Source: Modestobacter versicolor | Lineage (GTDB): Bacteria > Actinomycetota > Actinomycetes > Mycobacteriales > Geodermatophilaceae | Length of the DNA: 64,000 bases | Assembly: GCF_014195485.1 (NCBI RefSeq) | Contig: NZ_JACIBU010000001.1 | Location: forward strand, 2,232,001-2,296,000 | Reading direction: 5' to 3' | Shown: positions 1-64,000 of the stretch, piece after piece | Layout: each line of letters begins with the position of its first letter | Numbering within the stretch: position 1 is the first letter of the stretch | Program-made: the position numbers and the translations under genes | Notes under the pieces: generated by a model | The model's input: the letters and a program-made list of their open reading frames with translations, nothing else | Databases searched by the model: none | What the model was told of the DNA's origin: nothing

Positions 1-2
1 CG

Positions 3-1162
<1,160 letters not shown>

Positions 1163-1166
<4 letters not shown>

Positions 1167-1918
1167 ATCTGACCCTGCGGGTCTGGCGGCAGAGGGACAA
1201 GACCAAGAAGGGCAAGATGGTGACGTACCACGTCACCGAGGTCTCGCCCGACATGTCCTTCCTCGAGATGCTCGACGTGCTCAACGAGAAGCTGATCCTC
1301 GAGGGCGACGACCCGATCGCGTTCGACCACGACTGCCGCGAGGGCATCTGCGGCTCCTGCGGTCTGATGATCGACGGCATCGCGCACGGCCCGGAGCAGG
1401 CGACGGTGTGCCAGCTGCACATGCGGTCGTTCAAGGACGGCGACACGATCGACATCGAGCCGTGGCGTTCCGGTGGCTTCCCGGTCGTGAAGGACCTGGT
1501 CGTCGACCGCTCCGCCCTGGACCGGATCATCTCCGCCGGCGGGTACATCAGCGTGCCCACCGGCACCGCGCCCGAGGCGCACGCCGTCCCGGTGCCGAAG
1601 AAGGACTCCGACGCGGCGTTCGACGCGGCCACCTGCATCGGCTGCGGTGCCTGCGTCGCGGCCTGCCCCAACGGCTCGGCGATGCTGTTCACCGCCGCCA
1701 AGGTGGCCCACCTCGGGCTGCTGCCGCAGGGCCAGCCGGAGCGCGACTCCCGGGTGCTGCGGATGGTCGGTCAGCAGGACGCCGAGGACTTCGGTGGCTG
1801 CACCAACATCGGCGAGTGCTCCGCGGTGTGCCCCAAGGGCATCTCGATGGAGACCATCTCCCGGCTCAACCACGACCTGCTCGGCGCGCTCCGGGCCGGA
1901 GCTGTCCCCGCCAGCTGA
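1163..1918 (+). CDS. sdhB: Succinate dehydrogenase iron-sulfur subunit
   Basis: A 251-aa iron-sulfur protein that passes electrons from the SdhA flavin towards quinone. The N-terminal ferredoxin-like domain carries the [2Fe-2S] ligands in [10 protein letters not shown] plus a later Cys in QATVCQL. The C-terminal domain carries [12 protein letters not shown] and [12 protein letters not shown] for the [4Fe-4S] and [3Fe-4S] clusters. All expected cysteines are present. GTG start overlaps the sdhA stop. The gene ends at a dispersed stem-loop repeat and then a strong terminator hairpin, so this is the last gene of the sdh operon. Confidence 0.96.
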
Positions 1919-1990
1919 CGAAGGACCCCCTGCCCCCCACTGCTCGCAGGCTCGCAGCGGGACCCTGCAGGGGGCCGCTCCAGCACGTCA
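1917..1990 (+). repeat. Dispersed stem-loop repeat, copy 1 (3' of sdhB)
   Basis: Starts on the last two bases of the sdhB stop codon with GACGAAGGACC. Outer arms CCCCCTGC (1926-1933) and GCAGGGGG (1967-1974) pair perfectly over 8 bp; a GC-rich inner segment with CTCGCAGG lies between. The same element follows two other genes (11463 and 47654), and the arms change in step between copies. The downstream flank CCAGCACGTCAC is shared with copy 3, so the element extends to about 1990. Confidence 0.8.
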
Positions 1991-2000
1991 CCAGGTGACC

Positions 2001-2029
2001 GGGCCGGCACCCCTCGGGGGTGCCGGCCC
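2001..2029 (+). terminator. Intrinsic terminator downstream of sdhB
   Basis: A 13-bp perfect stem (GGGCCGGCACCCC with its complement) closes a 3-nt loop. It is followed by GTTCGTCGTTC rather than a run of T. It sits between the convergent sdhB and GGDEF-EAL genes. The same kind of tail follows other hairpins in the window. Confidence 0.8.
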
Positions 2030-2038
2030 GTTCGTCGT

Positions 2039-4342
2039 TCAGGTCGAGGGGACCTGGCTGCGCGAGCGCAGCCAGGCGGCGAGCTGCTCCGGCGGCAGCG
2101 GCCGGCTCACGTGGTAGCCCTGGACCAGGTCGCAGTCCAGGTCGCCGAGGGCCGCGACGGTCTCGGCGTCCTCCGCGCCCTCGGCGACGAGCACCAGGCC
2201 CAGCGACCGGGCCAGCTGCAGCGTCGAGGTGACGACCGCCTCCGCCCGCGGGCTGCTGGGCATGGAGGTGATGAAGGCGCGGTCGAGCTTGAGCTCGGTC
2301 ACCGGCAGCGAGGCGAGGTAGGCCAGGCTGGAGTACCCGGTGCCGTAGTCGTCGATGGAGATGCCGACGCCGGTGTCCCGCAGCTGCTGCAGCACCCGGA
2401 CGGCGCGCTCCCGGTCGGCCATCAGCAGGCTCTCGGTGACCTCCAGGACCAGCCGGGTGGGCGGCAGCCGGTGCAGGTGCAGCTGCCGGGCGACCTCGGC
2501 CGGGAAGGCCTCGTCCACCAGGTCGGTGGGGCTGATGTTGACCGAGACGTCGAGGACCAGCCCCGCGTCGGCCCACGCGCGGCACTGGGCCAGCGCCTGG
2601 TCCAGCACGGTGGCGGTGAGCCGCGACATCAGCCCGGCCGACTCGGCCAGGTCGATGAAGGAGTCCGGGGGCAGCAGCCCCCGCTCCGGGTGCTGCCAGC
2701 GGACCAGCGCCTCCACGCCGTCCACCTCGCCGGTGCGCAGGTCGAGCTTGGGCTGGTAGTGCAGCACGAGCTGCCCGGCGGAGATCCCGGTGCGCAGCTG
2801 CTCGACGGTCTCCAGCCGGTGCCGGCCCTCGCCGTCCCGGGTGTCGTCGTAGAGCGCGACCCCGCACCGGGAGCGCTTGGCCGAGTACATCGCCAGGTCG
2901 GCGAGCTGCAGCAGCTCCTCGGCCGAGGCCGAGTGCAGCGGGCCGATGGCGACGCCGACGCTGGCGTCGACGGTCAGCTCCATGCTGCCGAAGCGGAAGG
3001 GACGGCGGAGCTCGTCGCGGAGCCGGCCGGCCAGCGCGAGCGCGTCGGACGGCCGCACGTCGTGGGCGAGGACGACGAACTCGTCACCGCCCAGCCGGGC
3101 GAGCAGGTCGTCGCTGCGCAGGTGGGCGGCGAGCCGGGGCCCGACCTGCCGCAGCAGCTCGTCACCGGCGACGTGGCCGAGCGAGTCGTTGATCTCCTTG
3201 AACCGGTCCAGGTCGACCACCAGCACGGCGATCGGCTCACCGGCGGTCAGCCGGGCGTCGGCACGGGCCAGGGACTCGAAGACGCTGCGCCGGTTGGGCA
3301 GCCCGGTGAGCTCGTCGGTGCGTGCCTGCCGCCGGCTGTCGGCGAGCGCCCGCACCGCGCGGAAGGACAGCGACGCGCGGCCCAGCGCGGCCAGCACCGA
3401 CCCCAGGGCCAGCGCACCGACGAGCGGGCCGCCGTCGTCCAGCGGCCCGTGGTCGAGGTAGCCGGCGTACATCAGCGCCAGCATCGCGACCGCGCAGGCC
3501 CCCGGCAGGGCGAGGCCGACCCGGCCGTCGACCCGGCTGGTGACCGCGGTGCGGGGGCGCTGGCAGGCGGCGGCGCCGAAGCTGATGAACGCCATGCCCC
3601 AGCCGAGGCCGAGCAGGCCGCTGAACGGGTCCGACCCGTCGGCCACCCGCAGGGCGTAGACGGCGTCGCTCGCGGCGAAGAACAGCAGGCCGAGGCTGAG
3701 CCACCACCAGGCGGCCCCGGCGCCGCGGCCGATCACGGCGAGCGCGCCGAGCAGCAGCACCAGCAGGAGGGTGTCCAGCAACGGGTAGGCGATGGCGGTC
3801 GCGACGGCGGCGGTGCTGCCCTCGGTGCCGCGCAGCACCCCGCCCACGGCGAACGCCGAGCCCAGGGTGGCGACGGTCAGGCCGACGACGACGCCGTCGA
3901 GCCAGGTCAGCGCGGACACCCGGGGCACCCGGGCACGCAGCATGGTCAGCAGCGCCAGGGCGGTGAGCGGGTAGAAGCCGAGCCAGCCCAGGTCGGCCCA
4001 CGACGGCCGGTCGGCGCCGGTCGGCGAGCCGCCGCCGAGCGCGTCGACCAGGCCGCCGCAGAGGTAGCTCAGCAGCGCCAGGGCGACGAGCGCCCAGGCC
4101 CGCCGGTCCTCGCGGTACAGCCGGGCCCGCAGCAGGGTGACGACCACCAGGCCGCCGATGAAGGCGCTGTTGCCACCGGTCTGCAGGGCCTCGGACCACG
4201 AGGTCACGCCGGACCAGGCGACCAGGGTCGCCGAGACGTAGCCGACCGACAGCACCGCACCGGTCGCGCGCAGCGCGAGCAGTCGCCGGTCTCCCGGTGA
4301 GCGCTCGCGGAACGCGTCCGCGGCAGAGCGGATGGCTGCCAT
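2039..4342 (-). CDS. Membrane-bound GGDEF-EAL cyclic-di-GMP synthase/phosphodiesterase
   Basis: A ~767-aa protein with about eight to nine predicted membrane helices in the first ~300 residues, then a GGDEF diguanylate cyclase domain and a C-terminal EAL phosphodiesterase domain. The cyclase motif is canonical (LGGDEF near residue 418) and an inhibitory I-site RSDD lies exactly five residues before it. The EAL domain keeps EAL (about residue 544), NIS, DDYGTGYSSL, KLDR and VAEGAE, so both activities look possible and which dominates cannot be told. c-di-GMP commonly controls motility, which fits a flagellated organism. ATG at 4342 is preferred; a GTG at 4366 would add eight residues. Neither start has a strong ribosome site. 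Confidence 0.92.
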   Translation of the reverse strand: MAAIRSAADAFRERSPGDRRLLALRATGAVLSVGYVSATLVAWSGVTSWSEALQTGGNSAFIGGLVVVTLLRARLYREDRRAWALVALALLSYLCGGLVDALGGGSPTGADRPSWADLGWLGFYPLTALALLTMLRARVPRVSALTWLDGVVVGLTVATLGSAFAVGGVLRGTEGSTAAVATAIAYPLLDTLLLVLLLGALAVIGRGAGAAWWWLSLGLLFFAASDAVYALRVADGSDPFSGLLGLGWGMAFISFGAAACQRPRTAVTSRVDGRVGLALPGACAVAMLALMYAGYLDHGPLDDGGPLVGALALGSVLAALGRASLSFRAVRALADSRRQARTDELTGLPNRRSVFESLARADARLTAGEPIAVLVVDLDRFKEINDSLGHVAGDELLRQVGPRLAAHLRSDDLLARLGGDEFVVLAHDVRPSDALALAGRLRDELRRPFRFGSMELTVDASVGVAIGPLHSASAEELLQLADLAMYSAKRSRCGVALYDDTRDGEGRHRLETVEQLRTGISAGQLVLHYQPKLDLRTGEVDGVEALVRWQHPERGLLPPDSFIDLAESAGLMSRLTATVLDQALAQCRAWADAGLVLDVSVNISPTDLVDEAFPAEVARQLHLHRLPPTRLVLEVTESLLMADRERAVRVLQQLRDTGVGISIDDYGTGYSSLAYLASLPVTELKLDRAFITSMPSSPRAEAVVTSTLQLARSLGLVLVAEGAEDAETVAALGDLDCDLVQGYHVSRPLPPEQLAAWLRSRSQVPST

Positions 4343-4417
4343 GCCCGGCGGATCGGCCCGGCGCACGCTGTGCTTGAGGCCACAGCGCGACCCACCCCTC
4401 GTCGGGGTGAGCCCGGC

Positions 4418-4969
4418 TCAGCCGGCGTTTATGCCGAGGCGCTCGGTGAGGAACAGGAAGGCGACGGCGAAGTCGTTGTCCGCCACCTCCTCGCGCAGCC
4501 GCTCCCAGTCCACCTGCTCGCGGACCGCGCGCACGTGCGGCAGCAACCGGCCGAAGTCGCAGTAGTGCTCGGTCATCGACCGCAGCTTGCTCGACAGCAG
4601 GTCGGTGGCGGGCAGCACCGGCAACCGGATGCCGATCAGGTCCATCTCGTCGGAGCGGTCGAGCATCTCCGAGCTGACCGGCTCCCCCACGATCCGGTGC
4701 AGCACGTCGACGACGACGCCGTCGGTGCAGGCCTTGAACAGCCAGTCCTCCGGCGGGCGGACCACCTCGAAACCGGCGTCGGCCAGCACGTTCGCGGCGC
4801 GCTCGGTGTCGTCCTCGGCGACGACGAAGTCGACGTCGTTCTCCGACTCCGGTGCGCCGTGCGCCCACAGCGCGTAGCCGCCGGCGAGGGCGAAGGGCAC
4901 ACCGTCGTGCTTGAGGGCGGACGCGGTGCGCTTGAGCGCGACCCGTAGGGCGTCCCGGTCGGCGGGCAC
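4418..4969 (-). CDS. Nucleotidyltransferase-fold protein
   Basis: A ~183-aa protein with the minimal nucleotidyltransferase signature: GGYALWAHGAPESENDVDF gives the GG and the DxD metal-binding pair. This superfamily includes DUF1814/AbiEii-like proteins and aminoglycoside nucleotidyltransferases; the substrate here is unknown. The GTG at 4969 is chosen because GAGGAG sits 6 nt upstream. A GTG at 5032 would leave only two bases to the divergent neighbour. No antitoxin-like partner lies next to it, so a toxin-antitoxin role is not supported. Confidence 0.75.
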   Translation of the reverse strand: MPADRDALRVALKRTASALKHDGVPFALAGGYALWAHGAPESENDVDFVVAEDDTERAANVLADAGFEVVRPPEDWLFKACTDGVVVDVLHRIVGEPVSSEMLDRSDEMDLIGIRLPVLPATDLLSSKLRSMTEHYCDFGRLLPHVRAVREQVDWERLREEVADNDFAVAFLFLTERLGINAG

Positions 4970-5010
4970 GCGGTACTCCTCTGCTCGGGGATCGGGACCG
5001 GGTGTGGCAC

Positions 5011-5024
5011 TACCCGAGCGGGTA
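5011..5024. promoter_or_regulatory. Perfect 14-bp palindrome between divergent genes
   Basis: TACCCG-AG-CGGGTA lies in the 65-bp gap between the divergent nucleotidyltransferase and EEP hydrolase genes, 11 bp before the latter's GTG. The position suits an operator acting on one or both promoters. No regulator can be named. Confidence 0.4.
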
Positions 5025-5034
5025 GCGGTCACTC

Positions 5035-5817
5035 GTGCGACTCGCGACCTTCAACATCCTGCACGGACGCTCGCTGACCGACGACCAGGTGGACGTCGAC
5101 CGCTTCGCCGCCGCGGTGCGGTCCCTGGACGCCGACGTCCTGGCCCTCCAGGAGGTGGACCGGGAGCAGCCCCGCTCGCACCACGCCGACCTCACCGCGG
5201 TGGCGGCCGAGGCGATGGGCGCGGTCGCGCACCGGTTCGTGGCGGCGATCGCCGGCACCCCGGGGGCCACCTGGATGGCGGCGACCGGGGAGGAGCAGCC
5301 CGGGACGGCGGAGTACGGCATCGCGCTGCTGTCCCGCTACCCGGTGAGCAGCTGGCAGGTCATCCGGCTGCCCCCGATCCCGTTCACCTTCCCGATGTGG
5401 CTGCCCGGCCCGCGCAAGGTGATCACGGTCCACGAGGAGCCGCGGGCGGCCGTCGTCGCGGTGGTGGAGACCCCGCACGGCCGGCTGACCGTGGTCAACA
5501 CCCACCTGTCGTTCGTGCCCGGCTGGAACCGGCTGCAGCTGCGCCGGCTGCGCCGGGACCTCGCCGCGTTCCCCGGCCCGCTGGTGCTGATGGGCGACCT
5601 CAACATGACGCCGCCGACGCCGTCGTCGGTGACCGGCTGGCGGCCGCTGGCGGCCGGGGCGACGTTCCCGGTCGTCGAGCCCGACCGGCAGCTGGACCAC
5701 GTGCTGCTGCGCGGGTCGCTCGGGCCCGTGACGGCGACGTCGGCCCCGGCGCTCCCGCTGTCGGACCACCGCGCGCTCACCGTCGACATCGGCGGGGCGG
5801 GGACGATGGGGGCGTGA
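5035..5817 (+). CDS. Endonuclease/exonuclease/phosphatase (EEP) family hydrolase
   Basis: A 260-aa metal-dependent phosphoester hydrolase of the DNase I/EEP fold. The family motifs appear in order: FNILHG at the N-terminus, LALQEVD with the metal-binding Glu, NTHLS, GDLNMTP with the catalytic Asp-Asn pair, and the C-terminal SDHRAL with the catalytic His. No signal peptide is seen, so it is probably cytoplasmic. The substrate cannot be predicted; members cleave nucleic acids, inositol phosphates or lipids. Its stop overlaps the GTG of the DCC gene, suggesting a two-gene operon. Confidence 0.88.
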   Translation: MRLATFNILHGRSLTDDQVDVDRFAAAVRSLDADVLALQEVDREQPRSHHADLTAVAAEAMGAVAHRFVAAIAGTPGATWMAATGEEQPGTAEYGIALLSRYPVSSWQVIRLPPIPFTFPMWLPGPRKVITVHEEPRAAVVAVVETPHGRLTVVNTHLSFVPGWNRLQLRRLRRDLAAFPGPLVLMGDLNMTPPTPSSVTGWRPLAAGATFPVVEPDRQLDHVLLRGSLGPVTATSAPALPLSDHRALTVDIGGAGTMGA

Positions 5818-6194
5818 CCTCCGGAACGCTCGTCTTCGACGGCGACTGCGCCTTCTGCACCCGCTCGGCCGACCTCGCCCGGCGGGTGCTGCCGGCCGAC
5901 TCCGACGTGGTCGCCTGGCAGCACCTCGACCTGGCCGCGGCCGGGGTGACGGCCGAGCGGGCGCAGCACGAGGTGCTCTGGATCGGCCGGGACGGCGCGG
6001 TCTCCGGCGGCGCTCCGGCGGTGGCGCAGCTGCTGCGGGCGGCCGGGCTGCCGTGGTCGCTGCTGGGGCGGGTGCTGTCGGCGCCGCCGGTGCGCTGGGT
6101 CGCCCCGGCCGTCTACCGGCTCGTCGCGGCGAACCGGTACCGGCTGCCCGGCGGCACCGCCGCCTGCCGTCTCCCGCCCCGCGACGCGGCCTGA
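5814..6194 (+). CDS. DCC-family thiol-disulfide oxidoreductase-like protein (DUF393)
   Basis: A 126-aa protein of the DCC/DUF393 family, named for the N-terminal DxxCxxC motif, present here as DGDCAFC right after the first beta strand. The family is thioredoxin-like and is annotated as putative thiol-disulfide oxidoreductase; physiological partners are not established. GTG start overlaps the stop of the EEP hydrolase by 4 bp, so the two are likely cotranslated. The gene converges on the SGNH hydrolase with one base between stops. Confidence 0.85.
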   Translation: MTSGTLVFDGDCAFCTRSADLARRVLPADSDVVAWQHLDLAAAGVTAERAQHEVLWIGRDGAVSGGAPAVAQLLRAAGLPWSLLGRVLSAPPVRWVAPAVYRLVAANRYRLPGGTAACRLPPRDAA

Positions 6195-6195
6195 G

Positions 6196-6801
6196 TCAGG
6201 CGGCGTCCTCGTCCGGTCGGCCGGCCAGCTCCAGCAGGTGCGGCGCCAGCGCGTCGGCGACCAGGGCGTAGCCGGCCGAGGACGGGTGGAACCGGTCGGC
6301 GGAGAACAGCGACGGGTCGGCGGCGAACCGCCGGGACACCTCGGCGGCGACCGGGGTCACGACGGCGCCCGCGGCCTCGGCGGCCAGGGTCTGCCGGGCC
6401 CGCTGCTGGTCGCAGATCGCGGCGACCACCGACCGGAACGCCGGCGGCACCCAGGCGACCGAGGACAGGTCGGGGGTCGGGACGACGAGCACCTCGGTGC
6501 CGCGCTCCCGCAGCTGCCGGACGGCGCTGCCCAGCGCCGCCGCGGCCTGCGCCGGCGGCACCTGGTGGGTGATGTCGTTGGCGCCGACCACCAGCAGGGC
6601 GACGTCGGCGGCGGGCGCGCGCCGGACCTGCGCGGCGAGGTCCAGCGACGTCGCGCCGGGGACGGCGACCACGTGCAGCTCGACGGTGCGGCCGGCGTCC
6701 TGCAGCACGCGGCCGAGCCGGGCGCCGAGGGTGTGCTGCGGGCTCGCGGCGCCGGTGCCGAAGGCCAGGGAGTCGCCGAGGACGAGGAAGCGGAGCGTCA
6801 C
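6196..6801 (-). CDS. SGNH/GDSL hydrolase
   Basis: A ~201-aa esterase/lipase-like protein. The N-terminal LVLGDSLAFGTG carries the catalytic Ser (block I), VVGANDI carries block III (GxND), and DRFHPS near the C-terminus carries the Asp-His pair of block V. No signal peptide is evident, so it may act in the cytoplasm. GTG at 6801 starts just before the first beta strand; a TTG at 6852 would add a basic, unstructured 17-residue leader and is less likely. Substrate unknown. Confidence 0.85.
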   Translation of the reverse strand: MTLRFLVLGDSLAFGTGAASPQHTLGARLGRVLQDAGRTVELHVVAVPGATSLDLAAQVRRAPAADVALLVVGANDITHQVPPAQAAAALGSAVRQLRERGTEVLVVPTPDLSSVAWVPPAFRSVVAAICDQQRARQTLAAEAAGAVVTPVAAEVSRRFAADPSLFSADRFHPSSAGYALVADALAPHLLELAGRPDEDAA

Positions 6802-6861
6802 ACCGGGTGCAACGACACGACGCCGTCCGGTGTGCCGTGACGCGGCCCTCAACCGCCGACC

Positions 6862-7059
6862 TCAGCCGCCCTGGGCGAAGAGCGCGGCGGCTTGGGCGTC
6901 GTCCACGAACGGGTACTTGACCTTGAACTGGGCCAGCGCGTCCGGCACCGAGAGCACGTGGGTCTCCCGCCTCCCGGCGGCGTCGATCGTCTGGACGGTG
7001 ACCATGTCGCCGTTGATGGGCACCCAGTGGGTCTCGGCGTAGTCGGTGAAGACGTTCAC
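6862..7059 (-). CDS. Small conserved-type protein of unknown function, 65 aa
   Basis: Begins VNVFTDYAETHWVPINGD with GTG at 7059, preceded by a GAGGATGGG ribosome site about 7 nt upstream. It ends AAALFAQGG. The sequence is compact and mixed alpha/beta without membrane segment or cysteines. I do not recognise the family. The longer frame reaching 7485 reads through the opposite-strand gene and looks like a shadow, so the short start is preferred. Confidence 0.65.
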   Translation of the reverse strand: MNVFTDYAETHWVPINGDMVTVQTIDAAGRRETHVLSVPDALAQFKVKYPFVDDAQAAALFAQGG

Positions 7060-7110
7060 GCACCCATCCTCGCCCGAGCCGGCGGGTGCGCGTGGCCGTA
7101 GCGTCTGGGG

Positions 7111-7500
7111 ATGGCCACCTGGGACGACGTCGCCCGGCTCGCGCTGGCGCTGCCGGAGGCGACCGAGGACCCCTCGCACGCGGCCACCCGCAGCTGGCGG
7201 GTGCGCGACAAGGCGTTCGCCTGGGAGCGGCCGCTGCGGCGGGCCGACGTGGCCGAGCTCGGCGACGCCGCACCGTCGGGCCCGGTGCTCGCCGTGCGGG
7301 TGCCGGACATCGGCGCCCGGGCCGCCCTCGTCGCCGACTCCCCCAGCGTCTACTTCGCCACCGCGCACTTCGCCGGGTACCCGGCCGTGCTGGTGTGGCT
7401 GGACGAGATCGGCGTGGACGAGCTGGCCGAGGTGCTGGACGAGGCCTGGGCGTGCCGGGCGCCGCGCCGGCTGGTCGCCGAGCACCGGGCCGGGCGCTGA
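7111..7500 (+). CDS. MmcQ/YjbR family protein
   Basis: A 129-aa protein resembling the MmcQ/YjbR (DUF419) family: N-terminal WDDVARLALALPEATE, a middle WRVRDKAFAWERP strand pair and a C-terminal LDEAWACRAPRRL helix. The fold is CyaY-like and is often described as DNA-binding, but the cellular role is not established. Length matches the family. It converges with the deaminase gene, with two bases between the stop codons. Confidence 0.82.
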   Translation: MATWDDVARLALALPEATEDPSHAATRSWRVRDKAFAWERPLRRADVAELGDAAPSGPVLAVRVPDIGARAALVADSPSVYFATAHFAGYPAVLVWLDEIGVDELAEVLDEAWACRAPRRLVAEHRAGR

Positions 7501-7502
7501 GC

Positions 7503-8510
7503 TCAGCCCGCGTCGGCGGCGGCGACCGCCGCCAGGTGCCGGGCCTTGTCCGCGTCGGGCAGGAAGCTCGCCCGGAAGCCGTCCTCGGCCAGCTGTCGCC
7601 GCTGCGCGGCCGTGAGGCCGAGCGCGCGGCTGACCGCGGCGGTGTTGTCGTGCAGGTAGCCGCCGAAGTAGGCCGGGTCGTCCGAGTTGACCGAGACCCG
7701 GAGCCCCGCGTCGAGCATCCGGGCCAGCGGGTGGACCGCCAGGTCGGGCACGGCGCGCAGCGCCACGTTGGACAGCGGGCAGACCGTCAGGGGCACCTGC
7801 TCCTCGCGCAGCCGGGCCACCAGCGAGGGGTCCTCCAGGCTGCGGATGCCATGGTCGACCCGCTCGACGCCGAGGGCGTCCAGCGCCCCGGTGACGTAGG
7901 CGGGCGGCCCCTCCTCCCCCGCGTGCGCCACCCGGTGCAGCCCCTCGTCGGCCGCCAGCGCGTAGGCGCGCGCGAACGGCTCGGGCGGGAACCCGACCTC
8001 GGCGCTGTCCAGGCCGACACCGATCACCAGTCCGTGCCAGGGCCGCAGCCGCGGCACCAGCGCGTCGGCCTCCCGCGGGTCACGGTCGCGCAGGAAGCTG
8101 ACGATCACCCGGGCGCTCAGCCCGTGCCGCTCCTCCGCCGTCCCGAACGCCTCGGCGAGCCCGTCCAGCACCACCTCCAGCGGGACGCCGCGGCTGGTGT
8201 GCGCCTGCGGGTCGACGAAGACCTCCGCGTGCCGCACTGCCTGCGCCGCGGCGCGCGCCAGGTACGCCTCGGCGAGGTCGGTGAAGTCCTGCGGCTCCCG
8301 GAGCACCGCGGTCAGCTCGTAGTAGAGATCGAGGAAGGACGGCAGGTCGGCGAAGGAGTAGGCGCGACGCAACGACGCCAGGTCGGGGTGGCGCAGCCGG
8401 ACCCCGTTGCGCCGGGCGAGGTCGAGAGCCAGCTCCGGCTCGAGCGTGCCCTCGACGTGCACGTGCAGCTCGGCGGTGGGCAGGGCCGGGGGGTCGGAGC
8501 TGGGGTGCAT
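7503..8510 (-). CDS. add: Adenosine/adenine deaminase family protein
   Basis: A ~335-aa TIM-barrel metal-dependent deaminase of purine salvage. Zinc ligands and catalytic residues are visible: ELHVHVEG (HxH), VAHAGEEGPP (His plus the catalytic Glu region), RVDHGIRSLEDP, and VSVNSDDPAYFGGYL with the Asp ligand. The segments HVEGTLEPEL and DDPAYFGGY resemble the adenine deaminase (ADE/Aah1) branch more than E. coli adenosine deaminase, so the true substrate may be adenine. ATG at 8510 is used; a TTG at 8519 would add three residues. Confidence 0.88.
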   Translation of the reverse strand: MHPSSDPPALPTAELHVHVEGTLEPELALDLARRNGVRLRHPDLASLRRAYSFADLPSFLDLYYELTAVLREPQDFTDLAEAYLARAAAQAVRHAEVFVDPQAHTSRGVPLEVVLDGLAEAFGTAEERHGLSARVIVSFLRDRDPREADALVPRLRPWHGLVIGVGLDSAEVGFPPEPFARAYALAADEGLHRVAHAGEEGPPAYVTGALDALGVERVDHGIRSLEDPSLVARLREEQVPLTVCPLSNVALRAVPDLAVHPLARMLDAGLRVSVNSDDPAYFGGYLHDNTAAVSRALGLTAAQRRQLAEDGFRASFLPDADKARHLAAVAAADAG

Positions 8511-8532
8511 GGCGGGCAAGGTAGCCGGGCGG

Positions 8533-10017
8533 TCAGTCCCCGGCCGGTCCGGGCACCGGACGACGGCGGACGTCCCGGACGGCGACGACCAGCGCCGCCG
8601 CGGCGAAGGCCACGCTGACCAGCAGGCTCACCGCGTAGCCGCGCCCGTGGTCGGCCTGCCGCACCGTGCCGCCGGCCGCCGCACCGGAGACCACGGCGTA
8701 GAAGACGGCGGTGATGACCGCCGCGCCGACGGCGTTGCCGATCCGCTGCGCCGTCTGCAGCACCCCGCCGGCCGTCGAGCCGCCGCGCACGTCGACGTCG
8801 GCCAGGGACAGCGCCTGGTTGGGGGTGATCACCGAGCCGCCACCGAGGCCGGCGACGAGCAGCGCCGGGGCCATCGCCAGCGCCACCGTCGCCGGCTCGG
8901 CGCTGCCGGCCAGCCGGTCGGCGAGCACCGCGGTGGCCGCGACCCCGACGGTGAACAGGCCGAGCGCGACGACCAGCACCCGCTGGCCCAGCCGGGGCAC
9001 CAGCCTCCCGCCGACCGGGGCGGACACCGCGACCCCGACCGCGTAGGCCGACGCGGTGAGGCCGGACTGCAGCGGGGTGAACCCCAACCCGTCCTGCAGG
9101 AACAGGGCCAGCACCAGCGGCGTCCCGGTGTAGGCGCAGAAGAACAGGAAGGCGAGCACCGTGCCGTCGGAGAACGACCGGATCCGGAACAGGCCCAGGT
9201 CGACCAGCGGGTGGCCGCGGCGCCGGCCCGGCCCGCGCTCCCAGCCGACGAAACCGGCGAGCACGGCGAGGGCGGGCACCAGCAGCAGGAGCAGCCGCAG
9301 GTCGTGGTCGGCGTCGTACTGCACGAACGGGAACAGCAGCGCGAAGACGCCGACCGTGAGCAGGGCGGCACCGGGCAGGTCCAGCGGCCGGGGGCTGCCG
9401 CGGCGTGGCGCCGCGGGCAGCAGCCGGGCGCACAGCGCCAGCGCGGTCAGCCCGACCGGCAGGTTGACCAGGAAGCAGATCCGCCAGCCGAAGTCCTCGC
9501 CGCCGAGACCGATGAGCGCGCCACCCACGACCGGGCCGGCCGCCGTGGCGATGCCCACCGCGGCACCGAGGACGCCGAAGGCCCGGCCGCGCTCGTGCCG
9601 GGGGAACAACTGCTGGACCAGCCCGGCGACCTGCGGGTTGATCAGCCCGCCGGCGAGACCCTGCAGCACCCGGCCGGCGACCAGCACCGCGGGGGTCGGG
9701 GCCAGCCCGACCAGCGCGCTGCAGACGACGAACGCGCCGATGCCGACCAGCAGCACCCGCTTGCGGCCCCGGTCGTCACCCAGCCGCCCGCCGATGATCG
9801 GCACCATGCCGAAGGCCAGCGCGTAGCCGGAGACGACCCACTGCAGCTCCGAGGGGCCGGCGCCGGTGCTGGCACCGATCGAGGGCAGCGCCACCGCGAC
9901 GATGCTGACGTCGAGCAGGGTCATGAAGACCGCCGAGACGCAGACCCCGAGCGCCAGCCAGCGCCGTGGGTCCAGCTGCTCGGTCTCCTCCCGGGCAGCG
10001 GTGGTCACGCCCGGCAT
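8533..10017 (-). CDS. MFS drug exporter, DHA2 (14-TM) family
   Basis: A 494-aa membrane protein with about 14 predicted helices. Signature features are the first-helix region with LDVSIVAVALPSIG, WVVSGYALAFG, and motif A GRLGDDRGRKRV between helices 2 and 3, as in EmrB/QacA proton-coupled multidrug exporters. Substrate is unknown. No adjacent TetR or MarR regulator is seen. Transcribed away from the NlpC/P60 gene, with about 157 bp of shared upstream DNA. Confidence 0.9.
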   Translation of the reverse strand: MPGVTTAAREETEQLDPRRWLALGVCVSAVFMTLLDVSIVAVALPSIGASTGAGPSELQWVVSGYALAFGMVPIIGGRLGDDRGRKRVLLVGIGAFVVCSALVGLAPTPAVLVAGRVLQGLAGGLINPQVAGLVQQLFPRHERGRAFGVLGAAVGIATAAGPVVGGALIGLGGEDFGWRICFLVNLPVGLTALALCARLLPAAPRRGSPRPLDLPGAALLTVGVFALLFPFVQYDADHDLRLLLLLVPALAVLAGFVGWERGPGRRRGHPLVDLGLFRIRSFSDGTVLAFLFFCAYTGTPLVLALFLQDGLGFTPLQSGLTASAYAVGVAVSAPVGGRLVPRLGQRVLVVALGLFTVGVAATAVLADRLAGSAEPATVALAMAPALLVAGLGGGSVITPNQALSLADVDVRGGSTAGGVLQTAQRIGNAVGAAVITAVFYAVVSGAAAGGTVRQADHGRGYAVSLLVSVAFAAAALVVAVRDVRRRPVPGPAGD

Positions 10018-10092
10018 CCTCCCTGGCCGTCACCGTCCCGCCGTCCGCGGGGTGGCGTCGTGTTGCTTTCTCCAACTCAGCGTCCGCCGGTG

Positions 10093-10121
10093 CTCAAGGA
10101 GTTCGCGCAGCGCGCCGACCT
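10093..10121 (+). promoter_or_regulatory. Sigma-28-type promoter upstream of NlpC/P60 hydrolase
   Basis: CTCAAG (10093-10098), exactly 15 nt, then GCCGACCT (10114-10121). The first element is identical to that of the second flagellin promoter at 58902, with the same spacing and the same GCCG core. Placement about 54 bp before the ATG is suitable. Flagellar sigma control of this wall hydrolase is an inference. Confidence 0.5.
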
Positions 10122-10130
10122 AGTGGTCGG

Positions 10131-10148
10131 GTCACCCGATCGGGTGAC
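10131..10148. promoter_or_regulatory. Perfect 18-bp palindrome in the NlpC/P60 leader
   Basis: GTCACCCGA and its exact complement TCGGGTGAC abut with no spacer, just downstream of the predicted transcription start. It could be an operator or form a leader hairpin. No regulator can be named. Confidence 0.45.
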
Positions 10149-10174
10149 TGTCCAGCGGAAGGGACGCAGCGGAG

Positions 10175-11464
10175 ATGGGCACCCAGGCAACCACCCGGCG
10201 GCAGGCCGCCGACCGGAGCACACGCCGGCTGGCCGGGCTCGTGGCGGCCGCCGCGGTCTGCCTCGTCGCGGTGCCGGCGACCGCCGCCGCGGCCCCGACC
10301 AGCCCGAGCGACACCCAGATCAGCCAGGCCCAGCAGGCGCAGGCCGACGCCGCCGCGCAGGTCGGCGCCATCTCCGCAGCCCTCGCCGACGCCCAGGTGC
10401 AGGTGGACGCTGCCCGTGCCCGGTCGGCGATCGCGCTGGACGCCTTCCAGGGCAAGCAGGCCGAGCACGAGGCGGCGCAGGTCGCCGCCCAGGCGGCCGC
10501 CGCCGCTGCGGAGCAGGCCCGCGCCGACCTGGCCGACGCCCGCGCCGACATCGCCGCCTTCGCCCGGCAGAGCTACCTGCAGGGCAGCACGTCCCCCACG
10601 CTCGAGGCGCTGATGACCGCCGACGGCCCAGCCCAGATGGTCGAGCGGGCCGCGCTGCTCGAGGCCGCCGGGTCGCACCAGGGCGACGTCGTCGTCCAGG
10701 TCACCGCCGCCGAGCAGTCGGCCACCGCCGCCGACGCGGCCGCGCAGACCGCCCTCGGTCAGGCAGCGGCGCTGGAGCAGGAGGCCGCGGACGCCCTCGC
10801 CGCCGCCGAGGCCCTCGAGGTCAGCGCCCGCTCGCTCGCCGCCGGGCTGGCCGGCCAGCAGGCCGCGATGCAGCAGCAGCTCCAGCAGGCCCAGCAGGCG
10901 CTGCTCGGCCTGGAGGGCGCCCGCGCGGCCGCCCAGCAGTACGCAACCCAGCAGTACACCGCGCAGCAGGCGGCCGCCTCCCGCGCGGCCACCGCCCAGC
11001 ACCCGGTCACCTCCGGGTCGGCCGGCACCGCGACCACCGCGGGCGCCGGTCAGGCCTCCGCGGTGGAGACCGCCATCGCCGCGGCCCGCGAGCACCTCGG
11101 CACCATCTACGCCTGGGGCGGCGGCTCGCTGAGCGGGCCCAGCGTCGGCTGGGGCGTCGACGCCGGCATCGTCGGCTTCGACTGCTCCGGGCTGACCCGC
11201 TACGCCTACGCCCAGGCCGGCATCTCGATCCCCCGCAACAGCAGCGCGCAGTACTCGGCGCTGCCCAAGGTGTCCCGTACCGACCTGGAGCGCGGTGACC
11301 TGGTCTTCTGGGCCACCGACACGAGCCGCCCCTCGACCATCCACCACGTCGCGATCTACCTGGGCAACGGGCAGATCCTGGAGGCGCCGCAGAGCGGCTC
11401 GGTCATCCGGGTCACGTCGATGCGGTGGAGCGGCTTCATCGGCGGGGCGCGCCCCAGCGCCTGA
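10175..11464 (+). CDS. Secreted NlpC/P60 peptidoglycan hydrolase with coiled-coil domain
   Basis: A 429-aa exported protein. A basic N-terminus and hydrophobic stretch ending ATAAAAPT form a signal peptide (about residues 1-45). An Ala/Gln/Glu-rich coiled coil fills about residues 48-280. The C-terminal NlpC/P60 domain carries the catalytic Cys in FDCSGLTRY (about residue 337), PRNSSAQ, GDLVFW and the catalytic His in HHVAIYLGNG. The layout resembles RipA-type D,L-endopeptidases used in cell separation. A sigma-28-like promoter and an 18-bp palindrome lie upstream. It ends at copy 2 of the dispersed stem-loop repeat. Confidence 0.93.
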   Translation: MGTQATTRRQAADRSTRRLAGLVAAAAVCLVAVPATAAAAPTSPSDTQISQAQQAQADAAAQVGAISAALADAQVQVDAARARSAIALDAFQGKQAEHEAAQVAAQAAAAAAEQARADLADARADIAAFARQSYLQGSTSPTLEALMTADGPAQMVERAALLEAAGSHQGDVVVQVTAAEQSATAADAAAQTALGQAAALEQEAADALAAAEALEVSARSLAAGLAGQQAAMQQQLQQAQQALLGLEGARAAAQQYATQQYTAQQAAASRAATAQHPVTSGSAGTATTAGAGQASAVETAIAAAREHLGTIYAWGGGSLSGPSVGWGVDAGIVGFDCSGLTRYAYAQAGISIPRNSSAQYSALPKVSRTDLERGDLVFWATDTSRPSTIHHVAIYLGNGQILEAPQSGSVIRVTSMRWSGFIGGARPSA

Positions 11465-11522
11465 CGAAGGACCCTCCTGCCCCCCACGCCTCGCGAGCTC
11501 GGCGCGGGCCCCTGCAGGAGGG
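11463..11522 (+). repeat. Dispersed stem-loop repeat, copy 2 (3' of NlpC/P60 gene)
   Basis: Begins on the stop codon with GACGAAGGACC. Outer arms CCCTCCTGC (11472-11480) and GCAGGAGGG (11514-11522) pair over 9 bp. Relative to the other copies, base changes in one arm are matched in the other. It lies in the short gap between convergent genes and ends five bases before the next stop codon. Confidence 0.8.
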
Positions 11523-11526
11523 CCGA

Positions 11527-12516
11527 TCAGGCCGCGACGGACTCCAGCGCCTCGGCGGTCAGGGTGACCGAGCGCAGCCGGCCCTCGGTGGTCGGCGACT
11601 GGTGGGCGACGATCAGCTCGTCGGCGTCCGCCTGCTGGCGGAAGCGCTCCAGGAAGTCGGCCACCTGGTGCGGCGTGCCGACGGCGGTGTGGGTCAGCAT
11701 CGAGTGGACGTGGTGCCCGGCGCCCTGCTGCAGCAGCAGGTCGGCCTCGGCGTCGGTGAACGCCTGACCGCGGCCGAACAGCCCGACGGCCAGGTTCCGG
11801 CGCACCGCCTGCAGGGCCTCCTTCGCGGCCCCCTCGGTGTCGGCAGCGACGACGTTGACCCCGGCGATGACGTGGGGGGCGTCGAGCTCGGCGGAGGGCT
11901 TGAACTCCCGCCGGTAGGTGGCGACGGCGGACTCCAGGGCCTGCGGGGCGAAGTGGCTGGCGAACGCGTAGGGCAGCCCCAGCGCGGCGGCCAGGTGGGC
12001 ACCGAAGAGCGACGAGCCCAGGATGTACAGCGGGACCCGGGAGCCCTTGCCGGGGATCGCGTCGACGCCGGGCACCCGCGACTCACCGGCCAGGTAGGCC
12101 TGCAGCTCCAGCACGTCCTGCGGGAAGGACTCAGCCGAGCCCGGGTCGCGGCGCAGGGCGTACATCGTGTTCTGGTCCGAGCCGGGCGCGCGGCCCAGGC
12201 CCAGGTCGATCCGCCCGGGGTACATCGCGTCCAGGGTGCCGAACTGCTCGGCGATCGTCAGCGGCGAGTGGTTGGGCAGCATGACCCCGCCGGCACCCAG
12301 CCGGATGGACGACGTCTGCGCTCCCACGTGCGAGATCAGCACGCTGGTCGCCGAGGAGGCGATGGTCGGCATGTTGTGGTGCTCGGCGTACCAGACGCGG
12401 CGGTAGCCGTGCTCCTCCGCCCGCTGGGCGAGGGCGACGCTGGCCGCGATGCTGCTGCTGACGGTCTCCCCGCGGGCGATCGGGGCGAGGTCGAGGACGG
12501 ACAGCGGGATGCGCAT
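11527..12516 (-). CDS. LLM-class flavin-dependent oxidoreductase (luciferase-like)
   Basis: A 329-aa TIM-barrel flavoprotein of the bacterial luciferase-like family. It starts [13 protein letters not shown] at ATG 12516 and shows the typical [11 protein letters not shown] and [17 protein letters not shown] segments and the [11 protein letters not shown] loop. The sequence resembles the MsnO8/YhbW subgroup, whose substrates are mostly unknown; reduced FMN would come from a separate reductase. An upstream extension to 12567 has no family match and is rejected. It is a single gene on its strand. Confidence 0.9.
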
Positions 12517-12663
12517 GGAGGGGCCTTCCGGGTCGGTTGTCCAGGGCAACGCGCAGCGGCGGGCCACGCTTCCCGCTGCCCCGGTACGGCAGCTCTCGAC
12601 GACGCGTGCCCGTGGTCGCGCGCCTCACCGCCGGTGCGCGGACGGCCGCATACAGTCCCGCCC

Positions 12664-12999
12664 GTGCCCGACCCGGAGATGACCGCGCTGGCCGGGGAGC
12701 CGTTGCCGGTCGAGTTCAGCCACGGCGACGTCTGGCACCCCGCCGTCCTGCTGGGCTGGCGGCACGCGGCCGACGGGACGTGCCAGCTGCGACTGCAGTT
12801 CGTCGTCGGCGGGCTCCGCCGGACCGCCTGGGTGCCGCTCCCCGACGCCCGGCTGCCCCGACCGGTCGGCCCGGTGCGGGCTCCCCGCCGGTCGACGGCG
12901 CCGCGCACCCGCCCGGACCTGCTGCTCCCGGACCGGGACCGGCCGCTCCCCTCGGTGCCGCGGCCGCGCGCCCACGACGACGACCTCAGCTGGGTCTGA
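12664..12999 (+). CDS. Hypothetical protein, 111 aa
   Basis: A small protein starting VPDPEMTALAGEPLPVEF. It has a beta-rich core (VEFSHGDVWHPAVLLGWRH, CQLRLQFVVGGL, AWVPLPDARL) followed by a proline/arginine-rich tail ending DDDLSWV. The core looks like a small SH3-like or Tudor-like barrel, but I do not recognise a family. GTG at 12664 is used; ATG at 12679 is possible. No membrane segment is seen. Confidence 0.6.
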   Translation: MPDPEMTALAGEPLPVEFSHGDVWHPAVLLGWRHAADGTCQLRLQFVVGGLRRTAWVPLPDARLPRPVGPVRAPRRSTAPRTRPDLLLPDRDRPLPSVPRPRAHDDDLSWV

Positions 13000-13027
13000 C
13001 TCCCTTCCGGAACCCTCCCGGGCGTGA

Positions 13028-13471
<444 letters not shown>

Positions 13472-13495
13472 CCTCCGGGTCGGCCTGGGGAGAGC

Positions 13496-14587
13496 TCAGC
13501 GCGCCGCTGCGGCCAGGCTGCCCTTCCGCTGCGCGCGGACCCGGTTGTCCAGCGCGCGGGACCAGGCACCCACCCAGCGCTCGGCGGTGTGCTCGGTCAG
13601 GTGACCGGCCAGCACCTTCTCCCGGGCGGCCGCCGCGACCTCGCGGCGGCGGTCGACGTCGGTGACCCCGGTGGCGATGAACTTGGCCCAGTCCTTGGGC
13701 GCGCGGGCCGGCATCCCCAGGCCCAGCCGCTCGTACTCGTCGGTGCGCGCCCGCACCGAGTAGACGCCGCGCGCCGCGTACTCCAGCGGCTTCAGCCAGC
13801 TCTTGCAGGTGTTGAACCGGTCGATCCGGAGCGGGGCGATCCCGACGTCGAACACCTCGCCGATCGCCGTCAGGTAGCCGTCGACGTCGTGGATGAACGG
13901 GATCTCGGTGGGCTCCTCGGACAGCCGCAGCCGCTCCCGGGCGTCCCACTTCTCCCCGATCACCACGAACTCGCTGCGGCCGCGGGTGCGGTCGAGCGCC
14001 TGCTGCAGGCCCGAGCCCATCTCCTGCAGGTCGTAGGGGTGCCCGAGCACGTTGCCGGTCCACCCGACCCGCACCACCTCCGGCTCCCGCTCGTAGGCGG
14101 GCGGCAGCTCCGCGATCCGGCGCGGGATCGCGTTCGGGACGACGACGCCCCGCCCGTGCGGCGCGTACTCCTCGAGCAGCGCCGGCGTGGTGGCCACCAC
14201 CAGGTCGGCCTCCAGGGCGCAGGCCAGCGCCAGCTTGCCCAGCCCGGCCCCGACCAGGGCCTTGTGCGCCATGTGGCCGTACGGGACGCCGGACAGCAGG
14301 TCGTCGATCTCGACGACGACGGCCACGCCCTGCGCCTGCAGCACCCGGATGCACTGGAGCATCTGCAGCGTCCTGGGCAGCTGCAGCACGACGACGTCAG
14401 CACCCTGGGCGTCGACGGCGACGACCTCGGGCTCGGCGTCGGGCACCGGCGGCCGCATCGTCGTCGCCAGGCCCCGGCTGATCGTCACCGTGACGTCGGC
14501 ACCGGACTCGCCCACGGCGCGGACCGGCTCGACGACGCGGTGGTAGTCCTGGGCCTTCTGGCCGGCGTTCATGATGAGCACGTGCAT
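13496..14587 (-). CDS. Glycosyltransferase, GT-B fold
   Basis: A ~363-aa protein starting MHVLIMNAGQKAQDYHRV. It has two Rossmann-like halves: an N-terminal domain with VVVEIDDLLSGVPYGH, and a C-terminal domain with VGWTGNVLGHPYDL and DVGIAPLRIDRFNTCKSW. The latter, continuing into KPLEYAARG, is the usual donor-sugar-binding segment of family 1/4-like glycosyltransferases. No signal peptide. Acceptor and sugar are unknown; it may take part in surface polysaccharide or glycoprotein synthesis. The ATG at 14587 is chosen; upstream residues in the same frame are low complexity. Confidence 0.85.
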   Translation of the reverse strand: MHVLIMNAGQKAQDYHRVVEPVRAVGESGADVTVTISRGLATTMRPPVPDAEPEVVAVDAQGADVVVLQLPRTLQMLQCIRVLQAQGVAVVVEIDDLLSGVPYGHMAHKALVGAGLGKLALACALEADLVVATTPALLEEYAPHGRGVVVPNAIPRRIAELPPAYEREPEVVRVGWTGNVLGHPYDLQEMGSGLQQALDRTRGRSEFVVIGEKWDARERLRLSEEPTEIPFIHDVDGYLTAIGEVFDVGIAPLRIDRFNTCKSWLKPLEYAARGVYSVRARTDEYERLGLGMPARAPKDWAKFIATGVTDVDRRREVAAAAREKVLAGHLTEHTAERWVGAWSRALDNRVRAQRKGSLAAAAR

Positions 14588-14731
14588 GGCTGTGGTGGCC
14601 TTTCGCGACTGCGCACCGCGATCCGGCGCCGCTGGCAGAGCTGGACCGGGCGGCCGACCGACGGAGACGAGGGACGTCCCCCTCACCATCGGCAGCTGTG
14701 AGCCCGGACCTGCCCCCCAGCCGCCGCTAGC

Positions 14732-15352
14732 TCACCGGCTCTGCAGCGCGTCGAGCGCGACGGCCATCGACGCCGCGACGCGGAAGTCCAGCCGCGGGTC
14801 GGGGACCGTCACGGTGTACCGGTCGCGGATGGCCTTCTGCCGCTCGCTGGTCAGCACCGGCTGCCCGGAGGCCTTGTCGGCGAAGTCGAAGTGGAAGACG
14901 AAGGGCACCCAGACGTCGCCGAGGTACGGGATCAGGTTCCACACCCGGCGCAGGACGGCGATGAAGAGGCGGCGCTCCTTGCCGACGGCCTCCAGCCCGG
15001 GAGCCGAGAGGTTCCAGGTCGACCGGAGCAGGCTGGCGCCGAACTCCTTCTTGAACATGCCCAGCGGCGTGCCGTGCTCGTCGAGGACGTCGTGCTCGGC
15101 GCTCACGTCCAGCCGCTGCCGCGCCTTGAAGGAGAAGACCTGCCGCGTCTTCGACTCGTCGGTGAAGAAGACGACCTCCTCCTTCAGCTTCATCCGCTTC
15201 TGCTCGGCGAAGGCGAGCAGCTGCCCCTCGGAGCCGTCGGGGTTGGCGGCGTAGACCTCGTAGCGGTTGACCATCACCGTGATCCGCTGCTTGACGAAGA
15301 ACCGCGGCACCACCATCGGGGCGGGCGGCGGGAAGGAGGAGGGGTCGGTCAC
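14732..15352 (-). CDS. LURP-one-related / scramblase-like protein
   Basis: A ~206-aa protein with a Tubby-like beta-barrel signature as in LURP-one and phospholipid scramblase relatives: FFVKQRITVMVNRYEVY, LLAFAEQKRMKLKEEVVFF, SFKARQRLDVSAEHDVLD and GMFKKEFGASLLRSTW. A basic segment and the hydrophobic stretch LIPYLGDVWVPFVFHFDF follow. Function in bacteria is unknown; membrane association is possible. GTG at 15352 has GGGAG about 8 nt upstream and is preferred to an ATG at 15403. Confidence 0.72.
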   Translation of the reverse strand: MTDPSSFPPPAPMVVPRFFVKQRITVMVNRYEVYAANPDGSEGQLLAFAEQKRMKLKEEVVFFTDESKTRQVFSFKARQRLDVSAEHDVLDEHGTPLGMFKKEFGASLLRSTWNLSAPGLEAVGKERRLFIAVLRRVWNLIPYLGDVWVPFVFHFDFADKASGQPVLTSERQKAIRDRYTVTVPDPRLDFRVAASMAVALDALQSR

Positions 15353-15478
15353 GGCTGTGCTCCCGTACTCGTCGGACGCTGCGGAGCGCCCATCCTGTCG
15401 CATCGCGGGGCCTGCGCCGCCCGCACGGTCCTGGGGACCGCTCAGCGGGCGTCGCAGTGGGTGACGTCTGCTGCCCCG

Positions 15479-15676
15479 CTACCGCTGCTGGCGGCGGGCG
15501 ATGAGGACGAGGCTGCCGACCAGCACGACGAGCGGCGCCCAGGACGGCAGGTTGAACGGGCCGATGACGACCGCCACCAGGAAGAGTGCGAGCTGGAAGA
15601 GGAGCCAGAAGGCCACCGCGACCCCGATCCAGAAGAGCAGCGGCCGCTCGGTCCTCAGCTGGCGCAGGTAGTCCAT
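15479..15676 (-). CDS. Small membrane protein, 65 aa
   Basis: Starts MDYLRQLRTERPLLFW with GAGGAG 6 nt before the ATG. Two hydrophobic segments (FWIGVAVAFWLLFQLALFLV and APLVVLVGSLVLIA) predict two membrane helices, with a basic C-terminus RRQQR. No recognised domain. The neighbours on each side (scramblase-like protein and ychF) do not suggest a role. Confidence 0.7.
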   Translation of the reverse strand: MDYLRQLRTERPLLFWIGVAVAFWLLFQLALFLVAVVIGPFNLPSWAPLVVLVGSLVLIARRQQR

Positions 15677-15788
15677 GGCGTCTCCTCGGTCGTGCGGTCT
15701 CGATCAGCGGCCCGGTTCCCGGGTCGTCGGGCTCATCGGCAGTCGACGACCGTTCCTGGAGTGCAGTGTCCCCTCGCCCGCGCGCGGG

Positions 15789-16862
15789 TCAGACGTTGAA
15801 GCGGAACTCCACGACGTCGCCGTCCTGCATGACGTACTCCTTGCCCTCGATGCGCACCCAGCCCTTGGTCTTGGCCGCGGCCATCGACCCGGCCTCCATC
15901 AGCTGGTCGAAGCCGACGATCTCGGCCTTGATGAAGCCGCGCTGGAAGTCGGTGTGGATGACCCCGGCGGCCTCCGGCGCGGTGGCGCCGACCGGGATGG
16001 TCCAGGCCCGGGACTCCTTGGGGCCGGCGGTCAGGTACGTCTGCAGGCCCAGGGTGCGGAACCCCACCTGGGCGAGCTGGTCCAGGCCCGGCTCGTCCTG
16101 ACCGATCGAGGCGAGCAGCTCAGCGGCCTCCTCGGCGGGCAGCTCGATCAGCTCGGACTCGGTCTGCGCGTCGAGGAAGATCGCCTCGGCCGGCGCGACC
16201 AGCGCGCGGAGCTCGTCCAGCTGCGCGGTGTTGGCCAGCTCGTCGGCGTCGACGTTGAAGACGTAGAGGAACGGCTTGGTCGTCAGCAGCGTCAGCTCGC
16301 GCAGCGGCTCCGGGTCGACGCCGGCGGCGAACAGCGTCTTCCCGGTGTTCAGCACCTCCTGCGCGGCGACGGCGGCGTCGTGCAGGACCTTGCGGTCCTT
16401 GTCCTTGCGCGACTCCTTCTCCAGCCGCGGGATCGCCTTCTCCAGCGTCTGCATGTCCGCGAGCACGAGCTCGGTGTTGATCGTCTCGATGTCGTCGGCC
16501 GGGTCGACCTTGCCCTCGACGTGGACGACGTCGGGGTCGGTGAACACCCGGATCACCTGGCAGATCGCGTCGCTCTCCCGGATGTTGGCCAGGAACTTGT
16601 TGCCCAGCCCCTGCCCCTCGGAGGCGCCGCGCACGATGCCGGCGATGTCGACGAAGGACACCGTGGCCGGGATGATCTTCTGCGAGCCGAAGACCTCGGC
16701 GAGCCTCGCCAGCCGTGGGTCGGGCACGCCCACCACGCCGACGTTGGGCTCGATCGTGGCGAACGGGTAGTTCGCGGCGAGCACGTCGTTCTTGGTCAGG
16801 GCGTTGAAGAGCGTCGACTTGCCGACGTTGGGCAGGCCGACGATCCCGATGGTGAGACTCAC
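15789..16862 (-). CDS. ychF: Redox-regulated ATPase YchF (Obg-family)
   Basis: A 357-aa P-loop NTPase close to the normal family length. G1 is [16 protein letters not shown]3 is [19 protein letters not shown], and the G4 position carries NVDADE in place of the GTPase NKxD, which explains the ATP preference known for YchF/OLA1. A coiled-coil insert and a C-terminal TGS domain follow ([21 protein letters not shown] to [16 protein letters not shown]). The protein binds ribosomes and influences stress responses in E. coli. GTG start at 16862. Confidence 0.97.
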
Positions 16863-16890
16863 GGGAGACCAGCTTACGGGCGGCCGCCCG

Positions 16891-18093
16891 CTAGAGCGGT
16901 GGGCCGATCAGGATCTCGGTGCCGTCGGGCCGCCAGGTGCGCCACCGCCCGCCGGGATCTCGTTCGATGCGGAACCCGTGGTGGACCTTGGTGTGGTGGC
17001 GCTCGCAGAGCAGCGCTGAGTTGTGCAGCGAGGTGTCGCCGCCGTGCAGCCAGTGCACGAGGTGGTGGACGTCGCACCAGTGCGTGGGGGCGGTGCAGCC
17101 GGTGAACACGCAGTGCCCGTCGCGCTGCTCGACCGCCCGCCGGATGTGTGCGGGCACCACCCGGTGGGTGCGGCCGACGTCGAGTGGGAGCCCGTCGGGG
17201 CCCATCACGATCCGGGAGACGGTGCCGTCGCAGGCCAGCCAGCGGGCGCGGGCGGCAGAGATGCGTGCCCCGAACCCGGTCGCGGCCGCACCGGGGCCGG
17301 TGGTGGAGGTGTCGGCGAGGTCGTCGGCGTCGATGGTGACCACCACGTGCGGCTTCACCGTCCGCAGCGTCGGCAGGGTGCCGGCGGCCAGTTGGTTGTC
17401 GCACAGCTGGACGAGGGCGTCGGCGTTCTGCTGGCCGCGGGTCCGGGCGTCACCCTTCGGGCGGGAGGCCTGCACGATCGACTCGATCGCCGCCTGGACC
17501 TTCTCTCCACCGACCGCGTCCAGGTCGAACCGGCCGGTCACCGACCCGTCGGCGTGCCGGGCGATCGACAACCGCCGGCCCTCGGTCGGGTCCGGTTCGG
17601 GACCGTCGGGGTCGAGGGCGGCCGCGAAGGCCTGCACCGCGGTCTTCAGCACGTCGTGCGGTGCCTCGACCGCGATCGCGGTCCACGCCTGGTCGAACGG
17701 CGCCAGGTCGATGCCCTGCTGTTCGGCCCGCGCGACCTCGCCCGGGCCGACCGTGCGTGCGACGACGTCCACCTGATCGGCGGTGACCCCGCCGTCGGCG
17801 AACCCGGCCGCCAGTGCCGGGAATTGCTCCAGCGCCCGCCCTGACCGCACCACCTGGGACGCCTCCGCCGGCGCCAGCCGGGCGTGCCCGATCAGCCACG
17901 ACCGCATGCTCTTGAGTCCGTCGTGCTCGGCCGCCTGGCGGACATCGGCATGCCGCACCGTGCGGGTCAGTTCTGCAGTCGCTTGGTTCACGACCGCCAC
18001 CAGCAACGCAACCCGCTCGAGCACCTCACCGTCCGCCAGCTCGCCCAGGTCGTCGCCGGCCAGCGCGTCCAGGACCGACCGCAGCTCGCTCAC
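16891..18093 (-). CDS. DUF222 / HNH endonuclease signature protein
   Basis: A 400-aa member of the actinobacterial DUF222 (13E12 repeat) family. The N-terminal alpha-helical DUF222 domain (about 1-280) precedes an HNH nuclease domain with the ligands in RDGHCVFTGC, HWCDVHHLVHW and NSALLCERHH. Such proteins are multicopy in actinobacteria and sometimes reside within repetitive or mobile segments; activity and role are poorly known. GTG start at 18093 with GGGAGG upstream. No flanking repeats, transposase or inverted ends were seen here, so mobility of this copy is not supported. Confidence 0.93.
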   Translation of the reverse strand: MSELRSVLDALAGDDLGELADGEVLERVALLVAVVNQATAELTRTVRHADVRQAAEHDGLKSMRSWLIGHARLAPAEASQVVRSGRALEQFPALAAGFADGGVTADQVDVVARTVGPGEVARAEQQGIDLAPFDQAWTAIAVEAPHDVLKTAVQAFAAALDPDGPEPDPTEGRRLSIARHADGSVTGRFDLDAVGGEKVQAAIESIVQASRPKGDARTRGQQNADALVQLCDNQLAAGTLPTLRTVKPHVVVTIDADDLADTSTTGPGAAATGFGARISAARARWLACDGTVSRIVMGPDGLPLDVGRTHRVVPAHIRRAVEQRDGHCVFTGCTAPTHWCDVHHLVHWLHGGDTSLHNSALLCERHHTKVHHGFRIERDPGGRWRTWRPDGTEILIGPPL

Positions 18094-18207
18094 AACACCT
18101 CCCGACCGACTCGAACACCTGTACGAAGTCTAGCCGAACAGGAGCGCCACAACCACCCATATCCGCAGGTCAGGCGCCTGTCCACAGATGCGAGAAGGGC
18201 CTTGACC

Positions 18208-18846
18208 TCAGCCGGCGGAGCCCGGGCCGGGGAGAAGCCCGCGTTCGACCGCCACCAGCACCGCGCGGGTCCGGTCGTCGACGCCGAGCTTGGCGAACAC
18301 CCGCAGCAGGTGGGTCTTCACCGTCGCCTCGCCGATGAACAGCTCCCGGCCGATCTCGGCGTTGGTCAGCCCGCGCGCCACCCCGCCGAGCACCTGCAGC
18401 TCGCGCGCCGTCGGCGCCTCCACCGCCGGCGCCCGCATCCGGGACACCAGCCGCGCCGCGACCGGGGGCGCGAGCACGGTCTCCCCGCGCGCGGCGGCCC
18501 GCACCGCGTCGGCCAGCTGCGGCAGCGGGGTGTCCTTCAGCAGGTAGCCGGTCGCGCCGGCCTCCACGGCCCGCACGATGTCGGCGTCCGTGTCGTAGGT
18601 GGTCAGCACCAGCACCCGGACGCCGGGGTGTGCGGCAGCGATCCGGCCGGTCGCCGTCACGCCGTCCATCCGGGGCATCCGCAGGTCCATCAGGACGACG
18701 TCCGGCGAGTGCTCGGCCACCGCCGCCAGCGCCTCGAGCCCGTCGGCGGCCTCCGCGACGACGTCGATGTCCGGCTGGGCGGCCAGCCAGCCGACCAGCC
18801 CACCGCGCACCACCGGGTGGTCGTCCACCACGAGCACCCGGGTCAT
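18208..18846 (-). CDS. NarL/LuxR-type response regulator
   Basis: A 212-aa two-component regulator. The receiver domain starts MTRVLVVDDHPVVRGGL, with the phosphoacceptor Asp in VVLMDLRMPRMDG and the conserved Lys in GYLLKDTPL. The C-terminal LuxR helix-turn-helix is TARELQVLGGVARGLTNAEI to ATVKTHLLRVFAKLGV. ATG overlaps the histidine kinase stop by 4 bp. It is the last gene of a run containing an ABC-2 exporter and its sensor kinase, so it probably responds to an envelope or antimicrobial signal and may control the exporter. Confidence 0.95.
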   Translation of the reverse strand: MTRVLVVDDHPVVRGGLVGWLAAQPDIDVVAEAADGLEALAAVAEHSPDVVLMDLRMPRMDGVTATGRIAAAHPGVRVLVLTTYDTDADIVRAVEAGATGYLLKDTPLPQLADAVRAAARGETVLAPPVAARLVSRMRAPAVEAPTARELQVLGGVARGLTNAEIGRELFIGEATVKTHLLRVFAKLGVDDRTRAVLVAVERGLLPGPGSAG

Positions 18847-20159
18847 CGGTGCCACGGCTCGACTCCGGCCTCGATCCGCTCCTCGCTCGCTGGCGCTCGC
18901 TGCGATGCTGCCTCGGCCGTCGCCTTCGCGGCCGGCACCCGGACCGTCACGCGCGTCCCCCGCCCCGGCGCCGACGCGACGTCGACCGCCCCGCCGACCT
19001 GCTCGGCCCGGTCGCGCAGCCCGGCGAGCCCGACCCCCGCCGCGGTGGCCGGGTCGAAGCCCACCCCGTCGTCCTCCACGTGCACCGCGACGACGCCCCC
19101 CACCCGGCTCACCCGCAGCACCACCGCGCTCGCCGACGCGTGCCGCCGCACGTTGGCCAGGGCCTCCTGGGCGCCGCGCAGCAGCACGATCTCCTCGGTG
19201 CGGGTCAGGCCGCTGCCGCCGACGCCCAGCGCCGCGGTGTCCAGCCGGGTCGCCAGCCCGGTCTCCCGGCCGAACCGCTCGGTCAACCGCTGCAGGGCCT
19301 CGACCAGCGTCGCGGAGTCCAGCGCGACCGGGGCGAACGCCGCCACCATCGCCCGCGCCTCGGCCAGGTTCTCCCGGGCCACCTCCTCGATCAGCGCGAC
19401 GCGCTCGGCGGCGGCGCCCGGATCGGTGGCCAGCTGGCCGGTCGCCGTCTGGGCCAGCACGACGATGCTGGTGTAGCCCTGCGCCAGGGTGTCGTGCACC
19501 TCGCGGGCCCAGCGCTCCCGCTCGGCGGTCACGCCCTGCTGGTGGTGGGCCTCGGCCAGCTCGGCGCGGGTCGCCTCCAGCTGCTGGATCAGGTCCGCCC
19601 GCTCCTGGCTCTTCGCCAGCAGGCCGTGCACCCACAGCCCCATCGCCAGGCTGAACACCATCCCGACCAGGGTCTCCCCCGGCCCCCACAGCGGTTCGTC
19701 GCCGCGCGCCCAGGCGAGGAACGGGCCGGCGGTGCTGGCGCCGGCCAGCACCACGGTCCACACCACGCCCGCCGGCACCGACGGGACGATGAACCACACC
19801 TGCGGATAGGCGAGGAACATCAGGAACAGCAGCGACGGCTCGATCCAGGCGACCACGCCGATCACCGCGACCAGCAGCGCGAGGTAGGCCGTCGCCCGGC
19901 GGGGGTCGCGGCTGGTCAGCGCCGGCGCACCCAGCGCGACCCAGCCCACCACCAGCGCCAGCAGGGCACCCACCAGCAGGGCCCGGGGGCCGCCGTCCGC
20001 GTCGACGACGACGGCAGCCCGGACCAGCGCCGTCCCGACCATCCCGGCGACGACGAGGTGCCAGACCACCACCGCCGTCCGCCAGCCGCGCTCGGACAGC
20101 GGCGGGCCGCCGTCGCCACCCCAGGAGGCGACGGCGGCGGCCCGCGACCGGGTCCTCAC
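18843..20159 (-). CDS. Sensor histidine kinase (HisKA_3 type)
   Basis: A ~438-aa membrane sensor with about five to six hydrophobic segments in the first ~200 residues. A coiled linker and the dimerisation helix with the phosphorylated His in REVHDTLAQG follow, then a HATPase domain with EALANVRRHASAS (N box) and EDDGVGFD (G1). GTG start overlaps the stop of the ABC permease; the stop overlaps the response regulator start. The last ~20 residues are encoded by a short repeated DNA element also found near 33.4 kb, so the C-terminal tail may be acquired and non-functional. Confidence 0.93.
   Translation of the reverse strand: MRTRSRAAAVASWGGDGGPPLSERGWRTAVVVWHLVVAGMVGTALVRAAVVVDADGGPRALLVGALLALVVGWVALGAPALTSRDPRRATAYLALLVAVIGVVAWIEPSLLFLMFLAYPQVWFIVPSVPAGVVWTVVLAGASTAGPFLAWARGDEPLWGPGETLVGMVFSLAMGLWVHGLLAKSQERADLIQQLEATRAELAEAHHQQGVTAERERWAREVHDTLAQGYTSIVVLAQTATGQLATDPGAAAERVALIEEVARENLAEARAMVAAFAPVALDSATLVEALQRLTERFGRETGLATRLDTAALGVGGSGLTRTEEIVLLRGAQEALANVRRHASASAVVLRVSRVGGVVAVHVEDDGVGFDPATAAGVGLAGLRDRAEQVGGAVDVASAPGRGTRVTVRVPAAKATAEAASQRAPASEERIEAGVEPWHR
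18872..18911 (-). repeat. Short GC-rich repeat inside the kinase C-terminus (copy A)
   Basis: Read on the minus strand: GCATCGCAGCGAGCGC then CAGCGAGCGAGGAGCGGA. A close copy lies between xseA and xseB at 33414. Here it is in frame and encodes part of the tail AASQRAPASEERIEAG, after the last recognisable HATPase element. Confidence 0.6.
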
Positions 20160-20976
20160 CCGTCGGCCCGGCGCCAGCGGAACGTGCGTGCGCAGATCAC
20201 GAGGCCGATGATCACCCATGCGACCAGCACCACGGCAGTCCTGCCGTGCTCCCACCCGCCGGCCACCTCGAACGCGCCCGCCTCCTCGGGCAGGAACGCC
20301 GACCGCATCCCCTGGGTCAGCCACTTGAGCGGGAAGAGCGCGGCCAGCTGCTGCATCCAGCCGGGCAGCTCCGGGAAGGCGAAGAACACCCCGGAGAAGA
20401 ACTGCAGCACGATCGCGAACGCCGAGACCGAGGTGGTCACCGAGCTCGCACTGCCGGGCAGCGCCGAGACGCCGATGCCCAGCACGGTGCCGGCCAGCGC
20501 ACCGAGCACGGCGACCCAGAGGAAGGTCAGCCAGTGGCCGAGGTCGACCGGCAGCGGCACGTCGTACCCGTAGCGGGCCACCGGCAGCAGCACCGCCAGC
20601 TGCACGGCCGTGGTCACCAGCACCTGGCCGGCCTTGCCGGCGAAGTAGGCGGCCGGCGGGGTGCCCAGCAGCTGCAGCCGCTCCAGCTGACCGGCCTCCC
20701 GCTCGGCGGCGATCGCCGTCCCGACGGCCTGGAAGCTGCTGAGCATGATGCCGGTGGCGGCGATGCCGGCCAGGAAGTACTGAGGGAACGGCACCCCGCC
20801 GGGCAGCACGTCACCGCCGAGCACCGAGCCGAACACGACCATCATCACGACCGGGTAGGCGAAGGAGAACACCACCTGCTGCCGCTCGCGGGCGAACAGG
20901 CGCAGCTCCAGCGCCACCCTGGCCAGCGCGATGCGCGCGGCCGACGGCGGGGCGGGGCGGGAGGTTCCGACGGCGG

Positions 20977-20980
<4 letters not shown>
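20156..20980 (-). CDS. ABC-2 type transporter permease
   Basis: A 274-aa integral membrane protein with six predicted helices and the ABC-2 family profile. It has an N-terminal cytoplasmic stretch, a first helix VVFSFAYPVVMMVVFGSVLG, the conserved EREAGQLERLQLLGTP loop, and a late FFSGVFFAFPELPGWM segment. It pairs with the ATPase directly upstream through an ATGA overlap. Together they form an exporter, probably for a drug or lipid. Downstream GTGA overlap with the histidine kinase puts both under one promoter. Confidence 0.92.
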
Positions 20981-21882
<902 letters not shown>

Positions 21883-21930
21883 GCACCGAGCCTGTCGGCG
21901 GGCGCAGCTGCCCGGGACCACCGGAGCGTG

Positions 21931-21964
21931 GGTCCGCCGTCCACCGATCGGTGGACGGCGGACC
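21931..21964 (-). terminator. 34-bp perfect palindrome between two ABC exporter operons
   Basis: GGTCCGCCGTCCACCGA is followed directly by its exact 17-nt complement. It lies about 23 bp past the stop of the upstream permease and about 49 bp before the next ATPase start. A terminator for the first ABC pair is the simplest reading; an operator function is possible. Confidence 0.65.
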
Positions 21965-21986
21965 CCGGGGGCTCAGCCCGGCCCGG

Positions 21987-22814
21987 TCACCGGGACAGCG
22001 CCTGGAACCGGCGGACGCTCAGCGTCGCGAACACCACCGTGAGCACGACCGGCCAGCCGACGGCGAGCAGCGTCGCGTGCTCGGTCGCCCAGCCGCCCCC
22101 GGTGCCGACCGGCGAGCCGAACAGCTCGCGCACCGCGGTCACCGTGCCCGCCACCGGGTTCCACTCCGCCACCGACGACAGCCAGCCCGGCATGGACGAG
22201 GCGGCGACGAAGGCGTTGGAGAGGAAGGCGAACGGCCACACCAGGATCTGCACGGCCACCACCATCGACGGGTCCCGGGCCAGCAGGCCGAGGTGGATGC
22301 CGATCCAGAGGAACGCGAGCCGGAGCAGGAGGAGCAGCCCGACGGCGGCCAGCGACGAGCCCACGCCGGCCGGTCGCCAGCCGATGGCCAGCGCCGCCGC
22401 CATGAGCACCAGCAGCCCGACGAGCGAGGCGGCCATGTCGGCCAGGCAGCGGCCGGCGACCACCGCCGAGGGCGCCATCGGCAGCGACCGGAACCGGTCG
22501 GTGATGCCGCGGGCGGTGTCGGTGACGACCGCGGTCATCGTCGCCTCCACCCCGAAGACCATCGACAGCGCGAGCATCCCGGGCACCAGGAAGTCGCGGT
22601 AGTCGCCGCCGCCGGGCACCACCATCCCGCCACCCAGCAGGTAGGTGAACATCAGCAGCAGGAGCACCGGGAACAGCGCACCCACCAGGACGGCGGCCGG
22701 CTGCCGGCGCCAGTGGGCGACGTCCCGGCCGGCCACCGCGAGCGCGTCCGCGACCGCCCACCTCGCGCGGTCGGCGAGGCCCGGCTCGGCCGGCGACGGG
22801 TGCAGCGCGGTCAT
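21987..22814 (-). CDS. ABC-2 type permease (DrrB-like)
   Basis: A 275-aa membrane protein with six predicted helices. It has the family traits VLVGALFPVLLLLMFTYLLGG, the DTARGITDRFRSLPMA loop, and ILVWPFAFLSNAFVAASSMP, as in daunorubicin-resistance DrrB permeases. It overlaps its ATPase by 4 bp and is probably regulated by the adjacent TetR protein. Likely exports a toxic hydrophobic compound; the substrate is unknown. Confidence 0.92.
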   Translation of the reverse strand: MTALHPSPAEPGLADRARWAVADALAVAGRDVAHWRRQPAAVLVGALFPVLLLLMFTYLLGGGMVVPGGGDYRDFLVPGMLALSMVFGVEATMTAVVTDTARGITDRFRSLPMAPSAVVAGRCLADMAASLVGLLVLMAAALAIGWRPAGVGSSLAAVGLLLLLRLAFLWIGIHLGLLARDPSMVVAVQILVWPFAFLSNAFVAASSMPGWLSSVAEWNPVAGTVTAVRELFGSPVGTGGGWATEHATLLAVGWPVVLTVVFATLSVRRFQALSR

Positions 22815-23776
22815 GCCGGCACCTCCGCGCGCTCGCCGGGCCGGCCGGTGATCCGCAGGTAGGCCTCGTCCAGCGTGGTGGGCCGGAGGACGACGTCGTC
22901 CACGGCGATCCCCGCATCGTCGAGCGCCCGCACCACGGCGCCCACCACCCCGTGCCGCCGGGCGACGGGCACCACCACGCGCTCCCCGCCACCTGGCTGC
23001 GCCGGCCCGGCCCCCGGACCCGCGACCCGCTCGGCCAGCCGCACCGCCTCCGCCGCCCGGGCGGGGTCGACCACCACGAGCTCCAGCCGGTCCCCGCCGA
23101 TCGCCGCCGTCAGCTCGCCCGGCGTCCCCCGGGCCACCACCCGTCCGCCGTCCAGGACGCAGACGTCGTCGGCCAGCTGCTCGGCCTCCTCCAGGTGCTG
23201 GGTGGTGAGCAGCACCGTGGTGCCACCGGCCACCAGCGCGCGGACGGCGTCCCAGACGTCCCGGCGCCCGGCCGGGTCCAGCCCGGTCGTCGGCTCGTCG
23301 AGGAAGAGCACCTGCGGCGCGAGCACCAGCCCGGCGGCGATGTCCAGCCGCCGCCGCATCCCGCCGGAGAAGTCCCGCACGGGCTCGTCGCCGGTGCCGG
23401 TCAGGCCGACCTGGGCCAGCAGCGCCTCGGCCCGGGCGCGGGCGGCCCGCCGGTCGAGGTGGTGCAACCGGGCGAACAGCACCAGGTTCTGCCGCGCGCC
23501 CAGCACGTCGTCGACCGCCGGGTGCTGGCCGACCAGGCCGATCCGCCGCCGGACCGCCCGCGGGTCCCGCCGCACGTCGACCCCGGCCACCTCGACGCGG
23601 CCGCCGTCGGGCCGGACCAGCGTGGTCATGATCCGCACCGCCGTCGTCTTCCCCGCCCCGTTCGGGCCGAGCAGCGCGCACGTCGTCCCGCTCGCCACCT
23701 GCAGGTCGACGTCGTCCAGCACCACCTTCCCCCCGTACCTCTTGGTGAGCCCCACCACCGAGATCGCACTCGCCAC
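22811..23776 (-). CDS. ABC transporter ATPase (DrrA-like)
   Basis: A 321-aa ATP-binding subunit beginning VASAISVVGLTKRYGGK at GTG 23776 with GGAGG about 8 nt upstream. Walker A GPNGAGKTT, signature FSGGMRRRLD, Walker B VLFLDEPTTGLD and H loop LTTQHLEEA are intact; FSGGM and the TTQHLEEA form are typical of DrrA-type drug and lipid exporters. Divergent from tetR with two palindromic operators between, which suggests ligand-inducible expression of exporter and regulator together. Confidence 0.95.
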   Translation of the reverse strand: MASAISVVGLTKRYGGKVVLDDVDLQVASGTTCALLGPNGAGKTTAVRIMTTLVRPDGGRVEVAGVDVRRDPRAVRRRIGLVGQHPAVDDVLGARQNLVLFARLHHLDRRAARARAEALLAQVGLTGTGDEPVRDFSGGMRRRLDIAAGLVLAPQVLFLDEPTTGLDPAGRRDVWDAVRALVAGGTTVLLTTQHLEEAEQLADDVCVLDGGRVVARGTPGELTAAIGGDRLELVVVDPARAAEAVRLAERVAGPGAGPAQPGGGERVVVPVARRHGVVGAVVRALDDAGIAVDDVVLRPTTLDEAYLRITGRPGERAEVPA

Positions 23777-23784
23777 GGTCGCCT

Positions 23785-23832
23785 CCGTACGCTGTACGCC
23801 ATCACTGCCGACCGGCACCGTACGCCGTACGG
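23785..23832. promoter_or_regulatory. Paired TetR-type operators between exporter and regulator
   Basis: Two related inverted repeats: CCGTACGCTGTACGC (23785-23799) and CCGTACGCCGTACGG (23818-23832). The second is a perfect 7-1-7 palindrome. Their centres are 33 bp apart, about three helical turns. They occupy the 93-bp divergent region between the ABC ATPase and tetR genes, the expected site for autoregulation by the TetR protein. Confidence 0.75.
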
Positions 23833-23869
23833 AGACGATCCGCCACCACCGCTGCGGGAGAGTGAGGAC

Positions 23870-24646
23870 ATGGCCACCGAGTTCACCGGCACCGGCGACC
23901 CCGCCCGCAGCATGGCGCTGCTGTGGCGCACTCCCCCGGGCGGCGGGACCCGCCCCGGGCCGAGGCCGTCGCTGGACGTCGACCGGATCGTGGCCGCGGC
24001 GGTGCAGCTGGTCGACGCGGAGGGGCTGGCCGCGGTGTCGATGCGCCGGGTGGCCACCGAGCTCGGCGTCGGGGCCATGACCCTCTACGGCCACGTGCCG
24101 GGCAAGGGCGAGCTGGTCGACCTGATGCTCGACAGCGTCCTGGCCGAGCTCTACCCCGACGAGGCGGCGGTGACCTCGGGCAGCTGGCGGGACCGGCTCA
24201 CCGCGGTCGCCCGGGCCAACTGGGACTTCTTCGTCCGGCACCCCTGGGCGCTGCACCTGGCCACCGGCCGGCCGCCGCTGGGGCCGCACCTGATGCGCAA
24301 GTACGAGCTGGAGCTGCGCGCCGTCGACGGGTTCGGCCTGCCCGAGGTGCAGATGGACCTGCTGGTGACGCTGGTCAACGGGTTCGTGCGCGGCACCGTG
24401 GGCGGGGTGCAGGAGAAGGCCGACGCCGAGCGGGCCACCGGCATCACCGAGGACCAGTGGTGGGCGGCGACCGAGCCCTACGTGGCCCGGGTCTTCGACG
24501 CCGAGCGCTTCCCGACCGCCGCCCGGGTGGGCCCGGTCGCCGGCGAGGAGCTGGGCGCCGGCGACCCGGCACGGTCGTTCGAGTTCGGGCTCGAGCGGCT
24601 GCTCGACGGCATCGGCGCGCTGATCGGCGACCCGCCCACCCGCTGA
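23870..24646 (+). CDS. TetR family transcriptional repressor
   Basis: A 258-aa regulator. The DNA-binding domain is VDRIVAAAVQLVDAEGLAAV, then SMRRVATELGVGAMTLYGHV, which contains the helix-turn-helix, followed by KGELVDLMLD. The long C-terminal ligand domain resembles the TetR_C class found with drug exporters (WDFFVRHPWALHLATGRPPLG). It is divergent from the DrrAB-like exporter and two palindromic sites lie between, so it most likely represses that operon and itself. The inducer is unknown. Confidence 0.93.
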   Translation: MATEFTGTGDPARSMALLWRTPPGGGTRPGPRPSLDVDRIVAAAVQLVDAEGLAAVSMRRVATELGVGAMTLYGHVPGKGELVDLMLDSVLAELYPDEAAVTSGSWRDRLTAVARANWDFFVRHPWALHLATGRPPLGPHLMRKYELELRAVDGFGLPEVQMDLLVTLVNGFVRGTVGGVQEKADAERATGITEDQWWAATEPYVARVFDAERFPTAARVGPVAGEELGAGDPARSFEFGLERLLDGIGALIGDPPTR

Positions 24647-24704
24647 TCACCACCGCGTCCGAAAACCGCCAGTCGCCGGCCCGGCACGGTGCCATGCTCG
24701 TGCC

Positions 24705-26207
24705 ATGACGCAGACGCTGGAGCGCGGCCGGCTCGACGCGGAGCACTGCTACCGCGCCGTGGCCAGCAGGGACCCGCGCTTCGACGGGTGGTTCGTCACC
24801 GCCGTGCACAGCACCGGCATCTACTGCCGGCCCTCCTGCCCGGCGCGCACCCCGCTGCAGCGCAACGTCTCCTTCCACACCACCGCGGCCTCGGCGCAGT
24901 CGGCCGGCTTCCGCGCCTGCCGCCGCTGCCGCCCCGACGCCGTCCCCGGTTCCCCCGAGTGGGACGTGCGGGCCGACGTGGTCGCCCGGGCGATGCGGCT
25001 GATCGCCGACGGCGAGGTCGAGCGCGCCGGGGTCGGCGGGCTGGCCTCCCGGCTGGGCTACTCCGAGCGCCAGCTGCACCGGCTGCTCACCGCCGAGCTC
25101 GGCGTCGGCCCGCTCGCGCTGGCCCGGGCGCAGCGGGCGCAGACCGCCCGGCTGCTGATCGAGACGACGCGGCTGCCGATGGCCGACGTCGCCTTCGCGG
25201 CCGGCTTCGCCAGCATCCGGCAGTTCAACGAGACGGTGCAGTCGGTCTTCGCGACGACGCCGTCGGCGCTCCGGCCGGCCACCCCGCGCAGCGACGGCGG
25301 CACCCCGGGCTGGCTCACCCTCCGGCTCGCCGCCCGGGCGCCCTTCGCCGCCGACGAGGTGCTGCTGTTCCTCGGCGCGCACGCCACCCCCGGCCTGGAG
25401 GAGTGGGACGGGACGACGTTCTCCCGGGTGCTGGACCTCCCGCACGGCCCGGCCGTCGTCCGGCTCTCCCCCTCCCCCGACGGCGGGGCGGCGGTGACCG
25501 CGCGGCTGCGGCTGACCGAGCTGCGCGACCTGGGCGTGGCGGTGACCCGCTGCCGGCGGCTGCTGGACCTCGACGCCGACCCGGCCGCCGTCGACGCGGT
25601 GCTCGGCGCGGACCCGGCGCTCGCAGCGCTGGTCGCCGGGGCGCCCGGACGACGGGTGCCGACGGCCCCGGACGCCGACGAGCTGGCGGTGCGCGCCGTG
25701 CTCGGCCAGCAGGTCTCGGTCGCCGGCGCCCGCACCCTCACCGCCCGCGTGGTCGCCGCCGCCGGCCGCCCGCTCGCCGAGCCGGTGGGCACGCTGACCC
25801 ACGCCTTCCCGCGACCCGAGGCGCTGGCCGACGCCGACCTCACCGCCGTCGGGCTGACCGGCGCCCGCCGCCGCACCGTGCACACGCTGGCCGCCGCGCT
25901 CGCCGACGGCTCGGTCGCCCTCGGCCCGGGGGCCGACCGGGACGACGCCCGGCGCCAGCTGCTGGCCCTGCCCGGCATCGGGCCCTGGACGGCGGCGCTC
26001 GTCGGGCTGCGCGGGCTGGCCGACCCCGACGTCTGGCTGCCCGGCGACCTGGCCCTGCGCAAGAGCCTCGCCGCCCTCGGCAGCTCCGACACCGACGCCG
26101 CCGCCCGCTGGCGCCCGTGGCGGTCCTACGCCGTCATGCACCTGTGGGCGCTCGCCGTCCCCTCGCTCTTCACCCGCGGTCCCCTCCACGATCGGAGCAC
26201 GCCATGA
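24705..26207 (+). CDS. AdaA-AlkA fusion: alkylation-responsive activator and 3-methyladenine DNA glycosylase
   Basis: A 500-aa fusion for alkylation repair. Residues about 10-80 form an AdaA zinc domain with the four cysteines of GIYCRPSCPAR and ACRRCRP; one of them would accept methyl from phosphotriesters. An AraC-type helix-turn-helix follows (SRLGYSERQLHRLLTAELGV, then ARLLIETTRLPMADVAFAAG). The C-terminal half is an AlkA N-domain plus HhH-GPD glycosylase with LPGIGPWTAALVGLRG and the catalytic Asp in DVWLPGDLALRKSL. The stop overlaps ogt by 4 bp. Self-induced adaptive response is inferred from the family. Confidence 0.93.
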   Translation: MTQTLERGRLDAEHCYRAVASRDPRFDGWFVTAVHSTGIYCRPSCPARTPLQRNVSFHTTAASAQSAGFRACRRCRPDAVPGSPEWDVRADVVARAMRLIADGEVERAGVGGLASRLGYSERQLHRLLTAELGVGPLALARAQRAQTARLLIETTRLPMADVAFAAGFASIRQFNETVQSVFATTPSALRPATPRSDGGTPGWLTLRLAARAPFAADEVLLFLGAHATPGLEEWDGTTFSRVLDLPHGPAVVRLSPSPDGGAAVTARLRLTELRDLGVAVTRCRRLLDLDADPAAVDAVLGADPALAALVAGAPGRRVPTAPDADELAVRAVLGQQVSVAGARTLTARVVAAAGRPLAEPVGTLTHAFPRPEALADADLTAVGLTGARRRTVHTLAAALADGSVALGPGADRDDARRQLLALPGIGPWTAALVGLRGLADPDVWLPGDLALRKSLAALGSSDTDAAARWRPWRSYAVMHLWALAVPSLFTRGPLHDRSTP

Positions 26208-26737
26208 GCACCGCCCCCGCCCGGTTCACCACCGTCGACACCCCGCCCGGCCCGTTCACCGTCGTCGTCACCGCCGGACCGGACGGCGAGGACGTCGTGC
26301 TCGCCAGCGGCTGGACCGACGACGTCAGCGAGCTGCTGCCCGTCGTGCACCGCGCGCTGCGACCCACCTGGGTGGAGCGCGCCGAGGACCTCGCCGTGCT
26401 GGAGGTGGTGGCCGCCTTCCACGACGGGGACGTCACCGCCATCGACGCGGTGCCGGTGCGGCAGCGGTCCGGCCCCTTCCTCACCGACGCCTGGGACGTG
26501 CTGCGCACCGTGCCGGCCGGGCAGCCGGACACGTACGCGGCGTTCGCGGCCCGCTGCGGCCGGCCCTCCGCCGTCCGCGCCGCGGCCGCGGCCTGCGCGC
26601 GCAACGCGGCGGCGCTGTTCGTGCCCTGCCACCGGGTGCTGGCCACCGGCGGCGGCATGGGCGGGTTCCGCTGGGGCACGCCGGTGAAGCGCTGGCTGCT
26701 CGACCACGAGGCCGAGCACGCCCCCGTCGCCGCCTGA
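26204..26737 (+). CDS. ogt: Methylated-DNA--protein-cysteine S-methyltransferase
   Basis: A 177-aa O6-methylguanine-DNA methyltransferase that transfers the methyl group irreversibly to its own Cys. The active-site motif is VPCHRVLATGGGMGGFRWG, preceded by TYAAFAARCGRPSAVRA (recognition helix region). The N-terminal domain is divergent, as usual. ATGA overlap with the AdaA-AlkA gene makes a two-gene alkylation-damage operon that covers sensing, base excision and direct reversal. Confidence 0.95.
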   Translation: MSTAPARFTTVDTPPGPFTVVVTAGPDGEDVVLASGWTDDVSELLPVVHRALRPTWVERAEDLAVLEVVAAFHDGDVTAIDAVPVRQRSGPFLTDAWDVLRTVPAGQPDTYAAFAARCGRPSAVRAAAAACARNAAALFVPCHRVLATGGGMGGFRWGTPVKRWLLDHEAEHAPVAA

Positions 26738-26794
26738 GCCCCGCTGCGCGCGTCGCCGGGGGAACTGTCGGACCCGTCGGGCAGCCTGCCGGGC

Positions 26795-27964
26795 ATGGAC
26801 GCCGCTTCCCTGCTCCTCGGGCTCCTCCTCGGTGCGCTGCTGGCCACCGCCGTCACCCTCGGCGTCGTCGCGCTGCGCGGCCGCTCGGCGCCGCCGCCCG
26901 ACGTGCTGGAGCCGGTGCACGAGTCGCTGGACCACCTGCACCGGCTGCTGGCCGGCATCGAGCGCGACCGCGCCACCGCGCACGGCGAGCTGCGCGAGCA
27001 GGTGGGCACCATCGGGCAGACCTCGGCGCTGCTGCGCCAGGAGACGGCGGCGCTGGTCACCGCGCTTCGCACCCCGCACGTCCGCGGCCGCTGGGGCGAG
27101 CTGCAGCTGCGCCGGGTGGTCGAGGTGGCCGGGCTGCTGGAGCACTGCGACTTCGTCGAGCAGCCCTCGGGCACGACCGAGGACGGCGCCCGGGTCCGGC
27201 CCGACCTGGTGGTGACGCTGGCCGACGGCCGGCAGGTCATCGTCGACGCCAAGGTGCCGTTCACCGGCTACATCGAGGCGGTGCAGGCCACCGACCCGGC
27301 GGTGCGCGCCCAGCGGGTCGCCGACCACGCCCGGCAGCTGCGCACCCACGTCGACACCCTCGCCGCCCGCCACTACCCCACCGCCTTCGGGTCGGCCGCA
27401 CCGTTCACCGTGCTGTTCGTCCCCTCGGACGGCTTCCTGACCACCGCCCTGGAGGCCGAGCCCGCGCTGCTCGAGCACGGGTTCGCCCGCGACGTCATCG
27501 TGGCCACCCCCAGCACCCTGCTGGCGCTGCTCCGCACCGTCGCCTACTCGTGGCGGCAGGAACGGCTCGCCCAGGACGCCGGCGCGGTGCTCGAGGTCGG
27601 CCGCACGGTGCACGCCCGGCTGAGCACGCTGTCCGGCCACCTCACCCGGCTCGGGTCCGCGCTCGGCTCGGCCCTCACCCGGTACAACGAGACGGTCGGC
27701 TCGTACGAGAACTCGGTGCTCGTCGCCACCCGCCGGTTCGACGACCTCGGCGTGGCGGCCGCTCCAGTGCCCCGCCCGGCACCGGTCGAGGGCACCGTCC
27801 GGGTGCTCCGCTCGGTGCCCGACGAGGGCGCCGGCCCCTCGCCGGCGGAGCTCACGTTGCCCGGGCTCGCCCCTGCCGGGCCGGCGCTGCCCGACCCCGC
27901 CCTCGGCAGCGCCCCGCCCGGGCCCGGCCGGCACACCGCCGAGCGCGACGGCACCACCGGCTGA
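26795..27964 (+). CDS. rmuC: DNA recombination protein RmuC
   Basis: A 389-aa RmuC-family protein. An N-terminal membrane helix (LLLGLLLGALLATAVTLGVV) is followed by a helical region with coiled-coil character. The conserved nuclease-like core has RGRWGELQLRRVVEVAGL, RPDLVVTLADGRQVIVDAKV and the ATPSTLLALLRTVAYSW block near residue 240. RmuC is thought to limit inverted-repeat rearrangement in E. coli. The C-terminal ~80 residues are Pro/Ala-rich and probably disordered. Confidence 0.93.
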   Translation: MDAASLLLGLLLGALLATAVTLGVVALRGRSAPPPDVLEPVHESLDHLHRLLAGIERDRATAHGELREQVGTIGQTSALLRQETAALVTALRTPHVRGRWGELQLRRVVEVAGLLEHCDFVEQPSGTTEDGARVRPDLVVTLADGRQVIVDAKVPFTGYIEAVQATDPAVRAQRVADHARQLRTHVDTLAARHYPTAFGSAAPFTVLFVPSDGFLTTALEAEPALLEHGFARDVIVATPSTLLALLRTVAYSWRQERLAQDAGAVLEVGRTVHARLSTLSGHLTRLGSALGSALTRYNETVGSYENSVLVATRRFDDLGVAAAPVPRPAPVEGTVRVLRSVPDEGAGPSPAELTLPGLAPAGPALPDPALGSAPPGPGRHTAERDGTTG

Positions 27965-28305
27965 GCGCACCGCGCGCCGCCGCCCGCCGCGCTGCGCCGC
28001 CGCCACGCTGCACCGCCCAGCCCGCTGCCGCCGCCGCCCACCCTGACCCCGCCGACACGCGCGGGCTGCGGCCGGTGTGGGCGCTGGTGCGGGTGGGACC
28101 GGAGTCTGCACATCCCGCCAGACGAGGGCCCGGACACCGGCGACTTCTGGCCCGCCACTCCCCCGAGGTCCAGCGTCTACTCAGGGAGGGCCGATACCGT
28201 GGCCCGAACGGCGGGGTGCCCGAGCGTGCCCCACCGCTGACGAGGAGGTGCACCATCGCCCCGGTCGATGTCGATGCTCGAGCTCGAGACAGGCGGGAGG
28301 ACGCC
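27965..28305. other. 341-bp intergenic region, no gene recognised
   Basis: Very GC-rich DNA between rmuC and the DUF6542 gene. Open frames here lack family similarity and ribosome sites. A GCCGATAC motif at 28190 resembles a sigma-28 -10 element, but its -35 is poor. The GGGAGG at 28295 is the ribosome site of the next gene. Confidence 0.5.
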
Positions 28306-28956
28306 GTGCGTGCAGAACGGAGCGACGCCGGCCGTGCCGCTGGCCGTGGCTACCCCTCCCCGCGCGTGGGGAGCAGCCCGCCGCCGCGCGGCCGTGCACC
28401 GGAGCGGTCGGAGCGGGACCGGCCGGAACGCCCGCGCCCGCCCCGGGTGGCTCCCCCGCCCGAGCGCCGCGCCCCCGACCCCCGGGTGCCCGCCCGCTCC
28501 GGCGGTCGGCACTCCGGCGAGTTCCGCCGCCCCGTGCCCCCGGCCGACGAGCGCCGCACCGGTTCCTCGGTGGCCGGGCGCACGCGTACCGCACCGAGCT
28601 CCGGCTCCCGGCTGCGCGGCGCGGTGGCCGTCCTCGGCATCTTCCTGCTGACCCTGGCCGCCGCGGCCGCCGACTCCTACATCGGCCTGGGCCTCGGCAT
28701 GATCACGCTGATCGCGCTGACCCTGGGCACCGCGGTCGCCGCGCTCGTGGTCCGCCGTCGCGACCTGTTCAGCGTGATCGTCGCCCCGCCGCTGGTCTTC
28801 GTCGCCGTCGCCGTGGTCAACATCGGGCTGGCCCCCTCGGCCACCCTGAACGCGCCGACGCTGGCCACGCTGCTGGTCCGCGGCTTCCCCGCCATGGGGG
28901 TCGCCACCGCGGTCGCCGTGGTCATCTCGCTGGGCCGGCTGGTCGCCAAGCGCTGA
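28306..28956 (+). CDS. DUF6542-domain membrane protein
   Basis: A ~216-aa protein starting VRAERSDAGRAAG at GTG 28306, with GGGAGG 6 nt upstream. The N-terminal ~110 residues are Arg/Pro-rich and probably disordered. The C-terminal part has four hydrophobic segments (AVAVLGIFLLTLAAAA, GMITLIALTLGTAVAALVV, LFSVIVAPPLVFVAVAVV, GVATAVAVVISLG) typical of the actinobacterial DUF6542 family, which is often found beside ispH. Function unknown. A bidirectional terminator follows. Confidence 0.82.
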   Translation: MRAERSDAGRAAGRGYPSPRVGSSPPPRGRAPERSERDRPERPRPPRVAPPPERRAPDPRVPARSGGRHSGEFRRPVPPADERRTGSSVAGRTRTAPSSGSRLRGAVAVLGIFLLTLAAAAADSYIGLGLGMITLIALTLGTAVAALVVRRRDLFSVIVAPPLVFVAVAVVNIGLAPSATLNAPTLATLLVRGFPAMGVATAVAVVISLGRLVAKR

Positions 28957-28973
28957 CCCGCCTCCGACGCACG

Positions 28974-29007
28974 AACGGCCCGGCACCCCCAGGGGTGCCG
29001 GGCCGTT
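28974..29007. terminator. Bidirectional terminator between DUF6542 gene and ispH
   Basis: A 16-bp perfect stem (arms AACGGCCCGGCACCCC and complement) with a 2-nt loop, extended by near-symmetric flanks ACGAACGG and CCGTTCGTCGT on the two sides. It lies between convergent stop codons, so both strands end in the same TTCGT-type tail. Confidence 0.85.
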
Positions 29008-29026
29008 CGTCGTCCTGCGCTGGTGC

Positions 29027-29998
29027 CTACTCGGCGTCGACCGTGAGGGCCGTGCGGCGCTGCTTGAGCTCGTGCGGCAGGGCGAAGACCAAGCGCTCCT
29101 CGGCGGCCTTGACCGTCTCCACGTCCAGGTAGCCGCGCTCGGCCAGCCAGTCCAGCACGTCGCTGACCAGGATCTCCGGCACCGAGGCGCCGCTGGTGAC
29201 GCCGACCGTGCCGACGCCCTCGAGCCAGGCCTCGTCGATCTCGGAGGCGAAGTCGACCAGGTGCGAGTCGCGGGCGCCGGCCTCGAGCGCCACCTCGACC
29301 AGCCGCACCGAGTTCGAGGAGTTCGTCGAGCCGACCACGATCACCAGGTCGCACTGCCCGGCCATCTGCTTGACGGCCTGCTGGCGGTTCTGGGTGGCGT
29401 AGCAGATGTCGTCGCTCGGCGGGCTCTGCAGACCGGGGAACCGGGCCTTCAGCGAGTCGACCGTGGCCAGCGTCTCGTCGACCGACAGCGTCGTCTGGGA
29501 CAGCCAGACGACCTTCTCCGGGTCGCGGACCTGCACGGTGGCGATGTCCTCGGCGCCGTCGACCAGCTGGGTGTGGGTCGGGGCCTCGCCCATCGTGCCC
29601 TCGACCTCCTCGTGCCCGCGGTGGCCGATCAGCAGGATGTCGTAGTCGTCCTTGGCGAAGCGCTTGGCCTCCATGTGGACCTTGCTCACCAGCGGGCAGG
29701 TCGCGTCGATGGTGTGCAGCGACCGCGCCTCGGCCTCGGCCTTGACCGCCGGCGACACCCCGTGCGCGCTGAAGACGACGACCGCGCCCTCGGGCACCTC
29801 GTCGGTCTCGTCGACGAACACGGCGCCCCGGCGCTCCAGCGTGGCCACGACGTGCTTGTTGTGGACGATCTGCTTGCGGACGTAGACGGGCGCTCCGTGG
29901 ATCTCCAGCGCCCGCTCGACGGCGATCACCGCCCGGTCGACGCCGGCGCAGTAGCCCCGGGGGTCGGCCAGCAGGACGCGTCCGCGCGGTTCAGCCAT
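29027..29998 (-). CDS. ispH: 4-hydroxy-3-methylbut-2-enyl diphosphate reductase
   Basis: A ~323-aa iron-sulfur enzyme, the last step of the MEP pathway, making IPP and DMAPP. The three cluster cysteines are in [23 protein letters not shown] and [17 protein letters not shown]. The active-site His and Glu regions FSAHGVSP and [14 protein letters not shown] are intact. ATG at 29998 is used; an ATG at 30007 adds three residues. Divergent from the lipid droplet protein gene, an arrangement with xseA/xseB also known from mycobacteria. Confidence 0.97.
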
Positions 29999-30142
29999 GG
30001 CACCCATGCTAGGCGGCCCTGCGGCGGTGGACCGGCAGCCGACGGCCCGACCGGGTGGCGCTGGACACGCTGCGGCCCCCGCACGGGCGGCCTCGCGCCC
30101 GGTCGGGCTGCCGGTGATCGCTGCGTGCGGCACGCTGGGGGC

Positions 30143-31291
30143 ATGGCTCGAGAGATCCCCGAGGTGGTCCGCGCGGTCGCCGGACTGGCCGCCACCGTGC
30201 TGGACGAGGCGCGCAAGCTCCCCGAGACGCTCCCCGGGTTGCCGGTGCGGCTGATCGGTCAGGCGCTGCAGACCTCGCTCCGGCTGCAGCAGCAGTACTC
30301 CGGGCTGGTCGCCCGCGGCGACGAGGTGTTCACCGGGCTGCGCGGTGACGACGAGCCGGGGATGGCCACCTTCGACGACGACCTCCCCGCACCGGCCCGC
30401 CCGGCCGGCACCCCCGCGCCGCGCAGCTCCGCCTTCGACCGGGTGGCCGACCTGCCGGACGACGCCGTCGACGAGGAGCTGGCCGACGAGCTCGCCGACG
30501 ACCTCGCCGTCGCCGACCTCCCGCTGGCCGACGCCGACGCGCTGTCGGAGGAGGCGGCCGCCGTCCTCACGCTGAGCGCGGAGGAGGACGGCGACCTCAC
30601 CCCGACCCAGGTCGCGGACCTCCCGGCCGACCCGCCGGCCGACACGCTCACCGCGGTCGTCGACGAGCTGGCCGACGAGGTCGCCGACGAGGTGGCCGAG
30701 GAGATGCCCGACGCCGTCCCGGACGAGGTGCTCGCCGACGTCACCGCCGACGCGGTGGCCGAGCTCGCCGAGGAGGAGGCAGCCGTCGACCAGGCGGTCG
30801 CCGAGGAGCTCATCGCCGACGCCGCCGTCGGCGGCACCCCGCCGGCCACCGACGCCGTCCCCACCCTGGACGACGTCACGCCGGACGCGGCCCCCGAGCA
30901 GACCGAGCTGGTCGACGACGCCACCCCCGACCTGGCCGCCCTCGAGGACGCCGCCGAGGAGCTGGTGGACCTCGGCGGGCCGGAGGCCGCGGAGAGCGTG
31001 ACCCCCGGCAGCGACGTCACCGACAGCGCCGCGAGCGACCCCCTCGTCGCGCCGGACGCCCCTGCTGCCGACGACGACGCCCCCGCGGCGCCGGCCGCCG
31101 AGGCCGGGCCGACCAGCCCGGTCGAGGGCTACGACTCCTTCAGCATCCCGGCGCTGCGCGGCCGGCTGCGCGGCTACCCGGCCGAGACCGTCGCCGACCT
31201 GCTCGACTACGAGCGAGCCACCCGTGCCCGGGCGCCGTACGTGACGCTGCTGCAGAACCGGCTGGAGAAGCTGAGCATCGACCGCGGATGA
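30143..31291 (+). CDS. Lipid droplet-associated protein homologue with acidic repeat region
   Basis: A 382-aa protein. The N-terminal ~75 residues ([20 protein letters not shown], then [19 protein letters not shown]) form an amphipathic helical domain seen in actinobacterial lipid droplet-associated proteins that sit between ispH and xseA. The middle ~230 residues are strongly acidic and Ala-rich, with many [14 protein letters not shown]-type units and likely disordered or helical. The C-terminal ~55 residues ([20 protein letters not shown], then [20 protein letters not shown]) form a second conserved block. Function is inferred from synteny and family, not shown. Confidence 0.75.
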
Positions 31292-31295
31292 GCGT

Positions 31296-32138
31296 GTGAC
31301 CAACCCTGACGCGCACCGGCCGGTCCGACGGCGGCGCCTCCGGGCGGCGGTGCTGGTGCTGGTGGTGCTGGCCGCCGTCGCCGCCGTGGTCCTGGTGGTC
31401 CGGGACACCCGCGGGCCGGGGTCCACGCCGGCGGCCGCACCGACGTCGGCGAGCGCGGCCGCTGCGACGACCTCCCCGCCTGCGCCGACCGCACCGGCCA
31501 GCACGGCGCCGCCGCCCGCCCCGCCGCCCGCCCCGGCGACGCCGACGTTCGACCGTGCCGGGCAGTCGATCGACGACCCGAACAGCACCTGGGTCGTGGT
31601 CAACAAGGCCCGGCCGCTCGCGCCGATCGACCACGCGCCGGCCGACCTGGTCACCATCGCCGGCGGGTACCAGCTGCGCGCCGAGGCGGCCCGGGCGATG
31701 ACCGACATGCTCGCGGCGGCAGCGGCCGAGGGCCTGGGCATCACGGTGCAGAGCGCCTACCGCTCCTACGACTACCAGGTGGGCCTGTTCGGCAACCAGG
31801 TCGCCCGGTTCGGCCAGACCCAGGCCGAGGTGCAGGTGGCCCGCCCCGGCTTCAGCGAGCACCAGACCGGGCTGGCGGCCGACGTCGGCGGGGGCGGCTG
31901 CGACATCGAGAGCTGCTTCGCCACCACCGTCGAGGGCCAGTGGGTGGCCGCCAACGGCCCGCGGTTCGGGTACGTCGTCCGCTACCCCGACGGCCGGCAG
32001 GACGTCACCGGCTTCAAGTACGAGCCGTGGCACGTCCGCTACGTCGGCGTCGCGCTGGCCACCGAGCTGCAGCGCACCGGGGTGCCGACGCTCGAGGAGT
32101 TCTTCGGGCTGCCGCCCGCGCCGGGCTACACCAGCTGA
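31296..32138 (+). CDS. D-alanyl-D-alanine carboxypeptidase family protein (VanY/M15B)
   Basis: A 280-aa membrane-anchored or secreted peptidase. A basic N-terminus and helix ([17 protein letters not shown]) are followed by a Pro/Ala/Thr-rich linker of ~60 residues. The M15B zinc peptidase domain shows SAYRSYDYQ, the [11 protein letters not shown] zinc motif (SxHxxGxAxD-like), and EPWHVRYVG with the last ligand. It probably trims peptidoglycan stem peptides outside the membrane. GTG start lies 4 bp after the preceding stop. Confidence 0.9.
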
Positions 32139-32174
32139 CGGAGGGGCCCGCCGACGCCGTGGCAGGCTCGGGGC

Positions 32175-33413
32175 GTGACCTCCCCGTCGTCCCCCGAGCA
32201 GCCGTGGCCGGTGCGCACCGTCGCCCGCAAGGTCGCCGAGTGGATCGGCCGGCTCGGCGAGGTGTGGGTGGAGGGGCAGGTCGCCCAGCTGTCCCGGCGC
32301 GGGAACGCCGCCACCGTCTTCCTCACCCTGCGCGACCCGGCGGCCGACCTCTCCATCCCGGTGACCTGCCCGCGCGACGTCGCCGACCGGCCCGGTCTGG
32401 AGCTGGCCGAGGGCGCGCGGGTCATCGTCCGGGCGCGCCCGGACTACTACGTCGCCCGCGGTTCCTTCTCGCTGCGGGCCACCGAGATCCGCGCCGTCGG
32501 CCTCGGCGAGCTGCTGGCCCGGATCGAGCGGATCCGCCGCCTGCTGGCCGCCGAGGGGCTCTTCGACGCGGTGCGCAAGCGCCCGCTGCCCTTCGCCCCG
32601 GCCGTCGTCGGGGTGATCACCGGCCGGGACAGCGCCGCCGAGCGCGACGTGCTGGTCACCGCCCGCCGGCGCTGGCCGGCCGTGCAGTTCGTGGTGCACA
32701 ACTGCGCCACCCAGGGGCCGACGGCGGCCGAGTCGGTGATGGCCGGGCTGCGGAAGCTGGACGCCGACCCGACCGTCGAGGTGATCGTCATCGCCCGCGG
32801 TGGCGGCTCGGTCGAGGACCTGCTGCCGTTCTCCGACGAGGGGCTGGTGCGCGCGATCGCCGGCACCCGCACGCCCGTGGTCACCGCCGTCGGGCACGAG
32901 ACGGACACCACGCTGGTCGACCACGTCGCCGACGTCCGGGCGGCCACCCCCACGGACGCCGCGCACCGGATCGTGCCCGAGATCGGTGAGCAGCGGCGGC
33001 TGGTCGACGGGCTCCGGGCCCGGGCCCGGCACCTGCTGGGCAGCCGGCTGGAGCAGCAGGAGCGGTGGCTGGAGCAGGTCCGCAGCCGGCCGGTTCTGGC
33101 CGACCCGCAGCGGCTGCTGGCCGGGCGGGCCGACGACGTGGCCGGGCTGCGCCGCCGGTCGACCCGCACCCTCACCACCCGGGTCGAGGGCGCCGAGCGG
33201 GACCTGGAGCACGCCCGGGCACGGGTGGCCGCGCTGAGCCCGGCGGCGACCCTCGAGCGCGGCTACGCGGTGGTGCAGCGGGCCGACGGTGCCCTGGTCC
33301 GCGACCCGGCCGACGTGGGCGACGACGAGCGGCTGCAGGTGCGGGTGGCCGGTGGCCGGCTGCCGGTGCGGGTCGACCGGCAGGATGGGGCCCGTGAGCG
33401 GACAGGAACGTGA
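32175..33413 (+). CDS. xseA: Exodeoxyribonuclease VII large subunit
   Basis: A 412-aa catalytic subunit of exonuclease VII, which degrades single-stranded DNA. The N-terminal OB-fold ([20 protein letters not shown]) precedes the catalytic domain with [35 protein letters not shown] and [20 protein letters not shown]; the C-terminal coiled coil ends in the [13 protein letters not shown] segment. A short repeat element separates it from xseB by 60 bp. Confidence 0.96.
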
Positions 33414-33447
33414 GCATCGCAGCGAGGAACGAGCGAGGAGCGGAGCG
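33414..33447 (+). repeat. Short GC-rich repeat between xseA and xseB (copy B)
   Basis: GCATCGCAGCGAGGAACG then AGCGAGGAGCGGAGCG. Close match to the minus-strand element at 18872-18911 inside a histidine kinase gene. It fills the gap immediately after the xseA stop. Confidence 0.6.
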
Positions 33448-33473
33448 TTCCGCGGAAGCGAACTGAGGACACC

Positions 33474-33689
33474 GTGAGCACCCCGGAGCCGACCGCCGAG
33501 CCCACCCAGACCTACGAGCAGGCCCGCGAGGAGCTCGCCGACGTCGTCCGGAGGTTGGAGGCCGGCGGGCTGACGCTGGAGGAGTCGCTCGCGCTGTGGG
33601 AGCGCGGCGAGCAGCTGGCCGAGCTGTGCCAGCACTGGCTGGACCGCGCCCGCGAGCGCCTGGCCGCCGCCGCACCCACCGACGACTGA
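33474..33689 (+). CDS. xseB: Exodeoxyribonuclease VII small subunit
   Basis: A 71-aa helical protein that binds the XseA coiled coil. Family sequence is clear: TYEQAREELADVVRRLEAGG, then LTLEESLALWERGEQLAELC. GTG start at 33474. The gene ends at a perfect 22-bp palindrome shared with the convergent DUF4245 gene. Confidence 0.95.
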   Translation: MSTPEPTAEPTQTYEQAREELADVVRRLEAGGLTLEESLALWERGEQLAELCQHWLDRARERLAAAAPTDD

Positions 33690-33697
33690 CCCCCCAC

Positions 33698-33719
33698 CCC
33701 GGAGATGGCCATCTCCGGG
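33698..33719. terminator. Perfect 22-bp palindrome at convergent gene ends
   Basis: CCCGGAGATGG joins its exact complement CCATCTCCGGG with no spacer. It lies between the stop of xseB and the stop of the DUF4245 gene, two bases from the latter. A bidirectional terminator is likely, though the absence of a loop makes a protein-binding palindrome possible. Confidence 0.55.
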
Positions 33720-33720
33720 C

Positions 33721-34359
33721 TCAGGGGGCGTAGGGCTGGAGCGAGCCGGCCAGCGCGTCGAGCTCCGCGTCGGACGCCGAGCCGGTGACGACCAGGGTCG
33801 CGGCGCCCTCGCTGCGGGTCAGCAGCGCCTCGCCGCGCTCGGTGGTCAGCCGCTGCCAGCTCTCCCCGCCCACCTGCTCGGTGCCGTCCTCGGTCGTGTC
33901 CTCGAGCAGGTCGGTGAGCGCGGTGGCCTCCGGGTCGTCGCTGACCACGTACTGCGCGAACTCCTGCTCGGGGGTCAGCCAGCCGATCTGCAGCGTGACC
34001 GGGTCGCCCACCGTGGCCTGCCCGGCGTTGGTGCGCACGCTGGTCGGCCGCCAGTCGTCGGACAGCCCGCGGGGCACGAGCAGCTCGTAGGAGGCCCGCT
34101 CGGCCGCCGTCCGCTCGGCGCTGGTGGTGTCGACCTCGCGCACCGGGTCGTCCGGGTTCTGCCGCAGCGCGGCGACGCCCACGACCAGCAGGCAGCCGAG
34201 GACCAGCGGCACCAGCGACCGGATCATGTTCGCGGCGGTGAACCGCTGCATCCGGTCCACCGCCGGCGGGGCGGGGACGTCGACGGGTGCGGTGGCCCCG
34301 GCCGGGGTGGGACCGGGAGCGCCGCCGGGCTGCTGACCCTGCTGGCCGGATTCGGGCAT
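33721..34359 (-). CDS. DUF4245-domain protein
   Basis: A 212-aa actinobacterial protein. A Gly/Pro/Ala-rich N-terminus precedes one membrane helix (LVPLVLGCLLVVGVAAL, about residues 50-66) and an extracytoplasmic domain with YELLVPRGLSDDWRPTSVRT and LQIGWLTPEQEFAQYVVSDD. DUF4245 genes commonly neighbour glpX in actinobacteria, as here. Function unknown. ATG at 34359 chosen; the region upstream of it is the divergent promoter of glpX. Confidence 0.88.
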   Translation of the reverse strand: MPESGQQGQQPGGAPGPTPAGATAPVDVPAPPAVDRMQRFTAANMIRSLVPLVLGCLLVVGVAALRQNPDDPVREVDTTSAERTAAERASYELLVPRGLSDDWRPTSVRTNAGQATVGDPVTLQIGWLTPEQEFAQYVVSDDPEATALTDLLEDTTEDGTEQVGGESWQRLTTERGEALLTRSEGAATLVVTGSASDAELDALAGSLQPYAP

Positions 34360-34427
34360 GCCCCTAGGATCGCAGCACTGCTCCCCCACCCCGCCGACAG
34401 CGTCGTCGACGGCCGTCAGGAGGTCCC

Positions 34428-35480
34428 GTGTCCCTGCCCCTGCCCGACGGACCGCTGCCCGCCAGCCCCTCCCGCGCCGCCCGGGGCGACCGGCCGCCGC
34501 CGGACCGGAACCTGGCGCTGGAGCTGGTCCGGGTCACCGAGGCAGCGGCCATGGCCGCCGGCCGCTGGGTCGGCCGCGGCGACAAGAACGGCGGGGACGG
34601 CGCCGCGGTCGACGCCATGCGCGCGCTCATCGGCACCGTCAGCATGCGCGGCGTCGTCGTCATCGGGGAGGGCGAGAAGGACGAGGCCCCGATGCTGTTC
34701 AACGGCGAGCAGGTCGGCGACGGCACGGGCAACGAGTACGACGTCGCGGTCGACCCGATCGACGGCACGACGCTGATGGCCAAGGGCATGCCGAACGCGG
34801 TCGCCGTGATGGCGGTGGCCGACCGGGGCGCGATGTACGACCCGTCCGCGGTGTTCTACATGGACAAGATCGCCACCGGGCCGATCGCCGCCGACGTCAT
34901 CGACATCACCGCGCCGGTGGCCGAGAACATCCGCCGGGTCGCGAAGGCCAAGCGCGCCTCGGCCGGTGACGTGACCGTCTGCATCCTGGACCGGCCGAGG
35001 CACGACACGCTGGTCCGCGAGGTGCGCGAGGCCGGCGCCCGGATCAAGTTCATCACCGACGGCGACGTCGCCGGCGCGATCGCCGCGGCACGCGAGGGCA
35101 CCGGCGTCGACCTGCTGATGGGCATCGGCGGCACCCCGGAGGGGATCATCACCGCCTGCGCGCTGAAGTGCATGGGCGGGGCGCTGCAGGGCCGGTTGTG
35201 GCCCAAGGACGACGCCGAGCGGCAGAAGGCGCTGGACGCCGGCCACGACCTGGACCGGGTGCTCGACATCGACGACCTGGTCCGCGGCGACGTCTTCTTC
35301 GTCGCCACCGGGATCACCGACGGCGAGCTGCTGCGCGGCGTCCAGTACCGGGCCGGCGGCGCCACGACGCAGTCCCTGGTGATGCGCTCGCGGTCGGGCA
35401 CCATCCGGTCGATCGAGAGCCTGCACTCGCTGGCGAAGCTCAACGCCTACTCCGCCGTCCCCTTCGGCGACGACGAGTAG
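34428..35480 (+). CDS. glpX: Class II fructose-1,6-bisphosphatase
   Basis: A 350-aa Li-sensitive phosphatase for gluconeogenesis, converting fructose-1,6-bisphosphate to fructose-6-phosphate. Characteristic segments are [35 protein letters not shown], the metal-binding [13 protein letters not shown], and [20 protein letters not shown]. Divergent from the DUF4245 gene with 68 bp between starts. GTG start at 34428 with AGGAGG about 6 nt upstream. Confidence 0.97.
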
Positions 35481-35492
35481 GAGCCGGACCGG

Positions 35493-36167
35493 TCAGAGCC
35501 GGGGCGGCGGGGGCGGCGGACGGCGGTCGGCCAGCCGGTCGAGCACCGCCCGCCACCGGCTCGGCGACTCCCCCGGCGCCAGGCTGCGCAGCCTGAGGTC
35601 GCCGAACAGCGTCCGGGCCCGGACGACGACCCGCGGCGTGCCCGCCAGCCGCGGCACCGCCGCCAGCTCGGTCTTCCGGTCGCCGAACACCGTCCAGCCG
35701 GCGATCTCGGCGGCGACGCCCTCGCTGACGATCACCTCGACGTCGCCGAAGACGGTGCCCAGCTCCAGCTCGACGACCTCGGCCGAGGTCCGCATGCCGC
35801 GCAGGTCGATGCGCACGTCGCCGAAGACGGTGCTGGCCCGTTCCGGGACCGAGGTGGTGGCGGCGACCTTGATGTCGCCGAACACGCTGACGACCGCCGC
35901 CGGGGTCCGCTCGCCGACCAGCTCCCCCACCGCGGGCGAGGCCGAGGCCGGCGCGGGCAGGTCGGCCAGCAGCGCGTCCAGCTCCGCGGTCGTCGCCGCC
36001 GCGTAGGCGGCCCCGGCCCGCTGACCGAACTCGTCGAGGTCGATCCGGCCCTCGCCGACGGCGGCCTGCAGCCGGGTGACGGTGGCCTCCCGCTCGGCGT
36101 CGCCGGCGCGGACGGCGGGGCTGTCTCGAGGGTCGGGCTGCTGCCCGGGCACCGGCTCCTGGGTCAT
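35493..36167 (-). CDS. DUF1707 protein with five VFGD-type beta repeats
   Basis: A 224-aa protein. Residues about 18-70 form DUF1707 (VRAGDAEREATVTRLQAAVG, then EGRIDLDEFGQRAGAAYAA), a SHOCT-like domain common in actinobacteria. The rest is a right-handed-helix-like repeat domain with SVFGDIKV, TVFGDVRI, TVFGDVEV, TVFGDRKT and TLFGDLRL at intervals of about 20-30 residues, as in LiaF-like cell-wall stress proteins. A Pro-rich tail ends it. No membrane helix is obvious. Role unknown, possibly envelope sensing. Confidence 0.85.
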   Translation of the reverse strand: MTQEPVPGQQPDPRDSPAVRAGDAEREATVTRLQAAVGEGRIDLDEFGQRAGAAYAAATTAELDALLADLPAPASASPAVGELVGERTPAAVVSVFGDIKVAATTSVPERASTVFGDVRIDLRGMRTSAEVVELELGTVFGDVEVIVSEGVAAEIAGWTVFGDRKTELAAVPRLAGTPRVVVRARTLFGDLRLRSLAPGESPSRWRAVLDRLADRRPPPPPPRL

Positions 36168-36195
36168 GCGGCGACCCTAGCCAGGGCCGGCCGGG

Positions 36196-36837
36196 TCAGT
36201 CGCCGGACGAGCCCTCGGTGTCGGAGAAGACGTCGACGCAGAACGACCACTGCCCGCCCTCGCGGCGCCCGGCGCAGGTGTCGCCGTAGGCCTCGTAGTC
36301 CGAGTCCAGCGGGGAGTCGACGAACAGGTCGTCGCAGGCGCTCATCAGCCCGTCGTGGCACTCCTGCGCCAGCCGGTCCAGCGCCGGGTCGTCGCCCAGG
36401 CCGGTGGGCTCCTGGGTGGCTGCCGGCGCCGGCACCACGTCCTGCCCCTCGCCGTCGACGACGACGAGGATGCCGACCACCAGCGCGACGAGCGCGAGCG
36501 CGCCACCGAGGAACCACAGCAGCACCGTCCGGTCGCCCCGCGACGGCGCGGCGGGAGGGGGCGGGTACGAGCCGTACTGCGGGGCGCCGTACTGGGGTTG
36601 CCCGTACTGCGGAGCGCCGTACTGGGGCTGCCCGTACTGGGGCTGCCCGTACTGGGGCTGCCCGTACTGGGGCTGCCCGTACTGGGGCTGCCCGTACTGG
36701 GGCTGCCCGTACTGCGGAACGCCGTACGAGGGCTGCGCGTCCTGCGGCGTGCCGTAGCCGAAGGCGCCGTCCTGCGGCTGGCCCTGCTGCCACTGCGGGC
36801 GCTCCCACGGGGGCAGGGGTCCGGGCGGCTGGGACAT
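36196..36837 (-). CDS. Single-pass membrane protein with PQYGQ repeats
   Basis: A 213-aa protein. A cytoplasmic N-terminal region rich in Pro, Gln, Tyr and Gly holds ten tandem PQYG[Q/A/S] units. One membrane helix follows (VLLWFLGGALALVALVVGIL), then an extracytoplasmic acidic domain with four cysteines (ECHDGLMSACDDLF, DTCAGR, SFCVDVF) that could form two disulfides. The 15-bp DNA repeats make the copy number prone to slippage. The domain resembles the small Cys-containing tail common in actinobacterial DUF4190-like proteins; function unknown. Confidence 0.8.
   Translation of the reverse strand: MSQPPGPLPPWERPQWQQGQPQDGAFGYGTPQDAQPSYGVPQYGQPQYGQPQYGQPQYGQPQYGQPQYGQPQYGAPQYGQPQYGAPQYGSYPPPPAAPSRGDRTVLLWFLGGALALVALVVGILVVVDGEGQDVVPAPAATQEPTGLGDDPALDRLAQECHDGLMSACDDLFVDSPLDSDYEAYGDTCAGRREGGQWSFCVDVFSDTEGSSGD
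36571..36722 (-). repeat. 15-bp tandem repeat encoding PQYGQ
   Basis: Ten units of a 15-bp sequence, on the plus strand GCCCGTACTGGGGCT with small changes. Units in the middle are identical at the nucleotide level, which points to recent expansion by slippage. All lie in frame in the membrane protein gene. Confidence 0.9.
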
Positions 36838-37017
36838 CGGTGCTCCTGAGCGGTCGGGCCCGGCTCCCCCGCGGGCCGGTGGTCGGGCGCAGCGTAGGTC
36901 GCGCCGGCCGCTCGGCCCGGGCGGCTCCGGCAGAGGCCCCCCGGACCTCACCCCTGCGGGTGTCTAGGGTCGCTGCAGCAGCACCAGTCCCATCACCACC
37001 ACACCCGGGAGCGCAGC

Positions 37018-38421
37018 GTGGCCACCGACACCGACGGCGCGGATTTCCGCATCGAGCACGACTCCATGGGCGAGGTGCGTGTCCCGTCCTGGGCCAAGTG
37101 GCGGGCCCAGACCCAGCGCGCCGTGGAGAACTTCCCGATCTCGGGCACCCCGATCGAGCGGGAGCTGATCGGCGCGCTGGCCGCCATCAAGGGCGCCGCC
37201 GCCGGTGTCAACGCCTCCCTCGGGGTGCTGCCGCAGGACGTCGCCGACGCCGTCACCGAAGCCGCTGCCGCCGTCGCGCAGGGCAACTGGGACGAGCACT
37301 TCCCGATCGACGTCTTCCAGACCGGCTCGGGCACGTCGAGCAACATGAACACCAACGAGGTCATCGCCACCCTGGCCACCGAGGCGCTGGGCAGCCCGGT
37401 GCACCCGAACGACCACGTCAACGCCTCGCAGTCCTCGAACGACGTCTTCCCCTCCGCCATCCACGTGGCCGCGACGGGTGCGATCGTCCGCGAGCTGGTG
37501 CCGGCGCTGGAGCACCTGGCCACCTCCCTGGAGCGCAAGGCCGACGAGTTCGCCGAGGTCGTCAAGAGCGGCCGCACCCACCTGATGGACGCCACCCCGG
37601 TCACCCTCGGCCAGGAGTTCGGCGGCTACGCGGCGGCGGTCCGCTACGGCATCGAGCGGCTGCGGTCCTCGCTCCCCCGGATCGGCGAGCTGCCGCTGGG
37701 CGGCACCGCGGTCGGCACCGGCATCAACACCCCGCCCGGCTTCGCCGCGGCGATCATCGACAAGCTCGCCGCCGACCTGGACCTGCCGCTGTCCGAGGCG
37801 CGCGACCACTTCGAGGCGCAGAGCTCCCGCGACGCGCTCGTCGAGGGCTCCGGCCAGCTCAAGACAATCGCCGTCGGGCTGATCAAGATCGCCAACGACC
37901 TGCGCTGGATGGGCTCGGGCCCGCGCACCGGGCTGGGCGAGATCGCCCTCCCCGACCTGCAGCCGGGCAGCTCGATCATGCCGGGCAAGGTGAACCCGGT
38001 CATCCCCGAGGCCGTCATCCAGGTCGGCGCCCAGGTGATCGGCAACGACGCCGCGGTCACCTACGCCGGCACCACGGGTGTCTTCGAGCTCAACGTGACG
38101 CTGCCGCTGATGGCCCGCAACGTGCTGGAGTCGATCCGGCTGCTGGCCAACGTCTCCCGGCTGCTGGCCGACCGCTGCGTCGACGGCATCACCGCCAACG
38201 TCGAGCAGTGCCGCACCTACGCCGAGTCCTCCCCCTCGATCGTCACGCCGCTGAACAAGTACATCGGCTACGAGGAGGCGGCGAAGGTGGCCAAGCAGTC
38301 GCTGGCCGAGCAGAAGACCATCCGCCAGGTGGTCGTGGAGCGCGGCTACGTGGAGCAGGGGAAGCTCACCGAGGAGCAGCTGGACGCCGCCCTCGACGTG
38401 CTCTCGATGACCCACCCCTGA
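37018..38421 (+). CDS. fumC: Fumarate hydratase, class II
   Basis: A 467-aa fumarase that converts fumarate to malate in the TCA cycle. Family motifs: [56 protein letters not shown] and the flexible signature loop [18 protein letters not shown] start at 37018 with GGGAG upstream. With sdhAB and gltA in the same window, three TCA steps are represented, though in separate units. A hairpin follows the stop. Confidence 0.97.
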
Positions 38422-38444
38422 ACCACCCCTGACGCACCCCACCT

Positions 38445-38479
38445 GACCCCGGCCGCCCCCGCGTGGGGCGGCTGGGGTC
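38445..38479 (+). terminator. Terminator-like hairpin downstream of fumC
   Basis: Fifteen-nucleotide arms, GACCCCGGCCGCCCC and GGGGCGGCTGGGGTC, pair with one G-T wobble around a 5-nt loop, 23 bp after the fumC stop. No T-rich tail. Confidence 0.6.
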
Positions 38480-38739
38480 CGTGGGGCCCACCGGGCCAGG
38501 CCTGACGGCTGGGACCCCGGGCGCCCGCCGGCGACGGCGCGTCGCCGGAACCGGGGCGCGCGCGGCGGAGAGGATCCCTCCCGTCCGGAGTGGCCGGGCA
38601 GGGCCCGCCCGGGCTCCTGCGACCGGCCCGCGTGGTCGGCGTGCGCTCGGCGCACCCGACCCCGGCACGCCGCCGGGACCGTCGGCGGCGTCCCGGGGTC
38701 CGCCCGGGCGGACCCCGTCAGGAGTGAGGAGCGCACAGG
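38480..38739. other. Intergenic region before the glycan block, no gene recognised
   Basis: Together with the terminator this makes a 318-bp gap. Extremely GC-rich; open frames lack similarity and ribosome sites. A GTCAGGAGTGAGGAG stretch at its end holds the ribosome site for the aminotransferase. Confidence 0.5.
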
Positions 38740-40041
38740 GTGATCGCGCACGAGCTGATCCGCTTCCAGTCGCCCGCGCTGCCCAGCCTGCGCGAGGTCG
38801 AGCCCTGGTTCGCCGAGGCCGAGCGGCTGCGCTGGTTCTCCAACGGCGGCCCGTGCGTGGCCCGGCTGGAGCGCGCCTGCGCCGACCGCCTGGGCCTCCG
38901 GCACCCCGGGGTCGCGGTGAACAACGCGACGTCCGGCCTGATGGTGGCGCTGCGCGCGTGCCTCGGCACCCCGGAGGGTGAGCGCCGCCTGGTCGCCGTG
39001 CCCTCGTTCACCTTCCTCGCCAGCGTCAACGCGGTCGTCTGGGCCGGCTTCGAGCCGGTGTTCGTCGACATCGACCCCGCTGACTGGCTGCCCTCCGAGG
39101 CCTCGCTGGCCGAGCTCCAGGACCGCCGCGGCCAGCTGGCCGGGGTCCTGCAGTGCTCCACGTTCGGCACCGCTCCCAGCGCGGCCCGCCGGGCCTCGCT
39201 GGCCGCCGCGACGCTGGCCCTCGACGTGCCGGTCGTCGTCGACTCGGCGGCCGGCTTCGGTGCCGTCGACGAGGACGGCCGACCGCTCGGCGACCAGGGC
39301 GACGTGGAGGTCTTCAGCTTCCACGCGACCAAGCCCTTCGCGATCGGCGAGGGCGGCCTGGTCACCTCACGGTCCAGCGCCGTCCTGGACGCCGTCGCCG
39401 AGCTGATCAACTTCGGCTTCGACCAGACCCGCACCGTCACCGGGCACCTGGGGATCAACGGCAAGATGCCCGAGCTGTCGGCCGCGATGGGCCTGGCCGT
39501 GCTCGACGGCTTCGACCAGGTCCTCGCCCACCGGCGCGCCGCTGCTGCCTGGCTCCGGGAGGAGCTCGAGCCGGTCGGCGCCGCGTTCCAGGCGGGTTCT
39601 GCCGGTTCGACCTTCCAGTTCGTCCCGGTCGCCCTCCCCACGCCCGCGGCGCGCCAGCTGCTGCTGCAGAAGGCCCACGACGCGCGGGTCGAGGTGCGGT
39701 CCTACTTCGACCCGCCGATGCACCTGGTCCCGGCGCTCGCCGGCCACCCCACCGCGGGCGGCCTGCCGGTGACCGAGTCGCTGGCCCAGCGGATCACGGG
39801 CCTGCCGATGGCCAACGACCTCAGCGGGGCCTCCCTGGAGCGGATCCGGGACCTGGTGCTCAGTGTCACCACGACGGCGCCGCGGGCGGCCGGTCGCCGC
39901 GCTGCGCCGGAGCCGGCCACCCCGGACGCCGCCGCGGGGGCCGTGACCGTCGTCCCCCGGCCGCGGGACCCGGGCCGGGCGACGGGCGCCGTGGACCGCG
40001 CCGGAGCCGGCCCGGTGGCCGCTCCCCGACCGGTGCCGTGA
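38740..40041 (+). CDS. DegT/DnrJ/EryC1/StrS-family aminotransferase
   Basis: A 433-aa PLP-dependent aminotransferase of the sugar-aminating family. It shows NNATSGLMVALRACLGTPEG, SFTFLASVNAVVWAGFEPVF, the Asp in VVVDSAAGFGA and the PLP lysine in HATKPFAIGEGG (K198). Such enzymes aminate keto-sugars on nucleotide carriers for surface glycans or antibiotics. The C-terminal ~55 residues are Ala/Pro/Arg-rich and beyond the normal fold. Adjacent NeuD-like acetyltransferase and glycosyltransferases suggest amino-sugar glycan assembly. Confidence 0.9.
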   Translation: MIAHELIRFQSPALPSLREVEPWFAEAERLRWFSNGGPCVARLERACADRLGLRHPGVAVNNATSGLMVALRACLGTPEGERRLVAVPSFTFLASVNAVVWAGFEPVFVDIDPADWLPSEASLAELQDRRGQLAGVLQCSTFGTAPSAARRASLAAATLALDVPVVVDSAAGFGAVDEDGRPLGDQGDVEVFSFHATKPFAIGEGGLVTSRSSAVLDAVAELINFGFDQTRTVTGHLGINGKMPELSAAMGLAVLDGFDQVLAHRRAAAAWLREELEPVGAAFQAGSAGSTFQFVPVALPTPAARQLLLQKAHDARVEVRSYFDPPMHLVPALAGHPTAGGLPVTESLAQRITGLPMANDLSGASLERIRDLVLSVTTTAPRAAGRRAAPEPATPDAAAGAVTVVPRPRDPGRATGAVDRAGAGPVAAPRPVP

Positions 40042-40079
40042 GCCGAGCGCCGCTGGACGGCGTCAGCGCGGAGAGCTGC

Positions 40080-40724
40080 TCAGCCCCGGCCCAGCGGGCG
40101 GGCCGGGTTCCCGGCGACCGTGGTCCCCGGTGCGACGTCGTGCACGACCACCGCACCTGCGCCCACGACGGCGCCGCGACCGATCCGGCGTCCGGGCAGG
40201 ACGACCGCGCCGACCCCGAGGAACGCGTCGTCCTCGACCACCACCGCGCCCGCCAGCAGCACCCCGGGGCTCAGCGTGACGCGGTCACCGAGCCACCCGT
40301 CGTGGCTCACCTGGCAGCCGGTGTTGAGGTGGCAGTGCCGGCCGAGCGTCACGTTGGTGCTGACGTGGCTGCGCGGGAAGACGACCAGGCCCGGGGAGTC
40401 CCGCAGCACGTCGGGGACGGTGCTCAGCGGGCTCACCGCGCGGCCCGGCAGCAGCCCCCGTTCCTCGGCCATCGTCACGAACCGCCGCCGCAGCCCAGGG
40501 TCACCGACGGCCGGCAGGTAGTGCGTGGCGTCCGCCGGGAGGGCGTCGGCCACCTCGTAGCCGCGCTCCCGGACCAGGGCCGTCGCCGCGGCGGTGGTCA
40601 CGCCGGGCTCGGCGAAGACGGTGGTCCGACCCGGCGCCTGCCCGTCGGGGAGGGACTCCAGGACGTCGAGCACCTCGCGCGCGTGCCCGCCGGCACCCAT
40701 CACGACCAGTCGCTGCACTGCCAC
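40080..40724 (-). CDS. NeuD/PglD-like sugar O- or N-acetyltransferase
   Basis: A ~214-aa protein with an N-terminal Rossmann-like PglD_N domain (LVVMGAGGHAREVLDVLESL) and a C-terminal left-handed beta-helix of hexapeptide repeats (HVSTNVTLGRHCHLNTGCQV, then VTLSPGVLLAGAVVVED). It ends with VAGNPARPLGRG, usual for trimeric acyltransferases. The catalytic His is in CQVSHDGWLGD. Such enzymes acetylate sialic-acid-like or bacillosamine-type sugars. GTG at 40724 or 40718; no clear ribosome site. It converges with the aminotransferase gene. Confidence 0.88.
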   Translation of the reverse strand: MAVQRLVVMGAGGHAREVLDVLESLPDGQAPGRTTVFAEPGVTTAAATALVRERGYEVADALPADATHYLPAVGDPGLRRRFVTMAEERGLLPGRAVSPLSTVPDVLRDSPGLVVFPRSHVSTNVTLGRHCHLNTGCQVSHDGWLGDRVTLSPGVLLAGAVVVEDDAFLGVGAVVLPGRRIGRGAVVGAGAVVVHDVAPGTTVAGNPARPLGRG

Positions 40725-40882
40725 CCCACGGTCGTCCGATCGTCGCCCACCCTGCCGAGAGGGTATGGGCACACCGTGGCCGGTCCTCCCCCCGCCCGGG
40801 AGCACTCCCCGTGGCCGTGGCCGACCGACCACCACCACCGACCCGGCTGCACCGGCCGCGCGACGAGGAAGAAGCCCTGCTC

Positions 40883-43225
40883 GTGACAGATCCCCTGGTC
40901 AGCGTCCTGCTGCCGACGTACGACGGTGCGCGGTTCCTGCGCGCGGCGCTGCGGTCGGCGCTGGGGCAGTCCCACCGCGACATCGAGGTGCTGGTCGGTG
41001 ACGACGGGTCGACCGACGGCACCGCGCAGCTGCTGGCCGCGGTCGCCGCCGAGGACCCGCGGGTGCGGGTGCTGCGGTCCGACCCCGCCGTCGGCCCGCG
41101 GGAGGGCTCCCGCCGGCTGCTGGCCCAGGCGCGGGGGGAGCACGTCACGTACCTGCTGCCCGACGACGTGCTGGCCACCGACTGCGTGCGGGACCTGGTC
41201 CGCGGCCTGCAGCAGCACCCCGACGCCACGATGGCCTTCTCCCACCGGGTGCTCGTCGACGAGCACGGCAAGCCCGTGCCCGGCCACGAGTTCCCCCAGC
41301 TGCGCGACCGACCCGGGCTCGTCGACGGCCGGGAGCTGGGCGACCACGTGCTGGTCAGCTGCGACAACGTGATCGGCGAGTCGACCGCGGTGCTGTTCCG
41401 CCGCGCGGACGTCGCACCGGATGACCTGGGGCTGGTCGACGGGCGCCCCGTCGACGTCCTCGACGACGTCCAGTTGTGGCTGCAGCTGCTCGCCCGGGGC
41501 CCGGCGTTCTACAGCCCGCGCCCGCTGAGCCGCTCGCGCCAGCACCGCGGGCAGGACCCCCACGGCCCCCGGGACCTCGGCCGGGCCGAACGGGACTGGT
41601 CCCGGCTGGTCGACTGGGGCGCCCGCCACGGGTTCCTCGCCGGCGAGGGGCAGCACCGGCGGGCCCAGGCCACCGCGCTGCTGCAGGCGGCCCGCCGCCT
41701 CGACCAGCTGATCGGCACCGCGGAGCACGGTGCGGCGCTCGAGGCGGCGTTCCTGTCCACGGCCGCCCTCGTGGAGCTGACCCGGCCGGCGCCGGCGAGC
41801 CCGTCCGCCGGGCTGCCGGAGCGGGCCCACGGCGCGCTCGCCGAGGAGCGGCTCGCCCAGGAGCTCGACGTGTGGACCCGGGAGTACCCGGTGGCCCTGG
41901 CCGTGCCCGCGCTCGAGCCGGCCGAGGTCGACGCGACCGTGCAGGCGTTCCGCGAGATCCTGGCCGCCGGGGTCGCCCGGCTGGCCGTGGTGGCCGTCCC
42001 GCCGGCCGACCTGGAGCGGGCCGTCCCGCTGCTGGAGACGGCCCTGGCTGCCGGACCGGACATCGACGTGGAGCTGGTGCCCGCCGAGGACCCGGCGATG
42101 CTGTTCGCGGACCCCTGGCTGGCGGTGGCACGCCGCGGGGACCACTGGCACGAGGGGCGTGCGCTGGCGACGTGGGCGTTCGACCTCGGCGACGAGGCCA
42201 CCCCCGCCCCGGCCACTCCCGCCCCGGCGGCTCCGGAGCCGCCCGCCCTGACCCGCCTCCGTCTCCCGGAGTGCCGGGAGGTGCTCGCCGGGGTGCAGGA
42301 GCAGATCGGTGACCCCAGCGCCCGGTGGGCCGCCCTCGTCGAGGCGGAGTTCGAGCGGTCGGGGAGCCGGACCGGCCTGGTGTCCCGGCTGGACCAGACC
42401 TTCATCAACGACTTCGAGCGGCACCGAGCCGCCGTCCCCGCCGAGCGGCCGTACTTCACCGGCACCCTCGCCAGGGGCATCCAGTACCTGGGCGATGCCC
42501 GCGACTGGCCGTCGGCCCTGCACGCGGTCGACCCGGGGTGCAACAGCATCCTCATCGACGCGCTCCTCCAGGAGCTCTCCCGGCGTCCGGGGAACGTCGT
42601 CGACGTCGGCACCAACATCGGCGTGGTCGCGGCCAGCATGGCCGCGCACCTGGCGCCGACCTGGCAGGTCTTCGGCTTCGAACCGTCACCGGAGACCCTG
42701 CGGCTGGCCGCGTCGACGGTCGCGCTCAACGACGCGGCCAACGTGACCCTCTTCAACGCCGCGGCGAGCGACAGCGACGGGGTGCTCCTCTTCCACGCGA
42801 CGCCGGGCAACAGCGCCATCGCCTCCGCGCGACGGCACGCCTTCGGCCTGCTCAACGAGTGGCAGCAGGTCACCGTGCCGGCCGTCCGGCTGGACACCCT
42901 GCACGCGGCCGGCGAGCTCCCCGACGTCTCCCTCGTCAAGATCGACGTCGAGGGCCACGAGCCGAGCGTGCTCCGCGGCGCCCTGGAGTTCATCGCCGCG
43001 GCCCGACCCACGGTGGTCTACGAGTACACGCCGGCGGCCGCCGCCGACCACGGCTGGACGCAGGAGGAGTCGATCGCGCTGCTGAGCGGCGCCGGCGACT
43101 TCGAGTTCACCGCGCTCAGCGAGAGCGACGGCCGCGTCCTGCCGTTCCCGCTGCCCGCCGGCCACCACGGTCAGGTCAACGTCTTCGCCCGCCCCGTCCC
43201 CTCGAAAGGCGACCCCCGAGCATGA
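40883..43225 (+). CDS. Glycosyltransferase family 2 fused to FkbM-family methyltransferase
   Basis: A ~780-aa protein. Residues 1-~250 are a GT2 glycosyltransferase: PLVSVLLPTYDGARFLRAAL, VGDDGSTDGT (nucleotide-binding Asp) and LLPDDVLATD (DxD-type). A ~200-residue helical region follows with conserved RDWSRLVDWGARHGF and ELDVWTREYPVALA. Residues ~560-780 are an FkbM SAM-dependent methyltransferase with NVVDVGTNIGVVAASMAAHL, FGFEPSPET and VKIDVEGHEPSVLRGA. GTG 40883 is chosen over an upstream ATG-less extension. The stop overlaps the next gene by 4 bp. Its first ~450 residues are paralogous to the last third of the next protein. Confidence 0.9.
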   Translation: MTDPLVSVLLPTYDGARFLRAALRSALGQSHRDIEVLVGDDGSTDGTAQLLAAVAAEDPRVRVLRSDPAVGPREGSRRLLAQARGEHVTYLLPDDVLATDCVRDLVRGLQQHPDATMAFSHRVLVDEHGKPVPGHEFPQLRDRPGLVDGRELGDHVLVSCDNVIGESTAVLFRRADVAPDDLGLVDGRPVDVLDDVQLWLQLLARGPAFYSPRPLSRSRQHRGQDPHGPRDLGRAERDWSRLVDWGARHGFLAGEGQHRRAQATALLQAARRLDQLIGTAEHGAALEAAFLSTAALVELTRPAPASPSAGLPERAHGALAEERLAQELDVWTREYPVALAVPALEPAEVDATVQAFREILAAGVARLAVVAVPPADLERAVPLLETALAAGPDIDVELVPAEDPAMLFADPWLAVARRGDHWHEGRALATWAFDLGDEATPAPATPAPAAPEPPALTRLRLPECREVLAGVQEQIGDPSARWAALVEAEFERSGSRTGLVSRLDQTFINDFERHRAAVPAERPYFTGTLARGIQYLGDARDWPSALHAVDPGCNSILIDALLQELSRRPGNVVDVGTNIGVVAASMAAHLAPTWQVFGFEPSPETLRLAASTVALNDAANVTLFNAAASDSDGVLLFHATPGNSAIASARRHAFGLLNEWQQVTVPAVRLDTLHAAGELPDVSLVKIDVEGHEPSVLRGALEFIAAARPTVVYEYTPAAAADHGWTQEESIALLSGAGDFEFTALSESDGRVLPFPLPAGHHGQVNVFARPVPSKGDPRA

Positions 43226-46200
43226 CCGATCCCCGAGTGAGCGTGCTGCTGGTCACCGACGACCACGAGCGGGTCGTCGAACGGGCCCTCACCTCGATCG
43301 AGAGCCAGGTGCTCGACGAGGCCGTCGAGGTGGTCGTCGCCGACGACCACTCCGGCGACCGGACGCCGGCGGTCGTCGCGGCGTGGTCGGAGCGGGTGGA
43401 GCTGGAGGTGCGCGTCCTCGGCGGCGAGGTGCGTCTCGGCGCCCCCCTGAACCGCCACCGCGGGATCGCCGCCTGCCGGGGTCGGTACGTCGCCGTGCTC
43501 GAGGGGCACGACGAGTGGTCCTCTGCCGACGAGCTCCGGCTGCAGGTGCGCCTCCTGGACGAGCACCCGGAGCTGTCCATGGCCGCCGTCCGCACCGGTG
43601 CTCCGGCACCCGCCGGCGGCAGCCACGTCGAGCTGACCCGCGCGGACCTGCTGGCCGCCGGGGAGCGCGCGCTGGGCCCCGCCGTCTACCGGGCCGAGCT
43701 GCTCGAGCGGCTGGACCCTGCGGTCTTCGAGACCGCGGACCACCGCCGGCTGGTCGACGAGGCGATGGCCGAGCACGGGAACGTGGGCGTGCTCCTGCCG
43801 CCCGGCGCCCGGACCGGCGTGCCGACCCGGCACGACCACGCTGCGCAGGACGGGGCGCCCTCGGGTCGGCGCCGGGGGGTCGTCGTCATCGACGACCACT
43901 TCCCGACGAAGGGGACCGGCTTCCGCATCGCGGAGTACGACTGGATGCTGCGCCACGGCGTCGTCAGCGAGGTGATGACGACGGCCCAGCCGCTCGAGCC
44001 GCTCGTCGCCGAGTACGCGCTCCTCCACCCGGAGACGTCGCGGCAGATCTCGGCGTACGACCCGCGCCGGCTCGCCGGCTTCGAGTGCGCCTCGGTGATG
44101 TTCCTGAACAACGCGGCACGCTTCCTGGCCGACCTGGAGCGCAACGAGCTCCCGTTCGTCCTGACCCTGTACCCGGGGGGCGGCCTCAACCTCGGCGAGC
44201 CCGTGACGGAGCGGAAGCTGCGGCGGGTGCTCGCCTCTCCGCAGCTCCAGCACGTGATCACGACCCAGCCGCTGGTCACCGAGCTCGTGCGCACCACGGG
44301 CGGCGGAGCCGTGCCGGTCACCGAGGTGCTCGGCGTCACCGTCAACCCGAGCTACCTCACCCCCGGCCCAGGCCTGCGCACCGACTACTTCGGCAGCGGC
44401 AAGGAGCACCTGGACGTCTGCTTCGTGGCGCACCGCTACACCGCCGACGGCTCCGACAAGGGCTGGCCGGTGTTCCTGCAGTCGCTGAGCCTGCTCCGCG
44501 AGACCGGCGTCCCCGTCCGCGGCCACGTCGTCGGCGGGTTCGGCCGGGCCGACGTCGGCGCCGAGTTCGCGGACCTCGACCTGACGTTCGCGCCGGTGCT
44601 GAGCACACCGCAGCTGCGCGAGTTCTACCTGGGCATGGACGTCATCGTCTCCCCGACGGCCCCCGGTCGGCTCGCCCCCGGCAGCTTCGACGGGTTCCCC
44701 ACCGGGTCGTGCGTGGAGGCAGCGCTCTGCGGCGTGGCCCTGGTCGCCACCGACCCCATGGACCAGAACCGCCTCTACACCGACGGCCAGGACATCCACA
44801 TGCCGCGGGCGGACGCCACCGACGTGGTGCAGCGGGTCCTGGCCATGCTCGGTGAGCCCGACGGCGTGCGCCGCGTCGGGCAGGCCGGCCTGCGGACGAC
44901 GCGCCGGGCGTACGGCGTCGACGCGCAGCTGTCGAGCCGGCGGGCCGTCATCGAGGCCACGCGGGCGGCCGTGGCGGACCGACGCGACCGGGCACCCGCC
45001 CCGGCCCGCGAGCCCTTGGTCAGCATCCTGGTCCCGACCTACAACGGCGAGCGGTTCATCCGCGCTGCGCTGCGGTCCGCGCTCACCCAGAGCCACCGGA
45101 CGATCGAGGTGCTCGTCGGCGACGACGGCTCGACCGACAGCACCCCGGAGATCCTCGCCTCCGTCGCCGCGTCCGACCCCCGGGTCCGGGTCATCCGGCA
45201 CGAGACCAACGTCGGCGCCCTGGAGAACCCCCGGCGCCTGCTCGCCGAGGCGCGGGGCGAGTACGTCAAGTACCTGATGCACGACGACGTGCTCGCGACC
45301 GACTGCGTCCGCGTCCTCGTCCGGGGGATGCAGTCCTCGCCCGAGGTCGCGATGGCCTTCTCCCACCGTGCCCTCATCGACCAGGACGGACGCCGGGTGG
45401 CCGGTCACGAGTTCCCCAAGCTGCAGGACCGGCCGATGATCCTGGACGCCCGGAAGCTGGGCAGCCACGTGCTCCGCACGTGCACCAACGTCATCGGGGA
45501 GCCGACCACGGTCCTCTTCCGCCGGGACGACGTCCGGCCCGAGGACCTGTGGATGGTCGACGGACGCACCGTCGACGTGCTCAACGACGTCCAGCTGTGG
45601 CTCGGCCTGCTGGCGGTGGGCTCGGCCTGGTACACGCCGGAGACGCTCAGCCGCTTCCGTTGGCACCCGGGCCAGAACTCGCACAACCCCCGGTACGTCG
45701 GCCGTGCGGAGCGCGACTGGTCGCGGCTGGTCGACTGGGGGGCCCGGAACGGCTTCCTCCGTGAGGACGGCGAGGAGCACCGGGCGCAGGCGCGCGCGCT
45801 GTTGACCGCCGCCAACCGCGTGGCCCAGCTCGTCGACACCCCCGACTACGGGGCCGCCCTGGAGGCCGTCCACCTCTCCATCGCCCGGCTGACCGAGCTC
45901 GCCACCACGTCCCCGCCCGACCCCACCCGGCAGCTCACCGAGCGCGCCCACGCCCGGCCCGTCCTCGACCGGTTCACGCAGGAGCTCGACGTGTGGACCC
46001 GGGTCCACCCCTTCGCCCTGGCCTTCCCGGCGCTGGAGGAGGCGGAGGTCGCGGCCACCGTCCAGGCGCTCCGGGAGATCCGCCAGGCGCAGGTCGCGGA
46101 ACGGCTGCTGATCGCGGTCCGCAGCGACCAGGTGGAGCGGGCCACGCTGCTGGTCGAGCGGGCGCTGGCCCAGGGCCCGGACGTGGACCTGGAGCTGGTG

Positions 46201-46352
46201 CCGACCGACGGACCGCCCGCGACGCTGCTGCGCGGACCGTGGCTGGCCGTCGTCCGGCGCGGTGCCCGCTGGCACCAGGACCACGCCCAGGCGACATGGA
46301 CGGTCGAGCCGACGCGCAGATCCGTGGCCGAACGCAGTAGCGTGCTGAGCTG

Positions 46353-46353
<1 letters not shown>
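43222..46353 (+). CDS. Tri-domain glycosyltransferase (GT2-like / GT-B / GT2)
   Basis: A 1043-aa protein. Residues 1-~210 form a degenerate GT2 domain (RVSVLLVTDDHERVVERAL, VVADDHSGD). Residues ~215-590 are a GT-B-type domain (VVVIDDHFPTKGTGFRIAEY, FVAHRYTADGSDKGWPVFLQ, GSFDGFPTGSCVEAALCGV). Residues ~595-1043 are a complete GT2 module (PLVSILVPTYNGERFIRAAL, VGDDGSTDST, LMHDDVLATD) plus the helical tail, closely matching the first half of the preceding gene. Probably builds a surface or protein-linked glycan. Its stop overlaps the gltA start codon by one base. Confidence 0.9.
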
Positions 46354-47653
<1,300 letters not shown>

Positions 47654-47654
<1 letters not shown>

Positions 47655-47730
47655 ACGAAGGACCCCGCTGCCCCCCACCGCTCGCGAGCTCGCGGCGGGC
47701 CCCTGCAGCGGGGCCGTTCCAGCAAGTCAC
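47654..47730 (+). repeat. Dispersed stem-loop repeat, copy 3 (3' of gltA)
   Basis: Begins on the last base of the TAG stop with GACGAAGGACC. Outer arms CCCCGCTGC (47663-47671) and GCAGCGGGG (47705-47713) pair over 9 bp. The inner CGCGAGCTCGCG is itself a 12-bp palindrome. The downstream flank CCAGCAAGTCAC matches copy 1. Confidence 0.82.
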
Positions 47731-47766
47731 GAGGCCCCGCCGTCCACCCGGACGGCGGGGCCTCGT
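47729..47766 (+). terminator. Terminator downstream of gltA
   Basis: A 17-bp perfect stem (ACGAGGCCCCGCCGTCC and complement) with a 4-nt loop, followed by CGTGTCCG, so again a CGT-rich rather than T-rich tail. It follows directly on the dispersed repeat. Confidence 0.8.
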
Positions 47767-47920
47767 CGTGTCCGCACCCGCCTCCCCCCGATGGGGTGAG
47801 GCACACCCCCCGAACCGGTGACGGACCTACACCGGCCCCCCGGGCACGTCGATGGGATCAGGACACCGGCCGCCACCAGGCGTCCGGACCGATCCGAGCG
47901 ACGAGCCAGGGGGGACCACG

Positions 47921-49807
47921 GTGCCGGCACCACGCGCGCAGAGCACTGCGCCCCGGCCCCGTCCCCGCACCCGGACCGGTGCGACGCCGCCGGCCCGTCG
48001 TCCCGCGGCCGGCCGCAGCACGTCCACCGCGCGCCCCCGCCCACCGGCGAACGGCCGCCGTCCGGCGCCCCGGAAGGGCCGCCCGGCCCCGCGCACCCGC
48101 ACGCCCGGCGTCCTCCGGCACTGGGGACGGCGGCTCGCCGTCCTGGGCAGCTCGACGCTGGCGATCATCACCGTGCTGGCCGCCTTCGCGCAGCCGCCGA
48201 CGGAGGCCGGCCAGGTCCCGCAGCCGACCGATGCCACCGGCCAGGCGCAGACCACCGCCGCCACGCTGGCCGCCGCCACCACCCGCTACCGCGCCGCGCT
48301 CGCCGAGGCGACCGCCTTCCAGACCCAGGCGCAGCAGGCGCGGGACGCCGGGGCCACCGCGGTCGCCGCGGTGAGCGCCGACCGGGCCACCGTCGGCGCC
48401 TACGCCGACGCCGCCTACCGGCGCACCGCCGACGAGCGCTGGCCGCTGGCCCAGCTCTCCGTCCGCTCCCCCGGCTCGACCACCGACGTGCTGCACGCCC
48501 AGGGCCTCGCCGAGCAGCTGACCCGGGCGCAGGACGCCCAGGTGGCTCGCACCGCCACGGCCGCGGTCCGGGCCGCGCAGTTCACCGACGCCGCCCGGGA
48601 CGCCGAGTCCGCGGCCGCCGCAGCGCGCGCCGAGGCCGCCGCCGTCCTGGTGGAGGTGCGCGGCCTGGTCGCGACCCTCGACCCGACGGTCAGCGCCCAG
48701 TGGGCCGCCCTGGGCACCAGCCCGACCGCGACGGCCCAGCAGGAGCGCAACAGCGCGGCGCTGGCCGACTGGCAGGGCTACCTCGGCCTGCTCTCCGCCG
48801 CCGGCATCACCCCGCCGCCCGCGGCCGCGCTGCTGGACGCCGGCGCGCTCCCCGAGGGCCTGGCCCCGCTGCGCGACGGCACCGGCACGCCGATCGCCGG
48901 CGTGGCCACCGCCTTCGCCGGCGGGCGGCTGCTCACCGTGCTCCCCGCCGAGACCGTCGCCGCGGTCAGCGCCGCCTTCTCCCAGCTGGGCAAGCCCTAC
49001 CTGGTCGACCGGGACGGCCCTGACGGCTACAGCTGCGCCGGGCTGACCTCGACCGTCTGGACCCAGGCCGGCATCGGCCTGACCAGCGACCTGGCCCAGC
49101 AGTGGGCGCAGGGGACCCCGGTCCCGGTCGGCCAGCTGCAGGTGGGCGACCTGGTGTTCAGCACCGACCCGCGCACCGGCCTGGACGACGTCGGCCTCTA
49201 CCTCGGCGGCAGCAGCGTGCTGTCCGCGTCGGCCGACCGCTGGCAGGTCGCCGTCCGCGACGTGGTCGACCTGAGCGCCGCCGTCCGGGTCACCGTGCCC
49301 CCGGCGTCACCGGCCGCTCCCCCGGCCGCCGCCACCGGCGTGCCGCCGACCTGCAGCGCCCCGCTCCCCGCGCCCGGCACCACCGCCGGCCCGGTCAGCG
49401 GCGCCTGGGGCGGCTGGTCCAACGGCCAGATCCCCCGCGAGGAGCTGTGCTCCATCGGCGGCGGCCACCGGCTGCGCTGCGACGCCGCCGCGGCCTACAA
49501 CGCGATGTCGGCGGCGTACGCGGCCGCCTTCGGGACCCCGCTGTGCATCACCGACTCCTACCGCTCGCTGAGCGCGCAGGTCGACGCGCACCACCGCAAG
49601 CCTAGGATCACCGCCGTCCCCGGGACGTCGAACCACGGCTGGGCGCTGGCGGTCGACCTGTGCGGCGGGGTGAACGTGTTCGGCACCGCGCAGACCGCGT
49701 GGATGCAGGGCCACGCCGGCGACTACGGCTGGGTGCACCCGGACTGGGCGCAGGCCGACGGGCAGAACCCCGAGCCGTGGCACTGGGAGTACGGCAGCCT
49801 CACCTGA
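47921..49807 (+). CDS. Secreted NlpC/P60-like and M15 peptidase fusion
   Basis: A ~628-aa cell-wall protein. A long Arg/Pro-rich N-terminus leads to one membrane or signal helix (LAVLGSSTLAIITVLAAFAQ). An Ala-rich coiled coil follows (about 100-250), then an NlpC/P60-like domain (~345-430), and a C-terminal M15 D,D-carboxypeptidase-like domain with SYRSLSAQ, the zinc motif SNHGWALAVD and EPWHWEYG. The NlpC part keeps the Cys in YSCAGLTSTVW (about residue 372), but the His-containing HVAIYLG of active enzymes is DDVGLYLG, so this domain may be inactive. GTG 47921 has an AGGGGGGA ribosome site. Confidence 0.88.
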   Translation: MPAPRAQSTAPRPRPRTRTGATPPARRPAAGRSTSTARPRPPANGRRPAPRKGRPAPRTRTPGVLRHWGRRLAVLGSSTLAIITVLAAFAQPPTEAGQVPQPTDATGQAQTTAATLAAATTRYRAALAEATAFQTQAQQARDAGATAVAAVSADRATVGAYADAAYRRTADERWPLAQLSVRSPGSTTDVLHAQGLAEQLTRAQDAQVARTATAAVRAAQFTDAARDAESAAAAARAEAAAVLVEVRGLVATLDPTVSAQWAALGTSPTATAQQERNSAALADWQGYLGLLSAAGITPPPAAALLDAGALPEGLAPLRDGTGTPIAGVATAFAGGRLLTVLPAETVAAVSAAFSQLGKPYLVDRDGPDGYSCAGLTSTVWTQAGIGLTSDLAQQWAQGTPVPVGQLQVGDLVFSTDPRTGLDDVGLYLGGSSVLSASADRWQVAVRDVVDLSAAVRVTVPPASPAAPPAAATGVPPTCSAPLPAPGTTAGPVSGAWGGWSNGQIPREELCSIGGGHRLRCDAAAAYNAMSAAYAAAFGTPLCITDSYRSLSAQVDAHHRKPRITAVPGTSNHGWALAVDLCGGVNVFGTAQTAWMQGHAGDYGWVHPDWAQADGQNPEPWHWEYGSLT

Positions 49808-49816
49808 GGCAGGCGG

Positions 49817-50575
49817 TCAGGCCCAGCCGAGGTCGGCGACCGCGCGCCACGGCAGGGTCGCGCAGGCGTCGGTGGCCTCGGCCACCAGCCGGCGGGCCAC
49901 CGGCGCCTCGGCGCAGGCGACCGGGCGGTGCGGGGTGACCACCAGGTGGGCGTCGCGCAGCGGCAGGCCGCGGCGGGCGAGCTGGGCGAGCAGCGCCTCG
50001 GGCCGGACGAGCACGGCGCTGTCGATGCCGGCGGCGTCGGTGGAGGTCCACAAACCCACCGGGCCCTCGACCTGCAGCTCGCCTTCGACGACGGCGGCCC
50101 GGCCCAGCGCGGCGGAGCGGGTCTGGTGCACCGAGGGCAGGGTCGCGGTGCGCGAGGGCCGCCACGGGACGACGAGCGCGTCCCGCACGACGACGACGCG
50201 CCAGCCCAGCGTGGCCTGCCGGGTGTCGGTCCAGTCCAGGACGGCGATGCCCGAGGCGGCGGCGACGCGGTCGGGCACCGGGCGGCGGGCGAGCCACGCG
50301 GTCAGCGCGGTGCCCACCCCGTCGGAGGTGGCGGCGACCCGCGCGCGGGTCATCTCGACGGCCAGCTCGCCCAGCAGCACGCGGGTGCGGCGGCCGGTGT
50401 CGTCGAGCACCAGCATCGGGCCGCGCACGCCGTCCAGGACCGACAGCTCGACGTCGGGCCCCAGCCCGGCCGGGTCCAGCCGGTCGACGGCCGCGCGCAG
50501 GTCGGGGACCCGCACCTCGGACCGGTGCAGCCGCTGGAGCAGCCCGGCCGGGGCGCCGAAGAGCGCCTCGCTCAT
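49817..50575 (-). CDS. Protein of unknown function, 252 aa
   Basis: Starts MSEALFGAPAGLLQRLHRSE at ATG 50575, overlapping the stop of the 112-aa gene by 4 bp. The sequence is mixed alpha/beta, soluble, with beta-rich segments such as MLVLDDTGRRTRVLLGEL and WRVVVVRDALVVPWRPSR and a C-terminal VARRLVAEATDACATLP. No motif I recognise. Forms a two-gene unit downstream of the sigma-like gene on the same strand, but a hairpin terminator at 51091 separates them. It could belong functionally to that block or to the flagellar locus. Confidence 0.75.
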   Translation of the reverse strand: MSEALFGAPAGLLQRLHRSEVRVPDLRAAVDRLDPAGLGPDVELSVLDGVRGPMLVLDDTGRRTRVLLGELAVEMTRARVAATSDGVGTALTAWLARRPVPDRVAAASGIAVLDWTDTRQATLGWRVVVVRDALVVPWRPSRTATLPSVHQTRSAALGRAAVVEGELQVEGPVGLWTSTDAAGIDSAVLVRPEALLAQLARRGLPLRDAHLVVTPHRPVACAEAPVARRLVAEATDACATLPWRAVADLGWA

Positions 50576-50910
50576 GCGCTGCGTCCCCCAGTCAGCGCCT
50601 CCCGGGCGACCGGGGCCAGGCCGGGCAGCGACAGCACGCTGGCCAGCTCGACGGCCGACAGCCGGACCGGGACGACGTCGGCGCCCCAGCCGGTGGCCCG
50701 GCGGACGCGCGCGGTGGGTGCCGGCCAGACGACCTCGCGTGCCGCGGCCACGTGCAGCTCGGTGAGCACCTCGGCGAGGTGCACGGCGGCGACCGGGTGG
50801 ACCGGGGCGCCGTCGAGGGCGGCCTGCACGGCGCGCTCCACCTCCTGGCGGTCACCGGCGCTGAGCCAGTGCGGGACGAGGACGGCCTGCGCCGGGTCGT
50901 GGACGCTCAT
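50572..50910 (-). CDS. Protein of unknown function, 112 aa
   Basis: Starts MSVHDPAQAVLVPHWLSAGD. Mostly helical by appearance (RQEVERAVQAALDG, AAVHLAEVLTELHVAAAREV) with a short C-terminal strand-helix segment. Soluble, no cysteine, no recognised domain. ATGA overlap with the 252-aa gene indicates cotranslation, so the two products may interact. Confidence 0.7.
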   Translation of the reverse strand: MSVHDPAQAVLVPHWLSAGDRQEVERAVQAALDGAPVHPVAAVHLAEVLTELHVAAAREVVWPAPTARVRRATGWGADVVPVRLSAVELASVLSLPGLAPVAREALTGGRSA

Positions 50911-51090
50911 GCCCGGGCCGTCCGGCGGAGGGCGCCGGAGGTGCTCCGCGGGCCCGTCGGACGGCCGGTCGCCGCGAGGCGGCAGAGGCGGTCCGGTGCG
51001 GTCACAGGGAGGGTATCGGCAGGCCGGGGGCCCAGTGGACCCGTAGCGGCGCTCAATTGTGGGCTCGTCCCCCGGCCCCTGGACGACGAC

Positions 51091-51134
51091 GGCCCGCCCT
51101 CCTCGCCCGGTCGTGCCGGGGAGGAGGACGGGCC
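51091..51134 (-). terminator. Terminator downstream of the sigma-like gene
   Basis: Arms GGCCCGCCCTCCTC (51091-51104) and GAGGAGGACGGGCC (51121-51134) pair with one mismatch around a GC-rich loop. On the minus strand the hairpin is followed by GTCGTCGTCC, the same TCGTCGT tail seen after other terminators here. Confidence 0.7.
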
Positions 51135-51177
51135 TCGTGACGCGCTGGGACGGCCCCGCTGCGGGGGCCCGCCGCCG

Positions 51178-52317
51178 CTAGCCGGCGAGCTCGGCGAGCC
51201 GCTCCTTGAGGGCCTTCTCGGCGCGGTCGGCGTGCACGTTCATGTTGCGCACCGAGGTGCCCAGGTCGGCCGACAGCTGGGTCTTGGTCTGCCCGCCCCA
51301 GGTGGTGAGGTACCAGGTGGCCCAGCCCAGCACGTTCGGCTGGGCGGCCCGCTGGTCGCGGCGGGCGGTGGGGTCGGGGGCGCAGGCGGCGGTCAGTGCG
51401 TGGGAGAGCAGGGTCTGCTCCGCCTCGCCCATGATCTCGTCGGGCACCTCGGAGCTGTCCGGGAGCACGAACTCGACCGCGTCGGCCCCGCCGTCCAGCG
51501 ACTGCAGGTTCCGCAGCCCGTTGAGCGTCGCGACGGTCTGGGAGTTGCGGCGCAGCGTGGCGACGCTCTGCCCCATGTAGGCGGCGAGCTCCTTCTCGCT
51601 GGGCCGGCGCTGGTGCTCGGCGGTGAAGGCGGCGATGGCCTTCTGCTGCTTGTTCTCCGTGTCCGCGGCGGTGCGCCCGTAGGCGTTGCGGCCCAGGTCG
51701 TGCACCCACTTGGACAGCTGGGTGGCGAGGAAGGCGCCGAACGGGACGCCCTTGGACTCGTCGTAGTGCGAGACGGCCTTGAGCACCCACTCGGCGACCT
51801 GCTGGTCGATGTCGTCGTTGTCGGGCAGGTGCAGCCGGATCGTCGACATGTTGCGCTGCAGCCGCTTGAGGCTGACCCGGCAGTAGTGCCGGCACAGGTC
51901 GGCGAGGAACGCCGGCGGCAGGTCGCGCGGGGCGCGGCGGCGGACGCCGGCCTCCGGGCGCAGCCCGACGGTGGTGTAGCCCTCGGCGGCGCACCAGCCG
52001 CGGACGAGCGCGGCGAGCGTCTCGCCCGAGCCCGGCGCGCCGTCGACGCGGTACAGGCCGTCGCCCTCGTCGTAGGTGACCGTGACGCCGGCCGGCAGGG
52101 CGCGCCGGAAGGCGTCCAGCGGCAGCTCGCGGTCGGTGCGGAAGTGCACCCGGTCCAGCGGGGCGATGGGCGCGAGCGTCCAGCCCTCGGCCTCGGGGAT
52201 GCCCCCGAACACGAGCGGCTCGCGGAGGCGGCGCTCCTCGGCGGCGGCCTGGGCGGCAGCGCGCGGGGTCTGGTCGGCGGGGGCGATGGGCTGGGCGGCG
52301 AGGATGTTCTCGGACAC
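51178..52317 (-). CDS. Divergent sigma-70-like protein with long N-terminal extension
   Basis: A 379-aa protein. Residues ~165-215 (DDIDQQVAEWVLKAVSHYDE, then SKGVPFGAFLATQLSKWVHD, then LGRNAYGR) align by eye with sigma-70 region 2, where a typical factor reads AVDKFDPEKGFRFSTYA. Residues ~233-262 (RRPSEKELAAYMGQSVATLR) resemble region 3. The C-terminal LSADLGTSVRNMNVHADRAE plus KALKERL resembles the region 4.2 helix-turn-helix. The first ~160 residues are unlike known sigma domains. GTG 52317 has AGGAGG 5 nt upstream. It could be an alternative sigma factor or an RNA-polymerase-binding relative. Adjacent to the flagellar locus. Confidence 0.7.
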   Translation of the reverse strand: MSENILAAQPIAPADQTPRAAAQAAAEERRLREPLVFGGIPEAEGWTLAPIAPLDRVHFRTDRELPLDAFRRALPAGVTVTYDEGDGLYRVDGAPGSGETLAALVRGWCAAEGYTTVGLRPEAGVRRRAPRDLPPAFLADLCRHYCRVSLKRLQRNMSTIRLHLPDNDDIDQQVAEWVLKAVSHYDESKGVPFGAFLATQLSKWVHDLGRNAYGRTAADTENKQQKAIAAFTAEHQRRPSEKELAAYMGQSVATLRRNSQTVATLNGLRNLQSLDGGADAVEFVLPDSSEVPDEIMGEAEQTLLSHALTAACAPDPTARRDQRAAQPNVLGWATWYLTTWGGQTKTQLSADLGTSVRNMNVHADRAEKALKERLAELAG

Positions 52318-52416
52318 CGGTCCTCCTGGGGGAAGTGCAGGTGGGCGGAGTGGGCGTGCGGGGTGCCGGGGGGCCGGCGGGCAGCTGCGGGTCAGGGCAC
52401 CCGGGCTGCCGGTGCC

Positions 52417-52986
52417 TCAGACGAGGGCGGCGACGGGGGTCTCGCGGACGACGCCGGAGGGCGTGCGCGGCGAGGGGATGCGCGGGGCCGGGACGCGCGG
52501 CGCGGGGGTGCGCGGGCGGGGCGTCTCGGCGGCCTCGAGGACACCGGCGGCAGCGGCGCGCTCGGCCTCGCTGGGCTCGCCGACGTAGACCGGCATGTAG
52601 TCGTACAGGTCGGTGAACAGACCGTCGACGAAGGCGTAGGCGGCCTGGGCCTGGTCGGAGAACTTGGCGATCAGCTCGCGGGGGCCCAGCTCGACGCCGA
52701 CCGTCACGCGGACCACCCGGTCGTCACCGCTCAGCCCGGTGAGGGCGAAGGGGACGGTGTCGTGCCGGGTGGCCAGCGCGGCGAGCGCGGCGAGGCAGCG
52801 GCGGGTCGAGGACCGGCGCGGCCGGAGCTGCACGTGGACGACGACGGTCTCGGGGTACACCGACGCGGGGCACACCGGCTCGAGGGCGTCGACGGCCGCG
52901 AGGTGCTGCAGCTCGTCGTTGCCGGACGTGTCGACGCGGAGGTTCACACCGGTGGCCGACTCGAGTGCGCGTGCGCTGAGTTCCAT
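52417..52986 (-). CDS. Protein of unknown function with basic Pro-rich tail, 189 aa
   Basis: Starts MELSARALESATGVNLRVDT at ATG 52986 with AGGGGGAG about 8 nt upstream. A mixed alpha/beta domain of ~140 residues (ETVVVHVQLRPRRSSTRRCL, DDRVVRVTVGVELGPRELIA, SDQAQAAYAFVDGLFTDLYD) is followed by a tail with PRTPAPRVPAPRIPSPRTP repeats, likely disordered. No family recognised. It precedes the sigma-like gene by 99 bp on the same strand, so the two may share a transcript and this protein may be its partner or antagonist. Confidence 0.75.
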   Translation of the reverse strand: MELSARALESATGVNLRVDTSGNDELQHLAAVDALEPVCPASVYPETVVVHVQLRPRRSSTRRCLAALAALATRHDTVPFALTGLSGDDRVVRVTVGVELGPRELIAKFSDQAQAAYAFVDGLFTDLYDYMPVYVGEPSEAERAAAAGVLEAAETPRPRTPAPRVPAPRIPSPRTPSGVVRETPVAALV

Positions 52987-52991
52987 GTTCG

Positions 52992-53023
52992 TCTCCCCCT
53001 GTAACCGTGGCGCTGTGGGGAGA
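52992..53023 (-). promoter_or_regulatory. Hairpin occluding the ribosome site of the 189-aa gene
   Basis: On the minus strand TCTCCCC (53023-53017) can pair with GGGGAGA (52998-52992), which contains the ribosome-binding AGGGGGAG. The loop side carries TTACAGGGGGA, similar to CsrA target sequence. Initiation may therefore be controlled by structure or by CsrA. Confidence 0.4.
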
Positions 53024-53045
53024 GACTTGCGCACTAACGAAGGTG

Positions 53046-53073
53046 CCAACGGCGAGACTCGCCGTCCTGTGAC
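53046..53073 (-). promoter_or_regulatory. Tentative sigma-28-type promoter for the 189-aa/sigma-like genes
   Basis: On the minus strand GTCAC (53073-53069), 15 nt, then GCCGTTGG (53053-53046). The -10 element is identical to that of the first flagellin promoter (57538-57545) and the spacing agrees, but the -35 element is weak. The predicted start is about 50 nt from the ATG at 52986. Confidence 0.35.
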
Positions 53074-53114
53074 TAGTGAGGCGTACGAGTCGAGCGGTTA
53101 TTGAGCCGTATCAG

Positions 53115-53378
53115 TCACGGTGTTGTCACATCTTGCTGAGGAGCGGGGTCGGACGCTGGTGCGAATGCTGCCAAGGCGCCCAGCGCGTCGGCAGCCACCT
53201 CGGCAGCGAGGCTGTTGGCCTCGGCGATCTGCCGGTAGACCTCCTCGCGGTGGATGGTCACCTCGCGGGGGGCCTTGAAGCCCAGCCGCACGGTGCCACC
53301 GCGGACCTCGACGACGTAGACCTCGATGTCCTCGCCGATCCGGATGCTCTCGCCGACGCTGCGGGTGAGTGTGAGCAC
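53115..53378 (-). CDS. csrA: Carbon storage regulator CsrA
   Basis: An 87-aa RNA-binding protein. Residues 1-~55 are the CsrA fold: VLTLTRSVGESIRIGEDIEV, VRLGFKAPREVTIHREEVYR, with the RNA-contacting Leu4-Arg6 and RxxVxxHREE parts intact. An Ala-rich tail of ~30 residues is longer than in the 61-aa E. coli protein. GTG at 53378 has GGAGGGG 6 nt upstream. CsrA dimers bind GGA in hairpin loops and block ribosome access; in Bacillus the target is the flagellin mRNA. Suitable hairpins occur before all three flagellin genes here. fliW, its usual antagonist gene, is not adjacent. Confidence 0.93.
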   Translation of the reverse strand: MLTLTRSVGESIRIGEDIEVYVVEVRGGTVRLGFKAPREVTIHREEVYRQIAEANSLAAEVAADALGALAAFAPASDPAPQQDVTTP

Positions 53379-53484
53379 TGGTACCCCTCCATGGGTTCGT
53401 GTGAGCCGTCCGTGGCATCGCCCCGCCCGGTGGCGGGGCCGGTGCGGGTCCACCCGGGTGGACCCGCCCCTGCTCTTCCTTCTC

Positions 53485-53515
53485 GGCAGGAGGGGCCCGG
53501 AATCGGGCCCCCTGC
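53485..53515 (-). terminator. Hairpin between flgL and csrA
   Basis: GGCAGGAGGGGCCCG and CGGGCCCCCTGCC pair with a small bulge around GAAT, just past the flgL stop. It would end or attenuate the flgN-flgK-flgL transcript before csrA. Confidence 0.55.
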
Positions 53516-53522
53516 CGGCTGG

Positions 53523-54455
53523 TCAGCGCAGGAAGTCCAGCAGCGTCGGCTGGATCGCCTTCGCGGTGGCCCCCAGGGCCGCCTCGTAGCCGGTCTGCTG
53601 CATCTGCAGGTTCATGATCGTCTTGGCCAGGTCGACGTTCTCGATGTCGGCTGACCTGCTGGTGAGCGTCAGCTGGAGGTCGGCGTTGACCTGCTTGGCC
53701 GTCTCCATCCGGTTGGTCCGGGTGCCGATGTCGGTGGCCGCCTTCAGCATGCCGCCGAGCGCGGCGTCCAGCGCGGTCATGTCCGCGGCCAGCTTGGCCG
53801 GGTCGTTGACCACGTGGTCGGCGATGTCCCCGACGATCTGGAACAGGTCCCGGGTGACCGGGGTGACGCCCGCCGCGCTGGTGACCCCGAACGCCTCCAG
53901 CCCGGTGATGTCCACCCGGATGGTGTCGCCCTCGGCGACCTGCCGGTTGACCATGACCGTCGTGTCCAGCGGTCCGGCGGGCGCCCGGAACCCGACGTAC
54001 GCGCCGGTGGCCGGGTCGTAGGCCGTGGTGCCGCTGGTGACGCCGCCGAAGACCGGGTGCCCCTGCACCTGGGTGTTCGCCAGGCCGAGGAGGCTCTCGC
54101 GGATGCCGCGGACCTCGGTCGCGATGGCCGAGCGCGCGGCCTCAGACAGCGCACCGTCGTTGGACCCGGTCAGCGCCCGGTCCTTGACCGTGTGGACCTG
54201 GGCGATCATGTTCTGCAGCGTCGAGTCGGTGATGTTCAGGACGCCGAGCCCGTCGGAGATGTTGCGCGCGTGCTGCGTCGCGCCGGCGATCTCCTGCCGG
54301 GTCTGCATCGCCGCGTTCGTCCCCGTCGGGTCGTCCGAGGGCTTGTTGATCGTCCGGCCCGAGGTCAGCTGCTGCTGCAGTTTGCTGATCGCGGCGAGGT
54401 TCTGGTTCAGCCCCTGCAGGCTGGTGGTGGCGACCGAGCGCTGGGTGATCCGCAT
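53523..54455 (-). CDS. flgL: Flagellar hook-associated protein 3 (hook-filament junction)
   Basis: A 310-aa junction protein between hook and filament. The N-terminal helix resembles flagellin (MRITQRSVATTSLQGLNQNL, then LQQQLTSGRTINKPSDDP) and the C-terminal helix ends SADIENVDLAKTIMNLQMQQ, then TGYEAALGATAKAIQPTLLD, the canonical FlgL pattern. It lies 4 bp after flgK. It is exported by the flagellar type III system and polymerises at the distal hook before the filament. Confidence 0.95.
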   Translation of the reverse strand: MRITQRSVATTSLQGLNQNLAAISKLQQQLTSGRTINKPSDDPTGTNAAMQTRQEIAGATQHARNISDGLGVLNITDSTLQNMIAQVHTVKDRALTGSNDGALSEAARSAIATEVRGIRESLLGLANTQVQGHPVFGGVTSGTTAYDPATGAYVGFRAPAGPLDTTVMVNRQVAEGDTIRVDITGLEAFGVTSAAGVTPVTRDLFQIVGDIADHVVNDPAKLAADMTALDAALGGMLKAATDIGTRTNRMETAKQVNADLQLTLTSRSADIENVDLAKTIMNLQMQQTGYEAALGATAKAIQPTLLDFLR

Positions 54456-54459
54456 CAGG

Positions 54460-55890
54460 TCACAGCCCCACTCGGCCGGTGCGGTTGATCAGCACGTCGA
54501 GGGTCTCGTCGATCGTGGTGATCATGCGGGCCGCCGCGGAGTACGCGTGCTGGAACTGCAGCATGTTCGTCATCTCCTCGTCGAGGTTCACCCCGGAGAC
54601 CGACTCGCGGGAGGCGTCGACCTGGCTGGCGATCACCGTCTGGGTCTGCAGGCTGCTGGTGGCCACCGACGCCTCGACGCCGAGCGACACGATCAGCTGC
54701 CGGTACACCGTCGCGGCACCGCCGCTGGCGTTCTGCAGCTTGCTGATGGCCGCCGCGTTGCTGCCGTCCGAGGTCGGCCCCGGTCCGACGGCCGCCGCGG
54801 CGAGCTTGGCGGGGTCGGTGATCCGCAGCGTGAGGTTGCCCGCCGTGATGGCCGTGGTGCTGACCGGCAGCGTGCCGGAACCGTCGTCGAACATCGCCTC
54901 GCCGGCGACGCCCTTCTTGTCGTAGCCGGCCTGGTGGGCGGTGTTGAACTCGACGGCGATCTGCTGGGCGACGGCGTCCAGCTGGCCCTGGAAGCGCGGG
55001 ATCGTGTCGGTGAGGGCGGTGATCTTCCCGCCGGCGGTGCCACCGACGGCGACCGGCGTGCCGCCCGGGTCGGTCACGAAGCGAGGCTTGTCGGTGCCGG
55101 CGCCCGCCAGGTCGAGGCTGCCGAGGACCTTCAGGCCGGTGGTCGAACCACCGGAGACCAGCGTCGAGCCGGCGACGACCACGTTCACCTGGCCGAAGTC
55201 ACCCGGGGACGAGGTGGCGCCGATGGCGGCCGACAGCTCGAGCACCAGCCCGTCGCGCTTGTCGGCCAGCTCGTTCACCGGCAGGCCGGCCTGGGTGGCC
55301 CGCTTGATCGCGGTGTTCAGGCCGGCGATGGAGGCGGCCTTGGCGTTCACGTCCTGGGCGAGGGAGGTCAGGCTGTCCCGCGTCTGGGTCCACTGCTTGT
55401 CCAGGTTGGTGCTGGTGGTCCGCAGCTCGGCGACCAGGCTGGCGGTCGACTGCAGCACCGCAGTGCGCGCGCCGTCGGTGGTCTGGTCGTTCGGGTGGTT
55501 CGCGACGTCGCTCCAGGCCGAGAACACGGCGGTCAGCTTGGCCTGGATGCCCGTCGTCCCCGGCTCTCGGAACGCCTGCTCGATCTGCGCCAGGGTGTCG
55601 TCGGCGACGGTGAGCCGGGCGGTCGCCCCGCCCTCGGTCTGGGCGCGGCCCTCGAGGAAGGCGTCCCGGATCCGGATGACCTGGTCGGCGTTGACCCCCC
55701 CGCCGACCTGGTCGCTGATGGCGTACAGCGCCGGGACGGCGTTGCCACCGACCGACTGCAGCTCGGCCCGCTGCCGCGAGTAGCCGACCGTGTTGACGTT
55801 GGCGATGTTCTGACCGGTGACGTCCATGCCGCGCTGCTGCGCCCAGAGCGCGGTGCGGGCGGTGTTCAGGCCACCGAAGGTCGAGCTCAC
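54460..55890 (-). CDS. flgK: Flagellar hook-associated protein 1
   Basis: A 476-aa protein. It starts VSSTFGGLNTARTALWAQQR, followed by the rod/hook family signature GQNIANVNTVGYSRQRAEL. The C-terminus SGVNLDEEMTNMLQFQHAYS, then AAARMITTIDETLDVLINRT is diagnostic for FlgK. GTG at 55890 overlaps the flgN stop by 4 bp. FlgK forms the hook side of the hook-filament junction. The long upstream continuation of the frame overlaps flgN and fliA and is not coding. Confidence 0.96.
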   Translation of the reverse strand: MSSTFGGLNTARTALWAQQRGMDVTGQNIANVNTVGYSRQRAELQSVGGNAVPALYAISDQVGGGVNADQVIRIRDAFLEGRAQTEGGATARLTVADDTLAQIEQAFREPGTTGIQAKLTAVFSAWSDVANHPNDQTTDGARTAVLQSTASLVAELRTTSTNLDKQWTQTRDSLTSLAQDVNAKAASIAGLNTAIKRATQAGLPVNELADKRDGLVLELSAAIGATSSPGDFGQVNVVVAGSTLVSGGSTTGLKVLGSLDLAGAGTDKPRFVTDPGGTPVAVGGTAGGKITALTDTIPRFQGQLDAVAQQIAVEFNTAHQAGYDKKGVAGEAMFDDGSGTLPVSTTAITAGNLTLRITDPAKLAAAAVGPGPTSDGSNAAAISKLQNASGGAATVYRQLIVSLGVEASVATSSLQTQTVIASQVDASRESVSGVNLDEEMTNMLQFQHAYSAAARMITTIDETLDVLINRTGRVGL

Positions 55891-56375
55891 AGGGCACCGT
55901 CCAGGGTGACGGAGCGGTAGGCGTTGCCCGAGGCCCGGCCGCTCTGGGTGTAGGTGCCGGCCGTGGCGGCCGGCTGCGAGGAGGTCAGGGCGTCGTTGAT
56001 GACGGCCAGGCCGCTCTCGATGAGCTCCTTGTTGGCGTCGGAGAGGCCGCGCAGCTCGGTGACGAGCACGAGCAGCGCCTCGTGGTGCTTGGCGTAGAGG
56101 TCGTTCCACGGCGCCGGCGCGGAGTCCGCGAGCTGGCGGAGGGAGGGGTTGGCGTCGAGCCCGAGGCGACCGGCGATCTGCTCGGTGGCCGCAGCGCGCT
56201 CGACCTCGAGGGTGCGCAGCTGCTCCAGGACCACCTCGATCTCGTGCGCGATCCGAGCCAGCCACCGGCTCTTGCCGGTGAGGATCAGGTACTGCTTCTC
56301 CTCGGCCTTGAACAGCAGGAGGTCGAGCAGTTCCTGCTCCCGCCAGAGCAACGTCGACAGGTGCTGGTGGTCCAT
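55887..56375 (-). CDS. flgN: FlgN-like flagellar export chaperone
   Basis: A ~162-aa, mostly helical protein: MDHQHLSTLLWREQELLDLL, YLILTGKSRWLARIAHEIEV, and a central coiled coil ending IESGLAVINDALTSS. Helical character, size and position immediately before flgK fit FlgN, the chaperone that escorts FlgK and FlgL to the export gate. Sequence identity in this family is always low, so position carries much of the call. First gene of the flgN-flgK-flgL run; divergent from fliA with 189 bp between. Confidence 0.85.
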   Translation of the reverse strand: MDHQHLSTLLWREQELLDLLLFKAEEKQYLILTGKSRWLARIAHEIEVVLEQLRTLEVERAAATEQIAGRLGLDANPSLRQLADSAPAPWNDLYAKHHEALLVLVTELRGLSDANKELIESGLAVINDALTSSQPAATAGTYTQSGRASGNAYRSVTLDGAL

Positions 56376-56412
56376 GCCGGCCGCCTTTCCGTCGTCGTGT
56401 GCAGCCCGTCGT

Positions 56413-56428
56413 GCGGGCCTCGGCCCGC
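56413..56428. promoter_or_regulatory. Inverted repeat between flgN and fliA
   Basis: GCGGGCC-TC-GGCCCGC, perfect 7-bp arms, about 38 bp upstream of flgN and 136 bp upstream of fliA in the divergent promoter region. Could be an operator for early flagellar control; no regulator can be named. Confidence 0.35.
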
Positions 56429-56564
56429 CGGGGTCCGGCGAGCGCTGTCGATCTCCCATCGGCACGGCGCGGCGCCCGATCAAGCCGAGAGGCCCAGGGG
56501 GCTCGCCGAAGATTCTCCGGCGCCGACGGTCCGGTGCGGGCCGGAACCCGCCGAGACAGGGGGT

Positions 56565-57497
56565 GTGACCCCAGCGAGCCCCGCCGTGAGTGAGCGCCGA
56601 CAGCCCGACGTCGACGCGCTGGTGACCACCCATCTCCCGCTGGCCCAGTTCGCGGTGAACGCGGTGGCATCCCGCATCTCCCTGCCCAGCCACGTGAGCC
56701 GCGACGACCTGCTGTCCTGCGCGAGCGTCGCGCTGGTCGAGGTCGCCCGCCGGTTCGACCCGACCGCCGGCGCCAGCTTCGCCACCTACGCACTCCCGCG
56801 CCTGCAGGGGGCCGTGCTGGACGAGCTGCGCTCCGGTGACTGGGCCAGCCGCTCGGTCCGCGCCGCCGCCCGGCGGACCGACGCCGCCACCGACGCGCTC
56901 ACCATCACGCTGGGGCGCCCGCCGACGAAGGAGGAGCTGGCGGCCAGCCTCGGCGTCGCGCGCTCGGAGCTCGACTCGCTCCAGATCGACGTCCACCGGG
57001 CCGTGATGGTGAGCATCGACGCCGAGACGGGTGCCGACGGCGGGTCGCTCGACCTGCCCGACGCCGGCGACTCCCCGGAGCGGGCGCTGCTGCGCAGCGA
57101 GCGGGTCCGGCACCTGCACGAGGCGATCCGGGCCCTGCCCGACCGGCTCGACGAGGTCGTGGAGCGCAACTTCTTCGGCGACGAGTCGCTGACCGACATC
57201 GCCGACTCCCTCGGCGTCACGCTCTCCCGGGTCTCCCAGATGCGCGCCCGCGCGCTGACCCTGCTGCACGCGGCGATGAGCGAGGTGTGGGACGGCACCG
57301 CGGTGCCGGCCGACGGTGGGGTGCGCGCCCGCAACCAGCAGCGCGCCTACATCGACCGGGTCGCCGCCCGCCAGCTCGCCGGCCGCAGCCCCGTGCCCGC
57401 CGCCGTCCCCCCGCCGTTCCCGGTGCCGCAGCCCCGACCGCGCCCGCGGCACGGCTGGCAGCTCCCGGAGCGGAAGGCCGCCGCGCAGACCGCCTGA
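56565..57497 (+). CDS. fliA: RNA polymerase sigma factor, FliA/WhiG (sigma-28) family
   Basis: A ~310-aa group 3 sigma factor. Region 2 is DDLLSCASVALVEVARRFDP, then TAGASFATYALPRLQGAVLD, ELRSGDWASRSVR. Region 3 is LGRPPTKEELAASLGVARSE. Region 4 is ALPDRLDEVVERNFFGDESL, then TDIADSLGVTLSRVSQMRAR. A ~70-residue Pro/Arg-rich tail after region 4 is unusual. GTG 56565 lies next to an AGGGGG stretch. Family and location (between flgN and the flagellins) mark it as the flagellar sigma factor; matching promoters precede all three flagellins. Confidence 0.92.
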   Translation: MTPASPAVSERRQPDVDALVTTHLPLAQFAVNAVASRISLPSHVSRDDLLSCASVALVEVARRFDPTAGASFATYALPRLQGAVLDELRSGDWASRSVRAAARRTDAATDALTITLGRPPTKEELAASLGVARSELDSLQIDVHRAVMVSIDAETGADGGSLDLPDAGDSPERALLRSERVRHLHEAIRALPDRLDEVVERNFFGDESLTDIADSLGVTLSRVSQMRARALTLLHAAMSEVWDGTAVPADGGVRARNQQRAYIDRVAARQLAGRSPVPAAVPPPFPVPQPRPRPRHGWQLPERKAAAQTA

Positions 57498-57516
57498 GGC
57501 CTCCTTCCCGGTTCGG

Positions 57517-57545
57517 GTTGACACCGGGCCTCTTGGAGCCGTTGG
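57517..57545 (+). promoter_or_regulatory. Sigma-28-type promoter of flagellin gene 1
   Basis: GTTGAC (57517-57522), 15 nt, GCCGTTGG (57538-57545). The -10 element and spacing match the other two flagellin promoters; the -35 element differs more (TTGAC versus TCAAG), so strength or specificity may differ. Confidence 0.65.
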
Positions 57546-57555
57546 AGAGACCGGT

Positions 57556-57577
57556 CCCACCGCACGGACGCGGTGGG
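57556..57577 (+). promoter_or_regulatory. CsrA-type leader hairpin, flagellin gene 1
   Basis: Stem CCCACCGC/GCGGTGGG (8 bp, perfect) with the hexaloop ACGGAC. ACGGA in a loop is the classic CsrA-binding feature. A second ACGGAGG overlaps the ribosome site at 57599-57605, giving the two-site arrangement used for translational repression. Confidence 0.72.
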
Positions 57578-57611
57578 CGAAGTCCCCGCCAACGGTCCAC
57601 GGAGGGCCCGT

Positions 57612-58865
57612 ATGAGCCTGGTCGTCACGACCAACGTCGCCGGGATGAACTCCCAGCGCGCCCTGTCGATCGCCGATCGGCAGCTCACCACCTCACTGGA
57701 ACGACTGTCCTCGGGCAGCCGGATCAACCGCGCCGCCGACGACGCCTCCAACCTGGCGATCTCGGAGGGGCTGCGGGCTCAGATCGGCGGGTTCCGGGTC
57801 GCGCTGCGCAACACCCAGGACGGCATCTCGGTCCTGCAGACCGCCGAGGGGGCGCTCACCGAGACGCAGGGCATCCTGCACCGGATGCGCGATCTGTCGG
57901 TGCAGGCGGCCAACGCCGGCAGCCTGGACGACGACGCCCGGGGCAACCTGCAGTCGGAGATCGGGCAGCTGCGCAACGAGCTGGACCGGATCGCCGGCAC
58001 CACGTCGTTCAACGGGCGGAAGCTGCTCGACGGCGGGTACCGGACCGTCTTCCACGTGGGCGCCGACGCCGGCCACACGATCGCCGTCGACCTCGGTCGC
58101 GGCACGAGCGCAGCGGCGCTGGGCGTGGACGGCATCGACGTCACCGGGCCCGGCCGCTACGGCCCCGGCGCGGTGACGCTGTCCACCGCAGCCGCACCCG
58201 GCACGGCCGCCGTGCTCACGATCGCCGCGGCCGGCGGGTCGGCGGGCTTCAGCGGGGGCACCGGCGGCGTCTCGGCGTACACCGACCTGGACGGCACGAT
58301 CAGCGTCGGCGGCAGGTCCTTCGACCTGGCCTCGGTGCGCTACGACACCGCCGCGGACACCGACGGCAACGGGACCCGGGACGCCGCGGACCTGCTCGCC
58401 CAGCTCAACCGGGCCGCCATCGTCGCGCTCGGGCTCACCTCCCCTCCGTTCAGCAGCCCGACCCCCGGCACCCTGGCCTTCGCCGTGGCCGAGCCGCTGC
58501 CCGGGCACACCGGCACCGCCGGGGCCCCGCTGAGCGCTTCGGCCGCCGACCTGGCCCGGTCGACACCGACGTTCACCGCGGCCGGCGGTGCCTCCCGGGC
58601 GCTCACCGCGATCGACGCCGCGATCGAGCGGATCTCGACGGTGCGGGGCGACCTGGGCGCGGTGCAGAACCGGCTGGAGCACAACATCGCCAAGCTCGGG
58701 GTGGCGCTGGACAACACCGCGGCCTCGGACAGCCGGATCCGGGACACCGACATGGCCACCGAGATGACCGCCTTCACCCGTACCCAGATCCTTAGCCAGG
58801 CCGGCACCGCGATGCTCGCCCAGGCGCACGCCGCTCCTCAGGGGGTGCTGAAACTGCTGGTCTGA
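57612..58865 (+). CDS. fliC: Flagellin 1 (divergent)
   Basis: A 417-aa flagellin. Conserved D0/D1 helices are present at both ends: VTTNVAGMNSQRALSIADRQ, LTTSLERLSSGSRINRAADD, and at the C-terminus SRIRDTDMATEMTAFTRTQI, LSQAGTAMLAQAHAAPQGVL. The middle (about 175-325) is variable and surface-exposed, rich in Gly, Ala and Thr. It is clearly more divergent than the other two flagellins and may be a minor or specialised filament protein. ATG 57612 follows the GGAGGG ribosome site. sigma-28-type promoter and CsrA-type hairpin upstream. Confidence 0.95.
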   Translation: MSLVVTTNVAGMNSQRALSIADRQLTTSLERLSSGSRINRAADDASNLAISEGLRAQIGGFRVALRNTQDGISVLQTAEGALTETQGILHRMRDLSVQAANAGSLDDDARGNLQSEIGQLRNELDRIAGTTSFNGRKLLDGGYRTVFHVGADAGHTIAVDLGRGTSAAALGVDGIDVTGPGRYGPGAVTLSTAAAPGTAAVLTIAAAGGSAGFSGGTGGVSAYTDLDGTISVGGRSFDLASVRYDTAADTDGNGTRDAADLLAQLNRAAIVALGLTSPPFSSPTPGTLAFAVAEPLPGHTGTAGAPLSASAADLARSTPTFTAAGGASRALTAIDAAIERISTVRGDLGAVQNRLEHNIAKLGVALDNTAASDSRIRDTDMATEMTAFTRTQILSQAGTAMLAQAHAAPQGVLKLLV

Positions 58866-58901
58866 CCGGGCTCCCCCCAACGAGGGACTCTCCGGAAAGT
58901 G

Positions 58902-58930
58902 CTCAAGGAACTCTGGGACGGCGCCGTTGA
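58902..58930 (+). promoter_or_regulatory. Sigma-28-type promoter of flagellin gene 2
   Basis: CTCAAG (58902-58907), 15 nt, GCCGTTGA (58923-58930). Close to the enterobacterial TAAAG-N15-GCCGATAA consensus, with C for the second base of the -35 and T for A in the -10. Confidence 0.75.
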
Positions 58931-58941
58931 GAGGGCCAGAG

Positions 58942-58963
58942 CCCACCGCACGGATGCGGTGGG
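58942..58963 (+). promoter_or_regulatory. CsrA-type leader hairpin, flagellin gene 2
   Basis: Stem CCCACCGC/GCGGTGGG, perfect over 8 bp, with hexaloop ACGGAT. The ribosome site GGAGGA is 12 nt further on (58975-58980), so a CsrA dimer could bridge both GGA sites. Confidence 0.75.
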
Positions 58964-58984
58964 ACCCCGTCCTTGGAGGAACAC

Positions 58985-60256
58985 ATGGGTCTGTCCGTGA
59001 ACAACAACATCGCGGCGATGAACTCGTACCGCAACCTGTCGGCGACCGACAGCCAGATGAGCAAGTCGCTGGAGAAGCTCTCCTCCGGCTTCCGCATCAA
59101 CCGCGCCGCCGACGACGCGGCGGGCCTGGCCATCTCCGAGGGCCTGCGCTCGCAGATCGGTGGCTTCAAGGTCGCCGTCCGCAACACCCAGGACGGCGTC
59201 TCGGTCGTGCAGACCGCTGAAGGTGCGCTCACCGAGACGCACAAGATCCTGCAGCGCATGCGCGACCTGTCGGTGCAGGCCTCCAACGAGGGCTCGCTGA
59301 ACGCCGACGCCAAGAAGAACATCCAGTCCGAGATCGGCCAGCTCAAGTCCGAGCTGAACCGCATCGCCGACACCACGACGTTCAACGGCAAGAAGCTGCT
59401 CGACGGCAACTACGCCACCACCTTCCAGGTGGGTGCCAACTCCGGTGAGACCATCGCGGTCAACATCGGCACGGCCATGGGCGCTGCCGGCCTCGGCGTC
59501 AACGGCGTCGACGTCACCGGGACCGGTGCCTACGCCACCGGTGCCAGCGGCACCTCGGCGGCCGGCACCGCGGTGCTGACCACCGCCGCCAGCGACACCG
59601 CCAACGCCGCGATCACCTTCTACCAGGCCGACGCCACCCGGGACTTCGCCGCAGCCAGCGGCGGCAGCACCTACTCCGTGGAGGCCTTCCGCGGGCTGGA
59701 CGGCACGCTGAGCTTCGGTGGCAAGACCTTCGACCTCGGCTCGGTGCAGTACGCCGACGCCGACACCGCCACCGAGGCGCTGGGCAAGCTGAACAAGGCC
59801 GCCGCCGACGCCTTCGGCCTGGCCGACACCGCCACGCCGTTCGCCGTCAGCGCCGACGACACCGACCTGGTCTTCACCACCCCGATCAACGTCACCGGCT
59901 ACACCGATGGTGGCGGCGCGATCGACGCCACCGCGGCCAGCCTGGCCAAGGCGACGCCGACGTTCACCTCGGGCACCGGTGCCTCCGCGGCGATCGACGA
60001 CATCGACAAGGCGATCAAGCAGGTCTCCACCACTCGCGCCGACCTGGGTGCCATCCAGAACCGGTTCGAGCACACCATCAGCAACCTCAACGTCGCCGTC
60101 GAGAACCTGACCGCCTCGGAGAGCCGGATCCGCGACACCGACATGGCCCAGGAGATGACGAACTTCACCCGTTCGCAGATCCTGACCCAGGCCGGCACCG
60201 CGATGCTGGCCCAGGCCAACCAGGCTCCGCAGGGCATCCTCCGCCTGCTGGGCTGA
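58985..60256 (+). CDS. fliC: Flagellin 2
   Basis: A 423-aa major-type flagellin: MGLSVNNNIAAMNSYRNLSA, MSKSLEKLSSGFRINRAADD, NTQDGVSVVQTAEGALTETH, and the C-terminal SRIRDTDMAQEMTNFTRSQI, LTQAGTAMLAQANQAPQGIL. The variable centre is ~190 residues. It differs from flagellin 3 at only seven positions by eye, and 770 bp in the middle are identical. ATG 58985 follows GGAGGA. Own sigma-28-type promoter, CsrA-type hairpin and terminator, so it is a separate transcription unit. Confidence 0.96.
   Translation: MGLSVNNNIAAMNSYRNLSATDSQMSKSLEKLSSGFRINRAADDAAGLAISEGLRSQIGGFKVAVRNTQDGVSVVQTAEGALTETHKILQRMRDLSVQASNEGSLNADAKKNIQSEIGQLKSELNRIADTTTFNGKKLLDGNYATTFQVGANSGETIAVNIGTAMGAAGLGVNGVDVTGTGAYATGASGTSAAGTAVLTTAASDTANAAITFYQADATRDFAAASGGSTYSVEAFRGLDGTLSFGGKTFDLGSVQYADADTATEALGKLNKAAADAFGLADTATPFAVSADDTDLVFTTPINVTGYTDGGGAIDATAASLAKATPTFTSGTGASAAIDDIDKAIKQVSTTRADLGAIQNRFEHTISNLNVAVENLTASESRIRDTDMAQEMTNFTRSQILTQAGTAMLAQANQAPQGILRLLG
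59264..60033 (+). repeat. 770-bp block identical between flagellin genes 2 and 3 (copy in gene 2)
   Basis: Aligned at a fixed offset of 1484 bp, no difference is seen between 59264-60033 and 60748-61517, although substitutions occur on both sides (for example 59263 C versus 60747 T, and 60034 T versus 61518 C). This indicates recent duplication or gene conversion. Confidence 0.85.
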
Positions 60257-60277
60257 CCCGCCTGAGCACCTGAACAC

Positions 60278-60317
60278 CCGGTGAGGGGGACGGCCCCCGG
60301 GGCCTCCCCCTCACCGG
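60278..60317 (+). terminator. Terminator downstream of flagellin gene 2
   Basis: A 13-bp perfect stem (CCGGTGAGGGGGA with complement TCCCCCTCACCGG) and a GC-rich loop, 22 bp past the stop. Confidence 0.75.
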
Positions 60318-60370
60318 CGTGCCCGTGGTCCTCCGGTCGACCGGGCGCCGAAAAACAGTCGCCCGTTCGG

Positions 60371-60399
60371 GTCAAGACCGGCCTCGTCCCAGCCGTAAC
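60371..60399 (+). promoter_or_regulatory. Sigma-28-type promoter of flagellin gene 3
   Basis: GTCAAG (60371-60376), 15 nt, GCCGTAAC (60392-60399). Best -10 match of the set to the classical GCCGATAA. Confidence 0.75.
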
Positions 60400-60414
60400 A
60401 GGGAGAGCAACACC

Positions 60415-60434
60415 CCGCAGCACGGATGCAGCGG
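60415..60434 (+). promoter_or_regulatory. CsrA-type leader hairpin, flagellin gene 3
   Basis: Stem CCGCAGC/GCAGCGG (six pairs and one A-A mismatch) with the same hexaloop ACGGAT. Stem sequence differs from the other two leaders while loop and shape are kept. AAGGAGGA at 60456 supplies the second GGA site at the ribosome-binding region. Confidence 0.72.
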
Positions 60435-60468
60435 ATGTCCCTGTAGGCCCCGTCCAAGGAGGATCACC

Positions 60469-61740
60469 ATGGGTCTGAGCGTCAACAACAACATCGCGGC
60501 GATGAACTCGTACCGCAACCTGTCGGTCACCGACAGCCAGATGAGCAAGTCGCTGGAGAAGCTCTCCTCCGGCTTCCGCATCAACCGCGCCGCCGACGAC
60601 GCGGCGGGCCTGGCCATCTCCGAGGGCCTGCGCTCGCAGATCGGTGGCCTGAAGGTCGCCGTCCGCAACACCCAGGACGGCATCTCGGTCGTGCAGACCG
60701 CTGAAGGTGCGCTCACCGAGACGCACAAGATCCTGCAGCGCATGCGTGACCTGTCGGTGCAGGCCTCCAACGAGGGCTCGCTGAACGCCGACGCCAAGAA
60801 GAACATCCAGTCCGAGATCGGCCAGCTCAAGTCCGAGCTGAACCGCATCGCCGACACCACGACGTTCAACGGCAAGAAGCTGCTCGACGGCAACTACGCC
60901 ACCACCTTCCAGGTGGGTGCCAACTCCGGTGAGACCATCGCGGTCAACATCGGCACGGCCATGGGCGCTGCCGGCCTCGGCGTCAACGGCGTCGACGTCA
61001 CCGGGACCGGTGCCTACGCCACCGGTGCCAGCGGCACCTCGGCGGCCGGCACCGCGGTGCTGACCACCGCCGCCAGCGACACCGCCAACGCCGCGATCAC
61101 CTTCTACCAGGCCGACGCCACCCGGGACTTCGCCGCAGCCAGCGGCGGCAGCACCTACTCCGTGGAGGCCTTCCGCGGGCTGGACGGCACGCTGAGCTTC
61201 GGTGGCAAGACCTTCGACCTCGGCTCGGTGCAGTACGCCGACGCCGACACCGCCACCGAGGCGCTGGGCAAGCTGAACAAGGCCGCCGCCGACGCCTTCG
61301 GCCTGGCCGACACCGCCACGCCGTTCGCCGTCAGCGCCGACGACACCGACCTGGTCTTCACCACCCCGATCAACGTCACCGGCTACACCGATGGTGGCGG
61401 CGCGATCGACGCCACCGCGGCCAGCCTGGCCAAGGCGACGCCGACGTTCACCTCGGGCACCGGTGCCTCCGCGGCGATCGACGACATCGACAAGGCGATC
61501 AAGCAGGTCTCCACCACCCGCGCCGACCTGGGTGCCATCCAGAACCGGTTCGAGCACACCATCAACAACCTCAACGTCGCCGTCGAGAACCTGTCGGCGT
61601 CCGAGAGCCGGATCCGCGACACCGACATGGCCCAGGAGATGACGAACTTCACCCGTACGCAGATCCTGACCCAGGCCGGCACCGCGATGCTGGCCCAGGC
61701 CAACCAGGCTCCGCAGGGCATCCTGAAGCTGCTGGGCTGA
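60469..61740 (+). CDS. fliC: Flagellin 3
   Basis: A 423-aa flagellin nearly identical to flagellin 2. The seven differences seen are SVTDS, GGLKVAV, DGISVV, HTINNLN, NLSASES, TRTQIL and GILKLLG in this copy. ATG 60469 with an excellent ribosome site AAGGAGGATCACC. A longer upstream start is rejected because it would run through the promoter and leader hairpin. Own sigma-28-type promoter and terminator. Confidence 0.96.
   Translation: MGLSVNNNIAAMNSYRNLSVTDSQMSKSLEKLSSGFRINRAADDAAGLAISEGLRSQIGGLKVAVRNTQDGISVVQTAEGALTETHKILQRMRDLSVQASNEGSLNADAKKNIQSEIGQLKSELNRIADTTTFNGKKLLDGNYATTFQVGANSGETIAVNIGTAMGAAGLGVNGVDVTGTGAYATGASGTSAAGTAVLTTAASDTANAAITFYQADATRDFAAASGGSTYSVEAFRGLDGTLSFGGKTFDLGSVQYADADTATEALGKLNKAAADAFGLADTATPFAVSADDTDLVFTTPINVTGYTDGGGAIDATAASLAKATPTFTSGTGASAAIDDIDKAIKQVSTTRADLGAIQNRFEHTINNLNVAVENLSASESRIRDTDMAQEMTNFTRTQILTQAGTAMLAQANQAPQGILKLLG
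60748..61517 (+). repeat. 770-bp block identical between flagellin genes 2 and 3 (copy in gene 3)
   Basis: Counterpart of 59264-60033. The flanking promoters, leaders and 3' ends of the two genes differ far more than this central segment. Confidence 0.85.
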
Positions 61741-61767
61741 TCCACCCGCACCACCTGAACACCCGGT

Positions 61768-61797
61768 GAGGGGGGAGGCCCTCGGGCCTCCCCCCTC
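61768..61797 (+). terminator. Terminator downstream of flagellin gene 3
   Basis: A 14-bp perfect stem (GAGGGGGGAGGCCC and complement) with a 2-nt loop, followed by GCTGCACTC. It separates flagellin 3 from fliD, though partial read-through is likely since no sigma-28-type promoter is seen before fliD. Confidence 0.75.
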
Positions 61798-61832
61798 GCT
61801 GCACTCACCGTCCCGAGCACCGGAGGAACCCC

Positions 61833-63218
61833 ATGGCAGGCATGAGCGTGAGCACCGGCCTGATCTCGGGCATCGACTACAGCACGATGATCACCCAGCT
61901 GATGCAGGTCGAGGCGAACCCGCAGAGCCTGCTCAAGAACCAGCTGACCGCCACCAAGTCCGACGCCACCGCCTACCGCGCGGTGAACACCCGGTTCGAG
62001 ACGCTGCGCTCCGCCGCGGCCGCGCTCACCGCGGACACCGCCTGGACGGCGGTCAAGGCCAGCAGCAGCAACGCCAGCGTCGCCGCCAGCGCCGGCGCCA
62101 CCGCCGTCGGCGGGTCGGTGACCTTCACGGTCAAGCAGCTGGCCACGGCGCACTCTGAGATCAGCGACCAGGCCTGGACCGGCACCGACCAGGCGTTCGG
62201 TGCCGGCACGTTCACGTTCACGCCCAAGGGCGGCACGGCCACCGCCATCGCGATCCCCACGACGAACGCCGGCGGCGCCACCCTCGCCGACGCCGTGGCC
62301 GCGATCAACGCCAGCGACAAGGGCCTCACCGCCGCCGCCGTCCGGGTCAAGGACGGCGAGTACCGCCTCCAGGTGACGGCCAAGGCCACCGGCGAGAAGG
62401 CCTCCTTCGTCGTCGGCGACGACACCGCCTGGAAGACCGCGGTGACCGGCCAGGACGCCAAGCTCACCCTCGGCGAGCTCGCGCTGGAGGTCTCCAGCGA
62501 CACCAACACCTTCACCGGTCTGATGGCCGACACCAGCATCACCGTCAGCAAGACCGGCGAGACGGCCACGGTCGGCGTGACCAAGGACCCCAGCAGCGTC
62601 ACCACCAAGGTCAAGGCCCTGGTCGACGCGGCCAACAACATGCTGCAGGCGGTCACCGACTACACCGACCCGGAGAACGACGCCGCCCTGCTGAAGGGCG
62701 ACAGCACGCTGCGCAGCCTGGCGAACAAGGTGCTCGACGTCTTCTCCGGCGGCGTGGGCGGCGTCTCGGCGTCCAGCCTCGGCGTGAAGCTCACCAGGGA
62801 CGGGAAGCTCGAGTTCGACTCGGCGGCCTTCACCGCCAAGATGGCCAGCGACCCCGCCGCGGTCAAGGACCTGCTCACCCGGAAGACGATCGTCTCGCCG
62901 GGCGCGGACCTGATCAGCGGCAACGCCGACGACGTCACGTCCCCCCTCGGCTTCGCGGCGAAGCTGGAGGCGCTGGCCAAGGGCGCCTCGGACACCACCA
63001 CCGGTTCCCTGGTGCTGCTGGCCAAGAGCCAGGACGCCCTCGCCACCGACCTGCAGACCCGGATCGACAACTGGGACACCCGGCTGGCGCTCCGCAAGTC
63101 CTCGCTGACCGCCCAGTTCACCGCCATGGAGAAGGCGCTCGGCACGATGCAGAACCAGGCCTCGTGGCTGAGCTCGCAGATCGCCGGGCTGCCCTCCTGG
63201 TCCAAGTCCTCCAAGTAG
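61833..63218 (+). CDS. fliD: Flagellar filament cap protein (hook-associated protein 2)
   Basis: A 461-aa filament cap, which promotes flagellin folding and assembly at the filament tip. The N-terminal FliD_N signature is VSTGLISGIDYSTMITQLMQ, then VEANPQSLLKNQLTATKSDA. The C-terminal domain ends TRIDNWDTRLALRKSSLTAQ, then FTAMEKALGTMQNQASWLSS, typical of FliD. GGAGGAACCCC precedes the ATG. Lies between the flagellins and fliS, the usual order. Confidence 0.95.
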   Translation: MAGMSVSTGLISGIDYSTMITQLMQVEANPQSLLKNQLTATKSDATAYRAVNTRFETLRSAAAALTADTAWTAVKASSSNASVAASAGATAVGGSVTFTVKQLATAHSEISDQAWTGTDQAFGAGTFTFTPKGGTATAIAIPTTNAGGATLADAVAAINASDKGLTAAAVRVKDGEYRLQVTAKATGEKASFVVGDDTAWKTAVTGQDAKLTLGELALEVSSDTNTFTGLMADTSITVSKTGETATVGVTKDPSSVTTKVKALVDAANNMLQAVTDYTDPENDAALLKGDSTLRSLANKVLDVFSGGVGGVSASSLGVKLTRDGKLEFDSAAFTAKMASDPAAVKDLLTRKTIVSPGADLISGNADDVTSPLGFAAKLEALAKGASDTTTGSLVLLAKSQDALATDLQTRIDNWDTRLALRKSSLTAQFTAMEKALGTMQNQASWLSSQIAGLPSWSKSSK

Positions 63219-63260
63219 TCCTGACCCCGCTGCCGCGTCTTCCCCTGGAGCCCCGTACCG

Positions 63261-63647
63261 ATGAGCACCGCTTCCCTCCGCGCCCGCTACCTGGGCGACA
63301 CGGTCACCACCGCCTCCCCGCAGCGGCTGCTGGTCATGCTGTACGACCGGCTGGCCCTCGACCTCGAGCGGGCACAGATGGCGCTGACCGAGGGCGACCG
63401 CGAGACCGGCACCGCCCAGCTCACCCACGCCCAGGACGTCGTCTTCGGCCTGCTGGAGAGCCTGCAGGTCGACGCCTGGGACGGCGCTCCCCGGCTGGCC
63501 GCGCTCTACAACTGGCTGATCTCCGAGCTCGGGCACGCCATCACCAAGGGCGACCTCCGCCGGGTGGCCGACTGCCGCAAGATCGTCGAGCCGCTGCGTG
63601 ACGCCTGGCGGGAGGCTGCTGCCTCCCTCGCCTCGAGCCCGGCATGA
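63261..63647 (+). CDS. fliS: Flagellin export chaperone FliS
   Basis: A 128-aa four-helix-bundle chaperone that binds the C-terminal helix of flagellin and prevents early polymerisation. Family features are ARYLGDTVTTASPQRLLVML, YDRLALDLERAQMAL, and LYNWLISELGHAITKGDLRR. Length is normal. The stop overlaps the next gene by 4 bp. Confidence 0.95.
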   Translation: MSTASLRARYLGDTVTTASPQRLLVMLYDRLALDLERAQMALTEGDRETGTAQLTHAQDVVFGLLESLQVDAWDGAPRLAALYNWLISELGHAITKGDLRRVADCRKIVEPLRDAWREAAASLASSPA

Positions 63648-64000
63648 CCGGCGGCGGCACCTCCGGCGGCTCCGCGCGCAACCGGGTCGGGGACTTCCCC
63701 ACCCTGGTCGGCGAGGCGCGGAACTGGCCGGCGGTGCTCAACGCCCTCGAGGGCGACGTCTACGAGGCCGAGGAGACCCTGGCCCGCGGCCGGGCCGAGG
63801 AGATCGCGGCCTGGGGACGCCGGCACACCGACTGGATCCCGCCGAGCAACCTCGGCCCGCTCCCCGACGACCTCCGCGAGCGCGCCGCCCGGTTGCTCCA
63901 GCACCAGCTGGCCGTCGCCGAGGCGCTGGTCGAGAAGATCACCCAGAGCCAGAAGCAGCGCGACGTCGCCGCCCGGATGTCCTACGCGCCCACCAGGCCG
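63644..64000 (+). CDS. Protein in the FliT position, 3' end outside window
   Basis: At least 119 residues, starting MTGGGTSGGSARNRVGDFPT at ATG 63644 and still open at the window edge. It contains helices with NALEGDVYEAEETLARGRAE and LLQHQLAVAEALVEKITQSQ. Helical character and ATGA coupling to fliS fit a FliT-like chaperone for FliD, but sequence similarity is not recognisable, so the name is not assigned. Confidence 0.65.
   Translation, partial: MTGGGTSGGSARNRVGDFPTLVGEARNWPAVLNALEGDVYEAEETLARGRAEEIAAWGRRHTDWIPPSNLGPLPDDLRERAARLLQHQLAVAEALVEKITQSQKQRDVAARMSYAPTRP

Follow-up and report, generated by a model that had tools for sequence, protein, structure and literature searches.

In Bacillus subtilis the upstream CsrA site of the hag leader presents its GGA in a hairpin loop, and in Campylobacter jejuni the flaA mRNA titrates CsrA. 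The flagellin gene hag has two CsrA sites in its leader, one of them at the ribosome site (PMC7652899), and in C. jejuni CsrA likewise acts on the flagellin mRNA, which has been called dual-function (PMC4894983). FliW is present in both organisms, as the antagonist of CsrA in B. subtilis. According to PMC7652899, the SELEX consensus of CsrA is RUACARGGAUGU, with the GGA mostly in a hairpin loop, and the autoregulation of Escherichia coli csrA involves a CsrA site over the csrA ribosome site. We found little literature on CsrA in actinobacteria. The idea of CsrA control of flagellin in this group is not wholly new, because such control was proposed in 2008 for the actinobacterium Kineococcus radiotolerans, at the ribosome site of the flagellin Krad1626 (PMC2587704). 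That proposal rests on a 9/12 match to site BS2, and an upstream hairpin, conservation and FliW status are not given in what PMC2587704 says of Krad1626, as far as its text was available. What appears to be new here, judged from sequence, is that FliW was not found in 11 genomes while the flagellin-leader hairpins persist.

The window, that is, the whole stretch analysed, comprises 64,000 nt of DNA from the soil actinobacterium Modestobacter versicolor (GCF_014195485.1, NZ_JACIBU010000001.1, 2,232,001-2,296,000), and all coordinates below are relative to it. The genes concerned are the following.

53115..53378, minus strand: csrA, 87 aa, GTG start (PF02599, 85.3 bits; whole-genome search)
53523..54455, minus strand: flgL-type gene with two flagellin domains (Pfam); csrA comes next after a 144-nt gap
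56566..57497, plus strand: sigma-70 family gene with regions 2, 3 and 4 (Pfam on frame 56082-57494; start approximate)
57612..58865, plus strand: fla1, flagellin of 417 aa (Pfam PF00669 and PF00700)
58985..60256, plus strand: fla2, flagellin of 423 aa (Pfam search)
60469..61740, plus strand: fla3, flagellin of 423 aa (Pfam search)
61833..63218, plus strand: fliD (Pfam search)
63261..63647, plus strand: fliS (Pfam search)

The gene at 53523..54455 is presumably flgL, judging from its position and size, and the sigma-70 family gene is, from its position, likely to encode the flagellar sigma factor FliA. The genome holds four flagellins and the flgL-type gene in total, with the fourth flagellin outside the window (whole-genome search). 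In the window, Rfam families gave 0 matches above the gathering score. The leaders of the three flagellin genes contain these features.

57518..57542, plus strand: fla1 sigma-28-like promoter TTGAC-N15-GCCGT (regular expression; boundaries counted on the sequence)
57556..57577, plus strand: fla1 leader hairpin, loop ACGGAC at 57564-57569, 8 pairs (sequence and fold)
57592..57611, plus strand: fla1 ribosome-site hairpin (second site), loop ACGGAG at 57599-57604, 6 pairs, one mismatch (hairpin scan)
58903..58927, plus strand: fla2 sigma-28-like promoter TCAAG-N15-GCCGT (by eye; missed by the script)
58942..58963, plus strand: fla2 leader hairpin, loop ACGGAT at 58950-58955, 8 pairs (sequence and fold)
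58973..58979, plus strand: fla2 ribosome site TTGGAGG, with GGA (sequence)
60372..60396, plus strand: fla3 sigma-28-like promoter TCAAG-N15-GCCGT (regular expression; boundaries counted on the sequence)
60415..60434, plus strand: fla3 leader hairpin, loop ACGGAT at 60422-60427, 6 pairs, A.A mismatch (sequence and fold)
60456..60462, plus strand: fla3 ribosome site AAGGAGG, with GGA (sequence)

The first-pass annotation of this DNA had located ACGGA[C/T] hexaloop hairpins in all three flagellin leaders, with csrA in the same locus. The coordinates of all three hairpins and the presence of csrA are confirmed; the fourth flagellin leader, outside the window, has an ACGGA-type hairpin too. The fla1 hairpin reads CCCACCGC-ACGGAC-GCGGTGGG, and the stem of fla2 is identical, with the loop ACGGAT. 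In fla3 (CCGCAGC-ACGGAT-GCAGCGG) the stem and hexaloop are present as described, but the A.A mismatch had been overlooked. The claimed distance of 20-45 nt from hairpin to ribosome site has to be corrected: the gaps between hairpin end and GGAGG are 23, 11 and 23 nt, and loop end and start codon are 42, 29 and 41 nt apart (fla1, fla2, fla3). The predicted folds of fla2 and fla3 contain one more pair, between A and U of the hexaloop, so that the loop shrinks to CGGA. A second GGA can be read directly at the ribosome site of each of the three leaders.

We propose that these hairpins very probably serve CsrA as sites for repressing the translation of flagellin, in the manner of hag. CsrA would dock on the hairpins, close to where the flagellin mRNAs begin, and, on hairpin and ribosome-site GGA together, would block ribosomes and so cap flagellin synthesis; one CsrA dimer may bridge both sites. 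The hag-like layout claimed by the first-pass annotation holds for the second GGA and for the loop motif, CA-C-GGA-Y-G, which is close to the SELEX consensus with C before GGA where the consensus has R; on the other hand, no FliW was found. Further differences from hag are that Modestobacter belongs to the Actinomycetota, a phylum other than that of C. jejuni, that four flagellin leaders carry the site and that the csrA leader also has two.

Predicted sigma-28-like promoters, and with them predicted transcript starts, lie upstream of the hairpin in all three window leaders. The search pattern follows the sigma-28 consensus. With a loose version, such elements were found upstream in 36 of 56 leaders, and the gap from promoter to motif was 4-17 nt in 33 of the 36, a rough count, as the first A[CT]GG[AC], to which the gap is measured, precedes the real loop in some leaders, and part of the promoter matches are doubtful. 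A protein bound to a hairpin roughly this near the predicted mRNA 5' end could shield the message from decay, and CsrA might thus stabilise or activate flagellin mRNA, in the way cited for E. coli flhDC in PMC2587704. We regard activation as unlikely, since every leader also has GGA in its ribosome site, in fla1 within an ACGGAG hairpin, which fits blocking, and the Bacillus flagellin precedent is repression (PMC7652899).

Fold prediction gives the isolated hairpins energies below those of shuffles (z of -4.0, -4.6 and -2.3 for fla1, fla2 and fla3), whereas the long leaders are no better than shuffles (z of -1.4, -0.2 and -0.2). Among five short leaders folded (fla1, fla2, fla3, the fourth flagellin and csrA), fla2 alone is better than its shuffles, and in the predicted fla1 transcript folded alone a competing structure beats the ACGGAC hairpin. 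In long folds each hairpin is enclosed by an outer helix of differing sequence. We rejected this helix as part of the element because in fla1 and fla3 the predicted -10 adjoins or overlaps the 5' arm, which is therefore probably not fully transcribed; leaving it out changes the folds.

The bare motif ACGGAY is rarer in the window than expected (23 found vs 81), and therefore placement and stem, not the motif itself, set the sites apart. A.GGA. hexaloops whose stems have 5 or more pairs occur at nine places on the two strands of the window, five of which are in flagellin or csrA leaders. Within the order, 47 of 62 flagellin leaders (41 genomes) carry such a hairpin 16-90 nt before the start codon, compared with 0.69% of 6,200 dinucleotide shuffles; hairpins of this kind are present in 36 of the 41 genomes, with at least one in each of nine families. 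A related count over 150 nt, including the ribosome site, gave 50/62 on the sense strand, 0/62 antisense and 1/124 further upstream. The motif A[CT]GGA stands at 18-70 nt in 51 of the 62 leaders, and the fla3-like core GCAGC-ACGGAT-GCAGC in 16. These 62 leaders remain from 67 flagellin-domain rows after five that were FlgL-like, cut short or poorly started had been dropped (two from G053 and one each from G117, G009 and G068); FlgL-type rows of the flagellin search were not entered in leader counts. G111, G129 and G147 lie outside the order set. A phylum set of 68, which includes G147, consists of 67 flagellin rows from a separate search and one from an earlier search, with partial and FlgL-type rows excluded. 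In families f30, f36, f42, f52, f53, f56 and f73, elsewhere in the phylum, no such hexaloop site lies upstream.

The first-pass annotation named ACGGA loss from orthologous leaders as evidence against its proposal, and such loss is found in part. The hairpin is absent from 9 of the 34 leaders of the family of M. versicolor, and three of the nine are fla1-like Modestobacter leaders in which the stem is kept while the loop, now ACGGCT, has lost its GGA. Because the stem outlasts the GGA in these three, it may be useful in its own right. Combined with the position near the predicted 5' end, this would suit a 5'-terminal stabiliser of the mRNA, or a site for a protein other than CsrA. We consider this quite improbable, as a plain stabiliser would not retain A[CT]GGA in 51 of 62 leaders while its stem changes, and the same motif recurs in the leader of csrA itself.

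The stems of the hairpins vary between families yet remain paired. In 46 distinct pieces 87.2% of cells are paired, vs 63.8% when shuffled and 28.3-50.0% in slid versions, and both sides have changed in 73 cells vs 27.8. The closing C-G, which was unused in picking the pieces, is found in 46/46, and the 22 pieces from outside the family of M. versicolor give the same result (85.8% paired). The set draws on the 51 leaders that have A[CT]GGA at 18-70 nt (the 11 others of the 62 were excluded), which collapse to 46 distinct rows; in the 7 leaders with two motifs we used the upstream motif. Since pieces were picked by the loop motif, loop constancy inside the alignments is a product of selection. 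Over most leaders of the order the motif is retained at this place while the stems change compensatorily, which supports a protein site at the RNA level. Could the palindrome act as DNA instead, as the operator of a transcription regulator near the transcription start? An inverted repeat just downstream of a predicted promoter would be well placed for this, but an operator would conserve its arms, which vary between families here around a spacer motif found in 51 of 62 leaders; moreover, the spacer keeps the sense orientation (antisense 0/62 at 5 or more pairs) and an A.A mismatch interrupts the palindrome in 16 leaders. An operator is thus the least probable of the readings, and very improbable in itself.

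Model searches locate the sites within the window, though not genome-wide. A leave-family-out model ranks the three window leaders 1-3 within the window, followed by the second fla1 site. Genome-wide, where 150 of 3,747 own-genome candidates were scored, its scores for the own sites are not separated from chance, and non-flagellated genomes reach 26.8 bits. A model whose training included the own leaders puts the four flagellin leaders on top of the genome (29.1-35.4 bits; next 19.6), a ranking that is circular because of that training. The hairpin sites are not diagnostic genome-wide, and we claim no additional targets.

The search returned csrA from 101 of the 105 genomes that have a flagellin-domain match and from 0 of 20 that lack one; the 105 include G111, with a weak match only, and some genomes with FlgL-type matches only, and the csrA match of G274 is partial. 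As csrA tracks flagella almost everywhere here, co-occurrence alone cannot identify the binder. The CsrA domain is full length (positions 1-53 of 53 of PF02599). L4, R6, R/K7, H43 and R44 of CsrA have a role in RNA contact or binding, and in the protein of M. versicolor L4, R6, H43 and R44 align with those of solved CsrA/RsmE proteins. Position 7 is Ser in this protein and Ser, Thr or Asn in 18/18 genomes of the family, against Arg in 24/24 others. The leader of csrA has two GGA hairpins of its own, which the first-pass annotation did not mention.

53405..53416, minus strand: csrA leader site 1, GCC-ACGGAC-GGC, loop 53408-53413 (motif and fold)
53383..53396, minus strand: csrA leader site 2, ACCC-ATGGAG-GGGT, over the ribosome site (motif and fold)

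Fold prediction returns both hairpins, and the whole fold is no better than shuffles. By means of these hairpins csrA may restrain itself, as in E. coli, with two sites in Modestobacter. A search for CsrB/CsrC-type antagonists with one pattern, a run of three CAYGGA sites, found none; the pattern had 0 matches in the own genome (2 for a reversed control), gave mostly simple repeats elsewhere and can detect dense arrays alone.

Neither Pfam FliW nor a family-specific alignment found a match in the whole genome of M. versicolor, while three of three positives were recovered at E of about 1e-60. FliW was also not found in 10 other genomes, from Modestobacter, Klenkia and a third genus, in which the hairpins persist. 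In M. versicolor csrA directly follows the flgL-type gene, where relatives have fliW, and the flgL-csrA gap in the family is 132-151 nt without FliW vs 470-622 nt with it. The lineage thus appears to have lost FliW. A single loss was considered and set aside: in a FlgL tree, some of whose forks are weakly supported, the rows lacking FliW fall into several separate branches, and Geodermatophilus and Blastococcus nest inside them. FliW may have been lost several times, or lost once and then regained.

As FliW was not found in the genus, CsrA would be relieved otherwise, perhaps by autoregulation and titration on the four flagellin leaders or by another antagonist. We tentatively suggest, at somewhat less than an even chance, that a FliW-free CsrA-flagellin circuit operates in Modestobacter, Klenkia and the third genus, with relief of a kind undescribed for the phylum, whether by csrA self-repression and titration on several leaders, by a further protein or by a small RNA outside the pattern tried. 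According to PMC4682653, BarA-UvrY, the other known control module, characterises the gamma-proteobacteria; should these genera lack it as well, their CsrA would be without either module. The survey in that paper reports FliW or BarA-UvrY in 340 of 346 CsrA genomes and allows that the remaining 6 might have both; CsrA genomes with neither are missing from it because its reference phylogeny sampled genomes with at least one of the two.

The leaders represent a defined set of predicted CsrA targets, conserved over an order. GGA-less paralogue loops, and sister genera of which some have FliW and others do not, provide natural controls, so that one can test the working of a CsrA-flagellin circuit that has lost its antagonist. 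Asn55 of CsrA is needed for FliW binding elsewhere (PMC7829508), and residue 55 is Asn in 31/31 FliW-bearing genomes. In 10 of the 11 FliW-less genomes it is Gln or Arg, while the CsrA of M. versicolor itself, like that of four further Modestobacter loci, retains Asn55.

The window holds a flagellar locus; among named sequences, its CsrA matches Modestobacter best and its FlgL also lies closest to that genus. On its plus strand, the window carries a sigma-70 family gene followed by three flagellin genes, fliD and fliS, while an flgL-type gene and csrA lie on the minus strand. The flagellin genes are:

57612-58865, plus strand: fla1, flagellin
58985-60256, plus strand: fla2, flagellin
60469-61740, plus strand: fla3, flagellin

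The first-pass annotation had placed a hairpin in each flagellin leader (57556-57577, 58942-58963 and 60415-60434), with csrA in the same locus, and both claims were borne out by the sequence and, for the hairpins, by fold prediction. The loops are ACGGAC in fla1 and ACGGAT in fla2, each on 8 pairs, and ACGGAT in fla3 on 6 pairs with an A.A mismatch; 23, 11 and 23 nt, respectively, separate the hairpin end from the ribosome-site GGAGG. A.GGA. hexaloops on at least 5 pairs occur at 9 places on both strands of the whole window, and 5 of these are the three leader hairpins and the ribosome sites of fla1 and csrA. The fourth flagellin of the genome (G000:C1:1557908), far from this locus, has the leader hairpin GCTGC-ACGGAT-GCGGC and a second ACGGAT immediately upstream of its ribosome site. 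Sixteen leaders, each from a different genome, share exactly the core GCAGC-ACGGAT-GCAGC with the A.A mismatch (60415-60434 in the window). By eye, the fla2 and fla3 proteins (58985-61740) are near-identical although their leaders differ, pointing to gene conversion or a duplication of recent date.

Across the order Mycobacteriales, 46 of 150 sampled genomes had a flagellin-domain match, and 41 of these yielded 62 flagellin leaders. An A.GGA. hexaloop on at least 5 pairs, 16-90 nt before the start, is found in 47 of the 62, compared to 0.69% of 6,200 dinucleotide shuffles; 36 of the 41 genomes have at least one such leader, and all 9 families are represented at least once. In four of the five genomes outside this count the hairpin reads [AC]CCC-ACGGAT-GGG, which the simple pairing rule scored as 3 pairs, and the fifth (G023) has GCC-AGGAA-GGC, whose five-base loop still presents GGA. 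In 46 distinct pieces chosen by the loop motif A[CT]GGA alone, 87.2% of stem cells are paired, against 63.8% in shuffled and 28-50% in slid versions, and 73 cells are altered on both sides, against 27.8 in shuffled ones. Because kinship among the sequences inflates pair counts, the slid control is the most important one; the picture is the same without Geodermatophilaceae. The constancy of the loop letters in this alignment is a selection effect of how the pieces were picked, and the loop is supported instead by A[CT]GGA at 18-70 nt in 51 of the 62 leaders. In 23 named Geodermatophilaceae loci, five of whose records are apparently genomes already in the order sample, the flagellin pattern picked up 19 leaders, every one of which carries the hairpin.

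A set of 68 leaders from beyond the order, one of them in fact from the order itself, has the site on at least 4 pairs in 35 (2.3% of shuffles) and on at least 5 pairs in 23 (1.2% of shuffles). Leaders of families f30, f36, f42, f52, f53, f56 and f73 score 2 or less in the hexaloop-site scan; the site is thus common, not universal, in the phylum. By eye, L066 (G023) and the f36 leaders L133, L135, L136, L138 and L140-L143 show hairpin-like places with a five-base loop, AGGAA or AUGAA, where the hexaloop would be.

Several observations count against reading these hairpins as CsrA sites. In three congeners (G039, G048 and G092), the fla1-like leaders L033, L035 and L036 keep a GC-rich stem but have the loop ACGGCT rather than ACGGAY, so that one paralogue has naturally lost its GGA; six further family leaders, outside the main locus, are without the site. 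The search model built without Geodermatophilaceae leaders is not diagnostic genome-wide. A fold other than the leader hairpin is preferred in the predicted fla1 transcript, and among five short leaders folded, fla2 alone clearly beats its shuffles. Finally, at position 7 of CsrA (53118-53378 and relatives) all 18 family genomes have Ser, Thr or Asn, and 24 others of the order have Arg. At position 3 the same 18 have Thr, and the 24 others Val or Ile.

Many leaders carry, upstream of the hairpin, a pattern resembling what we take to be the sigma-28 consensus (TCAAG or TTGAC, 15 nt, GCCGT or GCCGA); a loose regular expression with rough distances matched 36 of 56 leaders, and missed TCAAG-N15-GCCGT seen by eye in fla2. 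If this promoter reading is right, the hairpin would lie close to the extreme 5' end of the mRNA, a position that disfavours the outer helices of the long folds.

In Bacillus, CsrA represses hag from two leader sites, of which one covers the ribosome site; the repression is lifted by free FliW (PMC7652899). The flagellin leaders of our genome have the two-site layout of hag, and CsrA bound to the leader hairpin and the ribosome-site GGA would repress flagellin in the same manner. The csrA leader has two hairpins in its predicted fold, GCC-ACGGAC-GGC upstream and ACCC-AUGGAG-GGGU over the ribosome site, which suggests self-limitation, with the fold matched by 64 of 200 shuffles. The ribosome-site hairpin is widely conserved across Geodermatophilaceae; the upstream one is absent from Klenkia and variable in other members of the family.

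Flagellin-domain genomes have csrA in 44 of 46 cases in the order sample and 57 of 59 in a second sample, compared to 0 of 14 and 0 of 6 genomes without a flagellin-domain match. FliW is found in 33 of 46 and 56 of 59. FliW was thus not found in 13 flagellin-domain genomes of the order, and 11 of them, each at least 99% complete, are from Modestobacter (5), genus g5, probably Klenkia (5), and G029 (1). A family-specific FliW alignment gave nothing in 9 of the 11; in the other two it matched weak stretches interrupted by a stop (E 0.08 and 0.5), whereas 3 of 3 positive controls had E about 1e-60. The flgL-csrA gap is 132-151 nt in FliW-less genomes and 470-622 nt in FliW-bearing family relatives. 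CsrA residue 55, at which replacing Asn stops the Campylobacter and Bacillus proteins from binding FliW (PMC7829508), is Asn in 31 of 31 FliW-bearing genomes; the 11 FliW-less ones have Gln (5), Arg (5) and, in our own genome, Asn (1). Asn is also present in four more named Modestobacter loci with FliW absent from the stretch (loci only), and is thus retained in 5 of 15 FliW-less genomes and loci. This drift fits loss of the partner and is incomplete in part of the genus. The hairpin site nevertheless persists in one or more flagellin leaders of every one of the 11. Without FliW, the signal by which unexported flagellin acts back on CsrA must be either absent or re-established.

As far as the sources' available text goes, CsrA control of flagellin in an actinobacterium, Kineococcus, was proposed in 2008 from a ribosome-site match (PMC2587704), FliW was put forward as a candidate regulator of CsrA in Actinobacteria and other groups (PMC4682653), a study of actinobacterial flagella included CsrA and FliW in its set of query proteins (PMC10746217), and csrA was named a stress gene in Modestobacter deserti (PMC8602919). 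Among the matches listed, with most subscription journals outside coverage, no title concerned CsrA binding to actinobacterial flagellin leaders; within the literature covered, three things are new: the conserved hairpin, the sites in the csrA leader and the variant that lacks FliW.

Just past the 3' end of csrA, and likewise on the minus strand, lies a 189-aa open frame of unassigned function (52417-52986, minus), and the open frame at 51178-52317 (minus) resembles, by eye only, a sigma-factor relative. One search pattern found no CsrB-like arrays in our genome, a result still compatible with small RNAs. At G071:C13:167199-167283, in another sampled genome, a stretch of 85 nt has 3-4 CACGGA/CATGGA sites and repeated arms that contain ATCGA; this cluster may represent a small RNA or have arisen by chance.
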